Shown: positions 1-64,000 of the stretch, one piece after another
Numbering within the stretch: the first letter of the stretch is position 1
How the letters are laid out: every line of letters starts with the position of its first letter
Assembly (NCBI GenBank): GCA_016742275.1
Contig: JACVCD010000008.1
Coordinates: forward strand, 124,001-188,000
DNA: 64,000 nt
From: Gemmatimonadaceae bacterium
GTDB lineage: Bacteria; Gemmatimonadota; Gemmatimonadetes; Gemmatimonadales; Gemmatimonadaceae
Direction: 5' to 3'
Translations under genes and position numbers: made by a program
The notes under the pieces: generated by a model
What the model was told of the DNA's origin: nothing
Database searches by the model: none
The model's input: the letters and a program-made list of their open reading frames with translations, nothing else

Positions 1-165
1 AATACGCGTGGCGCTGCGCCCGACGATGGCATCGTAGTCGCCGATGCGCTGCAGCAGTTCGTCCTTGGGGAGCGTCGGGACCTCGTCGACCTGCAGACTG
101 GGTTCTGCGGCGAGAAGGGCCAGGCCCTCCTGGTCGACATCATCGGTGACGAGGACTCGGTGCAT
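1..165 (-). CDS. serA: D-3-phosphoglycerate dehydrogenase, N-terminal fragment (runs off window start)
   Basis: The first 55 codons of a gene that continues beyond the window edge. The peptide starts MHRVLVTDDVDQEGLALL and continues to IGDYDAIVGRSATRI. That is the usual opening of SerA-type 2-hydroxyacid dehydrogenases: a first beta strand, an 'EEGL.LL' helix, then 'DYDA.IVRSATK'. SerA oxidises 3-phosphoglycerate to 3-phosphohydroxypyruvate, the first step of serine synthesis. The NAD-binding and catalytic parts are not visible, so another member of the family cannot be excluded. The ATG at 163-165 has no obvious Shine-Dalgarno sequence. A possible promoter lies at 214-242. Confidence 0.8.
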   Translation of the reverse strand, partial: MHRVLVTDDVDQEGLALLAAEPSLQVDEVPTLPKDELLQRIGDYDAIVGRSATRI

Positions 166-213
166 TGCAGCGATCAGGGGGACGTGAGATGAGTTCGTGC
201 GGCGCTATGAAAC

Positions 214-242
214 AGACTACCACAGATGAACCCGCAGACCAA
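214..242 (-). promoter_or_regulatory. possible sigma-70-type promoter for serA
   Basis: Read on the minus strand: TTGGTC (plus 237-242), a 17-base spacer, then TAGTCT (plus 214-219), about 50 bases before the serA start. The spacing is ideal but both boxes deviate from consensus, so this is only a candidate. Confidence 0.35.
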
Positions 243-248
243 CGGAAG

Positions 249-276
249 GGGCACGGAATTCATGAAATCCGTGCCC
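249..276 (-). terminator. hairpin downstream of the MerR-like gene
   Basis: Perfect 9-bp stem (GGGCACGGA at 249-257 with TCCGTGCCC at 268-276) around a 10-base loop. It lies between the end of the MerR-like gene and serA, both on the minus strand. There is no clear U-tract on either side, so it is a weak terminator candidate. Confidence 0.4.
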
Positions 277-359
277 TCGTCATGGTCCCTGTTGTGGTTT
301 CCACGGTTTTCCAGATTGGCCCCGCGGAAGTCCGGTTTTCTGCGGCTAAGCCGGCGCGA

Positions 360-893
360 TCAGAGCCCGAGTTGGCGACGCAATGAGTCGCGCAGGCTGA
401 CGAGTGTCTCGTCGGTGACGGCCGGTGTGTCTTCGCGTATCGACAGTTCGATGCCATCGGCAATGCTGACCCGTCGCCAGCTCATGACCGGATTGCCGCT
501 GCGCGGCGAAGCTGACTCGAGCTGCAAGGACAGCGCAGGGGCCAGCGAACCCGCGACTCGACGTTCGAGTGCGTCGCCGGTGACTTCCCGCATCTCGGCC
601 TTGATGGCGTCGAGCGTCTGTCCTTCACGCTGACGGATCTTGATGGCGAGCAACTGCAGGAGATGACGATAGCCATACGTGGCTGCCGTACCGGCTCCCT
701 CGGGGCGATCGAGCAGGCCGTTGGCCACATAGAAGCGCACCGCACGAGCACTGGGCATGGCCCGGGCACTCGCATTGGTGGGCTTCACGCCAGCGGAATC
801 CACGAGTGCCGCGGCATGAGCCGCGAGCCCGCGGGCGTTCCACGGGGCATGACGCGCATGAGCGCGCAGGAGTTGAACGGGAGACTCGGCCAT
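360..893 (-). CDS. MerR-family-like transcriptional regulator
   Basis: 177 residues. The segment SARAVRFYVANGLLDRPEG (about residues 48-66), followed by TYGYRHLLQLLAIKIRQREG and LDAIKAEM, is the winged-helix DNA-binding pattern of MerR proteins: an 'R.Y...GLL.P' wing, then 'Y....L..L..I...R..G'. About 45 extra residues precede the domain. The 60 or so C-terminal residues have no Cys cluster or ligand motif I recognise. It is probably a one-component DNA-binding regulator. No Shine-Dalgarno sequence is visible before the ATG at 891-893. It stands alone between serA and the receiver gene. Confidence 0.75.
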   Translation of the reverse strand: MAESPVQLLRAHARHAPWNARGLAAHAAALVDSAGVKPTNASARAMPSARAVRFYVANGLLDRPEGAGTAATYGYRHLLQLLAIKIRQREGQTLDAIKAEMREVTGDALERRVAGSLAPALSLQLESASPRSGNPVMSWRRVSIADGIELSIREDTPAVTDETLVSLRDSLRRQLGL

Positions 894-990
894 GGGATCG
901 GCAAATATACGCGCGTTCCCGGCTGCGTGCCGCGAGAACGCATTGCCAGTACAAATCGCGTTATACAGCGCGCCCCTGTTGTGAGATCAC

Positions 991-1407
991 CTACTTGAAC
1001 GCGGTATGCACGCCGATGCTCGAAGCGTGCATCGCCAATGTGCCGAGATCGACGGGTTTTTCGAGGAAGTGCAGTGCGCCGAGCCGCTGCGACGCCTGAC
1101 GACTGGCGTCGTCGGGGAATGCGGTCAGCACGAGGACGAGGGCATCTGGAGACAGCATCCCGGCCAGTGCGATCACTTGCAAACCGCCTTCGCGCTTGGG
1201 GCCGAGGCGCAGGTCGGTGACGATGAGATCGAAACGACGGCGGCGCATGAAGTCGATGGCTTCTGTGAGCTCAGCTGCCGCAGTGACCTGATTGCCCTCC
1301 ATCTCGAAAAACTCGACGAGGGTGTCCCGGATGGAGGTCTCATCTTCGACGATGAGAATCTGATGGGGTGTTGAGGTCGGCATGGCGTTCGGCAAAGCGA
1401 AAGTCAT
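991..1407 (-). CDS. single-domain response regulator (receiver only)
   Basis: 138 residues that are essentially one CheY-like receiver. Visible are the acidic pocket in ILIVEDETSIRDTL, the phospho-acceptor Asp in LIVTDLRLG, the Thr of VLTAF and the Lys of FLEKPVDLG. There is no output domain. It is the last gene of a minus-strand signalling group, 143 bp after the NtrC-type regulator, so it probably receives phosphate from a neighbouring kinase or acts by protein contact. An alternative start at 1383 (MPTSTPHQ) would shorten it by eight residues. Neither start has a clear ribosome-binding site. Two small palindromes lie upstream (1444-1482). Confidence 0.85.
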   Translation of the reverse strand: MTFALPNAMPTSTPHQILIVEDETSIRDTLVEFFEMEGNQVTAAAELTEAIDFMRRRRFDLIVTDLRLGPKREGGLQVIALAGMLSPDALVLVLTAFPDDASRQASQRLGALHFLEKPVDLGTLAMHASSIGVHTAFK

Positions 1408-1443
1408 GCCGGAAAACGAAAAGCATGTAATATGTTCCAGTTA

Positions 1444-1482
1444 AACAACTTACTAGTTGTTAAGTCACAAAAATGACATTTT
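1444..1482. promoter_or_regulatory. two adjacent palindromes upstream of the receiver gene
   Basis: AACAACT-tact-AGTTGTT (1444-1461) and AAAATG-a-CATTTT (1470-1482) are perfect inverted repeats. They sit in a conspicuously AT-rich gap 37-75 bases upstream of the receiver start and downstream of the NtrC-type gene. They could be operators or part of a promoter region. The first is too AT-rich to be a strong terminator. Confidence 0.35.
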
Positions 1483-1550
1483 CTGACGCTCGGATTTCGG
1501 TCAGCTTTCATGGCATCGACCGATTTTCGCTCAGTCATCCACGGCGCGGC

Positions 1551-2870
1551 CTACTCCAGGGAATACTTTCGGAGCTTTTCCAGGAGTGTCGACCGGGCAA
1601 TTCCGAGCAGCCGAGCCGCCTGCGAGCGATTGCCATTGGCCGAACGGAGCGCGCTCCGAATGGCATCGCGTTCTGTTTCCTCCAACGTGCGGACTGGCGT
1701 ATTGCCGCGGGTCGCCAGCGCTCCGGCATCCGATGGCAACCCAAGATGCACGACGTTGATTGGTTCGCCGCGAGCCAGAATTGAGGCTCGCCACAGGGTG
1801 TTCTTGAGTTCACGGATATTGCCGGGCCACTTGTACTCGACCAGCGCGTCCTGCGCTGCACGCGTGAGTGTGTGATCGTCGGCGTGACCACTCGCCAGGA
1901 ACACCTGTGCCAGTGGGAGAATTTCTTCCGGGCGTGCGCGAAGCGGCGGCAGGGTGAGGGTCAGCACTTGCAGCCGATAGTAGAGATCCGCGCGGAACTT
2001 TCGGTCGGCTACTGCATCGGCCAATGGCAGATGGGTCGCGCCAATGACTCGCGCACGACTCCGCAGCACGGTCGTGCCGCCCAGTCGACGAAAGGCGTGT
2101 TCCTCCAGCACCTTGAGCAGACGCGGTTGTACATCGGCGCCAAGTTCGGCGATTTCGTCGAGGAAGACGGTGCCATCACCCGCGACTTCGAGGAGACCAC
2201 GTTTGGCCTGTCGTGCGTCGGTGAATGCACCGCGTTCGTGCCCGAACAACTCACTCTCGAAGAACGTGCTCGAAAGCGAAGCGCAATTGATCTCCACGAA
2301 CGGTTCATGTCGCCGCGCGGAGCGCTCGTGAATCTGCCGCGCAACAAATCCTTTGCCGGTGCCCGTCTCACCCTGCAGCAGGACCGGCGCATCGGCGTTC
2401 TGCGCCGCGAGGGTGATGAGTTCATCGAGAGTGGGCGCGAGTCGCACGGCGCTGGGTTCGTCAGCACGTACGCGTGCGCGCAGTACCTCCAGCTCACGTG
2501 ATGCACGTCCGCGTGCAGCGGCGCGCTCGACCGCCTGCGTGAGTACGTCGAGATCGACAGGTTTTTCGAGCAAGTCGACGGCGCCATGTTGCATGGCGCT
2601 CACGGCCGTTCGGACATCGGCGAAGCCTGTGAGAACGATCACGGCAATTTCGGGATCGTCAGCCCGCAGGGCATCGAGTGTACGAATGCCATCTGCATCG
2701 GGCAGCCTGAGATCGAGCAGGACGACGTTGGGCGCATGTTCTGCTGCGAGTTGCCGACCTGCCGTTGCCGATCCGGCTCCACGCACGGTCCACTCGAATG
2801 TTTCGAAGTACTCGATCAGCGTGTCGCGTACGGACGCATCATCGTCCACGATGAGCAGAGAGACCGTCAT
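1551..2870 (-). CDS. NtrC-family sigma-54-dependent response regulator
   Basis: 439 residues in the classic three-domain order. The receiver (1-120) has Asp9-11, phospho-acceptor Asp53 and Lys103. The AAA+ sigma-54 activation domain (about 142-370) has Walker A GETGTGKG (167-174), the sigma-54 contact loop GAFTDA (214-219), Walker B VFLDE (235-239) and an 'R..FR.DLYYRL' arginine region. A Fis-type helix-turn-helix (NRSQAARLLGIARSTLLEKL) ends the protein. The loop is GAFTDA instead of the commonest GAFTGA. The gene overlaps the upstream kinase by 4 bp (ATGA), so the two should be a cognate pair. It is expected to activate sigma-54 promoters, but I could not locate targets in the window. Confidence 0.93.
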   Translation of the reverse strand: MTVSLLIVDDDASVRDTLIEYFETFEWTVRGAGSATAGRQLAAEHAPNVVLLDLRLPDADGIRTLDALRADDPEIAVIVLTGFADVRTAVSAMQHGAVDLLEKPVDLDVLTQAVERAAARGRASRELEVLRARVRADEPSAVRLAPTLDELITLAAQNADAPVLLQGETGTGKGFVARQIHERSARRHEPFVEINCASLSSTFFESELFGHERGAFTDARQAKRGLLEVAGDGTVFLDEIAELGADVQPRLLKVLEEHAFRRLGGTTVLRSRARVIGATHLPLADAVADRKFRADLYYRLQVLTLTLPPLRARPEEILPLAQVFLASGHADDHTLTRAAQDALVEYKWPGNIRELKNTLWRASILARGEPINVVHLGLPSDAGALATRGNTPVRTLEETERDAIRSALRSANGNRSQAARLLGIARSTLLEKLRKYSLE

Positions 2871-4384
2871 GTACCGGAGATGGGAGGCAGGGTCAATGTG
2901 ACCGTCGTGCCGGCATCGGCCGAACTTTCCATGGTGATACTCCCCGCGTGTTCATCCATGATGCGCTGACAGAGTGCGAGTCCGATGCCCGTGCCTCCCG
3001 GCTTGGCAGAATAGAAGAACTCGAACACGTGTGGCAATACATCAGCGGGAACAACGGGACCAGCGTTTGTGAGACGACACCGCCACCCACCATGTGGAGC
3101 ACGCACACTGGTCAGCTGAAGTGTACTGCCTTCCGGCGCATGATCGCACGCGTTTACCAGTACGTTGCGTAGTACCTGACCGAACTGTTCGCTGTCGAGC
3201 TGCGCATGCAACGTGTCGGGCAATCGCGTACGGTGCATGGTGAGTGACCGTTCGGCGAGTCGGGCGCGCTCCCCTTCCAGAATGTCATCCCAAACCTGTT
3301 CGGGGTCTGCCGGCATCAATCGCACGACACTCGGGCGACCGAATTCGAGCAATGAGGTGACCATGCGATTGAGACGTTCGACTTCGCGCAGGATGCGTCC
3401 CACGTTGCGATCGACGACCGGGTCTTCGCGGCCGCGCACTTGCAGGAGTTGCGCCGCGCTGGAAATGCCGAAGAGTGGATTGCGGAGTTCATGTGCAACG
3501 CCAGCTGCCACTTCACCAATGGCCTCGAGACGCCGTTTTTGCTCGACGCGGCGGACCAGTCGTGCCCGTTCAATGGCTACGGCCGTCTGCGCGGCAATCA
3601 CCGTCAGCACACGGCGCGACTCTTCACGCAGCTGATCGGAGGCGATCGGTTGTGCACGCAGCGTGATGGCGCCAAGTGCGCCGTCGGCGCCGAGCAGTGG
3701 TGCGGTGAGCTCGAGCCCCGCTGCCGTTTCGGTCACATGCGCCGAAGGAGTGGCCAACGCCGTGCGCCAGCGAGGGGCGTGCGCGCGTTCCAACTGCTCG
3801 CTGGATTGTCCATCGAAGCCCTGACGATGCGCCACACGAAACTCGGCGTCGTCAACATCGATCAATGCGATGACAAAGCCGGTGGAAGGAATGGCGCGTC
3901 GTAACTGCGATGACACTTCCTCATAGACCTGATCAAGCGCGATGGCTTCCGCGAGCGCGATACCCGTGTTGATCAGCGCTTCGCGGCTTCGGTGGCTCGG
4001 CGTGATGTCGACGGTGGCAAAAACAAAACCGGTGACACGGTCCGCCTCACGGAGTGCCGTGACCTGCATGAGGAACACTCGCTCCTCATCAGGTGAGTTG
4101 CAGGGAAACTCCCAGCGCACGAGCGACGTGCGCCCTTCCCGCAGCCACTGCATGGCGCGTTCGATCTGTTCGCGCGCGCCGTCATCGGCCATGCTGGAAA
4201 ACACAGAGCACCCGACCACGGCCGTTTCCGGTGCGATGGCGGGTGCTCCGTTACTCTGGGCGAACTGCGCCCACGTACTGTTGATCGCGGTGATACGTCC
4301 ATCGAGATCGATGGACCAGATGGTGAACGGAAGCGCGTCGAGCAGCCGTCGCGCAAATGGCGGCTGCTCGGTGGTGATGTTCAC
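2867..4384 (-). CDS. PAS-GAF sensor histidine kinase, partner of the NtrC-type regulator
   Basis: 505 residues with no membrane segment, so probably cytoplasmic. A PAS domain covers about 12-128 (SIDLDGRITAINSTWAQF ... FATVDI) and a GAF domain about 138-275. The HisKA box AAGVAHELRNPLFGISSA carries the phospho-acceptor His298. The ATPase domain has the N box (NVLVNACDHAPEG) and G box (GGTGIGLALCQRI). The start is GTG at 4382-4384. It follows the H1-like gene by 22 bp and overlaps the regulator gene by 4 bp. Input is probably a small ligand or redox cue sensed by PAS/GAF, but no cofactor site can be named. Confidence 0.92.
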   Translation of the reverse strand: MNITTEQPPFARRLLDALPFTIWSIDLDGRITAINSTWAQFAQSNGAPAIAPETAVVGCSVFSSMADDGAREQIERAMQWLREGRTSLVRWEFPCNSPDEERVFLMQVTALREADRVTGFVFATVDITPSHRSREALINTGIALAEAIALDQVYEEVSSQLRRAIPSTGFVIALIDVDDAEFRVAHRQGFDGQSSEQLERAHAPRWRTALATPSAHVTETAAGLELTAPLLGADGALGAITLRAQPIASDQLREESRRVLTVIAAQTAVAIERARLVRRVEQKRRLEAIGEVAAGVAHELRNPLFGISSAAQLLQVRGREDPVVDRNVGRILREVERLNRMVTSLLEFGRPSVVRLMPADPEQVWDDILEGERARLAERSLTMHRTRLPDTLHAQLDSEQFGQVLRNVLVNACDHAPEGSTLQLTSVRAPHGGWRCRLTNAGPVVPADVLPHVFEFFYSAKPGGTGIGLALCQRIMDEHAGSITMESSADAGTTVTLTLPPISGT

Positions 4385-4406
4385 CAGGTCATCACCGGTG
4401 AAACAC

Positions 4407-5447
4407 TCACCGGCGCTTGCCGCCCTTCTTCACTGCCTTCTTTGCCGGCTTGGCGGCCTTCTTTGGAGCGGGCTTCTTGGCAACCGCTTTCTTGATGGCC
4501 TTCTTGGCTGGCTTGGCGGCCTTTTTCGGTGCTGCCTTCTTGGGAGCCGCTTTCTTCACCGCCTTGCTGGGGGCGGCCTTCTTCGGAGCGGGCTTACCTG
4601 CGGCCTTCTTGGGCGCTGCCTTCTTGGCCGGATTGGCCGCGGTCTTTGGAGCCGCCTTCTTGGCTGTCGCCTTTTTCGGAGCCGCCTTCTTTGGCTCTGC
4701 CTTGGTGGCCGGAGCCTTGGCCGGAGCTTTCGCAGGAGTCTTCGTTGCCGGCGCTTTTGCAACCGGCGCCTTGGCAGGTGCTTTCGCAGGCGCCTTTGCC
4801 GGAGCCTTTGGTGCAGCAGCGGGCTTGGGCGCCGCAGCCTTTGGAGCCGCCGCCTTGGGTTCAGGTTTGGCTTCGACCACCGCCGGAGCCTCCACCTTCT
4901 TCTCGGCCTTCGGTGCCTTCGGCTTGCTGGCCTTCGGCTTGCTGGCCTTCGGGGCCTTGGGCGCCGGAGCGGGCGCTTCGGCGATCATGTCGTCATCCGA
5001 ACCGCCGATGTCGTCCAGATCACCCAGGCCATCGTCCAGTCCATCATCCACGCCGTCGTCGAGATCGTCGACCTCATCGAGGTCGTCCATCACCGGTTCC
5101 GGCGTTGGCTCCGGCTTCGGGCTCTTGGACTTGGGAGCTGGCTTGGGCGCACCGGGATTCTTGGGCGGACGACCGGGACCACGACGCACGACGGGGCGAC
5201 CAAACAGGTCATCCTCATCATCTTCGTCGTCGATCAGGCCATCATCCTCGTAGCCGTCGTCACCGTCTTCGTCGTCGTCATCCTCGTCGTCATCGTCGGC
5301 GCTGTCCCAGAGGGAATCGCCGTCGTCGGACGAGCTGCCGTACCCATCATCATCGTCATCATCGTCGTACGACGAGCGGCCATAGCCCCCCAGATCATCG
5401 TCGTCGTCGATCAGATGGAGCTTCTCCAACTCGTCGCCACGCGGCAT
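4407..5447 (-). CDS. histone-H1-like protein with acidic N-terminus and AT-hook-like motif
   Basis: 346 residues, almost all low complexity. Residues 14-85 and 120-153 are Asp-rich tracts (runs of five and seven Asp, plus many D/E/G). Between them lies RRGPGRPPK (88-96), a good AT-hook core (GRP flanked by basic residues). From about 158 to the end the protein is built from KAPAKAP- and KKAAPKKA-type repeats like the tails of eukaryotic H1 and bacterial H1-like proteins, ending KKGGKRR. It probably binds or condenses DNA through the basic tail, with the acidic half modulating this. A strong ribosome-binding site (GGGAGG, about six bases before the ATG) and a good promoter precede it. It is the first gene of the kinase/NtrC group. 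An exact function cannot be assigned. Confidence 0.8.
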   Translation of the reverse strand: MPRGDELEKLHLIDDDDDLGGYGRSSYDDDDDDDGYGSSSDDGDSLWDSADDDDEDDDDEDGDDGYEDDGLIDDEDDEDDLFGRPVVRRGPGRPPKNPGAPKPAPKSKSPKPEPTPEPVMDDLDEVDDLDDGVDDGLDDGLGDLDDIGGSDDDMIAEAPAPAPKAPKASKPKASKPKAPKAEKKVEAPAVVEAKPEPKAAAPKAAAPKPAAAPKAPAKAPAKAPAKAPVAKAPATKTPAKAPAKAPATKAEPKKAAPKKATAKKAAPKTAANPAKKAAPKKAAGKPAPKKAAPSKAVKKAAPKKAAPKKAAKPAKKAIKKAVAKKPAPKKAAKPAKKAVKKGGKRR

Positions 5448-5522
5448 GACGGCCTCCCGCTCAGGTCTTTGGACAGTGGGTTTGCGGCCTCTGGAAGGAG
5501 GACGCGGAATAGGACTCGCTCC

Positions 5523-5551
5523 TAATACCCAAGCGGACGGGGAAGGTCAAG
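5523..5551 (-). promoter_or_regulatory. sigma-70-type promoter for the H1-like gene
   Basis: On the minus strand TTGACC (plus 5546-5551), exactly 17 bases, then TATTAG (plus 5523-5528). The expected start of transcription is near 5516, leaving a leader of about 70 nt with a good Shine-Dalgarno sequence. It lies about 20 bases from the CGTAAAG repeats at 5570-5610. Confidence 0.6.
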
Positions 5552-5569
5552 GGCAAAGCCCAAAGGGGC

Positions 5570-5610
5570 GTAAAGAAACGGCGAACGTAAAGCGACGGCA
5601 ATCGTAAAGG
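5570..5610 (+). repeat. CGTAAAG tandem repeat, locus A (17-bp period)
   Basis: CGTAAAG occurs at 5570-5576, 5587-5593 and 5604-5610, exactly 17 bases apart. The units read CGTAAAGAAACGGCGAA, CGTAAAGCGACGGCAAT and then CGTAAAGGTGTTG. The same 17-base family recurs at 12326 and 46699. It lies between the H1-like promoter and the 3' end of the HD-GYP gene, reading opposite to both genes. Confidence 0.75.
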
Positions 5611-5632
5611 TGTTGCACGTGAGAAGGCGCAA

Positions 5633-6766
5633 TTACGACTGCGGGAGCGTGGGCAAATCCCCGCGTTCGACCACTCGGCGCAGCGCTTCATAGACCTGCG
5701 GCTGTACCAGCTTGCCAGCCTGGGTGTGGAGATAGTCCAACGTGGCCGCGGCCGACATTGGGTCGCGATAGGCCCGCTTTGATGTCAGTGCATCAAACGC
5801 ATCGGCGGCCGTGAGTACGCGGCCTCCAATGGTGATGTCCTCACCCGATCGTCCATGGGGGTAGCCCATGCCGTTCCAGTGCTCGTGGTGGTCACGGATG
5901 AACAGCAGCGCATCGCCCAGATGACCAAGCGGCTGCAAGATCTCGAGGCCGATCTTCACGTGATCCTTCACGTGGGAGAACTCGTCGGCTGTCAGCGGAC
6001 CGTTCTTGTTCAGCACTGATTCACGAATACCGATCTTGCCCACGTCGTGCAGGCGGCCTGCCGTGTGCACCAGCTCGACAACGTGGTCCGACTCGCCCAG
6101 CTCCGCGGCAATGGCGGCGCCCAATTCGGCAACACGCTGTGAATGACCGCGCAAATAGAGGTCCTTGGCTTCCATCGCGTTGATCAGCGTTTCGGCCACA
6201 CTCACCGTGAGTTCGCGCAGCGCGCCCTTCTCGCGCTCAAGCTGTACGGTGCGTAGTGCGACTTCTTCACGAATGAGACGATCGACCGCACGGCGCTCCA
6301 TGGTGCGCATGCGGCGCAGCATGGCACGTTCCACGGCGGCTTGCAGGTCGGGCAGTTCGACGGGCTTTGTGAGATAGTCGAACGCCCCGCTGTTCAATGC
6401 TTCCGTGGCGCTCGAGGCGTCGTTCACCGCCGTGAGCATGATGATGCCAAGGTCGGCGTCACGCTGCAGAGCTTGCGGCACCACTTCGAGTCCAGTCATG
6501 CCCGGCATGCGCAGATCACACAGCATGAGCGCAAAGCGCTGGCGCTCGATGGCCTCGAGGGCGGCGGATCCGGAATCGGCCGCTTCCACTTCGAAACCAC
6601 GGGTACGCAGGAAACGACTCAAGGCGAGTCGGATGGTGGTCTCGTCGTCCACGACGAGAATGCGGCGCAGCGTATCCTCCACCATCGCGGCGCCGGCCAC
6701 TTCAATGGCACGGACCGGATCGATGGGAGAACGAATGGCAGTCATGCTGCTGGCGGGTGTAGTCAT
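5633..6766 (-). CDS. response regulator with HD-GYP c-di-GMP phosphodiesterase domain
   Basis: 377 residues. A receiver (about 35-150) has Asp40/41, phospho-acceptor Asp84 (LMLCDLRMPGMTG) and Lys134. A helical linker follows, then an HD-GYP domain with His240-Asp241 (RLHDVGKIGI), a His pair at 293-294 and the GYP triplet at 301-303 (NGMGYPHG), and 'DAFDALTSKRAYR'. These are the metal- and substrate-binding signatures of RpfG-type enzymes that hydrolyse cyclic di-GMP. The gene overlaps the upstream multi-GAF kinase by 4 bp, so that kinase is the likely phosphodonor. The N-terminal 30 residues are poorly conserved in character and the real start could be Met8 or Met28. Confidence 0.92.
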   Translation of the reverse strand: MTTPASSMTAIRSPIDPVRAIEVAGAAMVEDTLRRILVVDDETTIRLALSRFLRTRGFEVEAADSGSAALEAIERQRFALMLCDLRMPGMTGLEVVPQALQRDADLGIIMLTAVNDASSATEALNSGAFDYLTKPVELPDLQAAVERAMLRRMRTMERRAVDRLIREEVALRTVQLEREKGALRELTVSVAETLINAMEAKDLYLRGHSQRVAELGAAIAAELGESDHVVELVHTAGRLHDVGKIGIRESVLNKNGPLTADEFSHVKDHVKIGLEILQPLGHLGDALLFIRDHHEHWNGMGYPHGRSGEDITIGGRVLTAADAFDALTSKRAYRDPMSAAATLDYLHTQAGKLVQPQVYEALRRVVERGDLPTLPQS

Positions 6767-9700
6767 GCAGCGTTCTTCGAGAGTGACGGCAGGGTGATGG
6801 TCACGAGTGTCCCGACATCGGGTTCGGAGTCCACAGTGATGGTTCCACCATGAGCGCTGATGATACCATAGCTGACGCTGAGCCCGAGTCCGGTGCCGAC
6901 GCCAGCGGGTTTCGTACTATAGAACGGCTCGAAGATGCGCCGGCGCACGTCCGGTGTCATCCCCCGGCCACTATCACGCACGGTGATGTACACCTGCTCG
7001 TCTTCGCAACGCGTGCCAAGGATCAGTGTGCGAACCTCGCGTTCGTGCATCGCGTGTTCCGCGTTACCGATGAGGTTGAGCAGTACCTGCTGGAGCTTCT
7101 GACTGTCGCCCCGTACCTGCGGTTGGCAGTCATCGAGCTGCAGGCGCACCTCCACCTTGCCACTTCGTAGCGGGTAGGCGCGCAGTCGCACGGTGTGCTC
7201 AAGAATGGCGTTGACATCCACCGGACCCGTGCCGCGTTCGCCTTTGCGCGCGAACAGCAGCAGGTCGTTGATGACATGTTTGGCCCGGTCGCTTTCCTGC
7301 TTGATGAGACCAATCGACTCGCGCTGGTCGTCTGACAGCTCTTCCTCCAGCAAGAGCTGGGCGAAAGCACTGATGCCGGTGAGCGGATTGTTGATCTCGT
7401 GCGCCACACCAGCCACCAGTTCGCCAAGCGCCACCATTTTTTCGGTGTGACGCAGCTGCTCTTCGAGTCGGCGATCCTGACTGACGTTCCGCACACTCAC
7501 GACCTGTCCCAACAGGTCGCCGTCATGCCCCAGCAATGGGCTCACCGTCACTGCGGCCGGGAATTCGGTGGCATCACGGCGACGATGCGTGTCGTTGGTG
7601 AGTCGCACGCCTGGTTCCACCACACCGGAGCGTGTGTCGTGACCCTCGCGTGCATCTTCGCCAACGACGAGCTGCTCGAACTGCATTTCCATGAGCTCGG
7701 CCTGTGACCAGCCGTACTCACGTGCTGCGGCCGGATTGGCATAACGCACGCCGACCCGATCGAGAATGAAGATCGGGTGATTGATGGTGGTGAGTGCGGT
7801 CGCCAGCAGATGTTCTCGTTCACGCGCCAGTCGTTCTTCTTCGTCGAGGAGCAGCGCATCGAGCGCAAGCGCGAGAGACGCCGACAATCGCTCAAGAGTG
7901 ATGCGGTCGCGGCGCAGCAGTGGTGCCTGCTGCGGTGTGGTGACAAGCAGCACACCGAGTGTGCGCTCGCGTGCGACGAGCGGAATGGCCAAGGCCCAAT
8001 CGTCTGGCGCGTCGCTGGCGAGTTCTGTCGGCGCCGCATCACGCAACGATGGAAATACGACGGGCTGTCCGTCGGGTGCGAGGTGATTCATGGAGAGGCG
8101 TGTGGCGCCATCCCCACTGCGCAGACTATCGAGCGTGCCGCCGGCTGCGACGAACTCCACACGGCCATCGCGACCTCGCGCTACACCGATGGCCTTACCG
8201 ATGGACGGCACGTAACGATCGAGTACGTGCAGCAATTCGGTGGCGCCTTCGGCTACACTGGTCGCTGACAGTGTGGCGCGCGCAAGATCCGCCGCACCTT
8301 CCGCGCGCTGGCGCTGCAGATCCTGCAACGTGAACAGGCGTGCTGTCTCGAGCGCCGTTCCTGCATGACGCGAGAGAATGGTGATGAGATCGAGATCCTG
8401 TGCTTCAAACGGATTGTCGTCGGTGTTGAAGAGGCGAATGACACCGGCGCTGCGCAATCCGAATCGAACCGCCGCACACAACTCAGTCGTACCACGCACG
8501 ACATCAGCCGCTGCGCTCAAGTGCGTGGCAAGACGTGAGACACCCGTGTCGGCCGTGTCGCGCGCGATGGTGAGGTCGGCGAGTGGTGCCAGATCGGTAC
8601 TGACAAGCTGTCCCTTCTCGAGTCGTACGACGCGTATCAGATCGTTGCCCTGTACCACCAACAGTTCACACACGGCACTCGGCAGCACCTGATACACGGC
8701 TTCGGCAATGCCATTGGGCAGCGCGTCTTCGGACGACAGTTGCGTGAGCTGCTGCTGCGAACGCGCCAACAGAGCCAGACGCTGCGCACGCTCCTCGAGC
8801 GCATCGACATAGCCCAGGTTGCCATGCGCGAGTGCAAACTGATTGACCAGATCGATCAGCAGTTGGCGCTCGTCATCATCGAAGTGGTGCGGCTCGGCGT
8901 ACCGCACGGACACGAGCCCACGCACGCGATCATCACTGCGCAGCGGAAGCAAAGCGATTGCCCGCACACCGACACGCCTTAGGTCCATGGTCGATGAGAA
9001 CTCACCGATCATCGGTATTGGGCTCACATCGTCGATGAACACGGGCTCTCCGCGAACCACGGCGTTGCCGGGCTGCGTCTGCCAGAACTCGCGAATGACA
9101 TCTTCGCGGTCGAGCATGAAGGCGCCGATCTGATATTCTAGGCGCACGGTGCGCAGCACCGGATTCGCTTCGTACACTGCGAATCCGGCTGAGCGGAATT
9201 CCGTGCGCAGCAGATCTCCGAGGGCCGCGAGCAACCCTTCACGACTCTCGGTCGTTGTGAAAGTCTGCGCGCCTCGCGCCAGGATGGCATTGGCATGGGC
9301 GGCGCGTGCGGCATCTTCAGCGCGCCAGCGGGCCTCTCCTGCCGCACGTTCGGCGGCATCGACCAACTGCAGACTGCGTATCACCAATGAACCGTGCGCG
9401 GCCAGATGCTCGAGCCATGCTACATGCTCGCTGCGAATCTCACCGGTTTCCGGATTGATGATTGCGAGCAGTCCCACCACATCGTCGTTTAGCGAAATGG
9501 GCGCGACGACGAGTTGCCGAACATTGATGGGCTGTGCAATTGCCGGATTGACCCGTGGATCGTTTGGCGCGTCGTTGGTGAATTGCGACTGACGCGACTG
9601 GACGACATCGCGAAAGATCGATCGATCCTTCATGAGGGGAAAAGCGAGCCCGTCAAAGCGGCTCACGGATCCGCTCGGTGCGATGATCCGGAACTGCTCC

Positions 9701-9885
9701 TCTCCCTCCATTTCGATTACGGCACTGCCTTCGGCGCGTGTGAGATCACGCGCTGTGTCGGCCAGGCGCGCAAACAACGCCCGCTTGGTGACGACACCAG
9801 ATGCGAGTTCCTGCACCAGGTGGGTGAGGGCCGGCGGGACAGCGCCTTCGAGGCGCGCGGCATCGCCGGAAACCGGTGCCGTCAT
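6763..9885 (-). CDS. large multi-GAF/PAS sensor histidine kinase
   Basis: 1040 residues, no membrane helices. Successive GAF-like modules occupy about 18-172, 200-352, 365-518 and 535-680, joined by helical linkers. A PAS domain (about 693-805) follows, then a HisKA box (LGELVAGVAHEINNPLTG, His829) and a C-terminal ATPase with LLNLIGNAEHA and the G box GVGTGLGLSVSYG. Four stacked GAF modules suggest integration of several signals or an allosteric spacer; no chromophore Cys can be assigned. Its last codons overlap the HD-GYP regulator, so the pair probably links sensory input to c-di-GMP breakdown. The start ATG at 9883-9885 lacks an obvious ribosome-binding site. Confidence 0.9.
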   Translation of the reverse strand: MTAPVSGDAARLEGAVPPALTHLVQELASGVVTKRALFARLADTARDLTRAEGSAVIEMEGEEQFRIIAPSGSVSRFDGLAFPLMKDRSIFRDVVQSRQSQFTNDAPNDPRVNPAIAQPINVRQLVVAPISLNDDVVGLLAIINPETGEIRSEHVAWLEHLAAHGSLVIRSLQLVDAAERAAGEARWRAEDAARAAHANAILARGAQTFTTTESREGLLAALGDLLRTEFRSAGFAVYEANPVLRTVRLEYQIGAFMLDREDVIREFWQTQPGNAVVRGEPVFIDDVSPIPMIGEFSSTMDLRRVGVRAIALLPLRSDDRVRGLVSVRYAEPHHFDDDERQLLIDLVNQFALAHGNLGYVDALEERAQRLALLARSQQQLTQLSSEDALPNGIAEAVYQVLPSAVCELLVVQGNDLIRVVRLEKGQLVSTDLAPLADLTIARDTADTGVSRLATHLSAAADVVRGTTELCAAVRFGLRSAGVIRLFNTDDNPFEAQDLDLITILSRHAGTALETARLFTLQDLQRQRAEGAADLARATLSATSVAEGATELLHVLDRYVPSIGKAIGVARGRDGRVEFVAAGGTLDSLRSGDGATRLSMNHLAPDGQPVVFPSLRDAAPTELASDAPDDWALAIPLVARERTLGVLLVTTPQQAPLLRRDRITLERLSASLALALDALLLDEEERLAREREHLLATALTTINHPIFILDRVGVRYANPAAAREYGWSQAELMEMQFEQLVVGEDAREGHDTRSGVVEPGVRLTNDTHRRRDATEFPAAVTVSPLLGHDGDLLGQVVSVRNVSQDRRLEEQLRHTEKMVALGELVAGVAHEINNPLTGISAFAQLLLEEELSDDQRESIGLIKQESDRAKHVINDLLLFARKGERGTGPVDVNAILEHTVRLRAYPLRSGKVEVRLQLDDCQPQVRGDSQKLQQVLLNLIGNAEHAMHEREVRTLILGTRCEDEQVYITVRDSGRGMTPDVRRRIFEPFYSTKPAGVGTGLGLSVSYGIISAHGGTITVDSEPDVGTLVTITLPSLSKNAA

Positions 9886-10041
9886 GCGATTGCTTTCATG
9901 CGGGAGTCATCAGTTCATTGCCCACCCGAACTGCGGTGTGCCGGGGCGGGCATACTGCTTCGCATGGCCCGATCATGACCCTACCACCGAACTCGCGAGT
10001 CGGCAATCGGGTTTCCACTAGTCGCGGGGCCTGCATGTGAC

Positions 10042-10067
10042 ACCGGGTGCCCACTGGAGCACCCGGT
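10042..10067 (-). terminator. hairpin downstream of the zinc-ribbon gene
   Basis: Perfect 9-bp stem ACCGGGTGC / GCACCCGGT with an 8-base loop, 35 bases after the stop codon of the zinc-ribbon gene and about 160 bases upstream of the multi-GAF kinase start. There is no U-tract, so termination is only suggested. Confidence 0.4.
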
Positions 10068-10101
10068 TGAGTAATGCGCAGGGATGGAACGATGGCGACG
10101 C

Positions 10102-10878
10102 CTACTTGCGCGCCTCGGTTTCCGCGCGTGCGATTTCGGCCCGATGCATTTCGTAGTCTTCCCGACCGGTGGCCAACTCCGTCTGCATCACCTTGAGGAG
10201 GCGGTCGTTGAATGTCTTTTCGCCAGCGACATCCTTGGACATGCGCGCTGCGCGTGCGCCGAGCAGCAAGCCGAGCAGGTTGTTGGGCTCCTGCTGAAGG
10301 ATGGTATCGGCCTGCGCGCGGGCTACCGGCGCGTCGCCGGTGATTTCAGCAATACGGCCATAGTGGTAGCGCTCGTCTGCCGTGGGACGTTCCAGCATTT
10401 CGTGCGATGCCATGGCCATGGGCGCGAAGAAGGCGACCGAGTCGACCTTTCCGAACTCTGCGTACTGCATGATGCGCGTGTACAGCCGATTCGCGCGCTC
10501 GCTCGGCGACAGGTTGTTGATGTCGGGGGCCGGTCCATTCCCCCCGCCCTGTGCGAATGGCGCGCCGCCAGCGGCTGGCCCGTCGATCGCCTGGGTAGGG
10601 AGAGAGTTGGATGAGCCATCGACACTGGAGCCCTTGGCTGCGCCGAAATTCTTGCCGGCGAACATGGCCACCAGCGCCAACAGGGCGACGAAGGCGACGC
10701 CCCAGGGGAGCACCGAGGCCGCACCGCCGGACTGCTGCGATGGCGTGGCGGGCGCGCCCTGACCCATCGGTGTACCGCAGCGATGGCAGAATCGGGCACC
10801 TGCAGAAAGCGCGGCGCCACAGGCCGCGCAAAAGCCGGCACCCGAATTGGGGCGGCTGGAAGCGTTCGGAGAGGTCAT
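10102..10878 (-). CDS. zinc-ribbon membrane protein, function unknown
   Basis: 258 residues. The N-terminus holds a double-CxxC zinc ribbon: CAACG at about 17-21 and CHRCG about 14 residues later. A single hydrophobic helix follows (LPWGVAFVALLALVAMFAG, about 57-75), then a Ser/Gly/Pro linker. The C-terminal half from about 125 is helical, charged and TPR-like (SERANRLYTRIMQYAEFGKVDS ... ARAQADTILQQEPNNLLGLL). The topology suggests a cytoplasmic zinc ribbon, an anchor and a periplasmic helical-repeat domain, perhaps for protein contacts. Only 36 bp separate its start from the proposed glnA start on the other strand. Confidence 0.75.
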   Translation of the reverse strand: MTSPNASSRPNSGAGFCAACGAALSAGARFCHRCGTPMGQGAPATPSQQSGGAASVLPWGVAFVALLALVAMFAGKNFGAAKGSSVDGSSNSLPTQAIDGPAAGGAPFAQGGGNGPAPDINNLSPSERANRLYTRIMQYAEFGKVDSVAFFAPMAMASHEMLERPTADERYHYGRIAEITGDAPVARAQADTILQQEPNNLLGLLLGARAARMSKDVAGEKTFNDRLLKVMQTELATGREDYEMHRAEIARAETEARK

Positions 10879-10914
10879 GAGATTCCAAAGTTAGTAGAAT
10901 TGGTCAGCGAAGTA

Positions 10915-12321
10915 ATGTCGTTCACTGTCGTTCCTCCTTCCGAGCGCTCCTGCGTGGCAACAACCAGCCGTTCTCTCGTCCCCGCGAATCTCACGGGGGC
11001 CACTGCTGCCGACATCCTCGAACTGGCCGAAGCGCAGCAGGTGCGGTTTCTCCGCCTGCAGTTCACGGACATTCTCGGTGTCATCAAGAACGTGGAGATT
11101 CCGAGCTCTCAATTCCGGAAGGCGCTCAAGGGCGACATCATGTTCGACGGTTCGAGCATTGCCGGTTTTGTACGGGTGGAAGAGTCGGATATGCTACTCG
11201 CCCCTGATCTGACGAGCTTTCAGATCTTTCCGTGGGGTGATCCGTCGGCGCGCGTGGGGCGGTTGATCTGCGACGTCACCATGCCGGACGGTTCCCCGTT
11301 TGCCGGTGATCCGCGCACCGTGCTCAAGCGCCAGCTGGCCCGGGCCGCCGAACAGGGGTTCGTAATGAATGCCGGCATGGAAGCGGAGTTCTTCCTCTTC
11401 AAGTCGACATCCGACGGTCGACCCGGCACTGATACGCATGATGTGGGCGGCTACTTCGATCTGGCGCCAATGGACCTCGGCGAAGATGCGCGTCGCGCGA
11501 TCGTGGACGCGCTTGAGCAACTCGGCTTCGAAGTGGAGGGCGCGCACCACGAAGTGGCGCACGGGCAGCACGAGATCGATTTCCGCTACGCGGATGCACT
11601 GCGCACGGCGGACAACATCGCCACGTTCCGTTTTGTCGTGAAGCAGGTGGCGCGTCAGTTCGGTCTCACCGCGTCGTTCATGCCGAAGCCGGTGCACGGG
11701 CAGAATGGCAGCGGCATGCACACGCATCAGAGTCTGTTCAAGGGCGGCCAGAATGCGTTCTGGGATCCGCAGCGGGAATGGTCACTCAGCATTACGGCGC
11801 TGCATTACATCGGTGGTCTGCTCAAGCACGCGCGGGCGATGACTGCAGTGACGAACCCGTTGGTGAACAGCTACAAGCGACTGGTGCCTGGATTCGAAGC
11901 CCCGGTGAACGTGGCGTGGAGCATGCGGAATCGCTCACCGATGATTCGTGTGCCAGAGCGCCGTGGGTCGGGCACACGTCTCGAGCTGCGCACACCGGAT
12001 CCGTCGGCCAATCCGTATCTGGCGTTGACGGTGATGCTGGCAGCCGGTCTCGATGGCCTGGCAACGCAGGCGGATTGGCGTGAGCCGGTCAACACAAACA
12101 TCTGGGAGATGTCGTATCGCGAGCGGCGTCGGCTTCGTGTGGACGATTTGCCGACGTCTCTCTCCGAGGCGTGTGATGAGCTTGAGAAAGACGATGTGAT
12201 TCAGGCCGCACTGGGTGAGCACATCACGCAGCAGTTCCTGGCCGCCAAGCGGGCGGAGTGGCGGGAGTACAGTGAGCAGGTGACGGCGTGGGAACTTGGG
12301 CAGTACTTGGCTAGGTATTGA
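10915..12321 (+). CDS. glnA: glutamine synthetase, type I (GSI-alpha-like)
   Basis: 468 residues from the ATG at 10915. It makes glutamine from glutamate, ammonia and ATP. GS signatures are in order: MFDGSSIAGF, NAGMEAEFFLF, HHEVAHGQHEID, the ATP-binding GQNGSGMHTHQS, and NPLVNSYKRLVPGFEAPVNV followed by RLELRTPDPSANPYLA. Where enzymes controlled by adenylylation carry the Tyr motif NLYDLPPEE, this protein has WEMSYRERRRLRVDDLPTSL, so the target Tyr appears absent. That suggests the GSI-alpha class, controlled by feedback or other proteins. There is no Shine-Dalgarno sequence. A GTG at 10954 would give a longer gap to the divergent zinc-ribbon gene and is an alternative start. Confidence 0.93.
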   Translation: MSFTVVPPSERSCVATTSRSLVPANLTGATAADILELAEAQQVRFLRLQFTDILGVIKNVEIPSSQFRKALKGDIMFDGSSIAGFVRVEESDMLLAPDLTSFQIFPWGDPSARVGRLICDVTMPDGSPFAGDPRTVLKRQLARAAEQGFVMNAGMEAEFFLFKSTSDGRPGTDTHDVGGYFDLAPMDLGEDARRAIVDALEQLGFEVEGAHHEVAHGQHEIDFRYADALRTADNIATFRFVVKQVARQFGLTASFMPKPVHGQNGSGMHTHQSLFKGGQNAFWDPQREWSLSITALHYIGGLLKHARAMTAVTNPLVNSYKRLVPGFEAPVNVAWSMRNRSPMIRVPERRGSGTRLELRTPDPSANPYLALTVMLAAGLDGLATQADWREPVNTNIWEMSYRERRRLRVDDLPTSLSEACDELEKDDVIQAALGEHITQQFLAAKRAEWREYSEQVTAWELGQYLARY

Positions 12322-12382
12322 ACTGCGTAAAGGAACAGCGGGCGTAAAGGAGGGGTGGGCGTAAAGAGAATGCGGGCGGGAC
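12322..12382 (+). repeat. CGTAAAG tandem repeat, locus B, directly after glnA
   Basis: CGTAAAG at 12326-12332, 12343-12349 and 12360-12366, 17 bases apart, followed by a degenerate tail TGCGGGCGGGA and a further CGTAA at 12386. The first unit begins five bases after the glnA stop codon. Its opening AACTGCGTAAAG and the tail TGCGGGCGGGA are also found at locus C (46695-46781). Confidence 0.8.
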
Positions 12383-12412
12383 GAGCGTAAGCTGAACTGC
12401 GACGGAGGGTGT

Positions 12413-12895
12413 GTGATCAAGAGAACCATGATTGCGTTGCTGGTGGGGTTCGCGCCGGCGTTGGGTGCGCAGCAGTCGGTGGGGGCGCCGAATACAGCGC
12501 CGGCGCCGTCACGGGCGGACGTGACCAAGGCGCGCGAAGCGACGGCCATGAAGTGTCTGACGTGGCAGGCGATTGCGGCGCAGACACTCAATGCGCCGGG
12601 GGAGGCGCGCTTGGTGCAGGCGGCTCCGGAGGCGAAGCGTCCGACGCGTGGCGGGATGGGGCTTGGTACGATGGACGCATCCGAGGGCATGTCGCGGCCG
12701 CCGCTCAATCCACAGCTGCATGAAGTTCCCGGGTTCGATCGTACGCAACGCGGGACGCAAAGTCTTTCTGGCGCGATGGCTGCCCGAAACGGTGTGGTGG
12801 CTCATTGCACTCCCGTTCCCGTCAAGACCACTGGCGACTCATCAACCGGTGGAAAATCACACGTGAAGCCTGACAGCGTCCGAATCAAACCGTAG
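12413..12895 (+). CDS. small secreted protein, function unknown
   Basis: 160 residues. The N-terminus IKRTMIALLVGFAPALGAQQ is a clear Sec signal peptide with likely cleavage after AlaLeuGlyAla. The mature part is Ala/Pro/Arg-rich with two Cys residues (MKCLTWQ and AHCTPV) and no recognised domain. The start is GTG at 12413, four bases after a GGAGG motif. An ATG at 12428 is the alternative. It stands alone between the CGTAAAG repeats and the superoxide dismutase gene. Confidence 0.6.
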   Translation: MIKRTMIALLVGFAPALGAQQSVGAPNTAPAPSRADVTKAREATAMKCLTWQAIAAQTLNAPGEARLVQAAPEAKRPTRGGMGLGTMDASEGMSRPPLNPQLHEVPGFDRTQRGTQSLSGAMAARNGVVAHCTPVPVKTTGDSSTGGKSHVKPDSVRIKP

Positions 12896-12950
12896 CGCGC
12901 GGCTACATTTCCGTTCCCCTCCTCCTTCCCCTCCGCGCAGAGCCCTGGTG

Positions 12951-13637
12951 ATGGCGCACTGGAACGGTCCCTTTGGCGACGGTACACATCTCGCCCGCGT
13001 TGCTCCCGATGTCGTGTTGCAGCAGAAGTATCCATTCACGCTGCCGCCACTCGGCTATGCCAATACGGCTGTTGTCCCTGCTGCCGACGCTTCGACACTC
13101 GCCGCGCACCACGACAAGCTGCATGCCGCGCACGTCACCGCATTGAATGCGGCGATGGAAAAGTTTCCGGCGTTGCAGGAATACTCGCTCGGACAATTGT
13201 TGATGGGATTGCGTCGCTGGCCTGCAGAAGCGCGTCCTCTCATTAGAGAGCACGGCAGTGCGCATGCGAGTCACGCGCTGTACTGGAAGTTGATTGCGCC
13301 CGGTGCGCCGACGGCCGCAACGCCGAGTGGTCGATTGGGCGGCATGCTCACGCGCGAATTCGAGACTCTTGAAAAGTGTCTGGCCGAACTCAAGGCCACC
13401 GCACTCGGCATCGAAGGCAACGGGTGGGCGTGGATGGTAAAGACGGCAACGAATCGTTTGGCTCTTCGTGTAATGACCAACGAGGATTCGCCGCTTATTG
13501 AAGCGGAGCTTCCCATCCTCGGTATCGACATGTGGGAGCACGCATACAGCCGACTGTACCAGACGAAGCGCGAAGCGTATGTCGATGCGGTGTTGTCTCG
13601 CATCAATTGGGATGTTGCTGGCGCACAAGTCGAATGA
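12951..13637 (+). CDS. Fe/Mn superoxide dismutase
   Basis: 228 residues. After about 27 leading residues the fold begins with YPFTLPPLGYANTAVVPAAD and AAHHDKLHAAHVTALN. All four metal ligands are recognisable: the His of AHHDKLH, the His of ASHALYWK, and the Asp and His of GIDMWEHAYSRLY. GNGWAWMV matches the usual 'GSGWAWL'. The enzyme converts superoxide to oxygen and peroxide. Whether it uses Fe or Mn cannot be told safely. It is divergent from housekeeping SODs around the second helix (HDKLH for HDKHH). A GTG at 12948 is an alternative start. A strong terminator follows. Confidence 0.85.
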   Translation: MAHWNGPFGDGTHLARVAPDVVLQQKYPFTLPPLGYANTAVVPAADASTLAAHHDKLHAAHVTALNAAMEKFPALQEYSLGQLLMGLRRWPAEARPLIREHGSAHASHALYWKLIAPGAPTAATPSGRLGGMLTREFETLEKCLAELKATALGIEGNGWAWMVKTATNRLALRVMTNEDSPLIEAELPILGIDMWEHAYSRLYQTKREAYVDAVLSRINWDVAGAQVE

Positions 13638-13654
13638 AGAAATGGTGACAACAG

Positions 13655-13706
13655 AGAGCGTCGCGTGGTAAGGCCCGAAACTCCCCGGTCTACCACGCGA
13701 CGCTCT
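13655..13706 (+). terminator. terminator after the superoxide dismutase gene
   Basis: A 16-bp uninterrupted stem (13655-13670 with 13691-13706, core GAGCGTCGCGTGGTA) and a 20-base loop, followed by TTGTTGTT. It starts 17 bases after the sod stop codon. Confidence 0.75.
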
Positions 13707-13764
13707 TGTTGTTCATGCACCACCGATGTGCACGTCGGTGATGCGTGTAATGATGCGAGCAAAG

Positions 13765-13788
13765 ATTCGATCGATGATGTGATCGAAT
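13765..13788. promoter_or_regulatory. perfect inverted repeat upstream of the RCC1/Ig lipoprotein gene
   Basis: ATTCGATC (13765-13772), 8-base spacer, GATCGAAT (13781-13788), 75 bases before the ATG at 13864. The symmetry and spacing suit a dimeric repressor or activator site. Closer to the gene, CGCGT-gaa-ACGCG (about 13799-13811) could form a small leader hairpin. Confidence 0.4.
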
Positions 13789-13863
13789 ATCCGAGTGCCG
13801 CGTGAAACGCGCGGGGAGTGCCTCGCGCTACCAAAGGCACATCCTCTTTCGGAGTTCGATCCC

Positions 13864-15891
13864 ATGTACAATGCCTCTCCGGGCCGCCGCTTGGCCCGTT
13901 CGCTCGTTTCGTTGTGTGTTGCTTCATCGTTTGCGTTCGCATTCACTGCGTGCAGCAGTGATTCCACCGCGCCAGGGACCAATCCGCCGCCTCCTGTGAC
14001 GGTTGCGTCGATTGCGATTACGCCCAGCACTGCATCTATCGTCGTTGGTGCGACGACGACGCTTGCTGCGGAAGCTCGTAGTGCGCAGGGCGCCGTGTTG
14101 TCAGGTCGCACGATCACGTGGGCATCGTCGGCAACGACCATCGCCACGGTGAGTGCGTCGGGCGTCGTGACAGGTGTTGCTGCAGGCTCGGCGCGTATTT
14201 CCGCGACGAGCGAAGGTCGCAGCGCCGACGTCGAAGTAACGGTGACCGCGCCGGTGATTCCGGTTGCGGCAGTTGCTGTGACGCCAACGACGGCGTCGAT
14301 TGCCATTGGTGCGACTACGACGTTGGCTGCTGAAGCGCGTGATGCGCAGGGCGCCGTATTGCAGGGTCGCGCGATCACATGGACGACATCGTCGGCCGCA
14401 ACGGCCACGGTTAGTGCGACGGGTGTTGTCACCGGCGTGGCAGCAGGTACTGCGCGCATCACAGCAACGAGCGAAGGCCGTTCGGCCGAGGTGCAGCTCA
14501 CGGTCACGCCGCCGGTGAATCCGGTGGTGTCGATCAACATCTCGCCGGTGCTCGACACGATCGAAGCGTACGAACTGCGCAACCTGACGGCGGTGCTCAA
14601 GGATTCGGCCGGTCGTGTGCTGACCAACATTCCCGTCACGTGGACGTCATCGAATGCGGCGGTGGCCACGGTCGGCGCGCAGACTGGTGCACTTACCGGT
14701 GTGGATCGCGGTACGGTGACGATTACGGCGACGGTCGGCAATTTGTCGGCGACGGCGCAGCGTGTCGTGGTCATCAAGTATCGTTCGCTCGTGCTTGGCA
14801 CGCAGCACGCCTGCGACATTGCGAGTGGCGGTATTGCCTGGTGCTGGGGCATGAATGGTACGGATGCGCGATTGGGTGATGCGCAGGTTGGTGATCAGGT
14901 GCATCGCACATCACCGTTCCAGGTGCCTGGTGGACATCGCTTCGTGCAGCTCGCGGCCTTCTCGCGCTATACCTGCGGTCTGCGCATTGATGGTGCGGCG
15001 CTGTGCTGGGGCAACAATGGCTGGGGTACGCTTGGTGGCGCCAACACCGCTGGTTATTCGGCCACGCCAATCGAAGTGAGTGGCAATCTGCGCTTCAAGT
15101 ATTTGTCGGCTGGTATCGAGCATGCGTGCGGTATCACGACGGCCAATGCATCGGTGTGCTGGGGCTATAACGCGTGGGGGCAGTTTGGCGCGGGGCACAA
15201 TCGCTATGTGACAGGCCCGCAGGCTGCGGCAGCTGGTGTCACGCTCAGTGCCATCGAAGCTGGTGATTCGTTCTCGTGTGGTCTCACCAACACCGGTGCG
15301 GCGCACTGCTGGGGTTCCAACGGTCTTGGTCAGCTTGGTGATGGTCTGCGTCCGTCGTACGGCAACACGTACACCATGTCGTCGGCGCCGGTGGCGGGTG
15401 GCATTCAATTCCATTCACTCTCGCTTGGTTCGCAGTATGCCTGCGGTGTGGCGTACGACGGAACCGGCTACTGCTGGGGGCGCAATGGTGGACGCTTCGG
15501 CAATGGCAACACGACTGACATTTCGTCGCCAACCGCTGTCACCGGTGGTGCGAAGTTCCGTCAGATCTCAGCTGGTTTCAATCACACGTGCGGTGTGAAC
15601 ACGAACGATGAAGTGATGTGCTGGGGCAACAACGCGAATGGACAGATGGGCGCGGGCGGTGCCTTCTCGTACACGCCGGTTGTGGCGATCAGTGCCGCCA
15701 AGGCGAGCGATGTGCGTGTGTCGGGTATCGGCACGGGTTCGTCGAGCTTCACCTGCGCCATTTCGCGTGATCGTCTCACCACGTGGTGCTGGGGACGCAA
15801 TGACTTCGGTCAGCTTGGCAATGGCGCCCGCACGACCGCTGAAGCCGTGAATTCGACCGCCGCCATCGTGGTGGGTCAGCGTCCACTGTAA
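13864..15891 (+). CDS. lipoprotein with three Ig-like (BIG2) domains and a seven-bladed RCC1-type propeller
   Basis: 675 residues. The signal peptide ends in a lipobox (AFTAC, Cys30), followed by a Pro-rich linker. Three bacterial Ig-like domains follow at about 47-128, 134-215 and 220-302, the first two with the same 'TITWxSS.....VSxSGVVTGVAAGxARI' pattern. From about 305 there are seven RCC1-like blades, each with a CWG motif (CWGMNG, CWGNNG, CWGYNA, CWGSNG, CWGRNG, CWGNNA, CWGRND) and mostly ending GQLGxG. It should be anchored in the outer membrane and face outward or into the periplasm, probably binding a protein or polymer. GGAG lies ten bases before the chosen ATG. The first two Ig modules look like a recent duplication. 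Confidence 0.88.
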   Translation: MYNASPGRRLARSLVSLCVASSFAFAFTACSSDSTAPGTNPPPPVTVASIAITPSTASIVVGATTTLAAEARSAQGAVLSGRTITWASSATTIATVSASGVVTGVAAGSARISATSEGRSADVEVTVTAPVIPVAAVAVTPTTASIAIGATTTLAAEARDAQGAVLQGRAITWTTSSAATATVSATGVVTGVAAGTARITATSEGRSAEVQLTVTPPVNPVVSINISPVLDTIEAYELRNLTAVLKDSAGRVLTNIPVTWTSSNAAVATVGAQTGALTGVDRGTVTITATVGNLSATAQRVVVIKYRSLVLGTQHACDIASGGIAWCWGMNGTDARLGDAQVGDQVHRTSPFQVPGGHRFVQLAAFSRYTCGLRIDGAALCWGNNGWGTLGGANTAGYSATPIEVSGNLRFKYLSAGIEHACGITTANASVCWGYNAWGQFGAGHNRYVTGPQAAAAGVTLSAIEAGDSFSCGLTNTGAAHCWGSNGLGQLGDGLRPSYGNTYTMSSAPVAGGIQFHSLSLGSQYACGVAYDGTGYCWGRNGGRFGNGNTTDISSPTAVTGGAKFRQISAGFNHTCGVNTNDEVMCWGNNANGQMGAGGAFSYTPVVAISAAKASDVRVSGIGTGSSSFTCAISRDRLTTWCWGRNDFGQLGNGARTTAEAVNSTAAIVVGQRPL

Positions 15892-15929
15892 GAGTCCGCT
15901 GTAAGCTGCGGTGATGCGGGTGTAGGTTT

Positions 15930-15972
15930 GCGGGGATCGCATGATGTCGTGCGATCCCCGCTTTGCATTTTT
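15930..15972 (+). terminator. strong intrinsic terminator after the RCC1/Ig lipoprotein gene
   Basis: Perfect 12-bp stem GCGGGGATCGCA (15930-15941) / TGCGATCCCCGC (15950-15961), 8-base loop, followed by TTTGCATTTTT. Confidence 0.88.
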
Positions 15973-16009
15973 CGGTCGATTCGTTCGCCTCCGCACTTTT
16001 TGTCAGAGC

Positions 16010-16942
16010 ATGATCATGTCCCGTTCGCAACGCGCCACGATTCTCGCTGCTGGTATTGCCGCGCTCCTCTGTGCTCCTCTGCAACTCAATGCGTGGGGTG
16101 ATCACGGACATCGCCTCATTGGATTGACCGCGGCGCAGGCACTGCCCAACGACATGCCAGCATTCTTCCGCCGATCGGCGCAGCAACTGTCGTATCTCAA
16201 TCCGGAACCAGATCGTTGGAAGAGTCGCGATGAGAGCCGACAGGACTATGCGCTTAATGGCGGGACATCGCCGGATCACTTCATGAACATGGACCTGCTC
16301 ACGTCAGCGCAGCAGCAGACTATGTTGGCCGCACCGGATCGCATGGCCTTTGCGGATTCCGTGCGAGCCGCAGGTTTTGCGCCGGGAACCATGGGATTCC
16401 TGCCATTCACCGTGCTCGAATACGCTCAGAAGCTGCGCAACGATTTCCGGTTGTGGCGTATTGCTCCCGATTCCACGGTTCGGTCGTGGATCGAACAGCG
16501 CATCATTGAAGACGCAGGCATCCTCGGTCATTTCGTGGCTGACGGTAGCAATCCGCATCACACCACGAAGCACTACAATGGTTGGGTTGGCGATAATCCC
16601 AAAGGTTATCCGACAGACAACCGATTTCACAGTCGCTTTGAGTCGCAGTTCGTGCAGGCGCACATCAAGGAAGCCGATGTGCGTGGCGCCATGACGCATG
16701 CACCGCAGGTGTTTCCGAATTTGCGCAGCGCGATCATTGCATTTCTGCAAACATCGAATGCGCAGCTGGAGCCCTTGTACGAGCTCGACAAGCAGAAGCC
16801 GTTTCAGCCGGAAACCACAACACCGGAACAAAAGGCCTTTGCGGTTGCGCGACTCAGTGCCGGTGCCGAAATGCTGCGAGACATCTGGTACACGGCATGG
16901 ATGACCAGCGCACCAACGGCCGGCGGAGCGCCGCGAGACTAG
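16010..16942 (+). CDS. secreted S1/P1-type zinc nuclease
   Basis: 310 residues. A signal peptide (about 1-28) is followed by a mature N-terminus W29-G-D-H-G-H, the hallmark of P1 nuclease and PC-phospholipase C, where the terminal Trp and nearby His bind zinc. Later ligands are seen in SPDHFMNMD and in the helix EDAGILGHFVADGSNPHHTT ('HxxxD...H'). P1-type enzymes cut single-stranded DNA or RNA and remove 3'-phosphates; phospholipase activity is the alternative for this fold. Two nearby ATGs (16010 and 16016) could start it. It follows a strong terminator, so it has its own promoter. Confidence 0.85.
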   Translation: MIMSRSQRATILAAGIAALLCAPLQLNAWGDHGHRLIGLTAAQALPNDMPAFFRRSAQQLSYLNPEPDRWKSRDESRQDYALNGGTSPDHFMNMDLLTSAQQQTMLAAPDRMAFADSVRAAGFAPGTMGFLPFTVLEYAQKLRNDFRLWRIAPDSTVRSWIEQRIIEDAGILGHFVADGSNPHHTTKHYNGWVGDNPKGYPTDNRFHSRFESQFVQAHIKEADVRGAMTHAPQVFPNLRSAIIAFLQTSNAQLEPLYELDKQKPFQPETTTPEQKAFAVARLSAGAEMLRDIWYTAWMTSAPTAGGAPRD

Positions 16943-16952
16943 GCTACGGGAG

Positions 16953-19283
16953 TCAGTGCGGCGCGGGTACGCTCAGCGCGCGATCAATGGCTTCGAGTAG
17001 CGCCTGAGAACTGAACGGCTTCTCGAGCACGACGGTGTGCGGAGAATCCACGAGATCTGTCGGCCAACCTTCGCTGGTGAAGCCGGACATGAGCACAAGC
17101 GGCAAATCGTGATGCAGTTGTCGAATGGCATGTGCCACCGCATCGCCGCGATGGTGCGGCATGTCGTAATCGGTGACCAGGATGTCGAGTCGGTCACCAA
17201 GCGCCTTTGCCATGGAGAGTGCTTCGGCACCGTCAGAGGCGAGGGTCACCACATAGCCGGCGCGTACAAGTACACGTTCCACGAGCGAGCGCACTTCCGG
17301 TTGATCCTCGGCCACCAGGATCCGAAACGGGCGATCCGCAGGTGATGCGCGATGCACTGGTGTCACGACGTGCGCTTCGGCAGCCGGTGCGGCGGGAAAC
17401 CACATCGTAATTGTGGTACCGACACCGGGCGTGCTCTCCACTTGCACGTGACCACCGTGATGCTGCACGGTGCCATACACCATCGACAGACCAAGCCCCG
17501 TACCCTGACCCACAGGCTTGGTGGTGAAGAACGGTTCGAACACCCGTCGGCGTACATCGGCTGGCATGCCGTGTCCCGTGTCCGTGACCGCGAGTCGGAC
17601 CCAGGCGCCCGGTGGGGCGGCGCTCGATGCTGCGCGCGGAGTCGTGATGTCCTCGATGGGGTCATCACTCGATGTGGCGATATCCACATCGTCGAGCGCG
17701 ATGGTGAGCGTGCCACCATTCGGCATGGCGTCACGCGCATTGACCGCGAGATTGAGCAGCGCCTGTTCGATGCGACCAGCATCGGTACGCACCAGTCGGG
17801 TACTTTGTGCGCTCACGACAAAAGCTACATTCGCGGGCACGACGCGGCCGAGCAGAGCGGCTGCGTCATGTACAATGGGCTCGAGTGACTGCGGTGCGGT
17901 GACGAGCGGCGAACGACGCGAGAAATCGAGCAACTGCCGTGTCAGCGTGCTGGATCGACTGGCAGAAGACTTGATGGTGGCCAGATCGGCGCGAGCTGGA
18001 TGCTCCGCCGGAAGTTCTTCGAGCGCGAGATCTGCGCTGCCAACGATCGCGGTGAGCAGATTGTTGAAATCATGCGCCACACCGCCTGCAAGACGACCGA
18101 GCGACTCCATGCGTTCGGCGTGTCGCATGCGGTCCTGCCGCAACTCGAGCTGCGACGCCATGGCGTCAAACGACTCGGCAAGCTGCGCAATTTCTCCGCG
18201 GCGATGACGGACGCCCGTACGTGCCGTGAGATCGCCGGCCCCCAACCGCCGGGTCGCGTCGAGCACGGCGTTCACGTCGCGCAGCAAGATGATCTCGGCG
18301 CCAAACCAGGCAATGAGCAGTGCAATGACGGCGGTTACCACGAGCAGTGTCAGTCGAACGCGGCTCCGCTCATTCGGTGCGGCGAATGCGGCATCGGGTG
18401 GCACGGCGATGGCCAGTCTGGCGAATGTGCCGGGCGCCGATGTCAGCGCGCGATGTGCGACCAGTCGTTCCAGATTGCTGGTGGTTCGCCGAATGATGGC
18501 TCCCTCGCCGGACGTTCCGCGTGCCCGATCAACGGCGAAGATCTGCGCCAGTCCAGGTACACGGCGCCCGATGTTGGCGTTGATGGGTAGTGCGGCGACC
18601 AGCAGTCCACTGGAATCTGCGATGGAAACCGCTGTCCCCTCCGGCAGCATCTGTTCTCGCGCCAGTGTTACCAGCCATTCGAGACGTATCCCGATGGAGA
18701 GTGCACCTCTGACGGCGCCCAAAGAATCGCGAAGTGCGATGGTGAGTGGCACCAATGCTTCGAGTGTGCTGTCGGCGGGAACGTATGGCGCGAGCACCGT
18801 CGAGTCGGTGGCGATGACGGCGCGATACGTGGGGTTGTCCCCGAGATACTGACCAACCTTGATGTCGCCGTGACCTCCACAGTCCACGCGTCCAGTGGAG
18901 TCGATGCGCGTCGGCGCCGCGACGGAAGGAGCGAGGCGGGTAAGCGCGGCCAATCGCGCTTCGCATGTCTCGCGGTCGCCGTAGACGACTTCAGGCACCT
19001 GCGACCAAGTGCCGACGATGCGTCGTCCCGAGCGAATGGCGGCGTCATTGTCGCTCGACGCTTCGTTCAGCAGATGCAGCAAGCGGTCTTCGATATCGAC
19101 AAGCGCGTCCTCCCGATCGCGCTGAACCGCCCACAGTGTCATGCCAACTGCGGGGAGGTAGGCAGCGACGACCAGCAAAAGAAGCCTGGCCCGGAGACTC
19201 GAAAACAGATGACGCACGTCGACCAAGGGAGACATTACAGACGGAAAGGCGGGAGACGGCGTCGTCGGGGGCCCAACCAACAC
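16953..19283 (-). CDS. membrane hybrid histidine kinase (dCache-like sensor, HAMP, HisKA, ATPase, receiver)
   Basis: 776 residues. Membrane helix 1 is at about 32-51, an extracytoplasmic sensor domain spans about 55-305, helix 2 is at about 310-333, and a HAMP linker runs 334-385. The HisKA box LAGGVAHDFNNLLTAIVG carries His404, then comes an ATPase (LLNLAVNARDAMPNGG; GQGTGLGLSMVYG), and a C-terminal receiver has the phospho-acceptor Asp in ILVTDYDMPHH and LEKPFSS. The HDFNN phosphobox is typical of hybrid kinases with an attached receiver. The sensor carries C107 and C135. A start at MSPLVDVRH (19235) is also plausible. It is convergent with the nuclease gene. Confidence 0.9.
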   Translation of the reverse strand: MLVGPPTTPSPAFPSVMSPLVDVRHLFSSLRARLLLLVVAAYLPAVGMTLWAVQRDREDALVDIEDRLLHLLNEASSDNDAAIRSGRRIVGTWSQVPEVVYGDRETCEARLAALTRLAPSVAAPTRIDSTGRVDCGGHGDIKVGQYLGDNPTYRAVIATDSTVLAPYVPADSTLEALVPLTIALRDSLGAVRGALSIGIRLEWLVTLAREQMLPEGTAVSIADSSGLLVAALPINANIGRRVPGLAQIFAVDRARGTSGEGAIIRRTTSNLERLVAHRALTSAPGTFARLAIAVPPDAAFAAPNERSRVRLTLLVVTAVIALLIAWFGAEIILLRDVNAVLDATRRLGAGDLTARTGVRHRRGEIAQLAESFDAMASQLELRQDRMRHAERMESLGRLAGGVAHDFNNLLTAIVGSADLALEELPAEHPARADLATIKSSASRSSTLTRQLLDFSRRSPLVTAPQSLEPIVHDAAALLGRVVPANVAFVVSAQSTRLVRTDAGRIEQALLNLAVNARDAMPNGGTLTIALDDVDIATSSDDPIEDITTPRAASSAAPPGAWVRLAVTDTGHGMPADVRRRVFEPFFTTKPVGQGTGLGLSMVYGTVQHHGGHVQVESTPGVGTTITMWFPAAPAAEAHVVTPVHRASPADRPFRILVAEDQPEVRSLVERVLVRAGYVVTLASDGAEALSMAKALGDRLDILVTDYDMPHHRGDAVAHAIRQLHHDLPLVLMSGFTSEGWPTDLVDSPHTVVLEKPFSSQALLEAIDRALSVPAPH

Positions 19284-19438
19284 TGAGTTTCAGGAACATG
19301 AGTGCCTGCGCGAGGGTGCGCCAGAACCCTGAGCTGCATATGGCGCACAGGCGTCATGACGGCAAGGCGTGTCATTAAGTTGCGGGAGTGGCGCATCAAC
19401 CCGATCGCGCTGCATTTCGGAATGACGCCCGAGGGAAC

Positions 19439-20008
19439 ATGTCCTGGCTCTCACGTCTGCTCGGCCGATCTTCGCCGCTTCGTCTCCACGGTGTTGTGGT
19501 GGAGCTGCGCAACACGCGCGCTGATATTCGCGATGACGATGTGTTGGCACGCCTCGACGAGGCGTTAACACTGATCGCCACATACGCACCACAGCGTCTT
19601 CGCCATTTTCAGCGCGATGTGCGCGCCATTCGTGTGGAGCGTTTTCCCACGCGCGGTGCATTTTTCCCCGACGATCGCACGGTACTGACCGAGCTCACGT
19701 TCCTGGCACGGCGCGACATTTCAGCGTCGCCTATTGCCGCGAGCATTCTGCACGAAGGTGTGCACGCCCGTGTGCATGCGTTTCGCGCGCGTGTGGGTGG
19801 TCAGGGTTCTCCGCCCGAAGCCATGGCACGTGAGGAGCGGCTATGCCGACGGGCCGAGCTGGCATTCGGGTACGCGCTTCCCGAGGCCTTGGGGGCTCCG
19901 GTCATCGAACGTGCTCAGGCTACCCTGACAATGGCCGATCGGGATGTCGCGCCGGTTGTCGACTGGTCACTGGCCATGGACCGTCAGCGCTCGGCTGATC
20001 AAGGCTGA
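19439..20008 (+). CDS. putative HExxH metalloprotein, function unknown
   Basis: 189 residues, soluble, no signal peptide. A helix SPIAASILHEGVHARVHAF contains HEGVH (residues 105-109), which fits the HExxH zinc-peptidase motif, and Glu residues about 20-30 positions later (AREERLCRRAELAFG) could supply a third ligand. The family is not recognised. The ATG at 19439 follows a good GAGGG ribosome-binding site. A short inverted repeat (CTGATCA-aggc-TGATCAG, 19995-20012) spans the stop codon and may act as a 3' hairpin. It is divergent from the hybrid kinase to its left. Confidence 0.65.
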   Translation: MSWLSRLLGRSSPLRLHGVVVELRNTRADIRDDDVLARLDEALTLIATYAPQRLRHFQRDVRAIRVERFPTRGAFFPDDRTVLTELTFLARRDISASPIAASILHEGVHARVHAFRARVGGQGSPPEAMAREERLCRRAELAFGYALPEALGAPVIERAQATLTMADRDVAPVVDWSLAMDRQRSADQG

Positions 20009-20173
20009 TCAGGGGCGAGGTGGAGTAAGGTCGGGTCTGTCGGTGTGATACAACCGTGACCTGATACCGACGTGGTTGTGATCGTTCGGTCGTGAACTCG
20101 TGTTGCAAGACGTGAAATGTGGGCAGTTGAGTGGCGCAGGGGCGCCACGTCCACCCTCTGCCCATCAGGCTTC

Positions 20174-21541
20174 ATGTCCCGTCGTCTTGCTCTTGCTGCG
20201 GCCACGCTGGCGTTGGCCGCCTGCGCTCCGGAACAGTCGTCCGTGGCGCCTGTGTATCTCGACAATTCCCTCGATGCGCGCGCCAACACGGTGGTCGAGA
20301 GCGCGTCGCATGCTGTCGTGCGCAACACCGACAACGACGGTGCCGGTTCGCTCCGTGCGGCCATCGCGCGTGCCAACACCTCCTCTGCGGTCCGTGTCAT
20401 CCAGTTCGTGGAAGGCCTGGGCACGATTCGCCTCTCGAGCCCGATCGAATACACGGGAACGCAGCCGCTCGAGATCAATGGCGTGGACGCCGTGATCGAC
20501 GCGGCCGGTGTGGGCGCCAATGGTGACGGCATTCGCGTGACGGCGGGCGCCAGCCTCACGGTGACTCAGCTGACCGTGCAGAACTCGCCGCAGGAAGGCA
20601 TCGACATCTCCGTGCCGGCAACGGCCACGGGTGTGGTGCACCTCGTGCTTGATGGCGTGACCATTCGCGGCAACAAGGGTCATGGCGTGCTGCTCAACGA
20701 CCAGGTCACACCGGATGTCGGTGAAGGTGAGCCGGACCCCCGCGGTTCGGATGCCAGCGTACACGTGCAGCTTCGTCGCACGCGGTTCCTGGACAATGGC
20801 TACAGCGTGTCCGATCGCGATGGTCTGCGCGTGAACGAAGGTGGCAACGGGTATCTGCAGCTGGTGGCCGATGACGTGTGGGCCAATGACAACGCGGCCG
20901 ACGGCATCGAACTGGACGAGCGCGGCAACGGCAACGTGTTCGTGCAGGTGACCAACACGCAGATTCTGCGCAACGGCAAGCTCGATCCGAATGACCTCGA
21001 TGATGGCTTCGATATCGACGAAACGAACGACGGCGACATCGTCGGCTTCCTTCGCAACGTGAACGCCAGCGACAACTACGAGGAAGGTCTCGACTTCAAC
21101 GAGAATCACGCCGGCGATCTGCGCGTGGATCTCTACAGCGTCGTCGCGAACAACAACGGCGAAGAAGGCATCGACTACGAAGAGGACGATGACTTTGCCG
21201 GCGGTGGCGAACTGGTGTCGGCGATGGTAGACATCACGGCCAACGGCAACGGCAAGAACGGTGGCGACGGTGGCCTCAAGATCCGCGAGAAGGGTGTGGG
21301 CTCGCTGTCGGTGGACCTCACGCGCGTGCGCGCCGACAACAACAAGGTGACTGGCGTCGACATCCGTGAGACGGAAGCGGGCAACCTGCTGGCGCGTCTC
21401 GAGACGGTCTTTGCCTCGACGAACGCCGGACGTGGTGTGCGTGTGCGTCAGGAATCGACGGGCTTCGGACAGGTGAGCTCGCTCAACGTCTTTGGCACGG
21501 GCAACACCAATCCGCTCATCGAAACGAGCGGTGTGAACTGA
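20174..21541 (+). CDS. lipoprotein with right-handed parallel beta-helix
   Basis: 455 residues. The lipoprotein signal is MSRRLALAAATLALAAC, with the lipid-modified Cys at 17. GAGSLRAAIARAN (around residues 58-70) is the capping motif commonly seen at the start of bacterial beta-helix proteins ('SLREAI..AN'). The rest shows repeating coils of 20-30 residues rich in Asn/Asp/Gly (RGNKGHGVLL, DGLRVNEGGNGYLQL, ADGIELDERGNGNVFVQV, EGLDFNENHAGDLRV). No catalytic residues of pectate lyase are obvious, so it may bind or display instead of cleaving. The upstream region reads through in frame, but the signal peptide fixes this start. Confidence 0.8.
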   Translation: MSRRLALAAATLALAACAPEQSSVAPVYLDNSLDARANTVVESASHAVVRNTDNDGAGSLRAAIARANTSSAVRVIQFVEGLGTIRLSSPIEYTGTQPLEINGVDAVIDAAGVGANGDGIRVTAGASLTVTQLTVQNSPQEGIDISVPATATGVVHLVLDGVTIRGNKGHGVLLNDQVTPDVGEGEPDPRGSDASVHVQLRRTRFLDNGYSVSDRDGLRVNEGGNGYLQLVADDVWANDNAADGIELDERGNGNVFVQVTNTQILRNGKLDPNDLDDGFDIDETNDGDIVGFLRNVNASDNYEEGLDFNENHAGDLRVDLYSVVANNNGEEGIDYEEDDDFAGGGELVSAMVDITANGNGKNGGDGGLKIREKGVGSLSVDLTRVRADNNKVTGVDIRETEAGNLLARLETVFASTNAGRGVRVRQESTGFGQVSSLNVFGTGNTNPLIETSGVN

Positions 21542-21560
21542 TAAACGTTCCCAACTAAAA

Positions 21561-21591
21561 GCGGTTGTTCAGCACACTGCTCGAACACCGC
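21561..21591 (+). terminator. hairpin after the beta-helix gene
   Basis: GCGGTTGTTC (21561-21570) pairs with GAACACCGC (21583-21591) with a single bulged T, followed by TTGCTTC. It lies 20 bases after the stop codon and just before the ferritin leader hairpin. Confidence 0.5.
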
Positions 21592-21597
21592 TTGCTT

Positions 21598-21656
21598 CGG
21601 CCGGGGCATGACGTAGACTGCGAGGAGTACGTAGTCCGTCACCCCGGCCGAAGGAG
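21598..21656 (+). promoter_or_regulatory. bulged 18-bp hairpin ending at the ferritin ribosome-binding site
   Basis: CGGCCGGGG (21598-21606), TGACG (21609-21613) and GACT (21616-21619) pair with AGTC (21633-21636), CGTCA (21637-21641) and CCCCGGCCG (21642-21650). Two 2-base bulges fall on the 5' side. The Shine-Dalgarno AAGGAG begins at 21651, directly after the stem, and is followed by TTTTT and the ATG. It could be a terminator-like attenuator, an mRNA stabiliser or a protein-binding leader. Confidence 0.55.
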
Positions 21657-21661
21657 TTTTT

Positions 21662-22147
21662 ATGCTGATTAGCACCGCGCTTGCCCAGGCCATCAACACC
21701 CAGATCGGCAACGAGTTTGGGGCAAGCCTGCAGTACTACGCCATTGGCGCGCATTTCCATCGCCAGCATCTCGCGCAGATGGCCAAGTTGTTTTTCAAGC
21801 AGGCGGATGAGGAGCGCGAACACGCGCAGAAGCTCATTCACTATGTCGTGGATACTGGCGGTGAATTGCGTTTGCCTGCGATCAAGGAACCTGTTCACAC
21901 GTTTGCCAGCGCGGAGGAAGCGTTGAAGGCTGCGCTGAACTGGGAAGTCGAAGTCACCGGACAGATCAAGCGTCTCATGGATCTGGCGGCGAGCGAGAGC
22001 GACTATCTCGCGCAGAACTTCCTGCAGTGGTTTGTCGACGAGCAGCTCGAAGAAGTCACGAAGATGCAGCGACTGCTTGGTGTCGTGCGCATGGCAGGTG
22101 AGCGCAATCTGATCTCAGCCGAAGCGTATCTCGTGCACGGCGGCTGA
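21662..22147 (+). CDS. ftnA: non-haem ferritin
   Basis: 161 residues, the normal length of an FtnA subunit. The ferroxidase residues are all present at near-canonical positions: Glu18 (NEFGASLQYY), Glu51 and His54 (DEEREHA), Glu95 (NWEVEV) and Gln128 (FVDEQLEE), plus Tyr25. It should assemble into a 24-mer cage that oxidises Fe(II) and stores ferric iron. A strong AAGGAG ribosome-binding site precedes the ATG, immediately after an unusual leader hairpin. It is convergent with a hybrid kinase gene. Confidence 0.92.
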   Translation: MLISTALAQAINTQIGNEFGASLQYYAIGAHFHRQHLAQMAKLFFKQADEEREHAQKLIHYVVDTGGELRLPAIKEPVHTFASAEEALKAALNWEVEVTGQIKRLMDLAASESDYLAQNFLQWFVDEQLEEVTKMQRLLGVVRMAGERNLISAEAYLVHGG

Positions 22148-22162
22148 TACGTATTTCTGCGC

Positions 22163-22198
22163 GGTCTCGCGCTTTCAGATCATGAGGAGCGCGAGACC
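22163..22198. terminator. bidirectional hairpin between ferritin and the hybrid kinase
   Basis: Perfect 11-bp stem GGTCTCGCGCT / AGCGCGAGACC with a 14-base loop. It sits between two converging genes and overlaps the last codons of the kinase, so it can serve both strands. No long T-run is present. Confidence 0.55.
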
Positions 22199-24006
22199 GG
22201 AAGGATGACACGTTCGCTAATTGCGTGCTGCAATTCGGCACTGGTGAATGGCTTCGGTAGCACGGCACACACGCCCGGGCGCAGAGAAAGATCTTCGTCG
22301 TGGGCGTCCATGTGTCCCGTCATCACGATAACCGGCACGTCCGGGCAGGCCGCGTGTGTGGCGGCTGCAACTTCCCATCCAGTCATGTCCGGCATGGCAA
22401 GGTCAGTGAGCACCAGTGCTGGGCACTCGGCTGCTATCGCAGCCACGGCGTGCTCTGGTGCTGAGAAGGCATGGACGTTGAAGCCGAAGCGCTCCATGAG
22501 CCGCGTCGTTCCCGCAAGCACTGCGGGTTCGTCATCGACCACGAACACGAGGACTGGCGAGGGGGATGCGACCTTCGTGTCCTCCCGGTGTGGTGTGATA
22601 ACAGGAATGGCCTCTTTAGGTGTAGCGCGTACGGACATGATGGGAGCCGGCATGGCAGGAAGAAGGACTTCCATGCGGGTGCCATGCCCGAGTGTGCTGC
22701 GGGCTCGCACGAGACCGCCGAGCGCGGTGACGGTGGCATGCACCGTGGCCAACCCCAGCCCCGATCCACGTTGTGGACCCTTGGTGGTATAAAAGGGCTC
22801 GAAGATGCGTGAGATCGTGGCGCCGTCCATGCCAATGCCCGTGTCACACACGAGAAGTCGTGCAATGGATGGCATTCCTGCGAGCGGCGTGCCAGCGAGG
22901 TCTTCTCGCATGTGCAGGTGCACCTGCTCGTAGCTATCGACTCGCAGCGTCACCACACCGCCCTTCGGCATGGCCTGCGCAGCATTGTTCACGAGATTGA
23001 GCAGGACCTGCTGCAATTCACTGGCTTCGGCAGCCACGAACACCGAGTCCGCGAGTTCTACCGCAAGCGTGATGTGTCCCGGCAGGAGCGCGGGCAGCAG
23101 GCGCTCGCTTTCGGTGACTACCGCACCAAGTTCGATGACATCACGCACGCCCTGAGGCGGACGGGCGAAACCGAGGATGCGACGAACCAGTGCGCGGGCG
23201 CGATCACTGGTCTGCAGAATGTCTATCAGCTGCTGTGAGGGATCGCCCCCATCGGCCAGCACCCGCTGCGCATGCTCGGTATCGCTGACGATCGGCTGCA
23301 GCAGATTATTGAAATCATGTGCGATCCCTCCGGTAATCGTGCCCAGAGCGGCCAATCGCTGACGCCGGTCGGCTTCCATTTCGGCCGCCCGACGGGCGAC
23401 GACTTCGTTGCCGAGCCCCTCAAACAGGTAGCCCACGCTGAGGGCCAGCAGGAGGTCGATCATGAGTACACTGCTGGCGCTCACAGCCCACATCAGCCCC
23501 GGATTCGTAACTCCGGCCGTCCACGGGAGAAGTCCTGATGGAATGGCGAGACCGATTCCCAGGAGCACAAGGGCCGTGAGGGCCAGCGCCGCGACACTGG
23601 CTCGCACGCCGAAGAGCACACTGGCAAGTACCGGAAACGTGAGCAACCAAGGGAATCCGGCGGCCATAAAACCGAAGAACCAGAGGAAATACACTCCGAG
23701 AATGAGGGGAATCAGTGCGACCAGGCCTGCGCGCACACGGTACGACAGTGATGGGCGCAGTGTCAGAGTCAGGACGCCAACGTAGATGATGGTGTCGAGC
23801 ACCACCACTTTTCTTTGTCCCGAGATCCAGGCGATCGAACCGCCAACGGCGTAGGCGAGACCGCCAAAGACGCAGCATCCGAGAAGGACGGCCGCGAGAA
23901 TACGGCGGCGCCAGGCATCGATGGGCGCTCCGCCTGGTTGGCCTACCCAATCAACTGTTGCCCGCAGGCGCTGCCTGAACGGGCTTATCGGTTCGCCAGA
24001 CGCCAC
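22180..24006 (-). CDS. membrane hybrid histidine kinase with C-terminal receiver
   Basis: 608 residues. The N-terminal 200 residues contain about six hydrophobic helices (about 36-60, 68-84, 92-112, 115-134, 137-160, 172-195) without a large loop, so sensing is probably within the membrane. A short linker leads to the HisKA box GTITGGIAHDFNNLLQPIV (His230) and an ATPase with LLNLVNNAAQAMPKGG and GSGLGLATVHA. The C-terminal receiver has VFVVDDEPAVLAG, phospho-acceptor Asp in VLTDLAMPDMTGWE and Lys in VLPKPFTS. No separate response regulator is adjacent. It is convergent with ferritin; a shared hairpin separates them. Confidence 0.9.
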   Translation of the reverse strand: MASGEPISPFRQRLRATVDWVGQPGGAPIDAWRRRILAAVLLGCCVFGGLAYAVGGSIAWISGQRKVVVLDTIIYVGVLTLTLRPSLSYRVRAGLVALIPLILGVYFLWFFGFMAAGFPWLLTFPVLASVLFGVRASVAALALTALVLLGIGLAIPSGLLPWTAGVTNPGLMWAVSASSVLMIDLLLALSVGYLFEGLGNEVVARRAAEMEADRRQRLAALGTITGGIAHDFNNLLQPIVSDTEHAQRVLADGGDPSQQLIDILQTSDRARALVRRILGFARPPQGVRDVIELGAVVTESERLLPALLPGHITLAVELADSVFVAAEASELQQVLLNLVNNAAQAMPKGGVVTLRVDSYEQVHLHMREDLAGTPLAGMPSIARLLVCDTGIGMDGATISRIFEPFYTTKGPQRGSGLGLATVHATVTALGGLVRARSTLGHGTRMEVLLPAMPAPIMSVRATPKEAIPVITPHREDTKVASPSPVLVFVVDDEPAVLAGTTRLMERFGFNVHAFSAPEHAVAAIAAECPALVLTDLAMPDMTGWEVAAATHAACPDVPVIVMTGHMDAHDEDLSLRPGVCAVLPKPFTSAELQHAISERVILPVSRSS

Positions 24007-24211
24007 AAGCGGGAGTCTCGTTTCCCCGGCACGGGTTGGATTGTGAACTCTGGAGGGATATGCGGCGTACGATAGCGCAAAATTCTGTTTCCCACGACTG
24101 GATTCGGCTTTGCGGGGCCGGTTAGGGTGTCTGGATTGATTGCCCTCACCGCCTCATTTCAGTAGCGTTCAAGGATCCTTTCAGGCGAACCGTCAGGGAT
24201 CCACGATTCTG

Positions 24212-24225
24212 TGACGCATGCGTCA
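24212..24225. promoter_or_regulatory. perfect 14-bp palindrome upstream of the DUF305 gene
   Basis: TGACGCATGCGTCA is self-complementary over all 14 bases and lies 67 bases before the DUF305 ATG. The 285-bp gap (24007-24291) holds no other feature I can support. It is a candidate operator for a dimeric regulator. Confidence 0.45.
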
Positions 24226-24291
24226 TGCCAACCTTGCGTGGGTCGGTGTCTGTCAGATGGCATGTCGCCGCCCGCCTCCAGTGTTCAGCTC

Positions 24292-25029
24292 ATGACTTTT
24301 CGATCACGATACGGAAAATCCGCCACCCTGTTGACTGGGTTGTTGCCCCTGGTGCTGCTCGGCGCCTGTGCCAGCGCGAGTGGTGGTGGCATGCGGCCTC
24401 CCAATGAGCCGCGCTTTCAGATGGGCGATAATGCCGCGGTGGCGCGCGCGCGCGCCGACAGCCTGCGCTACCCCTACACGAAGGCCGACATCGACTTCAT
24501 GTCGGGCATGATTCATCACCATGCGCAGGCTATCTACATCTCGCGTTGGGCCGTGTCGCACGGTGCGGATCCGGCGGTGCAGCGTCTGACGGCGCGCATC
24601 ATCAATGCGCAGCAGGACGAAATCACGCTCATGCAGACGTGGCTCAAGGACCGGCTGCAGCCGGTACCGATGGTGGATACGGCCGGTCGGGTGACGGTGG
24701 CGGGTGGTGGTCACGATGCGCACGGTGCGCATGCGGGTCACGACATGAGCGCCATGGGCGGTGCGATGATGCCCGGCATGCTCTCGGATGCACAGCTCAA
24801 GGAGCTCGATGCGGCGCGCGGTGCGGATTACGATCGCCTGTTCCTTACCTACATGATCATGCATCATCGTGGCGCAGTGACGATGGTGACGCAGTTGTTC
24901 ACATCCGACGGCGCCGGGCAGGACGAAACGGTGTTCAAGTTCGCCAATGATGTCGAGGTGGATCAGAGCACCGAGATCAAGCGCATGTTCACGATGATGC
25001 TGGAACGTGGATGGGTGCCGCCGCAGTAA
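24292..25029 (+). CDS. DUF305 lipoprotein
   Basis: 245 residues. The lipoprotein signal ends LLPLVLLGAC. The body is the four-helix DUF305 fold seen twice over: DFMSGMIHHHAQAIYISRWA ... ARIINAQQDEITLMQTWL, then a His/Met-rich loop (GGGHDAHGAHAGHDMSAMGG), then DRLFLTYMIMHHRGAVTM. DUF305 proteins are ferritin-like, extracytoplasmic and often linked to metal (copper) handling; the His/Met loop fits metal binding but does not prove it. Upstream in-frame codons exist (from 24211), but the signal peptide supports the ATG at 24292. The LVIVD lipoprotein gene follows by 72 bp. Confidence 0.82.
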   Translation: MTFRSRYGKSATLLTGLLPLVLLGACASASGGGMRPPNEPRFQMGDNAAVARARADSLRYPYTKADIDFMSGMIHHHAQAIYISRWAVSHGADPAVQRLTARIINAQQDEITLMQTWLKDRLQPVPMVDTAGRVTVAGGGHDAHGAHAGHDMSAMGGAMMPGMLSDAQLKELDAARGADYDRLFLTYMIMHHRGAVTMVTQLFTSDGAGQDETVFKFANDVEVDQSTEIKRMFTMMLERGWVPPQ

Positions 25030-25101
25030 CCGGGTTGTCAGGCAGCATGCGGTATGTTGTGCAGTTCGTTCGGTTTTCACACTTCAACTCACGTGGGTAG
25101 C

Positions 25102-27072
<1,971 letters not shown>

Positions 27073-27090
27073 TCGCGGTTCCCGCATGAG

Positions 27091-27131
27091 CAAATCGCCC
27101 CCCGGTGCATGGCATCGGGGGGCGATTTGTT
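27091..27131. terminator. strong terminator between the LVIVD gene and the M23 peptidase gene
   Basis: 14-bp perfect stem CAAATCGCCCCCCG (27091-27104) / CGGGGGGCGATTTG (27116-27129) with an 11-base loop and a T-run on the plus side (TTTG...TTT). It lies 18 bases after the LVIVD stop codon and abuts the 3' end of the convergent peptidase gene. Confidence 0.82.
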
Positions 27132-28031
27132 TCAGGGTGTCTTGTCGATCACACTGATGGGATTCACCGTGATCTGCCCATATCGCGCAATGAAATGCAA
27201 ATGTGGTCCGGTCACACGACCGGTGGCGCCCACATCGCCAATGCGTTGACCGCGTGATACGGTGTCTCCTACGGCAACGCGCGTCTTGCTCAAATGCAGA
27301 TATGCGGTGATGAGACCATTGCCGTGGTCGATGTAAACGACGTTCCCGCCGAGATAGAAACGATCCACGAGACGTACGACGCCGCGATTGGCCGCAAGTA
27401 CCGGTGCTCCGGTGGCACCGGCATAGTCAGTGCCCATGTGGCGGCTGGTCACGGAGTCGTTAAAGGTGCGCCCGCTGCCAAATCCGCTGGTGATGCGACT
27501 GGCGCGCGGCGCGCGAAATGGTGTGGTGTAGAGTCGCGGCGTGTCATGTGCCGCACGGGAGACCGCGGCCGCACGCGATGCTTCGTTGGCCATGCGTGCT
27601 GCGAGTGCTGAATCCGGCGCAGAGGTAAATCGCGGCGCGACCTTGAGACGTTCGAGTCGATAGTTTCCTGCGCTGGTCGCGATGCGCAGGGAATCCGCGA
27701 ACGACGCGTTGAAAGATGCGTTGCTGGATGCACCGGCCGAGCGACATTGCCATTGCAACGTGAGCCCGTTGGACGAATCGATCGGTGCGGCAGCAATGGC
27801 GATGAGTGAATCGCCTGCAATGCGAAACCGCAGTGGTTCACCGGCCAGTGTTCCCGTGAGATCGATACGCGTGGATGGCAGCGGTACCGCCAATCGAAAC
27901 AGGGTGCCGGCAACGGGCACCTTGGGTGAGACCTGCACGCGGATAGGTGGACACGGTTGTGCAGAAGAAGGCAACGACGCGGACAGAGTGGCCGAGAGAA
28001 GCAAACCTGCATGCAGTTCCAAATGTCTCAT
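27132..28031 (-). CDS. secreted M23-family metallopeptidase (LytM-like)
   Basis: 299 residues from the ATG at 28029-28031, chosen because MRHLELHAGLLLSATLSASL reads as a signal peptide; an ATG at 28055 adds eight residues. The C-terminal domain (about residues 180-290) has the M23 zinc ligands in SRHMGTDYAG (HxxxD) and HLHF, with the typical core NVVYIDHGNGLITAYLHLS and GQRIGDVGATGRVTGPHLHF. Such enzymes cut peptidoglycan cross-links, or act as activators if ligands are lost; here all visible ligands are kept. The N-terminal part may be a beta-sandwich binding domain. It is divergent from the repeat protein. Confidence 0.85.
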   Translation of the reverse strand: MRHLELHAGLLLSATLSASLPSSAQPCPPIRVQVSPKVPVAGTLFRLAVPLPSTRIDLTGTLAGEPLRFRIAGDSLIAIAAAPIDSSNGLTLQWQCRSAGASSNASFNASFADSLRIATSAGNYRLERLKVAPRFTSAPDSALAARMANEASRAAAVSRAAHDTPRLYTTPFRAPRASRITSGFGSGRTFNDSVTSRHMGTDYAGATGAPVLAANRGVVRLVDRFYLGGNVVYIDHGNGLITAYLHLSKTRVAVGDTVSRGQRIGDVGATGRVTGPHLHFIARYGQITVNPISVIDKTP

Positions 28032-28134
28032 ATCGCAGGATACACCGTTGGGCATGCGATGACACCGAAACCCGCCTCTTCGGTGTGACGTACTTTGAGA
28101 TGTGTCTCCCCTCCTTCATCTGATCGGACTATCC

Positions 28135-29160
28135 ATGTCTTCGAAGACTTCGCGTCGATTGCTTGCCCTTTGTGTTGCAGTCCTTGGGCTGCCCATCGAT
28201 ATGCATGGTCAGGACGGAGACGGGGTGAAGCACGGCATTGTATTCGGCAATGCGCCCAGTGTTGCCGGTATCCGATTCACCTTCCGGGACACTGAGCGTG
28301 TTCGGCGCACCGCGGGCGTGCATGTCAGTGTGTGGTCGCCGAAGGAAGGCGTCACTGGAGCCAATGTGACCGGTCTGACGCTTGGGCTTCCTGTGGCAGG
28401 TGGCAATGAACTGCACGGGCTTACGCTCGGTGTGTTTGGTGCCGGAGCCAATCATGAGGTGACGGGGATCAGCGTGGGCGGTCTCGGCATCGGTGCCGGA
28501 GGCAATGTCGGGGGTATCGCTATTGGTGGTCTGGGCATTGGTTCGGGCGGTGGATTGCGCGGCATCGCGATTGGCGGACTTGGTGCCGCTACGGGAGGCG
28601 ATGTGCGTGGTCTGGCCATTGGTGGCCTCGGCGTGGGTGCCGGCGGCGATGCGCGTGGAATTCTCGTCGGAGGTCTTGGGGCCGGCGCTGGCGGCAGCGT
28701 GCGCGGCCTGGCTGTTGGTGGCCTTGGAGTCGGAGCTGGTGGTGGCCTGCACGGCATTGCGATTGGCGGTCTCGGCGTAGGCACCGGGGGCGACCTGTCC
28801 GGCATTGCCATTGGCGGACTTGGCGTAGGCAGTGGTGGCGAACTGCGCGGTCTTGCCATTGGTGGTCTTGGGGTTGGTGCCCCGAAAATTCACGGCACCG
28901 CAATCGCCCCAATGGTTGGCGCCAAGGACATGTGGACGCCCGTTTCGGTGTCAGCGTTGATGCGCCAGAACGTGGACGGTCACTTCCGTGGGTTCAGCGT
29001 GTCCGGTGTGCACGCCATGCGCGGAACGCAGCACGGGCTAGTGCTGGGCATCGTGAACTACGCTCACACACTAGACGGCGTGCAGGTCGGCGTGATCAAC
29101 ATTGCCCGCAATGCGCGGATGAAAGTGATGCCGGTGATGAACGTAGCGCGGGCGAAGTAG
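28135..29160 (+). CDS. secreted glycine-rich repeat protein with LA_2272-like C-terminus
   Basis: 341 residues. A signal peptide (MSSKTSRRLLALCVAVLGL...) is followed by a short linker. Nine consecutive units of exactly 16 residues, pattern G-(I/L)-A-(I/V)-G-G-L-G-x-G-x-G-G-x-x-x, occupy residues 111-254, preceded by two degenerate units (GLTLG...). After the repeats the tail (HGLVLGIVNYAHTLDGVQVGVINIARN) resembles the surface repeats of Leptospira LA_2272-type proteins. The regular short hydrophobic/Gly period suggests a stacked beta structure at the cell surface. The ATG at 28135 was chosen over in-frame codons from 28102 because it begins the signal peptide. Confidence 0.75.
   Translation: MSSKTSRRLLALCVAVLGLPIDMHGQDGDGVKHGIVFGNAPSVAGIRFTFRDTERVRRTAGVHVSVWSPKEGVTGANVTGLTLGLPVAGGNELHGLTLGVFGAGANHEVTGISVGGLGIGAGGNVGGIAIGGLGIGSGGGLRGIAIGGLGAATGGDVRGLAIGGLGVGAGGDARGILVGGLGAGAGGSVRGLAVGGLGVGAGGGLHGIAIGGLGVGTGGDLSGIAIGGLGVGSGGELRGLAIGGLGVGAPKIHGTAIAPMVGAKDMWTPVSVSALMRQNVDGHFRGFSVSGVHAMRGTQHGLVLGIVNYAHTLDGVQVGVINIARNARMKVMPVMNVARAK
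28465..28896 (+). repeat. nine in-frame 48-bp repeats inside the surface-protein gene
   Basis: The nine protein units correspond to 9 x 48 bp with no indels. Units differ mainly at the variable codons after GGLG and before the next G, so the period is conserved while the sequence drifts. Copy-number change by slippage or recombination would stay in frame. Confidence 0.8.
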
Positions 29161-29177
29161 GATCGGCGCGGCTTGGT

Positions 29178-29759
29178 TTAGTCGCTCTTCGATTCCCTGA
29201 GCTGCAGAGAATTCTGCACACCGTGTTTCGCGAGGTTCCAGGCGAGAGCAGAACGAGTTCTCACTCCGAGCTTCCGAAAGATGCTTTCGGTATGTCGCCT
29301 GACCGTGTGAACGGTGACATTGAGCTCACGCGCAATGACTGGAGACGATAGTCCGGCTGCAACGCGCTCGGCAACTTGCCACTCTCTTCCAGTCAGTCCG
29401 TAGCCACCGCGGACGCCGGGCTTTGGCTTCGCATCAATCTTGAGATTCGCCAGGGTCTCGAAGACCAGAATGATCCCTGCGCCGCCTTTGACGTGAGGTA
29501 CTCGCGCCGCGCGAATGATGAGATTCACGCCATCGAGCGCAATGACCTGTGTTTGAGGCCGCTGATTGCTCAGGACACGTATGCTGCCGACATGCGGAGC
29601 CAATGCCTGCTTGGCAAACGCGTCGATCGCAAGCCGAATGGTGTCCGGTTGACGATCGAGCATTGCGCGTGCGCTGGATGAATACTCGAGCGGATGCCCG
29701 AGGCCTGCCGAGTAAGCCACCGGCAGATCCAGTGCGAAGAGCAGTTCGGGGGTCAGCAT
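29178..29759 (-). CDS. LuxR-type transcriptional regulator
   Basis: 193 residues. The C-terminal helix-turn-helix (about 126-185) has the LuxR/GerE signature: GLTGREWQVAERVAAGLSS, VIARELNVTVHTVRRHTESI, FRKLGVRTRSALAW. The N-terminal 120 residues look like a small PAS-type domain (LLFALDLPVAYSAGLGHPLEYSSSARAML; GAGIILVFETLANL) with no receiver Asp. It is therefore a one-component sensor or an orphan. It is divergent from the sigma factor gene with 104 bp between, so it could regulate that gene. Confidence 0.82.
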   Translation of the reverse strand: MLTPELLFALDLPVAYSAGLGHPLEYSSSARAMLDRQPDTIRLAIDAFAKQALAPHVGSIRVLSNQRPQTQVIALDGVNLIIRAARVPHVKGGAGIILVFETLANLKIDAKPKPGVRGGYGLTGREWQVAERVAAGLSSPVIARELNVTVHTVRRHTESIFRKLGVRTRSALAWNLAKHGVQNSLQLRESKSD

Positions 29760-29826
29760 GGGGCATGTCTCCGTCGATGTGCCGTGACGTGTTGGACGGA
29801 CACCCCGAAGAAATTCCCTGCGAAAT

Positions 29827-29856
29827 TTGACGATACTTGTTGTACTGCCGTAGAAT
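29827..29856 (+). promoter_or_regulatory. promoter of the ECF-like sigma factor gene; transcript may be leaderless
   Basis: TTGACG (29827-29832), 18-base spacer, TAGAAT (29851-29856). The predicted transcription start (about 29862-29864) coincides with the ATG at 29864, and no Shine-Dalgarno sequence is present, which fits a leaderless mRNA. Confidence 0.55.
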
Positions 29857-29863
29857 CCCGTGC

Positions 29864-30661
29864 ATGAGTCCGCCGCTGCGGGATGCGCTTGAAACGCAAT
29901 TTCTAGAATTGTTGCCGACCATCGACAAACTGGCGGGCCAATGGGCTCGCCGTCGTCGACTTGCAGCCGATGAGCAGGAAGAATTCGTGGCCACTGTGAG
30001 GGCCCGATTCGTGGAGAACGACTATCGGGCGCTCGCCGAGTTTCGCGGTGGGTCGAGTATTACCACATACCTGACCGTTGTCATTGGGCGCTGGCTGCAG
30101 GATCAGCAGGTGGCGCGCGACGGTCGGTGGCGGCCGTCCGCAGCGGCGATGCGGCTTGGTGTTGAAGCGGTGCTGCTCGAGCGTCTTACGTCGCGTCAGG
30201 GGTGGACCATGGAGGAAGCCATTGCCCATGTGCTGCAGCGCGACGGACTGCTGCACGATGAGCGCTCCTTGCGCGCGATCGCACGCAGTCTTCCAAGGCG
30301 AGAGCCCATGCGTCCTCGTGCTGTCGAAGTGGACGGTTCGCATGAGCCGCAGCTGGAAGACAGTGATACGCCGGAGTTGCATGTCATTGAAGCCGAATCT
30401 GCCGCTGAGCGTGCCGAGGCAGAGGCGAGCCTCACGCAGGCCATGGCATCGTTGTCATCGGAAGATCAGCTGCTGGTGGCGCTTCGGTACTATGATGGTC
30501 ACTCCGTCGCCGACATCGCCACACGTATGGGACTTTCTCCGAAGGTGTTGTATCGTCGGTTCGAGCAGTGTGTGCGAAAACTCCGTGCCCAGATGACCGG
30601 AGTGGCAACGTCAGGAACAACGCCAGTGGCAACGTCGCGCAAGACGAAGGGGGTAAGGTGA
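29864..30661 (+). CDS. ECF-like sigma-70 family factor
   Basis: 265 residues. Region 2-like sequence EFRGGSSITTYLTVVIGRWLQD lies around residues 55-78. Region 4 (LSSEDQLLVALRYYDGHSVADIATRMGLSPKVLYRRFEQCVRKL, about 195-240) is a typical sigma-4 helix-turn-helix. The roughly 100 residues between are longer than in a minimal ECF factor and helical. A Thr/Ser-rich tail ends the protein. A membrane protein with anti-sigma character follows 105 bp downstream, the usual arrangement for an envelope-signal sigma factor. The start is supported by the promoter directly upstream. Confidence 0.78.
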   Translation: MSPPLRDALETQFLELLPTIDKLAGQWARRRRLAADEQEEFVATVRARFVENDYRALAEFRGGSSITTYLTVVIGRWLQDQQVARDGRWRPSAAAMRLGVEAVLLERLTSRQGWTMEEAIAHVLQRDGLLHDERSLRAIARSLPRREPMRPRAVEVDGSHEPQLEDSDTPELHVIEAESAAERAEAEASLTQAMASLSSEDQLLVALRYYDGHSVADIATRMGLSPKVLYRRFEQCVRKLRAQMTGVATSGTTPVATSRKTKGVR

Positions 30662-30766
30662 CTGGGCGTCGTGGGTCCTGTGCGTCTTTGCGTATCGAGG
30701 TGGGAATTTTCGATCGTTGTCCGTCCAATCTTGCAAGGTCCGTGAGTCGGGCCGGGAGGCTGGACA

Positions 30767-31624
30767 ATGAGTGATGCGCAAGTAACGGCAGAGAGTGTGG
30801 CGGCGCTGCTCGACGGTCGATTGACCGGAGAGGAACGTGCGCGCGTGTTGCGTCTGCTGGCCGAAGATCCCGAATGGCGCGATGTGGCGCTCGAAGCGAT
30901 GGCGATGTCGGCGGAGAGCGATCGTTCACTGACTGGCTTGTCTGCAGTGTACGATGCAGCTGTTGTTCCTGCCGTTGGGTCTCGCACGTGGTCGCGAACG
31001 GGCTGGGCGTTGGCTGCCAGCCTGTTCGCGGCTGTCGCATTGGGTGGGGTGTGGTGGCAGACGTCTCAGCGCGCGCCTGCGCTGGCGCCGCTGATGGAGG
31101 TGGCGATGATCGAGCGCTCTTCAGTGCGATCATTTGAAGAACCCTTGCTCGGGCTGCGTGGTGGTCGTGCGTTGTCCGCCGGTGTGATCAGTGATCGTGC
31201 GCGCAGTGTGGCCATTGGTGCCATGAGTGCGGCGCTCGTTTCTGCGCGCGCGCAATCGGCCGTTGCCGGAGAGGCTGCCAACGATGTCACGCTTGGTGAC
31301 TTGTTGGCTGCGTTGCGCGATGTGCCAGGGACGGCGCCGCAGAGTGCCGCGCTACGGCAGGCGCGAACGGCTGAAGAGGTGGCGGTTGTCGCGACGGCCA
31401 TTCGTCTGCAGACAGACAGCGCGGCGTTCGATGTGGGCGCGTATCTGCACTTGCGTCGATCTGGTGTTGCTTTGTCGAGTCCGGGTCCCGTGCTGGTGGA
31501 GTCTTGGCTCAGAGCGCGGGCGAGTGAGGATATCTCACTCGCCGCGATGATCGAACGGGTGTTGGTCGCTCCCGCACCAGCGTTGGCGGATTCAGTGTTG
31601 CAGGTGCTGGTGCGGGTGCGGTAG
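30767..31624 (+). CDS. membrane protein, probable anti-sigma factor
   Basis: 285 residues. The cytoplasmic N-terminus (about 1-75) has the anti-sigma-like pattern ESVAALLDGRLTGEERARVLRLLAEDPEWRD. One membrane helix (WALAASLFAAVALGGVWW, about 79-97) is followed by an Ala-rich, helical extracytoplasmic domain of about 185 residues. No zinc-binding HxxxCxxC is present, so it is not a ZAS-type anti-sigma factor. Position behind the sigma gene and topology support the role; sequence alone does not prove it. Confidence 0.62.
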   Translation: MSDAQVTAESVAALLDGRLTGEERARVLRLLAEDPEWRDVALEAMAMSAESDRSLTGLSAVYDAAVVPAVGSRTWSRTGWALAASLFAAVALGGVWWQTSQRAPALAPLMEVAMIERSSVRSFEEPLLGLRGGRALSAGVISDRARSVAIGAMSAALVSARAQSAVAGEAANDVTLGDLLAALRDVPGTAPQSAALRQARTAEEVAVVATAIRLQTDSAAFDVGAYLHLRRSGVALSSPGPVLVESWLRARASEDISLAAMIERVLVAPAPALADSVLQVLVRVR

Positions 31625-31635
31625 GGTCTTGTTGT

Positions 31636-32445
31636 CTAAGTGCAGGTTGGGTCAGTAGCCGGGTCGCAGCCATAGGCACCGCTGCAAAGGTGGTCATCGG
31701 TGGCCGCCTTTTCGCGGATCTTCTTATGGAAAATTTCCGGCAGATCATCTGTCGCCACCTGCGCTGGTGTGCCAGTTGCAACAAGGTGGTTTGCCGAAAA
31801 GTCAGAGTCCACATCCGTAGGATCCCGCAGCTTCGGAATGCGATCAATCGGCGACATGACTTTTAACTCGACCTTAACGTCTCCTAGGTCATCATCAGCT
31901 GCAATTGGATAACGCACTTCAGTACCGGTACCAATGTCTTTTACGATCAGGACTAGTGGTTGATCCTTGGCACGGAAGCAGTTGAACGACATCGCCGACC
32001 ATCTCTTGTGATACTCTTTCTTTCTGTACTTGACCTTGATCATGTGATTGCCAGGGTGCCAGTCAATGTGTGATCGGGGAATCGTCATCAGGCCCCAGAT
32101 ATACTGGTGTAGGTGAGCCGTATCTCGGTCACGAGTCGGCGATGTAGGCGTTGTCTTGATTGGGAGGAGATACTCACCCGCGGTGAGCTTGGCGTTCGGG
32201 ATTTCCTGCAGCCCTTCAAAACTTACAATTGCGTTTGATAGTGATACTTCGAATCGTTCCGAAAACTTATTCGAATCGATATAGTGCCGGGCCGTAAAGT
32301 GCAGCGTTGGGACGTGCGGAAACGGGGGGAACTTGGACGGTTGCGGCGCAAGCTGCTTTTCTGCGACAGGGAAGTACACAGTCCAATCCGTTTTGTGATC
32401 AATCCAAAGCCCAATACCCCGATGGATCAACTTGAAGTTCGCCAT
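31636..32445 (-). CDS. unknown protein coupled to the CHAT protease gene
   Basis: 269 residues, not recognised. No signal peptide or membrane helix. It begins MANFKLIHRGIGLWIDHKTD, is rich in aromatic and His residues in the middle (RSHIDWHPGNHMIKVKYRKK), and ends with a Cys-containing tail (LCSGAYGCDPATDPTC). GC content is clearly below its neighbours: the 60-base lines I counted range from 35 to 53%. It starts 3 bp after the CHAT gene stops, so the two are almost certainly co-translated. It could be a substrate, regulator or effector of the protease; which one cannot be decided from sequence. Confidence 0.7.
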   Translation of the reverse strand: MANFKLIHRGIGLWIDHKTDWTVYFPVAEKQLAPQPSKFPPFPHVPTLHFTARHYIDSNKFSERFEVSLSNAIVSFEGLQEIPNAKLTAGEYLLPIKTTPTSPTRDRDTAHLHQYIWGLMTIPRSHIDWHPGNHMIKVKYRKKEYHKRWSAMSFNCFRAKDQPLVLIVKDIGTGTEVRYPIAADDDLGDVKVELKVMSPIDRIPKLRDPTDVDSDFSANHLVATGTPAQVATDDLPEIFHKKIREKAATDDHLCSGAYGCDPATDPTCT

Positions 32446-32448
32446 CGA

Positions 32449-35400
32449 TCACCAACCCTCTTGTGAAAGTTGAAATGCCGCCCAGTGCTCCACACGGCGG
32501 CGAACGGGATCACCGCTGCGCAAGGCGAGCAGCTGTGCATGCTGCAAGGCGCTGACGGGAGATTTCCCCGACGCGAGTGCACGATGCAGGTCCTCCATAA
32601 ACAGCTGTGTCGAGCGGTCGTCTACGGGCCAGGCTGCGCCGAGCACCGCCTGTGCGCCAGCGGTGTGCAACACACCTGCCAGACTTTCCAGACCACCGAG
32701 CGACTGACCGCCCGTGTTTTGCGATTCACAGGCCGCCACAATCAGTAGACGGACACGTTGCAGATTCCACCGCTGCAGTGTGCTCGCGGGAATCCACCGT
32801 ACTTCGGCGGAGTCGGCCACAAACAAGGCCGAACGCTCCGGATGACCAGCATCAAGTCGCGCATGGGATGCCACGTGCACCAATTGTGCCCCGGCATTTT
32901 CGCGGAGCGCGGCAGGCGTGACTGCCGAATCCGTATCGCCAGGATTTGCGCTCAACGTCGCGCGTCGCGCGCGGTCGTGCCATATCGCCGAAATACGCCG
33001 ATTCTCTTCTTCTGCAAACGCGAGACGATTGGCTCCGGTTCGCGGCGCGGCATCGAGCAGCAGCACACTGGACCACTTGGCATCAGACTGTCCACCGGCA
33101 GATGCGGTAGACCGCCTGGATGTTGCGCCGGCAGGTGAGGCGTACACAACGACCATCGATTCCACCACCAACTCACCGCTGGGCATGGGGAGTGCCGCCC
33201 AGGATATCTGGCGCGTGGAGCCCTGCAGATCGAGTACGAGAATGGAATCCCGTGCCGTGTTGCGAGACCAGCTGCCCAACAGCAGGGCCGCGAGTGTATC
33301 GCGTGATGCATTGGTTCCCTGATTGGCCAACGCACGGATACGAGTGGGTGTCACCGGCAGCGGGTGCGCCACAAAGGAATCGCGCGAGACGGACTGAAAC
33401 TCCACGACCCGGCTACCGATGTCGCGAAGAACAATGCGTCGCACACCAGGTGCCGGATTTCGCGTAGCGCGATGTCCATCCAGAACGGACAAGGCGCGTG
33501 TCGGCTGTTGGCGCAGGATCAACGCATGTGCCACACGCTGGCGTGTATGCTGAAGCTCCCGCGCCAGTCGAGCGCCATCAAACGTTGTGGAACTCCATGC
33601 GGTGGGTTCGCGCGCGCGGTCCTGTTCGAGATCGGTCAGCATGATCAGTGCGGTGTCCAGTGATCCGAACTGGACATGCGACAATGTGTGCGACAGCGCC
33701 ACGGAACGTGTGAGTACCCGATTGCCTGACGCCCGAACCTGCTCCCATGCACGTCGTGTCTTGTGAATGGCCTCCGGATTGTTGGCCATGCGCGCCTGTT
33801 CACCTTCCAGCCACAGAACATCGGTGCCGAATTCCTTGCGACTCGCTTCGGTCGGGAGAGCATGCCACGCCTGTGTGACCGCATCTACCGCTCGTTTGAG
33901 TGCGTCTCCTGCTGATGCGGTGTGTGCGCGGGAGAGAGCTCCTTTTGGCTCCCAGTAGTCGAGTGACGACTCGGCGTTGCTCAACGCCGCGCGCGCGGCA
34001 CGCTGTCGCTCGAGGAAAACCAGATCGGGACGCCGCAGTTGTCCCGCGAGTGCTTCCAGTTCCCTGCCCAATACTTCTCCTGCTCCGTGAAGATCACTGC
34101 GCCACGCCGCATCACGCAGCGCGTTCAACACGCTCCAGCGTCGTTGCAAGTGTGGAGATTGCGCCGTACGGCGCGCCGCGTCGCTGAGTACTGTCAGCGC
34201 ATCCGCTTCGTTGCCCAACTGCAATCGAATGCTGCCAGCCATCGCCAGCGATGCGGCTTCGCATTCTGTATCACCTGCCAGGCGACACGTACGAGCCAAT
34301 GCATCGAGTGAATCACGTGCGGTCTGCCGCTTCAGCATCCGCATATCCGCAAGCCCGCGTAGCCAGCGCACGCGGCGAAAGCCCGCCGCATCGCGAGGGT
34401 CAAGCAAGCGCACGACCGCATCCGCTTCCCGGTGCACGGATGGCACATCCAGAAAGAGACGTGTGTTGAGCATGGTCAATGCAAATCGACTTTCGAGTGG
34501 CGTTCCCCTCACCGCCGATCGCGATATCTCCAATAGGCTGGCCGCATTGCCGGCCGCGTTGCCATCGATCAAGACCGCTGCCGAGTCGATGGCGAGGATC
34601 AGTTGAGATTGTGCCCGACGCTGACTGGAATCCGCTGTCAACAGCGCCGACACCTGCGGAAGCCCGAGTTCGTCAGGATCGTGCGACGGAGCGGCGAGCA
34701 GTGCACGGAGTTCGTGTTCGCTACGTTCAATCGCCTGCTGATCGTGTTGTAACACGGCGCGCGCCCATCTCGGCAGCGTTGTGCGCCACAAGTGCTGACG
34801 CACCATGGCCAGGTCCTGATGGCGCAGCGTGTCCTGTGCCGAGGGGACGACCCTCTCATCACGCACAGGCAGGGAAAGACTCGCTTCCCGATCATGAATC
34901 AGCCCGAGCGCCATGGCGGCAACTGTGCGATTCCAAAGCGCCGCAGGATGTGTGCTGTCGAGCGCGAGCGCGATTTCGGCGTGGTTCAGTGCACGCAGAA
35001 TGTCATCTGATAGTCCCGTGAGCCTGGCACGAAGGAGGTGCGCGGCCGCGGCATCGGCTGCCCAATCACTCTGCGCATACGGTGATTGACTCAGTGCCGT
35101 CAGTCCATCGAGTGTTGCGTTGAGCCGCTCAGACTGGATCGTGTCTGCGCGATGTTCCGGCGTGGCTTCCGCCGAATGTTCGGCGTCGAGTAGCGCATCC
35201 AGTGCCGCGTCGAGGTCGATACGCAATGCGCGATGTCGCGCAATGGATGCGTCGGACAATGTGTCGAGTGACGCATCCGTGGATCTCGAAGGACGGTGCC
35301 AAGAACGGCATCGTCCTTCGAGCGTACCAGAAACGAAGTCGGAACACTCGTCTGGTATGCGGTCCGAGGTGGCAATCGGAACAACTGCACTCCCATGCGT

Positions 35401-35481
35401 CGATGATCGCTCCTGCGCACCTGTACAGGCGGTCAGCAGAGCGACAAGACACAATCGGAAACGCGGTCCTCCAAGGCGCAT
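32449..35481 (-). CDS. CHAT-domain cysteine protease with helical-repeat region, predicted lipoprotein
   Basis: 1010 residues from the ATG at 35479-35481, chosen because MRLGGPRFRLCLVALLTAC is a lipoprotein signal; in-frame codons extend to 35616. The middle (about 60-690) is helical and TPR-like, with repeated 'A..LL.A......A' patterns. The C-terminal third is a CHAT (caspase/separase-like) domain with the catalytic His873 in LVHVASHARLD and Cys918 in LLIVAACESQNTGG, then GLESLAGVLHTAGAQAVLGA and a closing VEHWAAFQL. CHAT proteases are found in signalling and conflict systems and often act with a partner substrate. The unknown 269-residue protein follows with a 3-bp gap. No cas or toxin gene is nearby. 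Confidence 0.85.
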   Translation of the reverse strand: MRLGGPRFRLCLVALLTACTGAQERSSTHGSAVVPIATSDRIPDECSDFVSGTLEGRCRSWHRPSRSTDASLDTLSDASIARHRALRIDLDAALDALLDAEHSAEATPEHRADTIQSERLNATLDGLTALSQSPYAQSDWAADAAAAHLLRARLTGLSDDILRALNHAEIALALDSTHPAALWNRTVAAMALGLIHDREASLSLPVRDERVVPSAQDTLRHQDLAMVRQHLWRTTLPRWARAVLQHDQQAIERSEHELRALLAAPSHDPDELGLPQVSALLTADSSQRRAQSQLILAIDSAAVLIDGNAAGNAASLLEISRSAVRGTPLESRFALTMLNTRLFLDVPSVHREADAVVRLLDPRDAAGFRRVRWLRGLADMRMLKRQTARDSLDALARTCRLAGDTECEAASLAMAGSIRLQLGNEADALTVLSDAARRTAQSPHLQRRWSVLNALRDAAWRSDLHGAGEVLGRELEALAGQLRRPDLVFLERQRAARAALSNAESSLDYWEPKGALSRAHTASAGDALKRAVDAVTQAWHALPTEASRKEFGTDVLWLEGEQARMANNPEAIHKTRRAWEQVRASGNRVLTRSVALSHTLSHVQFGSLDTALIMLTDLEQDRAREPTAWSSTTFDGARLARELQHTRQRVAHALILRQQPTRALSVLDGHRATRNPAPGVRRIVLRDIGSRVVEFQSVSRDSFVAHPLPVTPTRIRALANQGTNASRDTLAALLLGSWSRNTARDSILVLDLQGSTRQISWAALPMPSGELVVESMVVVYASPAGATSRRSTASAGGQSDAKWSSVLLLDAAPRTGANRLAFAEEENRRISAIWHDRARRATLSANPGDTDSAVTPAALRENAGAQLVHVASHARLDAGHPERSALFVADSAEVRWIPASTLQRWNLQRVRLLIVAACESQNTGGQSLGGLESLAGVLHTAGAQAVLGAAWPVDDRSTQLFMEDLHRALASGKSPVSALQHAQLLALRSGDPVRRRVEHWAAFQLSQEGW

Positions 35482-35665
35482 GGCGACCCGAGTATGCGAC
35501 CCGGGTCGCCCAATCGCCAGCAATCCATTCACTTGCTTCTGCTGCCATTGATGTCGCGCGCATTTCACGCGACGCGGGGGTCCCGCAACATCCGTCGTCC
35601 GCATACCCGACACCATTGGCCACCTTACCAGTGCTCCCGTCGAGGTGAGGGACCCACAAAGAATT

Positions 35666-35700
35666 CCGGGCCGATGTGGATCAAGTCCACATCGGCCCGG
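35666..35700. promoter_or_regulatory. perfect 15-bp inverted repeat in a divergent gap
   Basis: CCGGGCCGATGTGGA (35666-35680), loop TCAAG, TCCACATCGGCCCGG (35686-35700). It has terminator-like strength but lies between two genes that diverge (CHAT leftward, DUF1289 rightward), where no terminator is needed, and has no T-run. It may be an operator, a leader hairpin, or a relic of a lost gene. The rest of the 261-bp gap shows nothing I can support. Confidence 0.55.
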
Positions 35701-35742
35701 GTGCTGTCACTGAGATAGTGTCATGCAGGAACACTGCAATCC

Positions 35743-36132
35743 ATGGGGGAGGCCAAGGTCCGTGAACGACCGAAGAATCCGACGGTGCTCACGGTTGACC
35801 ACATTGTGATACTCGACACATCGTGCCTCAAAAACGCGCAATCATACCGCGACGTCACATATTGGTTCCCGACCGGTTCACTGGTGGCCCGCATGACGAG
35901 TGTCCGGGTGGTTCCGAAGGACAGGGGCGTATATCTCTTCAGCGTGAATTCCGCCGAGATTTTTCCGACCACATCGCCCTGCATCAAAGTCTGTCAGCTG
36001 GATGCAGCGCAGCGATGCTATGGGTGCGGTCGCACGCTGGATGAAATTGCCGCCTGGAGTCGCATGACCCCTGAGGAGCGCCAGGCGGTCAATGCACGAC
36101 TCAAATTTCGCGGACACGGCGAGAACCGATAG
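35743..36132 (+). CDS. DUF1289 (YdhL-like) protein with N-terminal extension
   Basis: 129 residues. The C-terminus is a clear DUF1289 domain: SPCIKVCQLDAAQRCYGCGRTLDEIAAW followed by MTPEERQAVNARL. It has four Cys, and the family is thought to bind a metal or Fe-S centre. Known members are mostly 60-80 residues, so the 78 residues before it are unusual. Either this is a distinct N-terminal domain or the true start is the ATG at 35893, which would give 79 residues. Neither start has a good ribosome-binding site. It converges on the TetR gene. Confidence 0.72.
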   Translation: MGEAKVRERPKNPTVLTVDHIVILDTSCLKNAQSYRDVTYWFPTGSLVARMTSVRVVPKDRGVYLFSVNSAEIFPTTSPCIKVCQLDAAQRCYGCGRTLDEIAAWSRMTPEERQAVNARLKFRGHGENR

Positions 36133-36180
36133 ATCGCCGACTTCGCCATGGGACCCTCCGGGGGACCCGGGCTGATTGGG

Positions 36181-36714
36181 TCAGAGACCCCGGAGCAGTG
36201 CCACCATACCGCGCTCCATCGCGTCGGCACCGCTACTGCCGTTGGCCAGCGGTCCACGAGCGAGCAGCACGTGGCCATGAAGGAAGCTCCAGACCGCGAG
36301 AGCGGCACCATCGTCGTTCGGTCTGCCGGTAGCCAATCCAATCTCTTCCCGGATAAGCATCCATAGCGGATTGGCCGCGGTCTGACCAACCGGAATCGTG
36401 TCGTACAAACCGGGGTTTTCCTCGGCCCACAACGCGTATGACCACATGAGGGCTGCCAAACGGGCTGATCCTGCATTGAGCCGCGTTTGGGAAATGCCAA
36501 AGGTGAGCTGCTCGGTCAGATGGCGAACAGCGTAATCGGCGACCAGTGCTCTGAGCGATTCGAGTGAATCACAGTGTTTGTAGAGGGATGCGGCCTTCAC
36601 GCCCAGTCGTTCAGCGACCGGTCTCATTCCAAGCGCGCTAACACCATACTTTTCAACAATTTCAATTGCTGCTCGCAGAACGGAGTCAGCGGAAATTCGG
36701 GATGGGTATGCCAT
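36181..36714 (-). CDS. TetR-family transcriptional regulator
   Basis: 177 residues. The N-terminal helix-turn-helix (about 9-55) reads SADSVLRAAIEIVEKYGVSALGMRPVAERLGVKAASLYKHCDS, the standard TetR pattern. The C-terminal ligand domain (LMWSYALWAEENPGLYDTIP ... AVWSFLHGHVLLA) resembles the WHG-type TetR_C group. A 19-bp imperfect palindrome 45-63 bp upstream of the start is a good autoregulatory site. The nearest possible targets are itself and the small membrane-protein gene on the other strand. Confidence 0.88.
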   Translation of the reverse strand: MAYPSRISADSVLRAAIEIVEKYGVSALGMRPVAERLGVKAASLYKHCDSLESLRALVADYAVRHLTEQLTFGISQTRLNAGSARLAALMWSYALWAEENPGLYDTIPVGQTAANPLWMLIREEIGLATGRPNDDGAALAVWSFLHGHVLLARGPLANGSSGADAMERGMVALLRGL

Positions 36715-36758
36715 GGCGAACAGTGTAAGTGTTTCGTGAAAATGTCCAGAAATCTATA

Positions 36759-36777
36759 AAACAAACACCGTTAGTTT
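36759..36777. promoter_or_regulatory. likely TetR operator
   Basis: AAACAAAC-ACC-GTTAGTTT: the two 8-base arms match at 7 of 8 positions. It sits in an AT-rich stretch 45 bases upstream of the tetR start, where the promoter is expected. Confidence 0.55.
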
Positions 36778-36814
36778 ATGTGCATCGAAATGCCTGACCA
36801 GGTTTTGCGCTTCC

Positions 36815-36857
36815 ATTGTGACGGAGGGATCCCGGTCCGGGTACTAACTGTCACAAT
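36815..36857. promoter_or_regulatory. nested inverted repeat upstream of the small membrane-protein gene
   Basis: Outer arms ATTGTGAC (36815-36822) and GTCACAAT (36850-36857) are perfect. Inside the 27-base spacer CCCGG-t-CCGGG is a second perfect inverted repeat. It could fold as a long RNA stem or be a pair of protein sites; the outer arms contain TGTGA/TCACA as in CRP half-sites but are too far apart for one CRP dimer. Confidence 0.4.
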
Positions 36858-36925
36858 CGCAGAAACCCTTGGGCAATGGGCCCGTACGGGAAGCTGTCAC
36901 CCGCACTCTCAATGAGAACCGATCC

Positions 36926-37213
36926 ATGTCTCGCGCTCCAAACTCTTCGTCTTCGTCACACCGCCCGGATCTGCGTCCGCTCATGCGGCCGCTCCCGGAT
37001 GTGGGTCGCGCGGCGCTGAGAAAGGGCGCTCGACTGCTGGAACGGCCCAGTGCGATGCGCCGGCGTCGCCGCCGTCAGGCCCTGATGCGTCGTGCGCTCC
37101 AGGTGGTTGCGGTCCTCGCGCTGACGGCAGCGGCCTCGCTGCTGACTGCGCGCGGGCTCGATGAAGTCCGCCACCCGGCCATTCGCGCCATGTATGGAAT
37201 GTCGACCCACTGA
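36926..37213 (+). CDS. small basic membrane protein, function unknown
   Basis: 95 residues. A Ser/Pro/Arg-rich N-terminus is followed by a strongly basic patch (AMRRRRRRQALMRRA, about 43-57) directly before one hydrophobic helix (LQVVAVLALTAAASLLTA, about 58-75) and a short tail. The positive-inside rule puts the N-terminus in the cytoplasm. GAGAAC precedes the ATG at 36926. A strong terminator follows at 37277, supporting a real transcribed gene. No family recognised. Confidence 0.6.
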   Translation: MSRAPNSSSSSHRPDLRPLMRPLPDVGRAALRKGARLLERPSAMRRRRRRQALMRRALQVVAVLALTAAASLLTARGLDEVRHPAIRAMYGMSTH

Positions 37214-37276
37214 ACTTGATCGTCTGAGCAGGCCGAGCGGTCTAATTGACCGCGTCCAATATCCAGTAACATTGTA

Positions 37277-37312
37277 GGGTGGTCCCAGCTCATCTGTGGG
37301 ACCACCCTTTTT
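37277..37312 (+). terminator. intrinsic terminator after the small membrane-protein gene
   Basis: Perfect 11-bp stem GGGTGGTCCCA (37277-37287) / TGGGACCACCC (37297-37307) with a 9-base loop, then TTTTT. It ends only 24 bases before the start of the next kinase gene, so it might also attenuate that gene. Confidence 0.85.
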
Positions 37313-37335
37313 GCTTTCTCGAGCCCAGATCGGCC

Positions 37336-39606
37336 ATGCCGTCCCCTGCCGCGAGTTCCCTCGACTGGCTGTCCACGCTTCAGCTCGTGGATGTCGGCGT
37401 GGTGGTGCAGGACCACACACATCGCATCCTGTTTGCAAACGCCAAGGCCACCGAGCTGTTGGGTCTGTCGGCGGATGAGTTCGTCGCGCGCCATACCAAC
37501 GACGTACGCTGGGATGTGGTCAATGAACGCGGGCTCCCAATTGCGGCTGACGAGCATCCGGGACCGGAGGCGGTTCGCACCGGGCAGGCGGTGCGCAGTC
37601 GAATTCTTGGCGTGCGGCGCGGCGATGGTGCGGCAAGGGCGTGGATTCTGGTGTCGGCCATACCTGAGTTGGATGGTGCCGGAGCGGTGCGACGGGTCAA
37701 CATCACCTTCAGTGATGTCAGCGATACCCAGCGCGCACTGCTCGAACAGGAAGCCGAATACCAGTCGGTCTTCCGGGCCATGTCGGAAGGGGTGGTGATC
37801 CACGAAGTCGACGGACGTATCCGGTCGGCCAATCCATCCGCGGAACTGGTGCTGGGGTTGTCGCTGGATGAGATGACCGGCCGCACGCCCATGACGCCTG
37901 GGTGGCAGCTCACCGACGAACAGGGTGAACCGATCGATCCAGCCCAGGTGCCAAGTGAAATCGCCGCACGCACCGGTGTACCAGCGCAACGCATTCTGGG
38001 TGTGCGAAGAGCAAACGGAGAACGTGCGTGGCTCGAAGTGCGCGCCGATCCGTTGCGTCATCCCGGAGCACAAGCGTTGGCCGGTGTGGTCGCAACCTTC
38101 ACCGACATCACGACCGAAAGAGAAGCCACGCTGGCGCTCGCCGCATCGCGTCAGCAGATCCAGCGCGTCCTCGATGCCGTGCCAGGTGTCGTCTATCAAT
38201 ATCTCGCGGACGATACCCCGCTCGGTCGCATGACGTTTGTTGCTGGACGGGCGCGCGAACTACTTGGCGTTGACGAAGGTGCACTGATCGGGAGTCTGCA
38301 GCACATCCCGGCCGTGTTCGATGACGAAGAGATGGGTCGCTTGCATCGCAGCATCCGGCACGCGGTTGAAGTACAGGGGCCCGTTGATATCGAACTACGC
38401 ATGATGCATCCCGAGAACGGGAAGCAGTGGATTCGTATCTACGGCGTGCCAACGCAAACGCCCGATGGACTGTTGTTCACGGGTGTGATGCTTGATGTCA
38501 CCGCGCAGCATCGCATGGCCGATGCGTTGCGGCGTACGCAACGTCGCGAAGCCATGGCCGATATGGCGGGCGGCATTGCGCACAATTTCAATAACATGCT
38601 GGCGGTGATTCTCCCGAACATCCAGCTCGCGCGGGATGAATCGAACGGAGTCACCGAACAACATCTGGCAGACGCCGAACGTGCCGCGTTGAGTGCGGCC
38701 GATCTCGTGCGACGCATGCTGGCGCTGGGCCGAGCGGAATATGGACAGCAGATTGCGGCGATCGATTTGGTGGCCGTGGCGCGTGAGGCGCTTCATATCT
38801 GCCGGCAAACATTCGATCGCGGTATCACGTTCGAAGAAGATGTGCAGCTCACCAGCGCACCGGTTCACGGAACAGTGAGCACGCTGCAGCAGCTGATACT
38901 CAATCTGCTGCTGAATGCGCGCGACGCTGTTTATGGTGTAAAGGCGCCTACGCTCTCAGTCTCTCTGCATGCGGTAGACGATGAGCATGTAGAACTGGTG
39001 GTGCGAGACAATGGTGCTGGTATGAGTGAAGAGGTGCAGCGGCGCATTGGTGAGCCATTCTTCACCACCAAGCCGCCAGGGCGCGGGACGGGGCTTGGTC
39101 TTGCATCGGCATTTCATGCAGTGGCCGAAGCGAACGGAACGTGGCGTGTGGAGTCGGCGCCCGGACAAGGGACTGCCTTCCATATCACCCTGCCGCGTCG
39201 CGCAGCCGTCACGGTGCCCGCAAAGGTTGAGGAGCCGAAGCTGGCATCACTCGAGGGTACTGTGCTCATCGTCGATGACGAGCCTATGGTGCGCACGGCG
39301 TTGGCGCGTCAGCTCACGCAGTGCGGAATGCGTGCTGTTCTGGCAACCGGTGGCGCCGATGCCTTGGCGCAGGTGCGTGCGGGCATCGACAATCTGCAGG
39401 TCATCATGCTCGATCTGTCGATGCCCGGAATGTCCGGCATGGAAACATTACCGTTGCTTCGTGCCGCCGCGCCGCATGTGCCGGTGGTTGCGATGTCCGG
39501 ACACGTACCACACGACGCCGTGCTGGATGGCGCAGCGGCAATTCTGGAGAAGCCCATGGGGCGACGCGAACTCTACGACACCCTCGAGGCGGTGCTGCGA
39601 AACTGA
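37336..39606 (+). CDS. cytoplasmic hybrid histidine kinase with three PAS domains
   Basis: 756 residues, no membrane helix. PAS domains at about 12-132, 140-260 and 270-392 (each with a 'NA....LG' start and a closing 'TDIT/SDVS/LDVT'). The HisKA-like box is MADMAGGIAHNFNNMLAVI (His416), with Asn instead of the common Asp after His. The ATPase has LLNLLLNARDAVYG and GRGTGLGLASAFH. The C-terminal receiver has VLIVDDEPMVRTAL, the phospho-acceptor Asp in VIMLDLSMPGMSGM and Lys in ILEKPMGR. The ATG at 37336 follows a terminator by 24 bases; no clear Shine-Dalgarno sequence. No adjacent separate regulator. Confidence 0.9.
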   Translation: MPSPAASSLDWLSTLQLVDVGVVVQDHTHRILFANAKATELLGLSADEFVARHTNDVRWDVVNERGLPIAADEHPGPEAVRTGQAVRSRILGVRRGDGAARAWILVSAIPELDGAGAVRRVNITFSDVSDTQRALLEQEAEYQSVFRAMSEGVVIHEVDGRIRSANPSAELVLGLSLDEMTGRTPMTPGWQLTDEQGEPIDPAQVPSEIAARTGVPAQRILGVRRANGERAWLEVRADPLRHPGAQALAGVVATFTDITTEREATLALAASRQQIQRVLDAVPGVVYQYLADDTPLGRMTFVAGRARELLGVDEGALIGSLQHIPAVFDDEEMGRLHRSIRHAVEVQGPVDIELRMMHPENGKQWIRIYGVPTQTPDGLLFTGVMLDVTAQHRMADALRRTQRREAMADMAGGIAHNFNNMLAVILPNIQLARDESNGVTEQHLADAERAALSAADLVRRMLALGRAEYGQQIAAIDLVAVAREALHICRQTFDRGITFEEDVQLTSAPVHGTVSTLQQLILNLLLNARDAVYGVKAPTLSVSLHAVDDEHVELVVRDNGAGMSEEVQRRIGEPFFTTKPPGRGTGLGLASAFHAVAEANGTWRVESAPGQGTAFHITLPRRAAVTVPAKVEEPKLASLEGTVLIVDDEPMVRTALARQLTQCGMRAVLATGGADALAQVRAGIDNLQVIMLDLSMPGMSGMETLPLLRAAAPHVPVVAMSGHVPHDAVLDGAAAILEKPMGRRELYDTLEAVLRN

Positions 39607-39650
39607 ACGTCCGCGGCAGTCGCGTGGTCGTCGTACAGTCGCCGCGCGAA

Positions 39651-40061
39651 TCAGGACGTCGGGTGCACGTACGTGGGATCCATGAAAAACGGCTCCCAGT
39701 GATTGCCGTCGAGATCGTAGAAGCTTCGCTGATACATGAAGCCATGATCCTGCGGGGGGTTCACTTCAGATCCGCCGTTGGCCAGTACCGTGGCCATCAT
39801 GGCGTCGACTGCCTCGCGATCGCCGAGTTCGATGGCAATCATGCAACCACTGTGCGTCGCGTTGTCGATGATCTGCTTCTTGGTGAACGTGGAGTAGAAC
39901 TCGCGCTTGAGCAACATCACACTCGCGAGATCATTCACGACCATGCAGGCTGCATTGTGATCGGTGAACTGTGCGTTGAACGAAAAGCCCAGTGCGCCGA
40001 AGAACTGCTTGGCGCGTTCGACATCCTGGACCGGCAAGTTGGGGAAAATCATGCGTGGCAT
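39651..40061 (-). CDS. VOC-superfamily (glyoxalase/bleomycin-resistance-like) protein
   Basis: 136 residues with the paired beta-alpha-beta-beta-beta units of VOC proteins: MIFPNLPVQDVERAKQFFGALGFSFNA at the start and SEVNPPQDHGFMYQRSFYDLDGNHWEPFFMD at the end. The last segment matches the common 'D..G....F.DPDGH.WE' closing motif, with the Glu a likely metal ligand. Substrate unknown. GGAG lies eight bases before the ATG. It follows an ECF sigma gene by 70 bp on the same strand, a common pairing of ECF factors with small VOC or DGPF-type proteins. Confidence 0.8.
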   Translation of the reverse strand: MPRMIFPNLPVQDVERAKQFFGALGFSFNAQFTDHNAACMVVNDLASVMLLKREFYSTFTKKQIIDNATHSGCMIAIELGDREAVDAMMATVLANGGSEVNPPQDHGFMYQRSFYDLDGNHWEPFFMDPTYVHPTS

Positions 40062-40131
40062 GGAGACGCTCCTTGAGGGTATGGATCGATGTATGCCTTT
40101 GACTGCATGACCCCTGTGGAATCATCGGTGG

Positions 40132-41127
40132 TCATGCGGCTGGGTTTGCGGTGACCGGATCCACCGACATCGGCAGACCAAATCGCGGGAACAGGGTGGC
40201 GGTATCGAGAAAGTAGGACATCCCGGTGATGCGTTCGTCATCGAGTTCGAGCACCACCAGGGCCCATGGCTCCGCGCCGCCATTGCGGTATTGTCCGAAT
40301 GCGACCTGACCACAGGCATTGGTCGGCACGAGCACCGATCCCTTGCAGCCGATGCCTCGACCGGACAGCCAATCGCCCACGTCGCGGTGCCCTTGCAGCC
40401 AGAAGTCGACAGGCGGCATGCACAGTGTCACGTCATCCCGCAGCAACGTGATGATTCGCGGCACGTCATAGGCCTCGAAGGCCGAAACGAAGGACTCGAC
40501 CAGTGTCTGCTGCGTCGCCGTCAGTCCGGTGACACCTGCGCCGTCTCCCGCCGCGAGAGCCACGATGCGATCGAGTTGCTGTTCGGCACGTCGTTCAGTG
40601 AGTGTAGCACGTGCACGTTGCACAGCACTGTTCACGCCGGCGACTGACATCTCGAGCGTTTCGGCGACTTCAGCGGCCGACCAGTTGAGCACCTGCATCA
40701 GGAGCAAGGCGGCCCGTTGACGCGGCGGAAGAAATTGCAGTGCGGCCACAAACGCGAGACGGATGGCTTCGCGCTGGACCGCTTGTTCGTGCGGGTCGTC
40801 GTCTGCGGGAATAGCCGCAAGGTCTGGCACCGGCTCCAGCCAATGGGTGCGATCGCGCAGACGCAGTTCTTCCTGTGTATTGCCAACCGGACGCGAGTCG
40901 ATGGGGCGCCAGCGCGGCGAACGGCCGGACAGCGCATCGAGACACACATTGGTGGCAATGCGGTGCAACCACGTACCAACCGCGGCACGGCCGTCAAATG
41001 CATCTCGCGCCTTCCATGCGCGGAGCAGAGTTTCCTGCACCGCATCTTCGGCATCGGTGAGGGAGCCGAGCATGCGGTAGCAGTGTGCCGTGAGGCGAGG
41101 CCGGTGCGGTTCGAGATCGGGAGCCAT
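40132..41127 (-). CDS. ECF sigma factor with C-terminal SnoaL-like domain
   Basis: 331 residues from the ATG at 41125-41127; a TTG at 41169 would add 14. Region 2: TAHCYRMLGSLTDAEDAVQETLLRAW, GRAAVGTWLHRIATNVCLDAL. Region 4: LPPRQRAALLLMQVLNWSAAEVAETLEMSVAGVNSAVQRARATL. The C-terminal 125 residues (SFVSAFEAYDVPRIITLLRDDVTLCMPP ... WLQGHRDVGDWLSG) form a SnoaL/NTF2-like domain, as in the SigJ/SigG (TIGR02960-like) group, where it controls the factor in place of an anti-sigma protein. It is the first gene of a two-gene unit with the VOC protein. Confidence 0.86.
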   Translation of the reverse strand: MAPDLEPHRPRLTAHCYRMLGSLTDAEDAVQETLLRAWKARDAFDGRAAVGTWLHRIATNVCLDALSGRSPRWRPIDSRPVGNTQEELRLRDRTHWLEPVPDLAAIPADDDPHEQAVQREAIRLAFVAALQFLPPRQRAALLLMQVLNWSAAEVAETLEMSVAGVNSAVQRARATLTERRAEQQLDRIVALAAGDGAGVTGLTATQQTLVESFVSAFEAYDVPRIITLLRDDVTLCMPPVDFWLQGHRDVGDWLSGRGIGCKGSVLVPTNACGQVAFGQYRNGGAEPWALVVLELDDERITGMSYFLDTATLFPRFGLPMSVDPVTANPAA

Positions 41128-41195
41128 GGCCGACAGGTGGGGGCGATCGATTGTACGACTTGACAGCAACCCCAGTATCAGCGAGTTAAGCAGTC

Positions 41196-42506
41196 GTGGA
41201 TAACGTTACTCATGCACTCGCCGGATTGCTGCTGGCCGACGCGACTACGTCGTGGGTGGCTCGTCGCAGCAACGTACCGGTTCCGAATCGGTTTGCCAGC
41301 GCGGCCGCCGTCCTTGGTGTGATTGCTGCCGAGTTCCCCGATAGTGATCTCGTATACTCCGGATCCGTACTGGGCATGGGGAAGCTTGGATACCTCATGC
41401 ATCACCGCGGTCATACACATACCATCGTGTGGGCGGTGCTGAGCGCGTTGTTTCTATGGTATGTCACGTGCTGGTTGTTGCGCCGTCGATCCAGTGATTC
41501 AGAGCACGTGTGGCTGCGCGATCATGGGCGGTGGCCATTGTTGGCACTGGCGTTGATCGGGACGCTGTCCCACATCGTGCTGGACTGGACCAATAGCTAC
41601 GGTGTGCACCCCTTCTGGCCACTCGACAATCGTTGGTACTACGGCGATGCCGTATTCATTGTCGAGCCATGGTTGTGGGTCATTGGCATTCCGGCGGTGA
41701 TTTTTTCGCGGCACACGCGGTGGGCGAAGGCTGTGCTTGGTGTATTGCTGCTGCTGATTCTTGCTGCGAGCTGGGGGCTGGGACAGGTGGCGCGTCCGGT
41801 GGCGGTGTTGATTTCCGCGTTTGTTGTGGTGTGGCTGTCCCTGCAGTGGCGACTCACCCCCAAATGGCGCGCAGTGAGTGGCATCGGGGTATGGGCTGCA
41901 GCCACGGTGACATTCTTCACAGCTTCAGCGCGTGCGAAGGTGCTTGTTCGGGAGAGCGCGAGACTCAGTGCCAATCTGAGTGCTGGAGCAGAAGCACCTC
42001 TTCGAACGTCTGTGTTCTCCGTGCGGGATGTCGTGCTCAACCCGGCACCGGGTGATCCCACCTGTTGGGCTGCTCTCGCCATCACATCGGATGGTGCAGT
42101 GTATCGGTTGGCGTCAGCACAGGTAGCCCCCTTTGGCGAACTTGCGTCGTGCCGTTCGCGTTACCCGCAGTCCCATCGTGTGGGAGGCGATGCGCTTGCA
42201 GCGTTACCTGATGCCACACCAGTCGTGCCATTCGGATCCACGCCACACGTACAGTGGCGTACCAGTTGGGCCAGACCGATGAGTGAGTTGGTCGGACTGG
42301 CGAATGAGCGCTGTGAGTTTGCCGTTTCCTTGCGTTTTATGCGGGCGCCTGTATGGCAGCGCAATACAAACGGTACCGTCATGTTGAGCGACGTGCGTTT
42401 CGGTGTGGGTGGCGGATTTGCGGAAATGGAGATTCCATTCTCTCCCACCCGCGATTGTTCGCTGCGCAATGCCTGGGTTCCGGGCTGGACACCACCGGTG
42501 CTGTAG
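41196..42506 (+). CDS. YdjM-like integral membrane protein (putative metal-dependent hydrolase)
   Basis: 436 residues. The N-terminal half has the YdjM/DUF457 His motifs: DNVTHALAGLLLAD, LMHHRGHTHTIVW and HIVLDWTNSYGVHPFWPLD with membrane helices between. Such proteins are annotated as membrane-bound metal-dependent hydrolases. The C-terminal half (from about 260) is a soluble, beta-rich domain probably outside the membrane. The start is GTG at 41196; the ECF sigma gene diverges from it with 68 bp between. The MFS gene follows by 41 bp. Confidence 0.8.
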   Translation: MDNVTHALAGLLLADATTSWVARRSNVPVPNRFASAAAVLGVIAAEFPDSDLVYSGSVLGMGKLGYLMHHRGHTHTIVWAVLSALFLWYVTCWLLRRRSSDSEHVWLRDHGRWPLLALALIGTLSHIVLDWTNSYGVHPFWPLDNRWYYGDAVFIVEPWLWVIGIPAVIFSRHTRWAKAVLGVLLLLILAASWGLGQVARPVAVLISAFVVVWLSLQWRLTPKWRAVSGIGVWAAATVTFFTASARAKVLVRESARLSANLSAGAEAPLRTSVFSVRDVVLNPAPGDPTCWAALAITSDGAVYRLASAQVAPFGELASCRSRYPQSHRVGGDALAALPDATPVVPFGSTPHVQWRTSWARPMSELVGLANERCEFAVSLRFMRAPVWQRNTNGTVMLSDVRFGVGGGFAEMEIPFSPTRDCSLRNAWVPGWTPPVL

Positions 42507-42547
42507 CGCGCTCACTTGGCGGGATCCACTTCCAACACCACTGACGC

Positions 42548-43858
42548 ATGTCCTGGAAGCGTACCGCCACTTTGTTTCTTGTCAGTCAGGCGCTGTCGTT
42601 GTTTGGCACGGCCCTCGTGCAGTACGCGTTGCTGTGGCACGTCACCCTCACGACCAAGTCCGGCGTGGTGATGACGGTCTACATCCTGTGCGGTTTCGTG
42701 CCGGCCTTTTTTGTGTCGCCGTTTGCGGGCGTGTGGGCCGATCGCATGGATCGCAAACGATTAATGATTCTTTCTGATGGCACGATTGCCCTAGTCACTC
42801 TGCTGTTGGCGCTGGTCATGCAGCGCGGCGGACAGGGTGGGCAGGCCATGTGGCTGATCATGCTCACAGCCGCCGTACGCGCCGTAGGGCAGGCGGTTCA
42901 GATGCCAGCTGTAGGTGCGTTCCTTCCGCAGTTTGTGCCGCCGGATCAGCTGACGCGCATCAACGGCATCCAGAGCACCATTCAATCCGCCACGTTCTTT
43001 GGTGCGCCGGTGCTGGCCGGTTTCCTGATGTCGGTGTGGCCGTTGGCCTGGGTGTTTCTGCTCGACGTCGTCACTGCGGCGGTGGCCATCGCCATGCTGG
43101 CGTTTCTTGTGCACGTGCCACCACATGAGCGCGCCGCGAAAGCCGAGCATGTGTCGTACTTCGAAGATCTCGCGGCGGGGTTTGTCTACGTCAGAGGCCA
43201 TCGATTCTTTCTGGCCTATTTTGCGTTTGTTGGTGGGTTGTTAATTCTTGTGGCGCCGGCCGCGTTTCTCACCCCGCTGCAAGTCACACGCACCTATGGC
43301 TCCGATGTGTGGCGCCTGACGGCCATCGAAATGGTGTTTTCGGTTGGCATGATGATCGGCGGTGCGTTGATGGCGGCGTGGGGTGGGTTTCGCAATCGCA
43401 TCCATACCATGTTCCTGTCCACAGGCATCATGGGTGCGTGCACCGTGCTGCTTGGTGTCATGCCGAACTTCTGGGTGTACCTCGTACCGATGGGTGTGTT
43501 TGGGTTGGCACTACCGCTCTACAACGCGGCGGCCATGGTGTTGGTACAGGAGCAATCCGAACCGGAGCTGCTCGGTCGTGTGATGGGTGTGTTCACCATG
43601 CTCTCCATGTCCATGATGCCGCTGGGCATGCTGATCTTTGGTCCGTTGGCGGAAGTCGTGCGCATTGAATGGCTGCTGATCGCTACCGGTGCCGCCATGC
43701 TGTTGCAGTTGCTGTGGGTTTCCCGCAATCGCACTCTGGTGGAAGGCGGTTTGGCACCAGCTACTCCGGCGGGGACTGGTGATGCCAACGATGCGAAAAC
43801 CGAAGACGCCACTACGGACGTGGCGACAGACGCGACCACAGACGCGACCACCGCATAA
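42548..43858 (+). CDS. major facilitator superfamily transporter (exporter type)
   Basis: 436 residues with about 12 membrane helices. The loop GVWADRMDRKRLMI after helix 2 is the MFS motif A ('GxxxDRxxRR'). QMPAVGAFLPQFVPPDQLTRINGIQS matches the MFS_3 (EntS/TetV-like) drug or siderophore exporters, as does LLGRVMGVFTMLSMSMMPLGML. The tail is an Asp/Thr repeat (ATTDVATDATTDATT). The substrate is unknown. It lies 41 bp after the YdjM-like gene and 11 bp before the broken monooxygenase gene. Confidence 0.85.
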   Translation: MSWKRTATLFLVSQALSLFGTALVQYALLWHVTLTTKSGVVMTVYILCGFVPAFFVSPFAGVWADRMDRKRLMILSDGTIALVTLLLALVMQRGGQGGQAMWLIMLTAAVRAVGQAVQMPAVGAFLPQFVPPDQLTRINGIQSTIQSATFFGAPVLAGFLMSVWPLAWVFLLDVVTAAVAIAMLAFLVHVPPHERAAKAEHVSYFEDLAAGFVYVRGHRFFLAYFAFVGGLLILVAPAAFLTPLQVTRTYGSDVWRLTAIEMVFSVGMMIGGALMAAWGGFRNRIHTMFLSTGIMGACTVLLGVMPNFWVYLVPMGVFGLALPLYNAAAMVLVQEQSEPELLGRVMGVFTMLSMSMMPLGMLIFGPLAEVVRIEWLLIATGAAMLLQLLWVSRNRTLVEGGLAPATPAGTGDANDAKTEDATTDVATDATTDATTA

Positions 43859-43869
43859 CGAGGGAACAC

Positions 43870-44045
43870 ATGTACGGACTCATTGGAAAATTCAAAGCCA
43901 AGCCGGGTGAACGCGACGCATTGCTGGCATTGTTGCTCGAAGCGTCGGCCGACATGCCAGGTTGCCGTAGCTACATCGTGGGGCGTGATCTGACCGACGC
44001 GGAAGGGATCTGGGTGACGGAGGTGTGGGTCTCAAGTCCCCACCG
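43870..44045 (+). pseudogene. truncated ABM-family monooxygenase (YgiN-like)
   Basis: The first 55 or so residues (MYGLIGKFKAKPGERDALLA ... MPGCRSYIVGRDLTDAEGIW, then VTEVW) closely match the N-terminal half of antibiotic-biosynthesis-monooxygenase proteins of about 95-100 residues. After TEVW the expected helix and final strands ('S...H..SL..P.V..AI....P') are missing, and the frame instead runs on across the 3' end of the convergent serine-hydrolase gene until 44286. This looks like a 3' deletion that fused the gene end to its neighbour. It probably belonged to an operon with the MFS exporter. A chimeric 138-residue product could still be made. Confidence 0.65.
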
Positions 44046-44066
44046 GCATAAACCTGCCGCTCGCCA

Positions 44067-45689
44067 CTACTGTCGACAGGCCGGTGCCAAACGCACCTGC
44101 TCGTTGACCGGCATCGGCATCACGACGAATTGCTGCACGCGCGCGGGTGTGGTTGGAGCCAGCGTGATGCCGATACGCAGTGCACCCGTTCGGCACTTGA
44201 GCTTCCACAGACCACGCAGCGCGTTTTCTGCTACGAGCGGACCATCGGGCGCGCATTCACCACCGGCAGCGTCCACGAGTTTCTGAATGGCCGCCGCGCG
44301 CCGCGGTGCACTTTCGTCGAGATAGAGATTCATGGCGGCGATGCTGTCGGCCAACGCTCTATCCCAGCGTTGCACGAGGCGCGTCACCTGCTGCTGTGTG
44401 GATACCAACACCGGCGCCGGTTGAATCACACGCGGCTCGAGTGCCCCAGCGCGTTGCAGTACATCGAAGGCCTGATCGATAGGACCGCCCCATCCCGTGT
44501 AGGTGAGATTGCCCAGCGCGATGATGCCGACACCGTATTCGGGAAGCCATCGCATTTGCGAGCCGTAACCCGGAAGGCCGCCTGAGTGCGCCACGATGTG
44601 ATTGAACATGCAGTTTTGCGACACACGCAGACCATATGCATAGCCGCCACTGTTGAGCGAGACGGCTCCGTTGGCGAACGATGCCGTTGCACCCGCACCG
44701 CGCCAGACCTGCTGCATCTCACGCAGCGACGAGCGCTTGAGCACGGGATGCTCCGCACCGTCGCGTGCGGGCCATGCGCCAAGCAGCAGGGCTACCCAAC
44801 GCGAAAGATCGGCGCTCGATGTGAGCATACCACCCATGGCGCCAAACGAACCATCAGCGAGTGCCGGTTCTTCCAACCACTGTCCATCCTGCAACCTGTA
44901 ACCACGTGCCCGGCGGATCTCCGGAACCTGTGCCGTCTCCATCGTGGTGGAGGTCATGCCAAGCGGCAGCAGAACCTTCTCCCTGATGTACCGCGCGTAG
45001 GGCATACCGCCCACATTCACCACGATACGACCCAGAATCGCAAAGCCGAAGTTGCTGTATTCATATGCGACACCTGGCACATTCGAGAACGGAATGCCTT
45101 CGCGCATGAGTCGCGACAGGTCCGCTTCACTCGCTGACAACTGCTGGTCGCCCCACGGATTGTCCTCAGGGAACCCAGCCGCGTGTGACATGAGATGTCG
45201 CACGGTGATGCGCGGCGCATCGCTGGTGGAATAGCGGAGTGTCTTGAGCTCCGGCACATACTTCTCCGCCGGATCATCCAGAGACAGCTTGCCCGCATCA
45301 CGGAGTTGGAGAATGGCAAGCGCCGTGAAGCTCTTGGTCATGCTGGCAATGCGAAATACGGTGCTGGTATCCGCCGGTGCATTGCGCGGCACATCACGCA
45401 CACCGTGGGCCGCAACATGCAGCAGCTTGCCATCCACAATCACGCCGTAGGCAATGCCAGGGACGCGGCTGCGTGTCATGAATGTGCGCATGACACTGTC
45501 CACGGCCGGCATGGCGCGAGTGAGCTTGGCCAGGCGATCGGGATCACGGAATGTGCCTGGCGGAGCAATGCTCGACTGGGCTCCGCTTTCGGCAACAGGA
45601 GCTGAAAGCATCGCAGTCAACACGGCGATGGCGACGGGAGTGGCCATGCCCCCGAAGGCGGCCCGGAAGGTGGTATGGGCAGAAGTCAT
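44067..45689 (-). CDS. secreted serine hydrolase, class C beta-lactamase/DD-peptidase fold
   Basis: 540 residues from the ATG at 45687-45689, chosen for its signal peptide (AAFGGMATPVAIAVLTAMLSA). The serine nucleophile motif is S116-M-T-K119 in FRIASMTKSFTAL, the second motif is Y211-S-N213 (YEYSNFG), and HSGG near residue 395 is the third. About 100 extra C-terminal residues carry a small beta domain. The fold includes esterases, D-aminopeptidases and resistance-unrelated 'beta-lactamase-like' proteins; a role in antibiotic resistance is not implied. It converges on the broken ABM gene. Confidence 0.85.
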   Translation of the reverse strand: MTSAHTTFRAAFGGMATPVAIAVLTAMLSAPVAESGAQSSIAPPGTFRDPDRLAKLTRAMPAVDSVMRTFMTRSRVPGIAYGVIVDGKLLHVAAHGVRDVPRNAPADTSTVFRIASMTKSFTALAILQLRDAGKLSLDDPAEKYVPELKTLRYSTSDAPRITVRHLMSHAAGFPEDNPWGDQQLSASEADLSRLMREGIPFSNVPGVAYEYSNFGFAILGRIVVNVGGMPYARYIREKVLLPLGMTSTTMETAQVPEIRRARGYRLQDGQWLEEPALADGSFGAMGGMLTSSADLSRWVALLLGAWPARDGAEHPVLKRSSLREMQQVWRGAGATASFANGAVSLNSGGYAYGLRVSQNCMFNHIVAHSGGLPGYGSQMRWLPEYGVGIIALGNLTYTGWGGPIDQAFDVLQRAGALEPRVIQPAPVLVSTQQQVTRLVQRWDRALADSIAAMNLYLDESAPRRAAAIQKLVDAAGGECAPDGPLVAENALRGLWKLKCRTGALRIGITLAPTTPARVQQFVVMPMPVNEQVRLAPACRQ

Positions 45690-45797
45690 GGCATGGATCT
45701 GCGTCCTCTTTCCCAAGTGCGCAAGAATCGGAGCGCGTTCAGAGCACTGGGCGCATTGGTTTGAGGGCATCGGCCCTGCACATTTCCGGAGCACTCC

Positions 45798-46703
45798 ATG
45801 ACTGGCATCATCACGGGTACCATGACTTCGTCCCGCTCGCGTTCAACTGATCCCACGACGGCTCCCTCCGCGGACATGGTGGCCCGCATCGAGCGCGTGG
45901 CGACCTATATCGCGGCGCATGCCGATGAGCCGTTGCCGCTGGCTCGTCTCGCAGGTGAGGCATCGATGAGTCCCACGCATCTGCAGCGGGTATTCACGCG
46001 AGTGATGGGCGTGAGTCCCAAGGCGTACCAGAGCGCCCAGCGACTTGAACGATTCAAGACGAATCTTCGCGACGGTCATTCGGTGCTCGATGCGACCTTC
46101 GATGCGGGCTACGGCAGTACGAGTCGCATCTACGAACAGGTGACTGGCGGACTCGGCATGACACCGCAGGCGTATCGCGCGGGTGGCGCTGGTGAAGTCA
46201 TCACATTCGCTGTACGCGATACCGACTTTGGTGCGCTGCTTATGGCCGCAACGGAGCGTGGTGTCTGCCAGGTCGAGTTTGGAGATGCTGCGAGTGAATT
46301 GATCGCGCGACTGCAGGCGCAGTTTCCGAATGCCACACATCTGCCGGCATCAGAGGCGGCGCGTGAACCGCTTGATGCCTGGATGGATGCATTGCAGGCG
46401 CATGTGCTCTCGAAGGCCCCGAGTCCGGAGTTGCCGCTCGATCTGCGTGGTACGGCGTTTCAGATCAAGGTGTGGCGGTTTCTTCTCAGTGTGAAACCGG
46501 GTCGGGTTGTCAGCTATGGCGAGATCGCTGAGGCAATCGGCCATCCCGATGCGGTGCGGGCGGTGGGCAGCGCGTGCGGCGCCAATCGCATTGCGGTACT
46601 GGTGCCTTGCCATCGAGCGCTGCGGGCGGATGGGGGGCTTGGGGGGTACCGGTGGGGGATCGAGCGGAAGCTGGTGCTGCTTGGGAATGAGAGAACTGCG
46701 TAA
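45798..46703 (+). CDS. Ada-like protein: AraC-type HTH fused to O6-methylguanine-DNA methyltransferase
   Basis: 301 residues. An AraC helix-turn-helix (about 27-127: RLAGEASMSPTHLQRVFTRVMGVSPKAYQ) is joined to a methyltransferase domain (about 135-300) with the acceptor Cys271 in VLVPCHRAL and the surrounding FQIKVWRFL ... GRVVSYGEIAEAIGHP. It transfers alkyl groups from O6-methylguanine to itself. The N-terminal metal-binding domain of E. coli Ada, which senses methyl phosphotriesters, is absent. The last two codons and the TAA stop fall inside the CGTAAAG repeat array. The start ATG is 108 bp from the divergent hydrolase start. Confidence 0.88.
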   Translation: MTGIITGTMTSSRSRSTDPTTAPSADMVARIERVATYIAAHADEPLPLARLAGEASMSPTHLQRVFTRVMGVSPKAYQSAQRLERFKTNLRDGHSVLDATFDAGYGSTSRIYEQVTGGLGMTPQAYRAGGAGEVITFAVRDTDFGALLMAATERGVCQVEFGDAASELIARLQAQFPNATHLPASEAAREPLDAWMDALQAHVLSKAPSPELPLDLRGTAFQIKVWRFLLSVKPGRVVSYGEIAEAIGHPDAVRAVGSACGANRIAVLVPCHRALRADGGLGGYRWGIERKLVLLGNERTA

Positions 46704-46781
46704 AGAAACGGCGGGCGTAAAGCACACGCAGGCGTAAAGGAACCGCACACGAGACGGCGTAAAGAAACTGCGGGCGGGATT
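46695..46781 (+). repeat. CGTAAAG tandem repeat, locus C, overlapping the ada-like stop codon
   Basis: CGTAAAG at 46699-46705, 46716-46722, 46733-46739 and 46758-46764 (17, 17, then 25 bases apart), followed by TGCGGGCGGGA as at locus B. The TAA of the first unit is the stop codon of the preceding gene. Confidence 0.82.
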
Positions 46782-46838
46782 GGGTGGTACATTCTTCTCA
46801 ACGCAGTGACTCAATCGAACAACTGAGAGGGGTTTCCG

Positions 46839-47411
46839 ATGTCCGTATTTTCTGCCCGTTTCATCAAGACTGTTGCTGGCGCGGCGGCGTTCTGTGCGTC
46901 ACTGGTTTCCTTTGCGTCGACACGTGTCGAAGCGCAGCCGACCTTGGTGATTGTGGTGCGTCATGGTGAGAAGCAGCCGACGCCGAATGACCCGTCGCTC
47001 AGTGAGGCGGGTGTGGCACGGTCGCTGGCGCTCGACAGTGCGATCGCACACAGCACACCGGGCACCATTGTGGTTTCGGCTACCAAGCGCACAGCGGAGA
47101 CGGCCGCTGCCGTCGCCAAGCGGACCGGTGTCACCCCCACCGTCATTGCGCTTCAAGGCGCCCATGTGAAGAACGTTGCCGACGCGGTCATGAAGGCGAG
47201 TGGTGTGGTGCTCGTGGTGGGACACTCCAACACCGTCCCTGCCATCGTGACGGCGCTCGGCGGCCCCAAGCTGCCTGACATCTGCGATGCGAGCTACGAT
47301 ACGATGTTCATCGTCACGCCAGCGCGTGATGGCAAGCCGGTACAGGTCGTGCAATCGTCGTATGGAAAGGCCGATGCGGTTGGTGCCGATCAGTGCGCTC
47401 CGCCGCGCTGA
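46839..47411 (+). CDS. secreted histidine phosphatase family protein
   Basis: 190 residues. A signal peptide (about 1-32, ending VEAQ) is followed by VIVVRHGEKQ, the catalytic RHG motif of histidine phosphatases, with the second His in VLVVGHSNTVPAIV. The core is short, like SixA or phosphoglycerate-mutase-like minimal members. It dephosphorylates a small molecule or phosphoprotein in the periplasm; substrate unknown. GAGAGG lies about ten bases before the ATG. It stands alone after the CGTAAAG repeats. Confidence 0.83.
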   Translation: MSVFSARFIKTVAGAAAFCASLVSFASTRVEAQPTLVIVVRHGEKQPTPNDPSLSEAGVARSLALDSAIAHSTPGTIVVSATKRTAETAAAVAKRTGVTPTVIALQGAHVKNVADAVMKASGVVLVVGHSNTVPAIVTALGGPKLPDICDASYDTMFIVTPARDGKPVQVVQSSYGKADAVGADQCAPPR

Positions 47412-47472
47412 ACAGGCGTCACTGACGCAGGCGACTGAAGCAGGCGCAGGTAAGGCCATGATGTGACAATTC

Positions 47473-47513
47473 CAGCCCCGGACGTGTGGCCGTTTGCCAC
47501 GCTGCCGGGGCTG
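47473..47513 (+). terminator. hairpin after the histidine phosphatase gene
   Basis: Outer stem CAGCCCCGG (47473-47481) / CCGGGGCTG (47505-47513) encloses an inner GTGTGGC / GCCACGC-like stem. TTGGTC follows, so the U-tract is weak. Confidence 0.4.
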
Positions 47514-47565
47514 TTGGTCACGGCTCCCTTTTCGTGGTGAATGGCGAAGCGTGAATTGGGCGGCC

Positions 47566-50500
47566 ATGCTGCCCCCACTGTCGCCCGACTCGTCTCAGGA
47601 GTTGTCGCTCGAGCGCGTGCGTGCCGCGCTCGAAGGTCGCTACGCCGTGCAGCGTGTACTCGGCGAAGGTGGCATGGGCACCGTGTTCCTCGGGCACGAT
47701 GACGCACTGCAGCGCGATGTCGCCATCAAGGTCATTCGCGGTGATCAGGTAGGTGGACGTGCGGCGCGTGATCGTTTTCTGCAGGAAGCCCGAGTGGTGG
47801 CGTCGCTGCACCATCCCAACATCGTAGCGGTTTTCGCCGCAGGTGAGGCCGATGGTATTCTGTGGTTCGCCATGGAATACGTTCGTGGGGAGTCACTGCG
47901 CGAACTGCTAACGCGCGAAGGAGCATTGGATGTTTCGCGGGCCATCGAGATTGTCGGTGATCTCGCGAGTGCGCTCGATACAGCGCATCGCCGTGGTGTC
48001 GTGCACCGCGATGTAAAACCCGAGAATGTGCTGGTCGAACAGGAAACCGGTCGGGTACTGCTGGCCGATTTTGGTGTGGCACGTGCGCTCGAGCAACCCA
48101 GCAATCACACGGGGACCGGATTCATTGTCGGCTCTCCGCGGTACATGAGCCCCGAGCAGATTGACGGCGTGGGCACATTGGATGGCCGGAGTGATCTCTA
48201 TTCGCTCGCGCTCGTGGGCTACGAGCTGGTAACCGGTGCACCGGTCGTTAAGGCCGCGCATCCGGCGGCCATGCTGGTCGAGCAATTGACGGTGAAAGCG
48301 CCACTCCTTCGGGAACAGCGAGGAGATATTAGTGATGCATACGCCGACGCAATCGACGGGGCACTGATCAAGGATGTGTCGTCGCGGTGGGCAGATGCAC
48401 GCACCATGCTGCAGGTGCTGCGCCGTGATGCGAGTGGCGCTGGCGCGAATTCCGGTAGCCTCCGTAGCACGGGAAACCACCGACTGCGCAATCGTGTGCG
48501 TCGGCGTTGGCAGTGGGGGCTACTGGCGGCGGGTGCTGCGCTAGCCGGGTTGGCGGCCACCGTGCAGTGGCGACGGAGCGCTGACGCTGACGCGCATGGG
48601 ATCCTCGTTCTGCCATTCGAGGTGCCGGCGGGTCAGCCTGATGTCGCATGGATGCGCGACGGCGCAGTCAATATGCTGACGCTCACGTTGGGGCAGTGGC
48701 GCGACTTGGCTGTCACGGACTACGATCGCACACTCGACCTGATGGCAGAACATCAGGTCGGCGAAACGCGTGTCAGTCTGTCGATGGCGCGTGATCTCGC
48801 GCGAAGTGCCAAGGTCGATGCGTTCATACTCGGTCAGATCACTCCGGCAAACGATTCCCTGGTCATTGTCGCTCGGCACTTTGGTCGTGATGGGACTCTG
48901 CGTCACACCACGCAGGTTACGATGCCCAGAACTGCTGATCCTCGTGTCACGTTCGATCGTCTTGCCGCTGATCTGTTGTCGTTGCCGGCGAATATGGGCA
49001 CGGTCGCACTTACGGCTGCCACGACATCGAGTGTCGAGGCTTACCGTGCGTATCTCGATGGGCTCAAGGAGCTGAATAGATGGGAGCTGCAGTCGGCGGA
49101 TAGTGCGTTTACTCGTGCCGTTCGACTGGATAGCACCTTCGCGCTGGCATGGTACAAACGGGGTATCACTCGCGGTTGGAATGGGCTGGGCGATGATTCG
49201 CCCTCAAGTGCCGAAGTTGCCGTGCAGCACGCGGCCCGTCTGCCGGCTCGTGATCGATTGTTGGTCAGCGCACATCGCTGGCTCTGGCTCGGACTGAAAG
49301 GCGCCGAACAGGTTGGCAATCGGCGTGATTTTCTCGAGGCGATTCGTGCGTATCAGGCCGCACTCGCGCTGGACTCTACGTCGGCAGAAGCGTGGTATGG
49401 GCTTGCCGACGGCTACTGGCATGCCGCGTCGCAGGGTGCAGATACGTCAGCTTATTCGGAATGGATGACGCGGGCGCGCGAGGGATTCGAACGCTCGCTG
49501 CAGCTCGATCCGTCATTGCATTTGGCCTACTCCCATCTGGTCGACTACTGGAAACAATTCAGTCAGCGACCTTCGCTGCGCCTGATCTCAAAGGGGCAGA
49601 TCGTGCTCGCGTCAACACTGACCGATACACTGCAGTTCGATGCGGCGCTACGTGAAAGTCAAGCCATGCAGGTGCGGATTGCATCGCAGTGGGTTTCTGT
49701 GGATCGTCACACGGCCAAGTCGTGGGCTGCACTGGCGAATGCGCTTTCGATGGCGGATCAGCCGGACTCGGCTGCGAAGGTCATGCGCTATGCATCGACG
49801 CAGCTGACTCCGTCCGATCGGGAAGGGTTGACGTTGCGAGCGATCGTACACGACTATCTCGCCATTGCACCAAATGCGGCGGCAAATCTGCGGAATGCGC
49901 TGCACGGTGATGGTATGGCCTGGTACGGACCCGTCGGCAGTTCCCGGGATTGGATCACAGGGTTGGCGGTTTCCGTTGCCGCTGGCGTCGGTGACAGCAA
50001 AACACTGGACGCGTTGTTCGCCGCGTGGGAGCGTGAGCAGGCCGATCTCCAGCGTTCGGCGCCCGAGTTCTATCGACCCAAGCCTTTGCCCTTTCTTACA
50101 CTGGCCAAGTGGTGGAGGCGCATTCTGCGTGCGAGCATGGGAGAGCCTGTCACGGCGGCGCAGCGTCAGGAACTGGCCGCGGTCTCTCGTTCCCTGCTTG
50201 GCGTCGAAAATCGCAACGATTGGGGGATGTATACCGCTGCGGCCTATGCGGCGTGGATGCTGACGGGCGACACGGTGCATGCATCCGTCGTGTTGTATGC
50301 ACAGGGTGCAGCCGCCTATCCGGAATTGCGCGCAGCGCTCGCGCTACAGCGTGGTGATACGGCGACCGTGCGAAAAATTCGCGGCGAATTTACAACCGTG
50401 GCTCGCCTGCGCTCGTCTGGATTGGGGTTTGCTGGACTTCGCACGCTGCAGCGTATTGAAGTCCTGTTGGCACTTGGTGAGACGTCCGAAGCGTTGGCGC

Positions 50501-50727
50501 ATTGGCAAGCCATTCGCACATCGGCATTCATCCTGGGGTCCGTGGAACCTGGTCTGGCGATGTATGTGCAGTCTCTCGCGCGCCGTGCCGCGCTCGAAGA
50601 ACAGCTTGGGCAGCATGCAGCAGCGCGAGCGACCAGGCAGCAGGTTCTGGCATATTGGAATATCGATGACCCGGTGACTGCCCCTACGCGTACGGCAGTC
50701 CGGATGGCCCTCGACCGGGCACGGTAG
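47566..50727 (+). CDS. Ser/Thr protein kinase with membrane anchor and TPR-like C-terminus
   Basis: 1053 residues. The kinase domain (about 24-290) is complete: glycine loop VLGEGGMGTVFLGHD, Lys55 in VAIKVI, HRDVKPENVL (147-156), DFG (168-170) and SPRYMSPEQIDG. A basic juxtamembrane stretch and one membrane helix (WGLLAAGAALAGLAATV, about 312-330) follow. The outer part of about 700 residues begins with a compact alpha/beta domain (ILVLPFEVPAGQPDVAWM...), then TPR-like helices (AYRAYLDGLKELNRWELQSADSAFTRAVRLDSTFALAWY). This PknB-like layout suggests an outside sensor controlling cytoplasmic phosphorylation. GTG at 47551 is an alternative start. Confidence 0.92.
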   Translation: MLPPLSPDSSQELSLERVRAALEGRYAVQRVLGEGGMGTVFLGHDDALQRDVAIKVIRGDQVGGRAARDRFLQEARVVASLHHPNIVAVFAAGEADGILWFAMEYVRGESLRELLTREGALDVSRAIEIVGDLASALDTAHRRGVVHRDVKPENVLVEQETGRVLLADFGVARALEQPSNHTGTGFIVGSPRYMSPEQIDGVGTLDGRSDLYSLALVGYELVTGAPVVKAAHPAAMLVEQLTVKAPLLREQRGDISDAYADAIDGALIKDVSSRWADARTMLQVLRRDASGAGANSGSLRSTGNHRLRNRVRRRWQWGLLAAGAALAGLAATVQWRRSADADAHGILVLPFEVPAGQPDVAWMRDGAVNMLTLTLGQWRDLAVTDYDRTLDLMAEHQVGETRVSLSMARDLARSAKVDAFILGQITPANDSLVIVARHFGRDGTLRHTTQVTMPRTADPRVTFDRLAADLLSLPANMGTVALTAATTSSVEAYRAYLDGLKELNRWELQSADSAFTRAVRLDSTFALAWYKRGITRGWNGLGDDSPSSAEVAVQHAARLPARDRLLVSAHRWLWLGLKGAEQVGNRRDFLEAIRAYQAALALDSTSAEAWYGLADGYWHAASQGADTSAYSEWMTRAREGFERSLQLDPSLHLAYSHLVDYWKQFSQRPSLRLISKGQIVLASTLTDTLQFDAALRESQAMQVRIASQWVSVDRHTAKSWAALANALSMADQPDSAAKVMRYASTQLTPSDREGLTLRAIVHDYLAIAPNAAANLRNALHGDGMAWYGPVGSSRDWITGLAVSVAAGVGDSKTLDALFAAWEREQADLQRSAPEFYRPKPLPFLTLAKWWRRILRASMGEPVTAAQRQELAAVSRSLLGVENRNDWGMYTAAAYAAWMLTGDTVHASVVLYAQGAAAYPELRAALALQRGDTATVRKIRGEFTTVARLRSSGLGFAGLRTLQRIEVLLALGETSEALAHWQAIRTSAFILGSVEPGLAMYVQSLARRAALEEQLGQHAAARATRQQVLAYWNIDDPVTAPTRTAVRMALDRAR

Positions 50728-50743
50728 GCGCTACATTTCGGGG

Positions 50744-51268
50744 ATGCTTCCCATCGGAATCGTCACCGTTTCTGACCGCGCGTCCTCGGGTGTCTACGAA
50801 GATCTGAGCGGTCCTGCCATTCGTGAGGTGTTCACCGAATGGTTGGCGACCCCCTGGCAGGCGGTTCATCGTCTGGTGCCGGATGATCAGCCGCGGATTG
50901 AAGCGGCGCTGCGCGAGTTGGCGGATGAGGTAAAGTGTCCGATCATTGTTACCACCGGTGGTACGGGGCCTGCTCCGCGCGATGTGACACCGGAGGCCAC
51001 GATGGCCGTGTGTGATCGCATCCTGCCCGGATTTGGCGAACAGATGCGCGCGGTGTCGCTGCGTTCTGTTCCAACAGCAATTCTTTCGCGACAGCTGGCT
51101 GGATCACGTGGTGCCTCGCTCATCATCAATCTTCCGGGCAAGCCCGGGGCGATTGCGGAGTGCCTTGGCGCCATCTGGTCTGCGATGCCGTACTGTGTCG
51201 AATTACTGGGCGGACCACGCCTGGCCTTCACCGACGCGGCGCCACGCTATCATCGCCCCTCAGCCTGA
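50744..51268 (+). CDS. mogA: molybdopterin adenylyltransferase
   Basis: 174 residues, the normal size for MogA/MoaB. Signatures: IGIVTVSDRASSGVYEDLSGP at the N-terminus, the MPT-binding IIVTTGGTGPAPRDVTPEAT, and SLIINLPGKPGAIAECL. It activates molybdopterin with ATP before molybdate insertion. MoaB proteins share these motifs, so mog/moaB cannot be fully separated here. It is the first gene of a compact plus-strand run and starts 16 bp after the kinase gene. No Shine-Dalgarno sequence precedes the ATG. Confidence 0.88.
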   Translation: MLPIGIVTVSDRASSGVYEDLSGPAIREVFTEWLATPWQAVHRLVPDDQPRIEAALRELADEVKCPIIVTTGGTGPAPRDVTPEATMAVCDRILPGFGEQMRAVSLRSVPTAILSRQLAGSRGASLIINLPGKPGAIAECLGAIWSAMPYCVELLGGPRLAFTDAAPRYHRPSA

Positions 51269-51287
51269 CTTCTTTTCTTTCGTCGCC

Positions 51288-51488
51288 ATGAGCCTCGCCC
51301 CTGAACTGCTCGCGATACTCGTCTGTCCCAAGTGCAAGTCCAAGCTCGAGCACTATCCCGGTCCGCCGGAGGTGCTGGTGTGCCGCGAAAGCCAGCTGGT
51401 CTATCGTGTGGAAGATGGTATTCCTGTCATGCTCATCGATGAGGCGGCACCACTCGATGAGGCGATCTACCCACCGGTTTCGCCGTGA
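51288..51488 (+). CDS. Trm112-family small zinc-ribbon-like protein
   Basis: 66 residues. ELLAILVCPKCKSKLEH (Cys13, Cys16), VLVCRESQLVYRVEDGIPVML and the final acidic tail match the bacterial Trm112/YcaR family, which act as small partners or chaperones of methyltransferases and other enzymes. The fourth Cys usual in zinc-binding members is not seen (only three). Its TGA stop overlaps the GTG start of the next gene. Confidence 0.85.
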   Translation: MSLAPELLAILVCPKCKSKLEHYPGPPEVLVCRESQLVYRVEDGIPVMLIDEAAPLDEAIYPPVSP

Positions 51489-52648
51489 AGAACAACACGG
51501 TGAATCACAATACATGGCAGAGCGCTACGCGTGTCGTTCGCGCGGGATTGCCGGAGAAGGCGCCTGGCACGCCGTATCTGCCGGGGCCAGTGTTTGCCGC
51601 GCCATTTCATGCGCCGGGTGATCCGGCAACCTCGCCGTTCACCTATGGGCGTTTCGACAACCCCACTTGGGCAGCCTATGAGCGTGCGCTCGGCGAACTC
51701 GAAGGTGGAACGGCGTTGCTGTTTCCCAGTGGCATGGCGGCGAGTGCGGCGGTGCTGTCGACGCTGCTCCCTGCTGGGAGTACGCTCATCATGCCGACCG
51801 AGTCCTACTACACCACGCGTGTGCTGGCCACGCAGGAGTTCAGTGGGGCATTCGTGGCGGCGCACGGTGTGAAGGTCGTGCAGGCGCCGACCACCGGCAC
51901 GGCGTTGCGCGATGCCATTCGCGCACATGCTGCGGCAGGTGTGGCCATGGTCTGGCTTGAATCGCCGACCAATCCCGGGCTCGATGTCTGCGACATCGCC
52001 GCGTTGTGTGAGGAGGCGCATGCTGCAGGGGCCATTGTCGTGGTGGACAACACCACTGCCACGCCGTTGCTGCAGCAGCCGCTCGCGCTTGGCGCTGACG
52101 TATGTGTCGTGAGTGATACCAAGGCCATGACCGGTCACGCCGATCTCGTGCTCGGCCACGTTGCCGTGCGCGATGCGGCGCACGCGGAAGTGTTGCGTGT
52201 GTGGCGTACGCGCCTCGGTGTGATTCCGGGTCCCATGGAAGCGTGGCTCGCACATCGGTCACTGGGAACGCTGCATGTGCGAATGGCGCAGCAGAACCGC
52301 AATGCGCTGGCCGTGGCGACCATGTTGCAAGCTCATTCGCGTGTGACGGATGTGCGATATCCCGGACTGCCAAGTGATCCGTCGCACGAGATTGCGTCGC
52401 GACAGATGCAGGGCTTTGGCGGCGTAGTGAGTTTCACCTTGCCAAGCGCGGCAGCGGTCGAGCGGTTCTTCGCGGCATCCGCTCTGGTGTATGAAGCCAC
52501 GAGTTTTGGTGGCCTGCATACGAGCGCGGAGCGACGTGCGCGCTGGGGAGGTGACATCGTGGCTGAAGGATTTGTGCGCATGAGCCTCGGGCTCGAAGAC
52601 ACGAACGATCTGCTGGCTGATATTGCCGCGGCACTCGAGGCGATCTGA
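51485..52648 (+). CDS. Cys/Met-metabolism PLP-dependent enzyme (cystathionine gamma-family)
   Basis: 387 residues. Family motifs: SPFTYGRFDNPTWAAYERAL, the PLP ring-stacking Tyr in TESYYTTRV, LESPTNPGLDVCDI, VVDNTTATPLLQQPL (the PLP-contacting Asp), and SFGGLHTSAERRARW. The PLP Lys is in VVSDTKAMTGHADLVLG, which fits the usual 'SxTKxxxGHxD' but with Met-Thr before Gly-His. It could be a gamma-synthase, gamma-lyase or beta-lyase; sequence by eye does not separate them. The start is GTG overlapping the Trm112-like stop by 4 bp. Confidence 0.87.
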   Translation: MKNNTVNHNTWQSATRVVRAGLPEKAPGTPYLPGPVFAAPFHAPGDPATSPFTYGRFDNPTWAAYERALGELEGGTALLFPSGMAASAAVLSTLLPAGSTLIMPTESYYTTRVLATQEFSGAFVAAHGVKVVQAPTTGTALRDAIRAHAAAGVAMVWLESPTNPGLDVCDIAALCEEAHAAGAIVVVDNTTATPLLQQPLALGADVCVVSDTKAMTGHADLVLGHVAVRDAAHAEVLRVWRTRLGVIPGPMEAWLAHRSLGTLHVRMAQQNRNALAVATMLQAHSRVTDVRYPGLPSDPSHEIASRQMQGFGGVVSFTLPSAAAVERFFAASALVYEATSFGGLHTSAERRARWGGDIVAEGFVRMSLGLEDTNDLLADIAAALEAI

Positions 52649-53004
52649 TGGCGGACGACAAAAAGGTGCCTGATCAACCGCCGAGGGCCGCCGCCTTGGC
52701 GACTGTCGGTCTTGCGGCAGCGGTTGGAATCGGCGCGTGGTTCTGGTTTGGACGCGCAACGGAGGTTGGGGTCGAGCGCCTGGAACGTATCGACAAGATG
52801 CGATCACTGTGCACGGGCTACTACGCGCAGGCGCGCGATCGTTCGGATTCGATGCGAGTGGATCGTTTGCCTCTTCCGGATACGATCGATCCATCGTCAA
52901 GTGACGCGATGGATCGCTGTGGCGACATGCGCGGTCCGGAACAGCCGACGTCGCTTCCCAACCCGCGCGAACTTGGTGAGCAAATCCCCCGAGGACTGCG
53001 GTGA
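52648..53004 (+). CDS. small membrane protein, function unknown
   Basis: 118 residues. One hydrophobic helix (AAALATVGLAAAVGIGAWFWF, about 14-34) after a short charged N-terminus, then a soluble tail with two Cys (RSLCTGYY, MDRCGDMR). Its ATG overlaps the previous stop by 1 bp and its TGA overlaps the next GTG by 4 bp, so it is translationally coupled on both sides. The Cys pair might form a disulphide outside the membrane. No family recognised. Confidence 0.7.
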   Translation: MADDKKVPDQPPRAAALATVGLAAAVGIGAWFWFGRATEVGVERLERIDKMRSLCTGYYAQARDRSDSMRVDRLPLPDTIDPSSSDAMDRCGDMRGPEQPTSLPNPRELGEQIPRGLR

Positions 53005-54212
53005 GCGCATCGCCTAAAGCGTCGCAGGCACCGCGCTGGCGCAAATGGGCTATTGGTGTTGGCCTGTTTCTCGTTGCCGCGATCGTCGTGTTCCATACGG
53101 TTGTTCCGGTGTTCGTGGATGCCAGCATGAATACGGTCGTGAGCGCGGATGTGCCGACGGTCACGCCTGAAGCGCAGGCGCTGCACAATCGCATGTTTAT
53201 CGCCGACCTCCACGCCGATGAACTGCTGTGGGGCCGCGATCTGCTGACGCGCGTGAATCGCGGGCATGTGGATTTGCCGCGTTTGCAGGAAGGCCATGTA
53301 GCGCTGCAGGTGTTTGGTGTGGTGACCAAGACACCGCGCGGCATGAACTACGATCACAACACCGGCGAGACCGACAACATTCGTCTGCTGGCCATGGCGC
53401 AGCGGTGGCCACGCGAAGCGCAGACCAGTTTGCGCGCACGGGCTACCTATCAGGCCGAGCGACTGGCCGATGCGGCCATGCGTTCAGGTGGCGCCCTCAC
53501 GCTCATTACTTCGCGTGATTCATTGGCCGCGTTTCTTGCGCGTCGCAATGGCGACCCCGTGCAGGTGGGTGCGTTACTCGGACTGGAAGGGCTGCATGCA
53601 CTCGATGGGCAGCTGTCCAATGTGGACGTGTTGTTTCAATACGGGTTCCGCATGGCCGGGCTCACGCACTTCTTCGACAACGAAGTCGCGGGCAGCGCGC
53701 ACGGTGTGACGCATGGTGGTCTCACGCCGCTGGGCCGGCAGGTCGTGCAGCGCATGGAACAGTTGGGGATGCTGGTCGATCTGGCGCACGCGTCGTCCAA
53801 GGCCGTTGACGAAGTGCTGGCCATGGCGACACGTCCGGTGGTGGTCTCGCACACTGGCGTGGCCGCCACGTGCCCGGGCCCGCGCAACCTCACGGACGAA
53901 CAGTTGCGCGCCATCGCTACAAATGGCGGTCTGGTTGGGATAGGTTACTGGGATGGCGCCGTATGCGAGCCAACTGTGCCGCAAATCGTGCGCGCCATCC
54001 GCCACGCTGTGCAGATCATGGGTGTGGAACATGTGGCCCTCGGGAGTGATTTCGATGGTGCTACCAAGACCCCGTGGGACACCCGTGGCGTAGTGGCCCT
54101 CACCGATGCGCTCCTCAAGTCCGGTATGCCGACTGAGGACGTAGCACGCGTGATGGGCGGCAACACGCGCGATTTCCTCTTGCAGTGGTTACCAGGAGCG
54201 GAAGTCCGATGA
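53001..54212 (+). CDS. membrane-anchored renal-dipeptidase-like (M19) dipeptidase
   Basis: 403 residues. An N-terminal anchor helix (WAIGVGLFLVAAIVVFHTVV, about 16-35) is followed by the M19 zinc enzyme: His71 and Asp73 in FIADLHADELLWG, Glu in LLGLEGLHALDG, His in VDLAHASSKAVDE, His in VVSHTGVAATC and Asp in ALGSDFDGATKTP. These bind the two zinc ions and substrate. M19 enzymes hydrolyse dipeptides, including some with D-residues. The GTG start overlaps the preceding stop and the stop overlaps the next ATG (ATGA). Confidence 0.9.
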   Translation: MSASPKASQAPRWRKWAIGVGLFLVAAIVVFHTVVPVFVDASMNTVVSADVPTVTPEAQALHNRMFIADLHADELLWGRDLLTRVNRGHVDLPRLQEGHVALQVFGVVTKTPRGMNYDHNTGETDNIRLLAMAQRWPREAQTSLRARATYQAERLADAAMRSGGALTLITSRDSLAAFLARRNGDPVQVGALLGLEGLHALDGQLSNVDVLFQYGFRMAGLTHFFDNEVAGSAHGVTHGGLTPLGRQVVQRMEQLGMLVDLAHASSKAVDEVLAMATRPVVVSHTGVAATCPGPRNLTDEQLRAIATNGGLVGIGYWDGAVCEPTVPQIVRAIRHAVQIMGVEHVALGSDFDGATKTPWDTRGVVALTDALLKSGMPTEDVARVMGGNTRDFLLQWLPGAEVR

Positions 54213-54544
54213 GCATCGAAACCCGTGCATGGGTGTGGCTGGCAGTGGCCGGCGTTCTCGAAGTGATCTGGGCCATTGGCCTCAAGCAGAGCGATGGTTT
54301 TCGTCGCCCCGGAGTGGCGGCATTCACCGTGGTGGCGATGATCGCGAGTTTCTATGGACTCGCACAGGCACTCAAGGTGCTGCCGGTGGGAACCGGCTAT
54401 GCCGTATGGACCGGTATTGGGGCCGTCGGCACAGCCATCGTCGGTGTCGTGTACTTCGGCGAGTCGCGTGATTTCGGACGTGTACTCAGCATTCTGCTCA
54501 TCGTGAGCGGCATTGTTGGTCTCAAGCTCGCGTCGCGCGCGTAA
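54209..54544 (+). CDS. sugE: SMR-family guanidinium/quaternary-ammonium exporter
   Basis: 111 residues with four helices. Glu near position 18 (AGVLEVIWAIGLKQSDGF) is the membrane-embedded proton/substrate Glu of SMR proteins. The segment GTGYAVWTGIGAVGTAIVG and the FGESRDF loop match the SugE/Gdx subgroup, shown in other bacteria to export guanidinium ion. No guanidine riboswitch is possible here because the gene overlaps the dipeptidase stop codon. Last gene of the coupled run before a VOC gene. Confidence 0.88.
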   Translation: MSIETRAWVWLAVAGVLEVIWAIGLKQSDGFRRPGVAAFTVVAMIASFYGLAQALKVLPVGTGYAVWTGIGAVGTAIVGVVYFGESRDFGRVLSILLIVSGIVGLKLASRA

Positions 54545-54589
54545 GCCGCGAAACCGTTCACAATTCCATTCGCGCCCAACGCGTATACC

Positions 54590-54994
54590 ATGTCCATCGA
54601 AGCTGCCGTTGCAGTACTGCGTGTCACGGACGTCTCCCGCAGCATGGAATGGTACGCAACGCTGTTGGGTTTTGACATCGACCCATTTCCCGCTGCGCCG
54701 CCGTACGAATTCTGCATACTGCGGCGCAGTGGAGTCGAACTCATGTTGCGACGGGTGAGCACGCTATCACCGCGTATCACTCGCGCGCATGACTGGGACG
54801 TGTATATCCGTCTGACCGACGAGACGCTTCCGGAAGTGCTCGAGTTCGCGAAGCGCCTCACCACCGTCGTACGCGGACCCCACCTCATGCCGTACGGCCA
54901 GGTGGAGTTCGAAGTGGAAGACCCCGACGGCTATCGCATCTGCATCGCCGAAGCGCTCAGCGATACGCGGGCCTATCCGCCGGTGACCGAGTAA
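54590..54994 (+). CDS. VOC-superfamily (glyoxalase-like) protein
   Basis: 134 residues. AAVAVLRVTDVSRSMEWYATLLGFDIDPFP opens the first beta-alpha-beta unit, and YGQVEFEVEDPDGYRICIAE closes the second with the typical 'DPDG....I.E' strand (Glu a likely metal ligand). Substrate unknown; such proteins are often labelled bleomycin-resistance-like without evidence. Its last 38 bp overlap the end of the GH1 gene on the other strand. Confidence 0.8.
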   Translation: MSIEAAVAVLRVTDVSRSMEWYATLLGFDIDPFPAAPPYEFCILRRSGVELMLRRVSTLSPRITRAHDWDVYIRLTDETLPEVLEFAKRLTTVVRGPHLMPYGQVEFEVEDPDGYRICIAEALSDTRAYPPVTE

Positions 54995-56453
54995 TCACCA
55001 TGGTTCGTGTGGCCGCGGCCGCACGAATCATCTCGCGGTACCATTCGGCGCTTTGCTTGAGCGTGCGACGCTGCGACTTGTAGTCCACGTGCACGATACC
55101 AAAGCGCGGACGATACCCGCTCGCCCACTCGAAGTTGTCGTACAGACTCCACGCGTGGTAACTGCGGACATTAGCGCCCGCGCCGATGGCGTCAGCCACC
55201 GATGAGAGATGCGCGCGATGATACGCAATGCGTGATTCATCGTGCACGATGCCATCATCACCCGGCTTATCGGCGAATGCGCATCCGCTCTCGCAGACAT
55301 GGAGCGGCAACCCGGGATACTGGATGTTGAGAGACACCAGCACATCATGCAGGGCCCGCGGCCAGATCTCCCAGCCCATTTCCGTACGCTCCCCTTCACT
55401 GCGTCCAAACGCCGACAGCAATGAGGTGACGGTGTCCTGCGTGACCGTGAAGTCTGCATGGCCACCGGTGCCGCGCGTATCGGCACGAATGCCGAAGAAG
55501 AGCAAGGGGAGATCATCCGGTAATTGCTCACCGGCGCTGATGATGAGACGGTAGTAGCAATTCACGCCGATGAAATCGAGCGGCGTGTGTATTGCGGCCA
55601 TGTCGCCTTCCTGAATATCCAGCGCACGAATGGGAACCCCATCCAGGAAGGCCTGTGGATACGCGCCCTGCATCAGCGGATCGATAAAAATGCGATTGAA
55701 GAGCGCGTCGCCGTAGCGAGCGGCTTCAATGTCGGCGTCCGAAGTGGTCGCCGGCTCCACCGGCGCCATGGCGAATACAGAGCCAACCTTGAGATGCGGC
55801 TGTACAGCCTTGATTGCGCGATAGCCGAGTGCATGGGCGCGTACGACTGTGTGCACCGACCTGAGAAACCCCCGAAGACTTCGCTTGCCCGGTGCGTAGC
55901 GTCCAAGCAAGTATCCACGCGATGTGAAGATGTATGGCTCGTTGAACAACGACCATTCACCTACACGGTCGCCCAGACGATCGGCTACCAGTGCCGCATA
56001 CTCGGCGTAGCGTTCAGCCGTGTCGCGCGTCGCCCATCCGCCTTCATCCTCGAGCGCCTGCGGTAGATCCCAATGATAGAGCGTCGGAAATGGACGAATG
56101 CCCTTGGCGAGCAGACCGTCAACGAGACGATCATAGAATGCCAGACCTGCTTCATTGACCGGACCACGACCGGTAGGCTGAATGCGGGGCCACGCGATGG
56201 AGAAGCGATAGCTGTCCACGCCAAGTGAGGCGATGAGTTCGATGTCATCGCGCCAGCGGCGGTAGTGGTCGCATGCGATCGCGGCGGTTTCGCCACGCTC
56301 GATGGCGTTGGCGCGCGACGCAAACGTGTCCCAGATCGAGGGGCCGCGCCCATCGGCGTCGAGGGAACCTTCAATCTGATAGGCCGAAGTGGCCACGCCG
56401 AACCGAAAGTCGGCAGGAAAACGCGCCGCCAGTAGTGCGTGTGGATCAGTCAC
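54957..56453 (-). CDS. GH1 family beta-glycosidase
   Basis: 498 residues. A complete GH1 barrel: FRFGVATSAYQIEGS, the acid/base Glu172 in SLFNEPY, YHWDLPQALEDEGGW, and the nucleophile region LPLHVCESGCAFAD with Glu388. Family members usually have 'TENG' here; this protein has CESG, keeping the Glu but changing the flanking Asn. SYHAWSLYDNFEWASGY and RFGIVHVDY close the domain. No signal peptide, so it is intracellular and probably acts on imported glycosides. The start is GTG at 56451-56453, overlapping the symporter gene by 8 bp. The last gene of a three-gene operon. Confidence 0.9.
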   Translation of the reverse strand: MTDPHALLAARFPADFRFGVATSAYQIEGSLDADGRGPSIWDTFASRANAIERGETAAIACDHYRRWRDDIELIASLGVDSYRFSIAWPRIQPTGRGPVNEAGLAFYDRLVDGLLAKGIRPFPTLYHWDLPQALEDEGGWATRDTAERYAEYAALVADRLGDRVGEWSLFNEPYIFTSRGYLLGRYAPGKRSLRGFLRSVHTVVRAHALGYRAIKAVQPHLKVGSVFAMAPVEPATTSDADIEAARYGDALFNRIFIDPLMQGAYPQAFLDGVPIRALDIQEGDMAAIHTPLDFIGVNCYYRLIISAGEQLPDDLPLLFFGIRADTRGTGGHADFTVTQDTVTSLLSAFGRSEGERTEMGWEIWPRALHDVLVSLNIQYPGLPLHVCESGCAFADKPGDDGIVHDESRIAYHRAHLSSVADAIGAGANVRSYHAWSLYDNFEWASGYRPRFGIVHVDYKSQRRTLKQSAEWYREMIRAAAATRTMVITRSPADRPAYR

Positions 56454-58104
56454 TCTTTCTCATATGCGAGTGAGGGACGAGTGTTCCACACACGAGCACA
56501 GCAATGTTCACACTCAGGGCAAGCACGCCGACGTTGATGTCCTGGAGCGTAGCGGGCCATGTGGGAAACAGCGAAGCCACCGTGTTACCAGGCATGGCAA
56601 ATACAGCAACAACCGTCTCGCCGAGCAGAATGCCGCTGACGATGAATGCGGGTCGTATCCGAGATGGGGCGAGTAGTGCGAGCGCGAGGGCTGGTGCCAG
56701 CTGAGCTACGATGGCATAGGCGAGCAGCAGCATGGTGACCAGTGTGTCCTGCGCGCGCCATGACCAGATCAGCGCGACAACTGCCAGAATCGGCACGAGC
56801 CATCGGGCGTTGCGAGCGTCCGACTCGGCCCCCGTTTCAGTCGTCCGCTGCTGTGTGCGCAAGCGCACAATGATGGTGGCCATCGTCATGAGAATGATGG
56901 CCGATGGCACGAGTGCCGTGAGTAGTCCGGCCGCACCCACGAGCGCCATCATGAGTGGGCCAAAGAGCGTGCGCGTGGTGCGCAGCAGCGCGAGATCGAT
57001 ATCAGGGCCGGTGAGCCCCGGAACTACATCCCTGGCGGCAAAGCCCACAAAGAACACAAACAGCAGAACTAACTGGTACAGCGGCATGTATACCGCACTG
57101 CGCCGAAAGCCACTGGCGCTACGGGCGGCAAACAATGAAGCAAAGGTGTGTGGCCAGAGATAGAACCCCGCCACTGACACGAGAACGGTGGAGATGAACC
57201 AGCTCGGTGAGCTGCCTCGTTCGGGCAACACAAAGAACGCTGGTTCGCGTGCCATGAGCGTGTCGAACATGGGACCAATGCCGCCGAACACCATGTTGGG
57301 TACGAGAATACCCAATGCAACAACGGCCGCGAGTATCAGGGCGTCCTTTGCAACTGCTGCGTAGGCCGATCCGCGCATGCCACTGTTTACGACATACAGC
57401 ACCATGATCACGGTTCCAAGAATCATGGCCATTCCCGGCGTCACTGTGTGGTATGCGCTCTCGTGTACAAGAATGCCGAGTCCGCGCAGTTGCAGGACGA
57501 GATAGGGAAACAGTGCCAGCACGCCGATCACGGCAACGAATCGACCAAAAGCCGGACTGCCAAACGCATGCGAGAAAAACTCCGGCTGCGTCATGACACG
57601 CCATTCGCGGCCTCGTCGCCACACGGCGGGCAACAGCCAGTACGACAACAGATAGCCGAGGGCGCCGTACCCAATGATGTAGAACGTCGGCGCACCACGA
57701 CCATACGCCCATCCACTGGCCCCGAGCAGCGTGAATGTGGTGTAGATCTCGCCGGCGAGCAGTACGAATACCAGCCAGGGGCCGAATCGTCGTCCACCCA
57801 GTGCCCATTGCTCGAGTGGTGACGTCGCCGAATTGTGCGCAGAGGCCGTATCGCTGAATCCTGTTTCGTCAGGATCGATCAATCCGCGGCGTTTGTCCAA
57901 CTGCAGAATGATCGCGAGAATGGCCGATGTCGCTACGAGCCAGACCACCAACCAGCCAAGCAGTCGCGGCATGCCCAGCAACTGGGTGCCTGGAGTGTTG
58001 GCGACCCAGGGTGAAGCCAGGACGGCCAGTACCGGAGCGAGCGCCAACCACCAGTGGCCTGTCCGACGCATGCGATGCGCCACGCTGCGCATTGCGCCGC
58101 TCAT
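56446..58104 (-). CDS. sodium:solute symporter (SSS family)
   Basis: 552 residues, about 13 membrane helices. SSS features include WALGGRRFGPWLVFVLLAGEIYTTFTLLGASGWAYGRGAP at the first core helices and a conserved 'GxxxWPH' region (VAGFYLWPHTFASLFAARSASGFRRS), as in sodium/solute symporters for sugars, amino acids or organic acids. A His-rich end (LVPHSHMRKSD) closes it. It overlaps the amidohydrolase stop by 1 bp and the GH1 start by 8 bp, so all three genes are translationally coupled. The substrate is probably the compound the two hydrolases process. Confidence 0.88.
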   Translation of the reverse strand: MSGAMRSVAHRMRRTGHWWLALAPVLAVLASPWVANTPGTQLLGMPRLLGWLVVWLVATSAILAIILQLDKRRGLIDPDETGFSDTASAHNSATSPLEQWALGGRRFGPWLVFVLLAGEIYTTFTLLGASGWAYGRGAPTFYIIGYGALGYLLSYWLLPAVWRRGREWRVMTQPEFFSHAFGSPAFGRFVAVIGVLALFPYLVLQLRGLGILVHESAYHTVTPGMAMILGTVIMVLYVVNSGMRGSAYAAVAKDALILAAVVALGILVPNMVFGGIGPMFDTLMAREPAFFVLPERGSSPSWFISTVLVSVAGFYLWPHTFASLFAARSASGFRRSAVYMPLYQLVLLFVFFVGFAARDVVPGLTGPDIDLALLRTTRTLFGPLMMALVGAAGLLTALVPSAIILMTMATIIVRLRTQQRTTETGAESDARNARWLVPILAVVALIWSWRAQDTLVTMLLLAYAIVAQLAPALALALLAPSRIRPAFIVSGILLGETVVAVFAMPGNTVASLFPTWPATLQDINVGVLALSVNIAVLVCGTLVPHSHMRKSD

Positions 58105-59303
58105 TACACCGTCATGCCCAGCAGGTCGAACGTTGCTGCGGCGAGATACTGCAATCCGATATCCAGCGAACGCTCATCGATATCGAAACGCGGATGATGA
58201 TGAGGATGGATGATGCCGGCCTCCTCGTTTCGCGCACCGACAAACGCGAACACTCCAGGCGCCTGTTGCTGATAAGCGGAGAAATCCTCGCCACCCATGG
58301 TGGGACGCAAATCCAGGAGCGTTTCCGCACCGAAGGTGCGTTCAACGACTGCCGCCAATCGTTCAGTGAGTGCCGGATCGTTCACCACCGGCCGATAGCC
58401 GGGTTCATAGGTCCATTCGTATTTGGCGCCAAATGCTTCGGTCACACCACGAATGATGCGCTCCATGCGCTGCGGCACGTCGGCACGAAGCACAGGATCG
58501 AATGTGCGAATGGTGCCCGCGATGTAGGCGCTGTTGGGGATCACATTGAACGTGGTACCAGCCACGAACTGTGTAATGGAAACCACGACGGGATCCAGTG
58601 GATCAACCGAACGTGAGACAACCTGATGCAGCGCGGTCACCACCTGTGCACCAATGGCAATGGGATCAACCGTCTGTTGCGGTGCCGCAGCGTGACCGCC
58701 AGCACCGATGATGGTGCACTGAAATGTGTCCGGCGCCGCCATGGCTGGACCGCTGATGAGACCAATACGACCGCACGGAACAGGTGACCAGAGATGAAGC
58801 CCGATGACCTGATCAATGCCTTCCATTACCCCATGTTCCACCAACTCCTCTGCACCACCCGGTGACAATTCCTCCGCGTGCTGGAAGATGAAGCGCACGC
58901 ACCCCGTGAGATCTGCCTGTCGCGATGCGAGCAGTGTGGCGAGCCCCAGTACGATGGCTGTGTGTCCATCGTGACCGCAGGCATGCATGGCTCCATCAAC
59001 GGTGGATCGATATTCGACCGCGTTTTCCTCGTGGATCGGGAGGGCGTCGATATCTGCGCGTACAGCGATGGTCGGACCGGGAAGCGCGCCACGTAATTCT
59101 GCTACCACACTGGTGGCGGTGGGCCGAATAACAGCAAGTCCTGGGATGGCCGCCAAGGTGTCGGCAATAAACTTCGACGTCGCGACCTCCTGGAACGCCA
59201 CCTCTGGATGCTGGTGAAGGTGGCGGCGCCAGGCAATGACCTGGGGCTTGAGGGCGGATGTGGCGCCGGCGAGGGATTCGGTCAATGATTCCGGTGTAAC
59301 CAC
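58104..59303 (-). CDS. M20D amidohydrolase (HipO/IAA-conjugate-hydrolase-like)
   Basis: 399 residues from the GTG at 59301-59303, chosen because AGGAG lies six bases before it; in-frame codons extend to a TTG at 59345. Motifs of the M20D group: WRRHLHQHPEVAFQE, IAVRADIDALPI, the metal site MHACGHDGHTA (Cys and His ligands), FIFQHAEELSPGGAEEL, GLHLW, and MGGEDFSAY. Relatives remove acyl groups from amino acids (hippurate, N-acetyl amino acids, indole-acetyl amino acids). It is the first gene of the operon with the SSS symporter and GH1 enzyme. Confidence 0.9.
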   Translation of the reverse strand: MVTPESLTESLAGATSALKPQVIAWRRHLHQHPEVAFQEVATSKFIADTLAAIPGLAVIRPTATSVVAELRGALPGPTIAVRADIDALPIHEENAVEYRSTVDGAMHACGHDGHTAIVLGLATLLASRQADLTGCVRFIFQHAEELSPGGAEELVEHGVMEGIDQVIGLHLWSPVPCGRIGLISGPAMAAPDTFQCTIIGAGGHAAAPQQTVDPIAIGAQVVTALHQVVSRSVDPLDPVVVSITQFVAGTTFNVIPNSAYIAGTIRTFDPVLRADVPQRMERIIRGVTEAFGAKYEWTYEPGYRPVVNDPALTERLAAVVERTFGAETLLDLRPTMGGEDFSAYQQQAPGVFAFVGARNEEAGIIHPHHHPRFDIDERSLDIGLQYLAAATFDLLGMTV

Positions 59304-59330
59304 CACCGTCTCCTGAGCGTAGGTTCTGGT

Positions 59331-60002
59331 ATGCCTCTTCTGCAAGCTACTCAGGCGCCCCCAGCGGCGCCCGAATCTCCGGCCGCACCATCGCCCGCGC
59401 AGGGCGCACCGGTTGGCGTCAAAGTTGGCGGTACGACGATCTCTGTGGATCCGTCTCGCATGACGGCGGCGGATCTGGCGGCGCTAAAGACACGCCGCTC
59501 CGAGTTGTCGGACCAACTGACCAGCGCAACTCGTCGGCGCGATGACCTCGTGCGCAAGATCGAGCGCGCCGACGATTCACAGGCCGAAGGCATGCAGCCG
59601 CAGCTCGCGGTGCTGAACAATCGCATTGTCGAACTCGAGCAGGCCATTTCGCTGAACGGACAGATGCTGGCGGCGGCACCGTTGTCACTCGCGACGGAAA
59701 CCGCCCGTCGTCCGGCAGAGCGTTATGGTCCCTTCACGTCAGGACAGCTCACGGCCATCTCGATTGTCGGCACGGTGACCGTGCTGATGCCGCTGGCGCT
59801 TGCGGCAGCACGGGCCATGATGGTGCGGGCGCGGCACCCCAAGCCATCACCGCAGATTCTCGAAAGCACGGCGCGACTCGAGCGAATGGAGCAGGCGATC
59901 GATGCCGTCGCCGTGGAAGTCGAGCGTATCAGTGAAGGGCAGCGGTTCGTGACGCAGTTGATGGCGTCGCGAGAAAAAGAGGCGTTGCCGGAGGGGCGCT
60001 AA
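59331..60002 (+). CDS. coiled-coil membrane protein, function unknown
   Basis: 223 residues. A Pro/Ala-rich N-terminus is followed by a predicted coiled coil (about 46-110: LAALKTRRSELSDQLTSATRRRDDLVRKIERADDS ... NNRIVELEQAI; heptad-like). One membrane helix (LTAISIVGTVTVLMPLALAAA, about 141-161) follows, then a second short helical region. The first part lacks a signal peptide, so the N-terminal coil should be cytoplasmic. It is divergent from the M20 gene with only 27 bp between starts, so one of the starts or promoters lies inside the other gene. Its stop overlaps the next gene's stop on the other strand. Confidence 0.65.
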   Translation: MPLLQATQAPPAAPESPAAPSPAQGAPVGVKVGGTTISVDPSRMTAADLAALKTRRSELSDQLTSATRRRDDLVRKIERADDSQAEGMQPQLAVLNNRIVELEQAISLNGQMLAAAPLSLATETARRPAERYGPFTSGQLTAISIVGTVTVLMPLALAAARAMMVRARHPKPSPQILESTARLERMEQAIDAVAVEVERISEGQRFVTQLMASREKEALPEGR

Positions 60003-60394
60003 GCTGGCAAGTCATCCACACTCCTGTCAGCGAGCAGTGTGGCATTCGGAAAGACGGGCGCTGACGGCGACTTGACCGTCGCGCCCGTCAACCGATCGTA
60101 ATTGAGACGGAAGAGTTCGACGGCGGCTGGTACATCGTGTTCGCTGCGAAGGCGAAAACTGATCCATCCGGAATGTGGCAATGTGCGATGTGCCATGGCG
60201 CGACCAGCGGCGACGAGATCGCGCCGCATGCGCACCGACACCAGCAGATCCGCTACGCCACCAACATGGACGTGGCCGATTTCGCGGCGGCCAACGCGAA
60301 ACTCTACTCCGCCAAAACGGTGCGGAAGAACTTCCACGCCGTCCCATTCACGAATGACATTCGCGATGAGTGCGCCAAAGTCGATGGTGCCCAT
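59999..60394 (-). CDS. small DUF5519-like protein, function unknown
   Basis: 131 residues from the ATG at 60392-60394 (in-frame codons continue upstream to 60520 but look less protein-like). The sequence MGTIDFGALIANVIREWDGV, HRFGGVEFRVGRREIGHVHV and FRLRSEHDVPAAVELFRLNYDRL resembles the DUF5519 ('luciferase domain-containing') family, small alpha/beta proteins of unknown role. The Trp/His pattern 'GHVH' and 'H..LP.SGW.SF' is characteristic. Its TAG overlaps the TAA of the converging coiled-coil gene by two to four bases. Confidence 0.65.
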   Translation of the reverse strand: MGTIDFGALIANVIREWDGVEVLPHRFGGVEFRVGRREIGHVHVGGVADLLVSVRMRRDLVAAGRAMAHRTLPHSGWISFRLRSEHDVPAAVELFRLNYDRLTGATVKSPSAPVFPNATLLADRSVDDLPA

Positions 60395-60532
60395 ATTGAT
60401 GACTCCGATTACCTGCGCCGAAGTGCACAAGAAGACGTGAACTTCCACGAGCTTGCACCGGATCTCGCACATCGGCAAGGGAAATGCATTTTCCAAACAC
60501 GTATCGCATGTGCGGTTCATAGCATGTCACAA

Positions 60533-60573
60533 AAAACAGAACCCCCGAGGCAAAGCCCCGGGGGTTCTGTTTT
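60533..60573. terminator. strong bidirectional terminator downstream of glnN
   Basis: 15-bp stem AAAACAGAACCCCCG (60533-60547) / CGGGGGTTCTGTTTT (60559-60573) with an 11-base loop. A-run on one side and T-run on the other make it work on both strands. It lies just after the glnN stop (60586, minus strand). Confidence 0.88.
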
Positions 60574-60585
60574 CATGCAACATGA

Positions 60586-62808
60586 TCAAACAGGGAACAG
60601 CATCTCGCGGTAGCGCGGCAACGGCCAGAATTCGTCGCCGATCGTCATTTCGAGTGCATCCGATGCTTCACGCACATCGGCCATGATCTCGGCGCCTGTG
60701 CTGGTGATGTACACGGCCTGCGCGTGCGGATCGTCGTGCAGATTTTCGGCCTTGGTGATCACCTTGGCCAGCTCCGCACGCTTCTTCTGCAGCGTGGCGA
60801 CCACCTTGCTCGCTGCATTCGCGGCGTCCACGATGGGCTGCATGTTGATTCCTGCGGCCGCACCCTGACCAGCCGTACCAGCGAGCTGACCAATGTAACC
60901 GTAGGCCGCAGGAAGCACCTGCGTGTCCACCATCTGCTGCAGCGTGTGCAGTTCGATGAGCATGTCCTTGATGTAGCGCTCGAGACGGATGTGATAGCGG
61001 CTCTCGAGTTCGATCTCAGTCAGAATACCAGTGCCCTTGAACAGCGCCTTGGCATCCTTGGTCGTGAGCTGCTCCAACGCTTCCGGCGTACGACGCAGGT
61101 TGAGAAGACCACGCTTCTTGGCTTCGACCACCCACTCTTCCGAGTAGTTGTTTCCTTCGAAGCGCACTGCCGACGTTTCCTTGAACGACTTGCGCACAAC
61201 CTTGAGCACCGCGTCATCCGTGCTCTTGGCGCCGGCGATTTCCTTCTTGAGTTCGGCCGTCAGTTCAGCCAGCCCTTCCGCCACGGCCGCCTGCAGCAGC
61301 ATGACCGGGAAGGCGATGCTCTGCGACGAACCCACGGCGCGGAATTCGAACTTGGCGCCGGTGAAGGCAAACGGCGACGTGCGGTTACGGTCGGTGTTGT
61401 CTTGCTCGACTTCGGGCAGCTTGTCGACGCCGAGCTTGAGCAGCGCCTGCTCCGCGCTCGAAGCCGACGCCTTGCCGGCAGCGATGTCTTCAACAACCTG
61501 CGTGAGACCCTTGCCAAGGAACGCCGAGATGATGGCCGGCGGCGCTTCGTTCGCGCCGAGGCGGTGTTCGTTACCCGTAACCGCGATACCCGCGCGCAAG
61601 AGACCAGCGTGCTTGTGCACACCCTTCAGTACCGCTGCCAAGAATAGCAGGAAGCGGAGGTTCTGGTGCGGCGTCTTGCCCGGCTTGAGCAGGTTGGTGC
61701 CATCGAGCGCGTTGTCAGACACGATCGCCATGGACCAGTTGCAGTGCTTGCCCGAGCCGTTGATGCCAGCAAACGGCTTCTCGTGCAACAGCGCCTGCAG
61801 ACCATGACGCAATGCGACCTTACGCAGCGTGGCCATGGTCAGGTGGTTGTGATCCACCGCGATTTCGGAATCTTCGAAGATCGGCGCCATTTCGAACTGC
61901 GACGGCGCAACTTCGTTGTGCCGCGTGCAGAGCGGCACGCCGAGCTTGTAGAGCTCCTGTTCAACTTCGGCGATGCAGGCCTGCACACGCTCGGGGATAC
62001 CACCGAAGTAGTGATCTTCGAGCTGCTGGCCACGTGGCGGCGGCGCGCCCACGAGCGAGCGACCAGCCATGACGAGGTCGGGGCGCAGCGCGAAGTGGCC
62101 GCGATCGATGATGAAAAATTCCTGCTCCACGCCGAGCGTCGTGATTACGCGCAGCACACCGGCATCACCGATGAGGCCAAGCAATTCCGTGGCGCGCGCC
62201 GACAGCACGTCGCAGCTACGGAGCAGCGGCGTCATTTCGTCGAGTGCTTCACCGTTGTAGCCGATGAACACCGACGGAATGCAGAGATACTTGACGCCAC
62301 CCGTCTCGCTGATGAACACGGGCGAAGCCGGGTTCCACGCGGTGTAACCACGCGCTTCCCACGTCGCACGCAGACCACCTGACGGGAACGACGATGCGTC
62401 GGGCTCCGACTGAATCAGCTGCTCACCCGTGAACGTCTCGATGGGCATGCCGTTCTCATCGAAATTGAGGAACGCGTCATGCTTTTCGGCCGTGAGACCC
62501 GTCTGCGGCTGGAACCAGTGCGTGAAGTGCGTGACACCACGCGACGTCGCCCACTCCTTGATGACCTGCGCCACAACAGGCGCGATGTCGGAGTCGAGCT
62601 TTTTGCCGAGGCGGATGGAGGCCGCGAGCTTCTTGTACACGTCCTTGGGCAACTTCGCGCGCATCTGGCGAATGCCGAAGGTGTTCATGCCGAACCAGGC
62701 GCTCGTTGGGAGCTGAACGCCATTCTCCTCCGGACGCGACGTGACGCGCACCGGACGGGCAGTGATCTCACGCATGGCAGCCATACGCGAGGAGTTGTTG
62801 TTGGCCAT
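60586..62808 (-). CDS. glnN: glutamine synthetase, type III
   Basis: 740 residues, the size of GSIII. Characteristic blocks: WFGMNTFGIRQMRAKLPKDV near the N-terminus, THFTHWFQPQTGLTAEKHDAF, EPDASSFPSGGLRATWEARG, GVEQEFFIID, CTRHNEVAPSQFEMAPIFED, the ATP site INGSGKHCNWSMA, and TSPFAFTGAKFEFRAVGSSQ. It makes glutamine and ammonium is fixed by a dodecamer unrelated in regulation to GSI. No Shine-Dalgarno sequence precedes the ATG at 62806-62808. Two perfect palindromes lie 19-70 bases upstream, suggesting specific control, perhaps by nitrogen status. Confidence 0.95.
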   Translation of the reverse strand: MANNNSSRMAAMREITARPVRVTSRPEENGVQLPTSAWFGMNTFGIRQMRAKLPKDVYKKLAASIRLGKKLDSDIAPVVAQVIKEWATSRGVTHFTHWFQPQTGLTAEKHDAFLNFDENGMPIETFTGEQLIQSEPDASSFPSGGLRATWEARGYTAWNPASPVFISETGGVKYLCIPSVFIGYNGEALDEMTPLLRSCDVLSARATELLGLIGDAGVLRVITTLGVEQEFFIIDRGHFALRPDLVMAGRSLVGAPPPRGQQLEDHYFGGIPERVQACIAEVEQELYKLGVPLCTRHNEVAPSQFEMAPIFEDSEIAVDHNHLTMATLRKVALRHGLQALLHEKPFAGINGSGKHCNWSMAIVSDNALDGTNLLKPGKTPHQNLRFLLFLAAVLKGVHKHAGLLRAGIAVTGNEHRLGANEAPPAIISAFLGKGLTQVVEDIAAGKASASSAEQALLKLGVDKLPEVEQDNTDRNRTSPFAFTGAKFEFRAVGSSQSIAFPVMLLQAAVAEGLAELTAELKKEIAGAKSTDDAVLKVVRKSFKETSAVRFEGNNYSEEWVVEAKKRGLLNLRRTPEALEQLTTKDAKALFKGTGILTEIELESRYHIRLERYIKDMLIELHTLQQMVDTQVLPAAYGYIGQLAGTAGQGAAAGINMQPIVDAANAASKVVATLQKKRAELAKVITKAENLHDDPHAQAVYITSTGAEIMADVREASDALEMTIGDEFWPLPRYREMLFPV

Positions 62809-62826
62809 GGACGGGACGGGAAGTGT

Positions 62827-62842
62827 GTTCAGGTGCCTGAAC
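62827..62842. promoter_or_regulatory. palindrome in the glnN leader (proximal)
   Basis: GTTCAGG-TG-CCTGAAC: perfect 7-bp arms around a 2-base centre, 18 bases upstream of the glnN ATG. It could be an operator that blocks transcription, or a hairpin next to the start codon. Confidence 0.45.
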
Positions 62843-62857
62843 GGGTCAGGCGCCGAT

Positions 62858-62878
62858 TTGATGCGAAGTGTGCATCAA
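62858..62878. promoter_or_regulatory. palindrome upstream of glnN (distal)
   Basis: TTGATGC (62858-62864), 7-base spacer, GCATCAA (62872-62878): perfect arms, 21 bp overall, about 50-70 bases upstream of glnN. Its size fits a dimeric regulator. The remaining part of the 226-bp gap to 63035 is AT-rich near 62950-63010 but holds no promoter I can defend. Confidence 0.45.
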
Positions 62879-63034
62879 TATCGTTGACACGATCGCCCAA
62901 TCCAAGATGTCACACGCTTGGTGCAGGATATTTCGTGCAGAACACGCACAAATTCCTGTACAGAGAAGGTTTTTGATTGGTTTTACCGTATAAAAGCCGA
63001 ACATTTCACTTCATGGAGACAATATCTACTGTCC

Positions 63035-63646
63035 ATGATGCCAACATCTCCTGAAGTGTGGGCCCCGCGATGCATCCGAGTGTTGTGGATGACCGCCGCC
63101 ATCCCGGTTGCGGTCTTGTTTGGGTGCTCCGACAAGCCGGCCGAAGAGGCCAAGGCGGTGGTCGCGACCCAGACTCCGGTTCCGCGTCCGCTTACGCCTT
63201 CGGACTCGGCGTGTCCGCGTGACGGGACCTGGAGGCCATGTCACCTCGAGGACCGCATCAACAAGGCGGGCATGGGCATCAAGGTGATGGATACCATTGG
63301 GGTGCCGTATTTCCCGGAGCGAGGCACGCGCTATCGCATTGGTCGTACGGCCACGATGGCGGCGTTCTACTTTGCCGATTCCATGGCCGGAGTGAAGGCC
63401 ACACGATCGCTTGATCGCTTTCGTTTGCTGCCCGAGCGGGACTCGATCGGCGCCTGGCCAGAACCACCGCTCGATGTCGTGCGTTCGGTGAATCTCATTC
63501 TCGTGCTGTTTGGCGTGAATGCCACGCAGTCGGAGCGCGTGCGACTCGCCATCACGGCTGGTGCACCGCAGCCGTCTGCTCCGGCGCCGGATTCATCCGC
63601 GCCTGCCAGACCACAGACGCTTCCTCCGGCCCCGCCTGCGCGATGA
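63035..63646 (+). CDS. lipoprotein, function unknown
   Basis: 203 residues from the first of two adjacent ATGs. The signal peptide ends in a lipobox (AAIPVAVLFGC). The mature part has a short Cys pair (SACPRDGTWRPCHLEDRIN), an alpha/beta region (AGMGIKVMDTIGVPYFPERG ... YRIGRTATMAAFYFADSMAGV) and a Pro/Ala-rich tail. No family recognised. GGAG lies about 18 bases upstream, too far to be convincing. Its stop codon overlaps the next gene's start (ATGA). Confidence 0.68.
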   Translation: MMPTSPEVWAPRCIRVLWMTAAIPVAVLFGCSDKPAEEAKAVVATQTPVPRPLTPSDSACPRDGTWRPCHLEDRINKAGMGIKVMDTIGVPYFPERGTRYRIGRTATMAAFYFADSMAGVKATRSLDRFRLLPERDSIGAWPEPPLDVVRSVNLILVLFGVNATQSERVRLAITAGAPQPSAPAPDSSAPARPQTLPPAPPAR

Positions 63647-64000
63647 TGTGGCGCACGCTGGTGTTGTGTGGGGCGACAGCGATGGTTGTGCATGCGGGTA
63701 CGGCACCCAGTGCACACGCGCAGTCAGAGGACAGTACACAGACCGGTACGCAGATCGGTTCACACGCCACGCGCAATCATTTCCTGGTGATCGGCGCTGG
63801 CGCGCTTGGTGCGGCGACGTTCAATCAGGCGACGGCCATGCCTGCCAAGTGGAAACGCACATGGGCGGGTTACGGTGCGCGTGTTGGAGATCAGGTCGGA
63901 TTCGCGGTGGTGGAGGAATCACTGCGTGCGGGTCTTGGTGCGGTCATGCCGTGGACTGCGCCGGCGATGGAGTGCCGTGGTGCGCGAGCCAGCAGCGGAC
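63643..64000 (+). CDS. exported protein, function unknown (runs off window end)
   Basis: The first 119 codons of a gene continuing beyond the edge. The start MMWRTLVLCGATAMVVHAGT reads as a signal peptide (cleavage near AHAQ), followed by a Ser/Thr/Gln linker and a small hydrophobic Gly/Ala segment (FLVIGAGALGAATF) that may be a helix. The visible part shows no domain I recognise. It starts inside the stop of the upstream lipoprotein gene (4-bp overlap), so the two are likely co-expressed and may act together at the envelope. Confidence 0.6.
   Translation, partial: MMWRTLVLCGATAMVVHAGTAPSAHAQSEDSTQTGTQIGSHATRNHFLVIGAGALGAATFNQATAMPAKWKRTWAGYGARVGDQVGFAVVEESLRAGLGAVMPWTAPAMECRGARASSG

Follow-up and report, generated by a model that had tools for sequence, protein, structure and literature searches.

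Why should the heptamer CGTAAAG recur every 17 bp at three separate intergenic loci of one bacterial genome? The window, meaning the whole stretch of 64,000 nucleotides analysed here, is part of a 4.57-Mb genome in 33 contigs (labelled G000). It contains 11 copies of CGTAAAG against 2.1 expected; 10 of the 11 lie inside the three arrays listed as loci A, B and C in Table 1, and all exact CGTAAAG pairs at 17-bp spacing fall within them. The units begin at 5569, 5586 and 5603 in locus A, at 12326, 12343 and 12360 in locus B, and at 46699, 46716 and 46733 in locus C, where a fourth unit follows at 46758 after a step of 25 bp rather than 17. The periodicity described in an earlier sequence-only reading of this DNA is thus confirmed at all three places, as are the entry GAACTGCGTAAAG and the exit TGCGGGCGGGA that it had noted as common to loci B and C.

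Table 1. Arrays, neighbouring genes and a further repeat in the window.
Feature	Positions	Strand	Remarks
Locus A: three CGTAAAG units at 17-bp steps	5569–5609	+	Antisense to both minus-strand neighbour genes
Locus B: three CGTAAAG units at 17-bp steps and a degenerate CGTAAGC	12326–12392	+	Sense
Locus C: three CGTAAAG units at 17-bp steps, a GCACACGAGAC core, then a fourth CGTAAAG	46699–46764	+	Sense
Stop codon TAA of ORF 45798–46703	46701–46703	+	Within first CGTAAAG of locus C
Glutamine-synthetase-like ORF	10783–12321	+	Upstream of locus B; start uncertain; named from sequence
O6-methylguanine-DNA methyltransferase/Ada-like ORF	45798–46703	+	Upstream of locus C; named from sequence
Response-regulator/HD-GYP-like ORF	5633–6766	-	Stop 23 bp from inner end of locus A; named from sequence
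Lys/Ala/Pro-rich histone-H1-like ORF	4407–5447	-	Predicted start 121 bp from outer end of locus A
48-bp tandem repeat, 2.6 copies, 80% matches	28747–28871		Period a multiple of three; possibly coding

Locus B starts 4 bp past the stop codon of the glutamine-synthetase-like ORF. At locus C the array and the gene overlap, and in the orthologs of the Ada-like ORF from two congeneric relatives, G001 and G022, the stop codon is likewise the TAA of their first unit. The ORF beside locus A combines an acidic N-terminal half with a long, Lys/Ala/Pro-rich, histone-H1-like C-terminal half.

The three arrays belong to a family dispersed over the genome. The pattern CGTAAAG-N10-CGTAAAG, with at most one mismatch, has 30 matches genome-wide versus 6 for its reversed control, and CGTAARG-N5-30-CGTAARG has 96 versus 11 for the reversed pattern, a few of these pair matches evidently being chance occurrences in coding sequence. 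The matches group into about 33 arrays (about 30 to 35), nearly all intergenic. The suspicion of a dispersed intergenic repeat family, occurring at a non-random frequency, was therefore correct. Furthermore, the family proves to be modular, being composed of CGTAAGG units (14 or 15 bp), CGTAAAG units (17 bp), CGGGAAG units and a GCGAGAC core. After a CGTAAGG unit there is mostly T(T/G)G or TGA, after a CGTAAAG or CGGGAAG unit often (A/G)AACNGC, and the core ACGCGAGACNGCG forms the inner end of arrays. Steps between units measure 14, 15 or 17 bp, with 17 mostly after CGTAAAG and 14–15 after CGTAAGG; of these, 14 corresponds to two heptamers, and 15 and 17 are no multiple of seven. By inspection, GGG tracts are absent from the CGTAARG core, which hence lacks G-tracts of the quadruplex type. 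The CGTAAGG and CGGGAAG units, along with the inverted pairs and palindromes described below, lie outside the window and were overlooked in the first reading.

The placement of the arrays follows a simple rule, as judged against our own ORF predictions with a codon score, errors included. Single arms mostly start near a gene edge and run outward, either in sense past a stop codon or in antisense; the antisense arms make up about one third of the single arms and lie mostly just upstream of a start codon. On hand reading, the outer end was closer than the inner end to the gene boundary in 20 of 25 single arms (sign test, P = 0.004), and a repeat strand that leaves the nearest ORF within 50 bp fits 20 of the 25 single arms and all 14 inverted pairs. 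Locus A, 121 bp from the ORF start, is an exception. The purine-rich strand of the array points outward into the gap, and arrays often overlap the stop codon of the adjoining gene. Where both edges of one gap are occupied, the arrays face each other and produce a long palindrome.

Eight such inverted pairs occur in G000 and 14 over G000, G001 and G022 together, yielding palindromes of 130–350 bp that lie mostly between convergent genes. In these pairs CGTAARG is outermost by 14:0. Compared with shuffled sequence, the palindromes are far more strongly folded (z −10 to −30), and for single arms no fold beyond chance is seen (z about 0); the hairpin is therefore a product of two facing arms and not a property of the family. 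Accordingly, the earlier statement that units are not palindromic holds for one unit and fails for the arrays, which pair into long palindromes at many loci beyond the window. The suggestion of an RNA 3' element also fails as a general reading, given that about one third of single arms are antisense and that single arms lack a fold beyond chance. Arms are somewhat more alike within than between palindromes (P = 0.0075, or P = 0.05 without the most extreme one), which could point to a selected hairpin. The arrays have no match in Rfam, and in several slots an array lies beside an intact hairpin. Intrinsic termination was rejected for loci B and C, where no stem-loop with a T run is found; single arms are moreover unstructured. 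One pair of facing arms encloses a four-helix-bundle gene (PF05635, 23S rRNA IVP type; G000:C31:103132-103888), which was considered as a carrier and dropped because it has 6 copies in the genome and because apparently the same gene occupies this slot, without the arrays, in a sister-clade genome, G028. In that G028 slot, GGGTTA-type repeats apparently stand in place of the arms.

Comparison with relatives shows which features of the arrays are shared. As an array, the 17-bp form was found in none of the 99 relatives searched. The 14/15-bp CGTAAGG form makes many arrays in G001 and G022, many of them in slots that are also filled in G000, and these two genomes form a clade with G000 (100/100 support, one gene); the other genus members searched are without clear arrays of the CGTAARG motif. 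Thus the family has counterparts in relatives, and the exact 17-mer singled out in the sequence-only reading has none. A wider contig search gave no match to an exact 23-base pattern; for the CGTAAGG form, it returned the record of G022 itself (JACVCT, Gemmatimonadaceae) and scattered matches in other phyla. Several of the latter are separate tandem arrays of the CGTAAGG/TGTAAAG heptamer type, in Anaerolineales, Deltaproteobacteria, Actinomycetota and Bacteroides MAGs, and some of them have an inverted array close by, so that the CGTAARG core recurs in unrelated phyla.

For a slot-by-slot comparison, the gene adjacent to each of 29 arrays in G000 was taken and its ortholog sought in relatives. 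At 18 of about 26 ortholog-bearing slots an array is present in G001 or G022, with the same orientation in 18 of 18 and a different copy number. The slot of locus A holds a CGTAAGG/CGGGAAG array in G001, unchanged in orientation to the neighbouring gene; that of locus B holds CGTAAGG arrays in G001 and G022, again with orientation unchanged; and that of locus C holds CGTAAGG/CGGGAAG arrays in both. No CGTAARG array is present in the compared slots of G028. Several other slots carry an array in G000 and lack one in G001 and G022 (for example C8:38558, C13:25024 and C28:72453), showing that arrays have also been gained or lost. Among the sister slots, which do not align as clean empties, neither a clean empty site nor a target duplication was seen.

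What differs between these genomes is the unit itself. In the compared slots, CGTAAAG, CGTAAGG and CGGGAAG number 82, 43 and 15 in G000, as against 1, 55 and 24 in G001 and 0, 49 and 21 in G022. CGTAAAG is the outermost unit in 22 of 35 arms in G000 versus 0 of 36 in G001 and G022 (P = 1e-9), and in shared slots only, in 13 of 21 versus 0 of 21 (P = 2e-5); these P values are optimistic because arms are not independent events, but the difference is nonetheless spread across unlinked slots. Similarly, 17-bp steps number 29 in G000 and 0 in G001 and G022. Whole-array similarity gives no clear sign of concerted evolution, the median paralog exceeding the ortholog in just 9 of 18 slots.

Some of the same gaps house other repeat families in sister species. 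The convergent gap between an M28-peptidase and an S9-peptidase gene contains CGTAARG palindromes in G000, G001 and G022, palindromes of GCAGGRR-type units in G015, G004 and G003, and an ordinary hairpin in several other relatives. Arrays of RCAGRRR have 47 matches in G015, 16 in G028 and 9 in G004, with a reversed control of 0 in these genomes. Palindromes of still other units fill two further slots, C15:247221 (in G001) and C15:233762 (in both G001 and G022), and the C18:136326 slot in G028 has an AACTGAN-type palindrome. In those other families of sister species that were read, the purine-rich strand likewise exits the gene edge. Within the clade, the locus B slot of G022 (G022:C57) carries a long AGAGATC-type heptamer array downstream of its CGTAAGG array, so one gap can house two families. 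In G002, of the same genus, the reversed control GACRRRR itself occurs in tandem (25 + 36 matches, in that genome alone), which seems to reflect another heptamer family there.

The sequence-only reading knew of no described element of this form. This was too strong, as heptamer repeats that obey the same rules of placement at ORF edges have been published: the GGGAATC and GGGGA(C/T)T repeats of Xanthomonas and Nostoc, which have no link to mobile elements (PMC4692102). Like the present arrays, GGGAATC repeats are intergenic, lie closest to the 5' neighbouring ORF irrespective of its direction, run in sense after a stop and in antisense before a start, overlap stop codons, occur singly or as inverted pairs, and keep the same slots in sister species with changes in length. 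Conversely, the present arrays consist of 14/15/17-bp units with a modular order and a core instead of a clean heptamer, have no quadruplex G-tract in the conserved core, form palindromes mostly between convergent genes, and differ in unit lineage-wide. The TAACTGA direct repeats of Beggiatoaceae, Cyanobacteria and Bacteroidetes similarly form short heptamer-type intergenic arrays at many loci; they are mostly direct and lie just upstream of starts, whereas CGTAARG arrays are often downstream of stops and inverted (PMC4679880). The AACTGAN family in G028 is related to these TAACTGA repeats. A search of the literature on intergenic palindromes of Gemmatimonadota found nothing on point.

Other known elements resemble the arrays in part. 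Pneumococcal BOX elements, regarded as a slowly moving parasite, are composite, with internal tandem modules of variable number, and form a stem-loop when complete (PMC3049150). They have distinct boxA and boxC ends, whereas the present arrays carry one and the same unit, in inverted orientation, at either outer end and commonly occur as single arms; for want of such ends, a BOX element was rejected. REP/REPIN elements are likewise extragenic, hairpin-forming inverted doublets and are associated with RAYT (Y1) transposases (PMC3116915). Unlike REPINs, CGTAARG arms are tandem arrays, and a profile search in which the controls matched found no Y1 transposase (PF01797) in the genome, so this identification was rejected as well. 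CRISPR was rejected on the gaps between heptamers, which are degenerate and 10 bp long instead of unique spacers of 25–40 bp, in agreement with the earlier remark that spacers are not of CRISPR length.

Taken together, these comparisons make it probable that the arrays belong with the intergenic, ORF-edge heptamer repeats of Xanthomonas and Nostoc, grown by slippage and present here in a modular 14/15/17-bp form. The assignment is made because placement, stop-codon overlap, inverted pairs and slot conservation all match. At gene edges that tolerate it, template switching and replication slippage may lengthen and shorten the arrays, and variant units may be copied from slot to slot, so that the arrays of one lineage would change in concert. 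On this view the stop codons, like the hairpins where genes converge, would be side effects, tolerated or occasionally used, and not the reason for the arrays. Several points count against this explanation: slippage alone cannot account for one lineage-specific unit at unlinked slots, the copying step being unseen; whole-array similarity gives no clear sign of concerted evolution; the greater likeness of arms within a palindrome could mean a selected hairpin; and the conserved slots and orientation could instead reflect function.

In the main rival explanation, the arrays serve a sequence-specific DNA- or RNA-binding protein as insulator, nucleoid or post-transcriptional sites, and the lineage-wide difference between CGTAAGG and CGTAAAG would reflect a change in the specificity of this protein. 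The evidence speaks neither for nor against the nucleoid-protein site array that the sequence-only reading had suggested. Conservation of slot and orientation in all 18 shared slots, the coordinated difference in the outer unit and a step typical of each unit type all suit such a factor. Yet steps of 14–17 bp do not hold one helical face, the sites face either way with respect to genes whose functions are unrelated, the remaining genus members searched are without clear motif arrays, and no candidate protein turned up in a non-systematic look; we regard a binding factor as unlikely. Alternatively, the palindromes might be RNA elements that terminate transcription in both directions or stabilise 3' ends where genes converge. 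This would explain their deep folding, their location mostly in convergent gaps, which in sister species contain an ordinary hairpin or a different palindrome, and the tendency of arms inside one element to match. This proposal is quite unlikely, since most arrays are unstructured single arms, many of them antisense, intact hairpins adjoin the array in several slots, and neither an Rfam match nor, at loci B and C, a T-tract terminator is present.

Defined ends, a conserved core, inverted arms, dispersed copies and slots filled in G000 and not in its relatives are also what a non-autonomous mobile element of MITE, REPIN or BOX-like type, bounded by CGTAARG, would show, single arms being its deleted halves. 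Against this stand the missing Y1 transposase, the fact that no clean empty site or target duplication was seen, the variable unit number and the unrelated units that sister species arrange in the same geometry, and such an element is decidedly unlikely. It is highly improbable that the polarity and the lineage-wide unit express one active process at DNA ends or at gaps between genes, whether a binding factor with shifted specificity or a telomere-like addition of short units at broken, rejoined ends, the latter of which would yield facing arrays. Chance repetition in GC-rich sequence, for which nothing speaks beyond the shortness of each array, is refuted by the shuffles, the reversed controls and the conserved slots, and its likelihood is next to nil.

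Short repeats at ORF edges are found in several groups of bacteria that are not related to one another. This genus provides a comparative test, in that a given gap can hold different repeat families in different species with the geometry constant, and in that one clade shares slots and orientation but shows a genome-wide difference in the unit. The comparison thus separates what is constrained, namely place and polarity, from what is unconstrained, namely sequence, and any explanation of these repeats must meet that.
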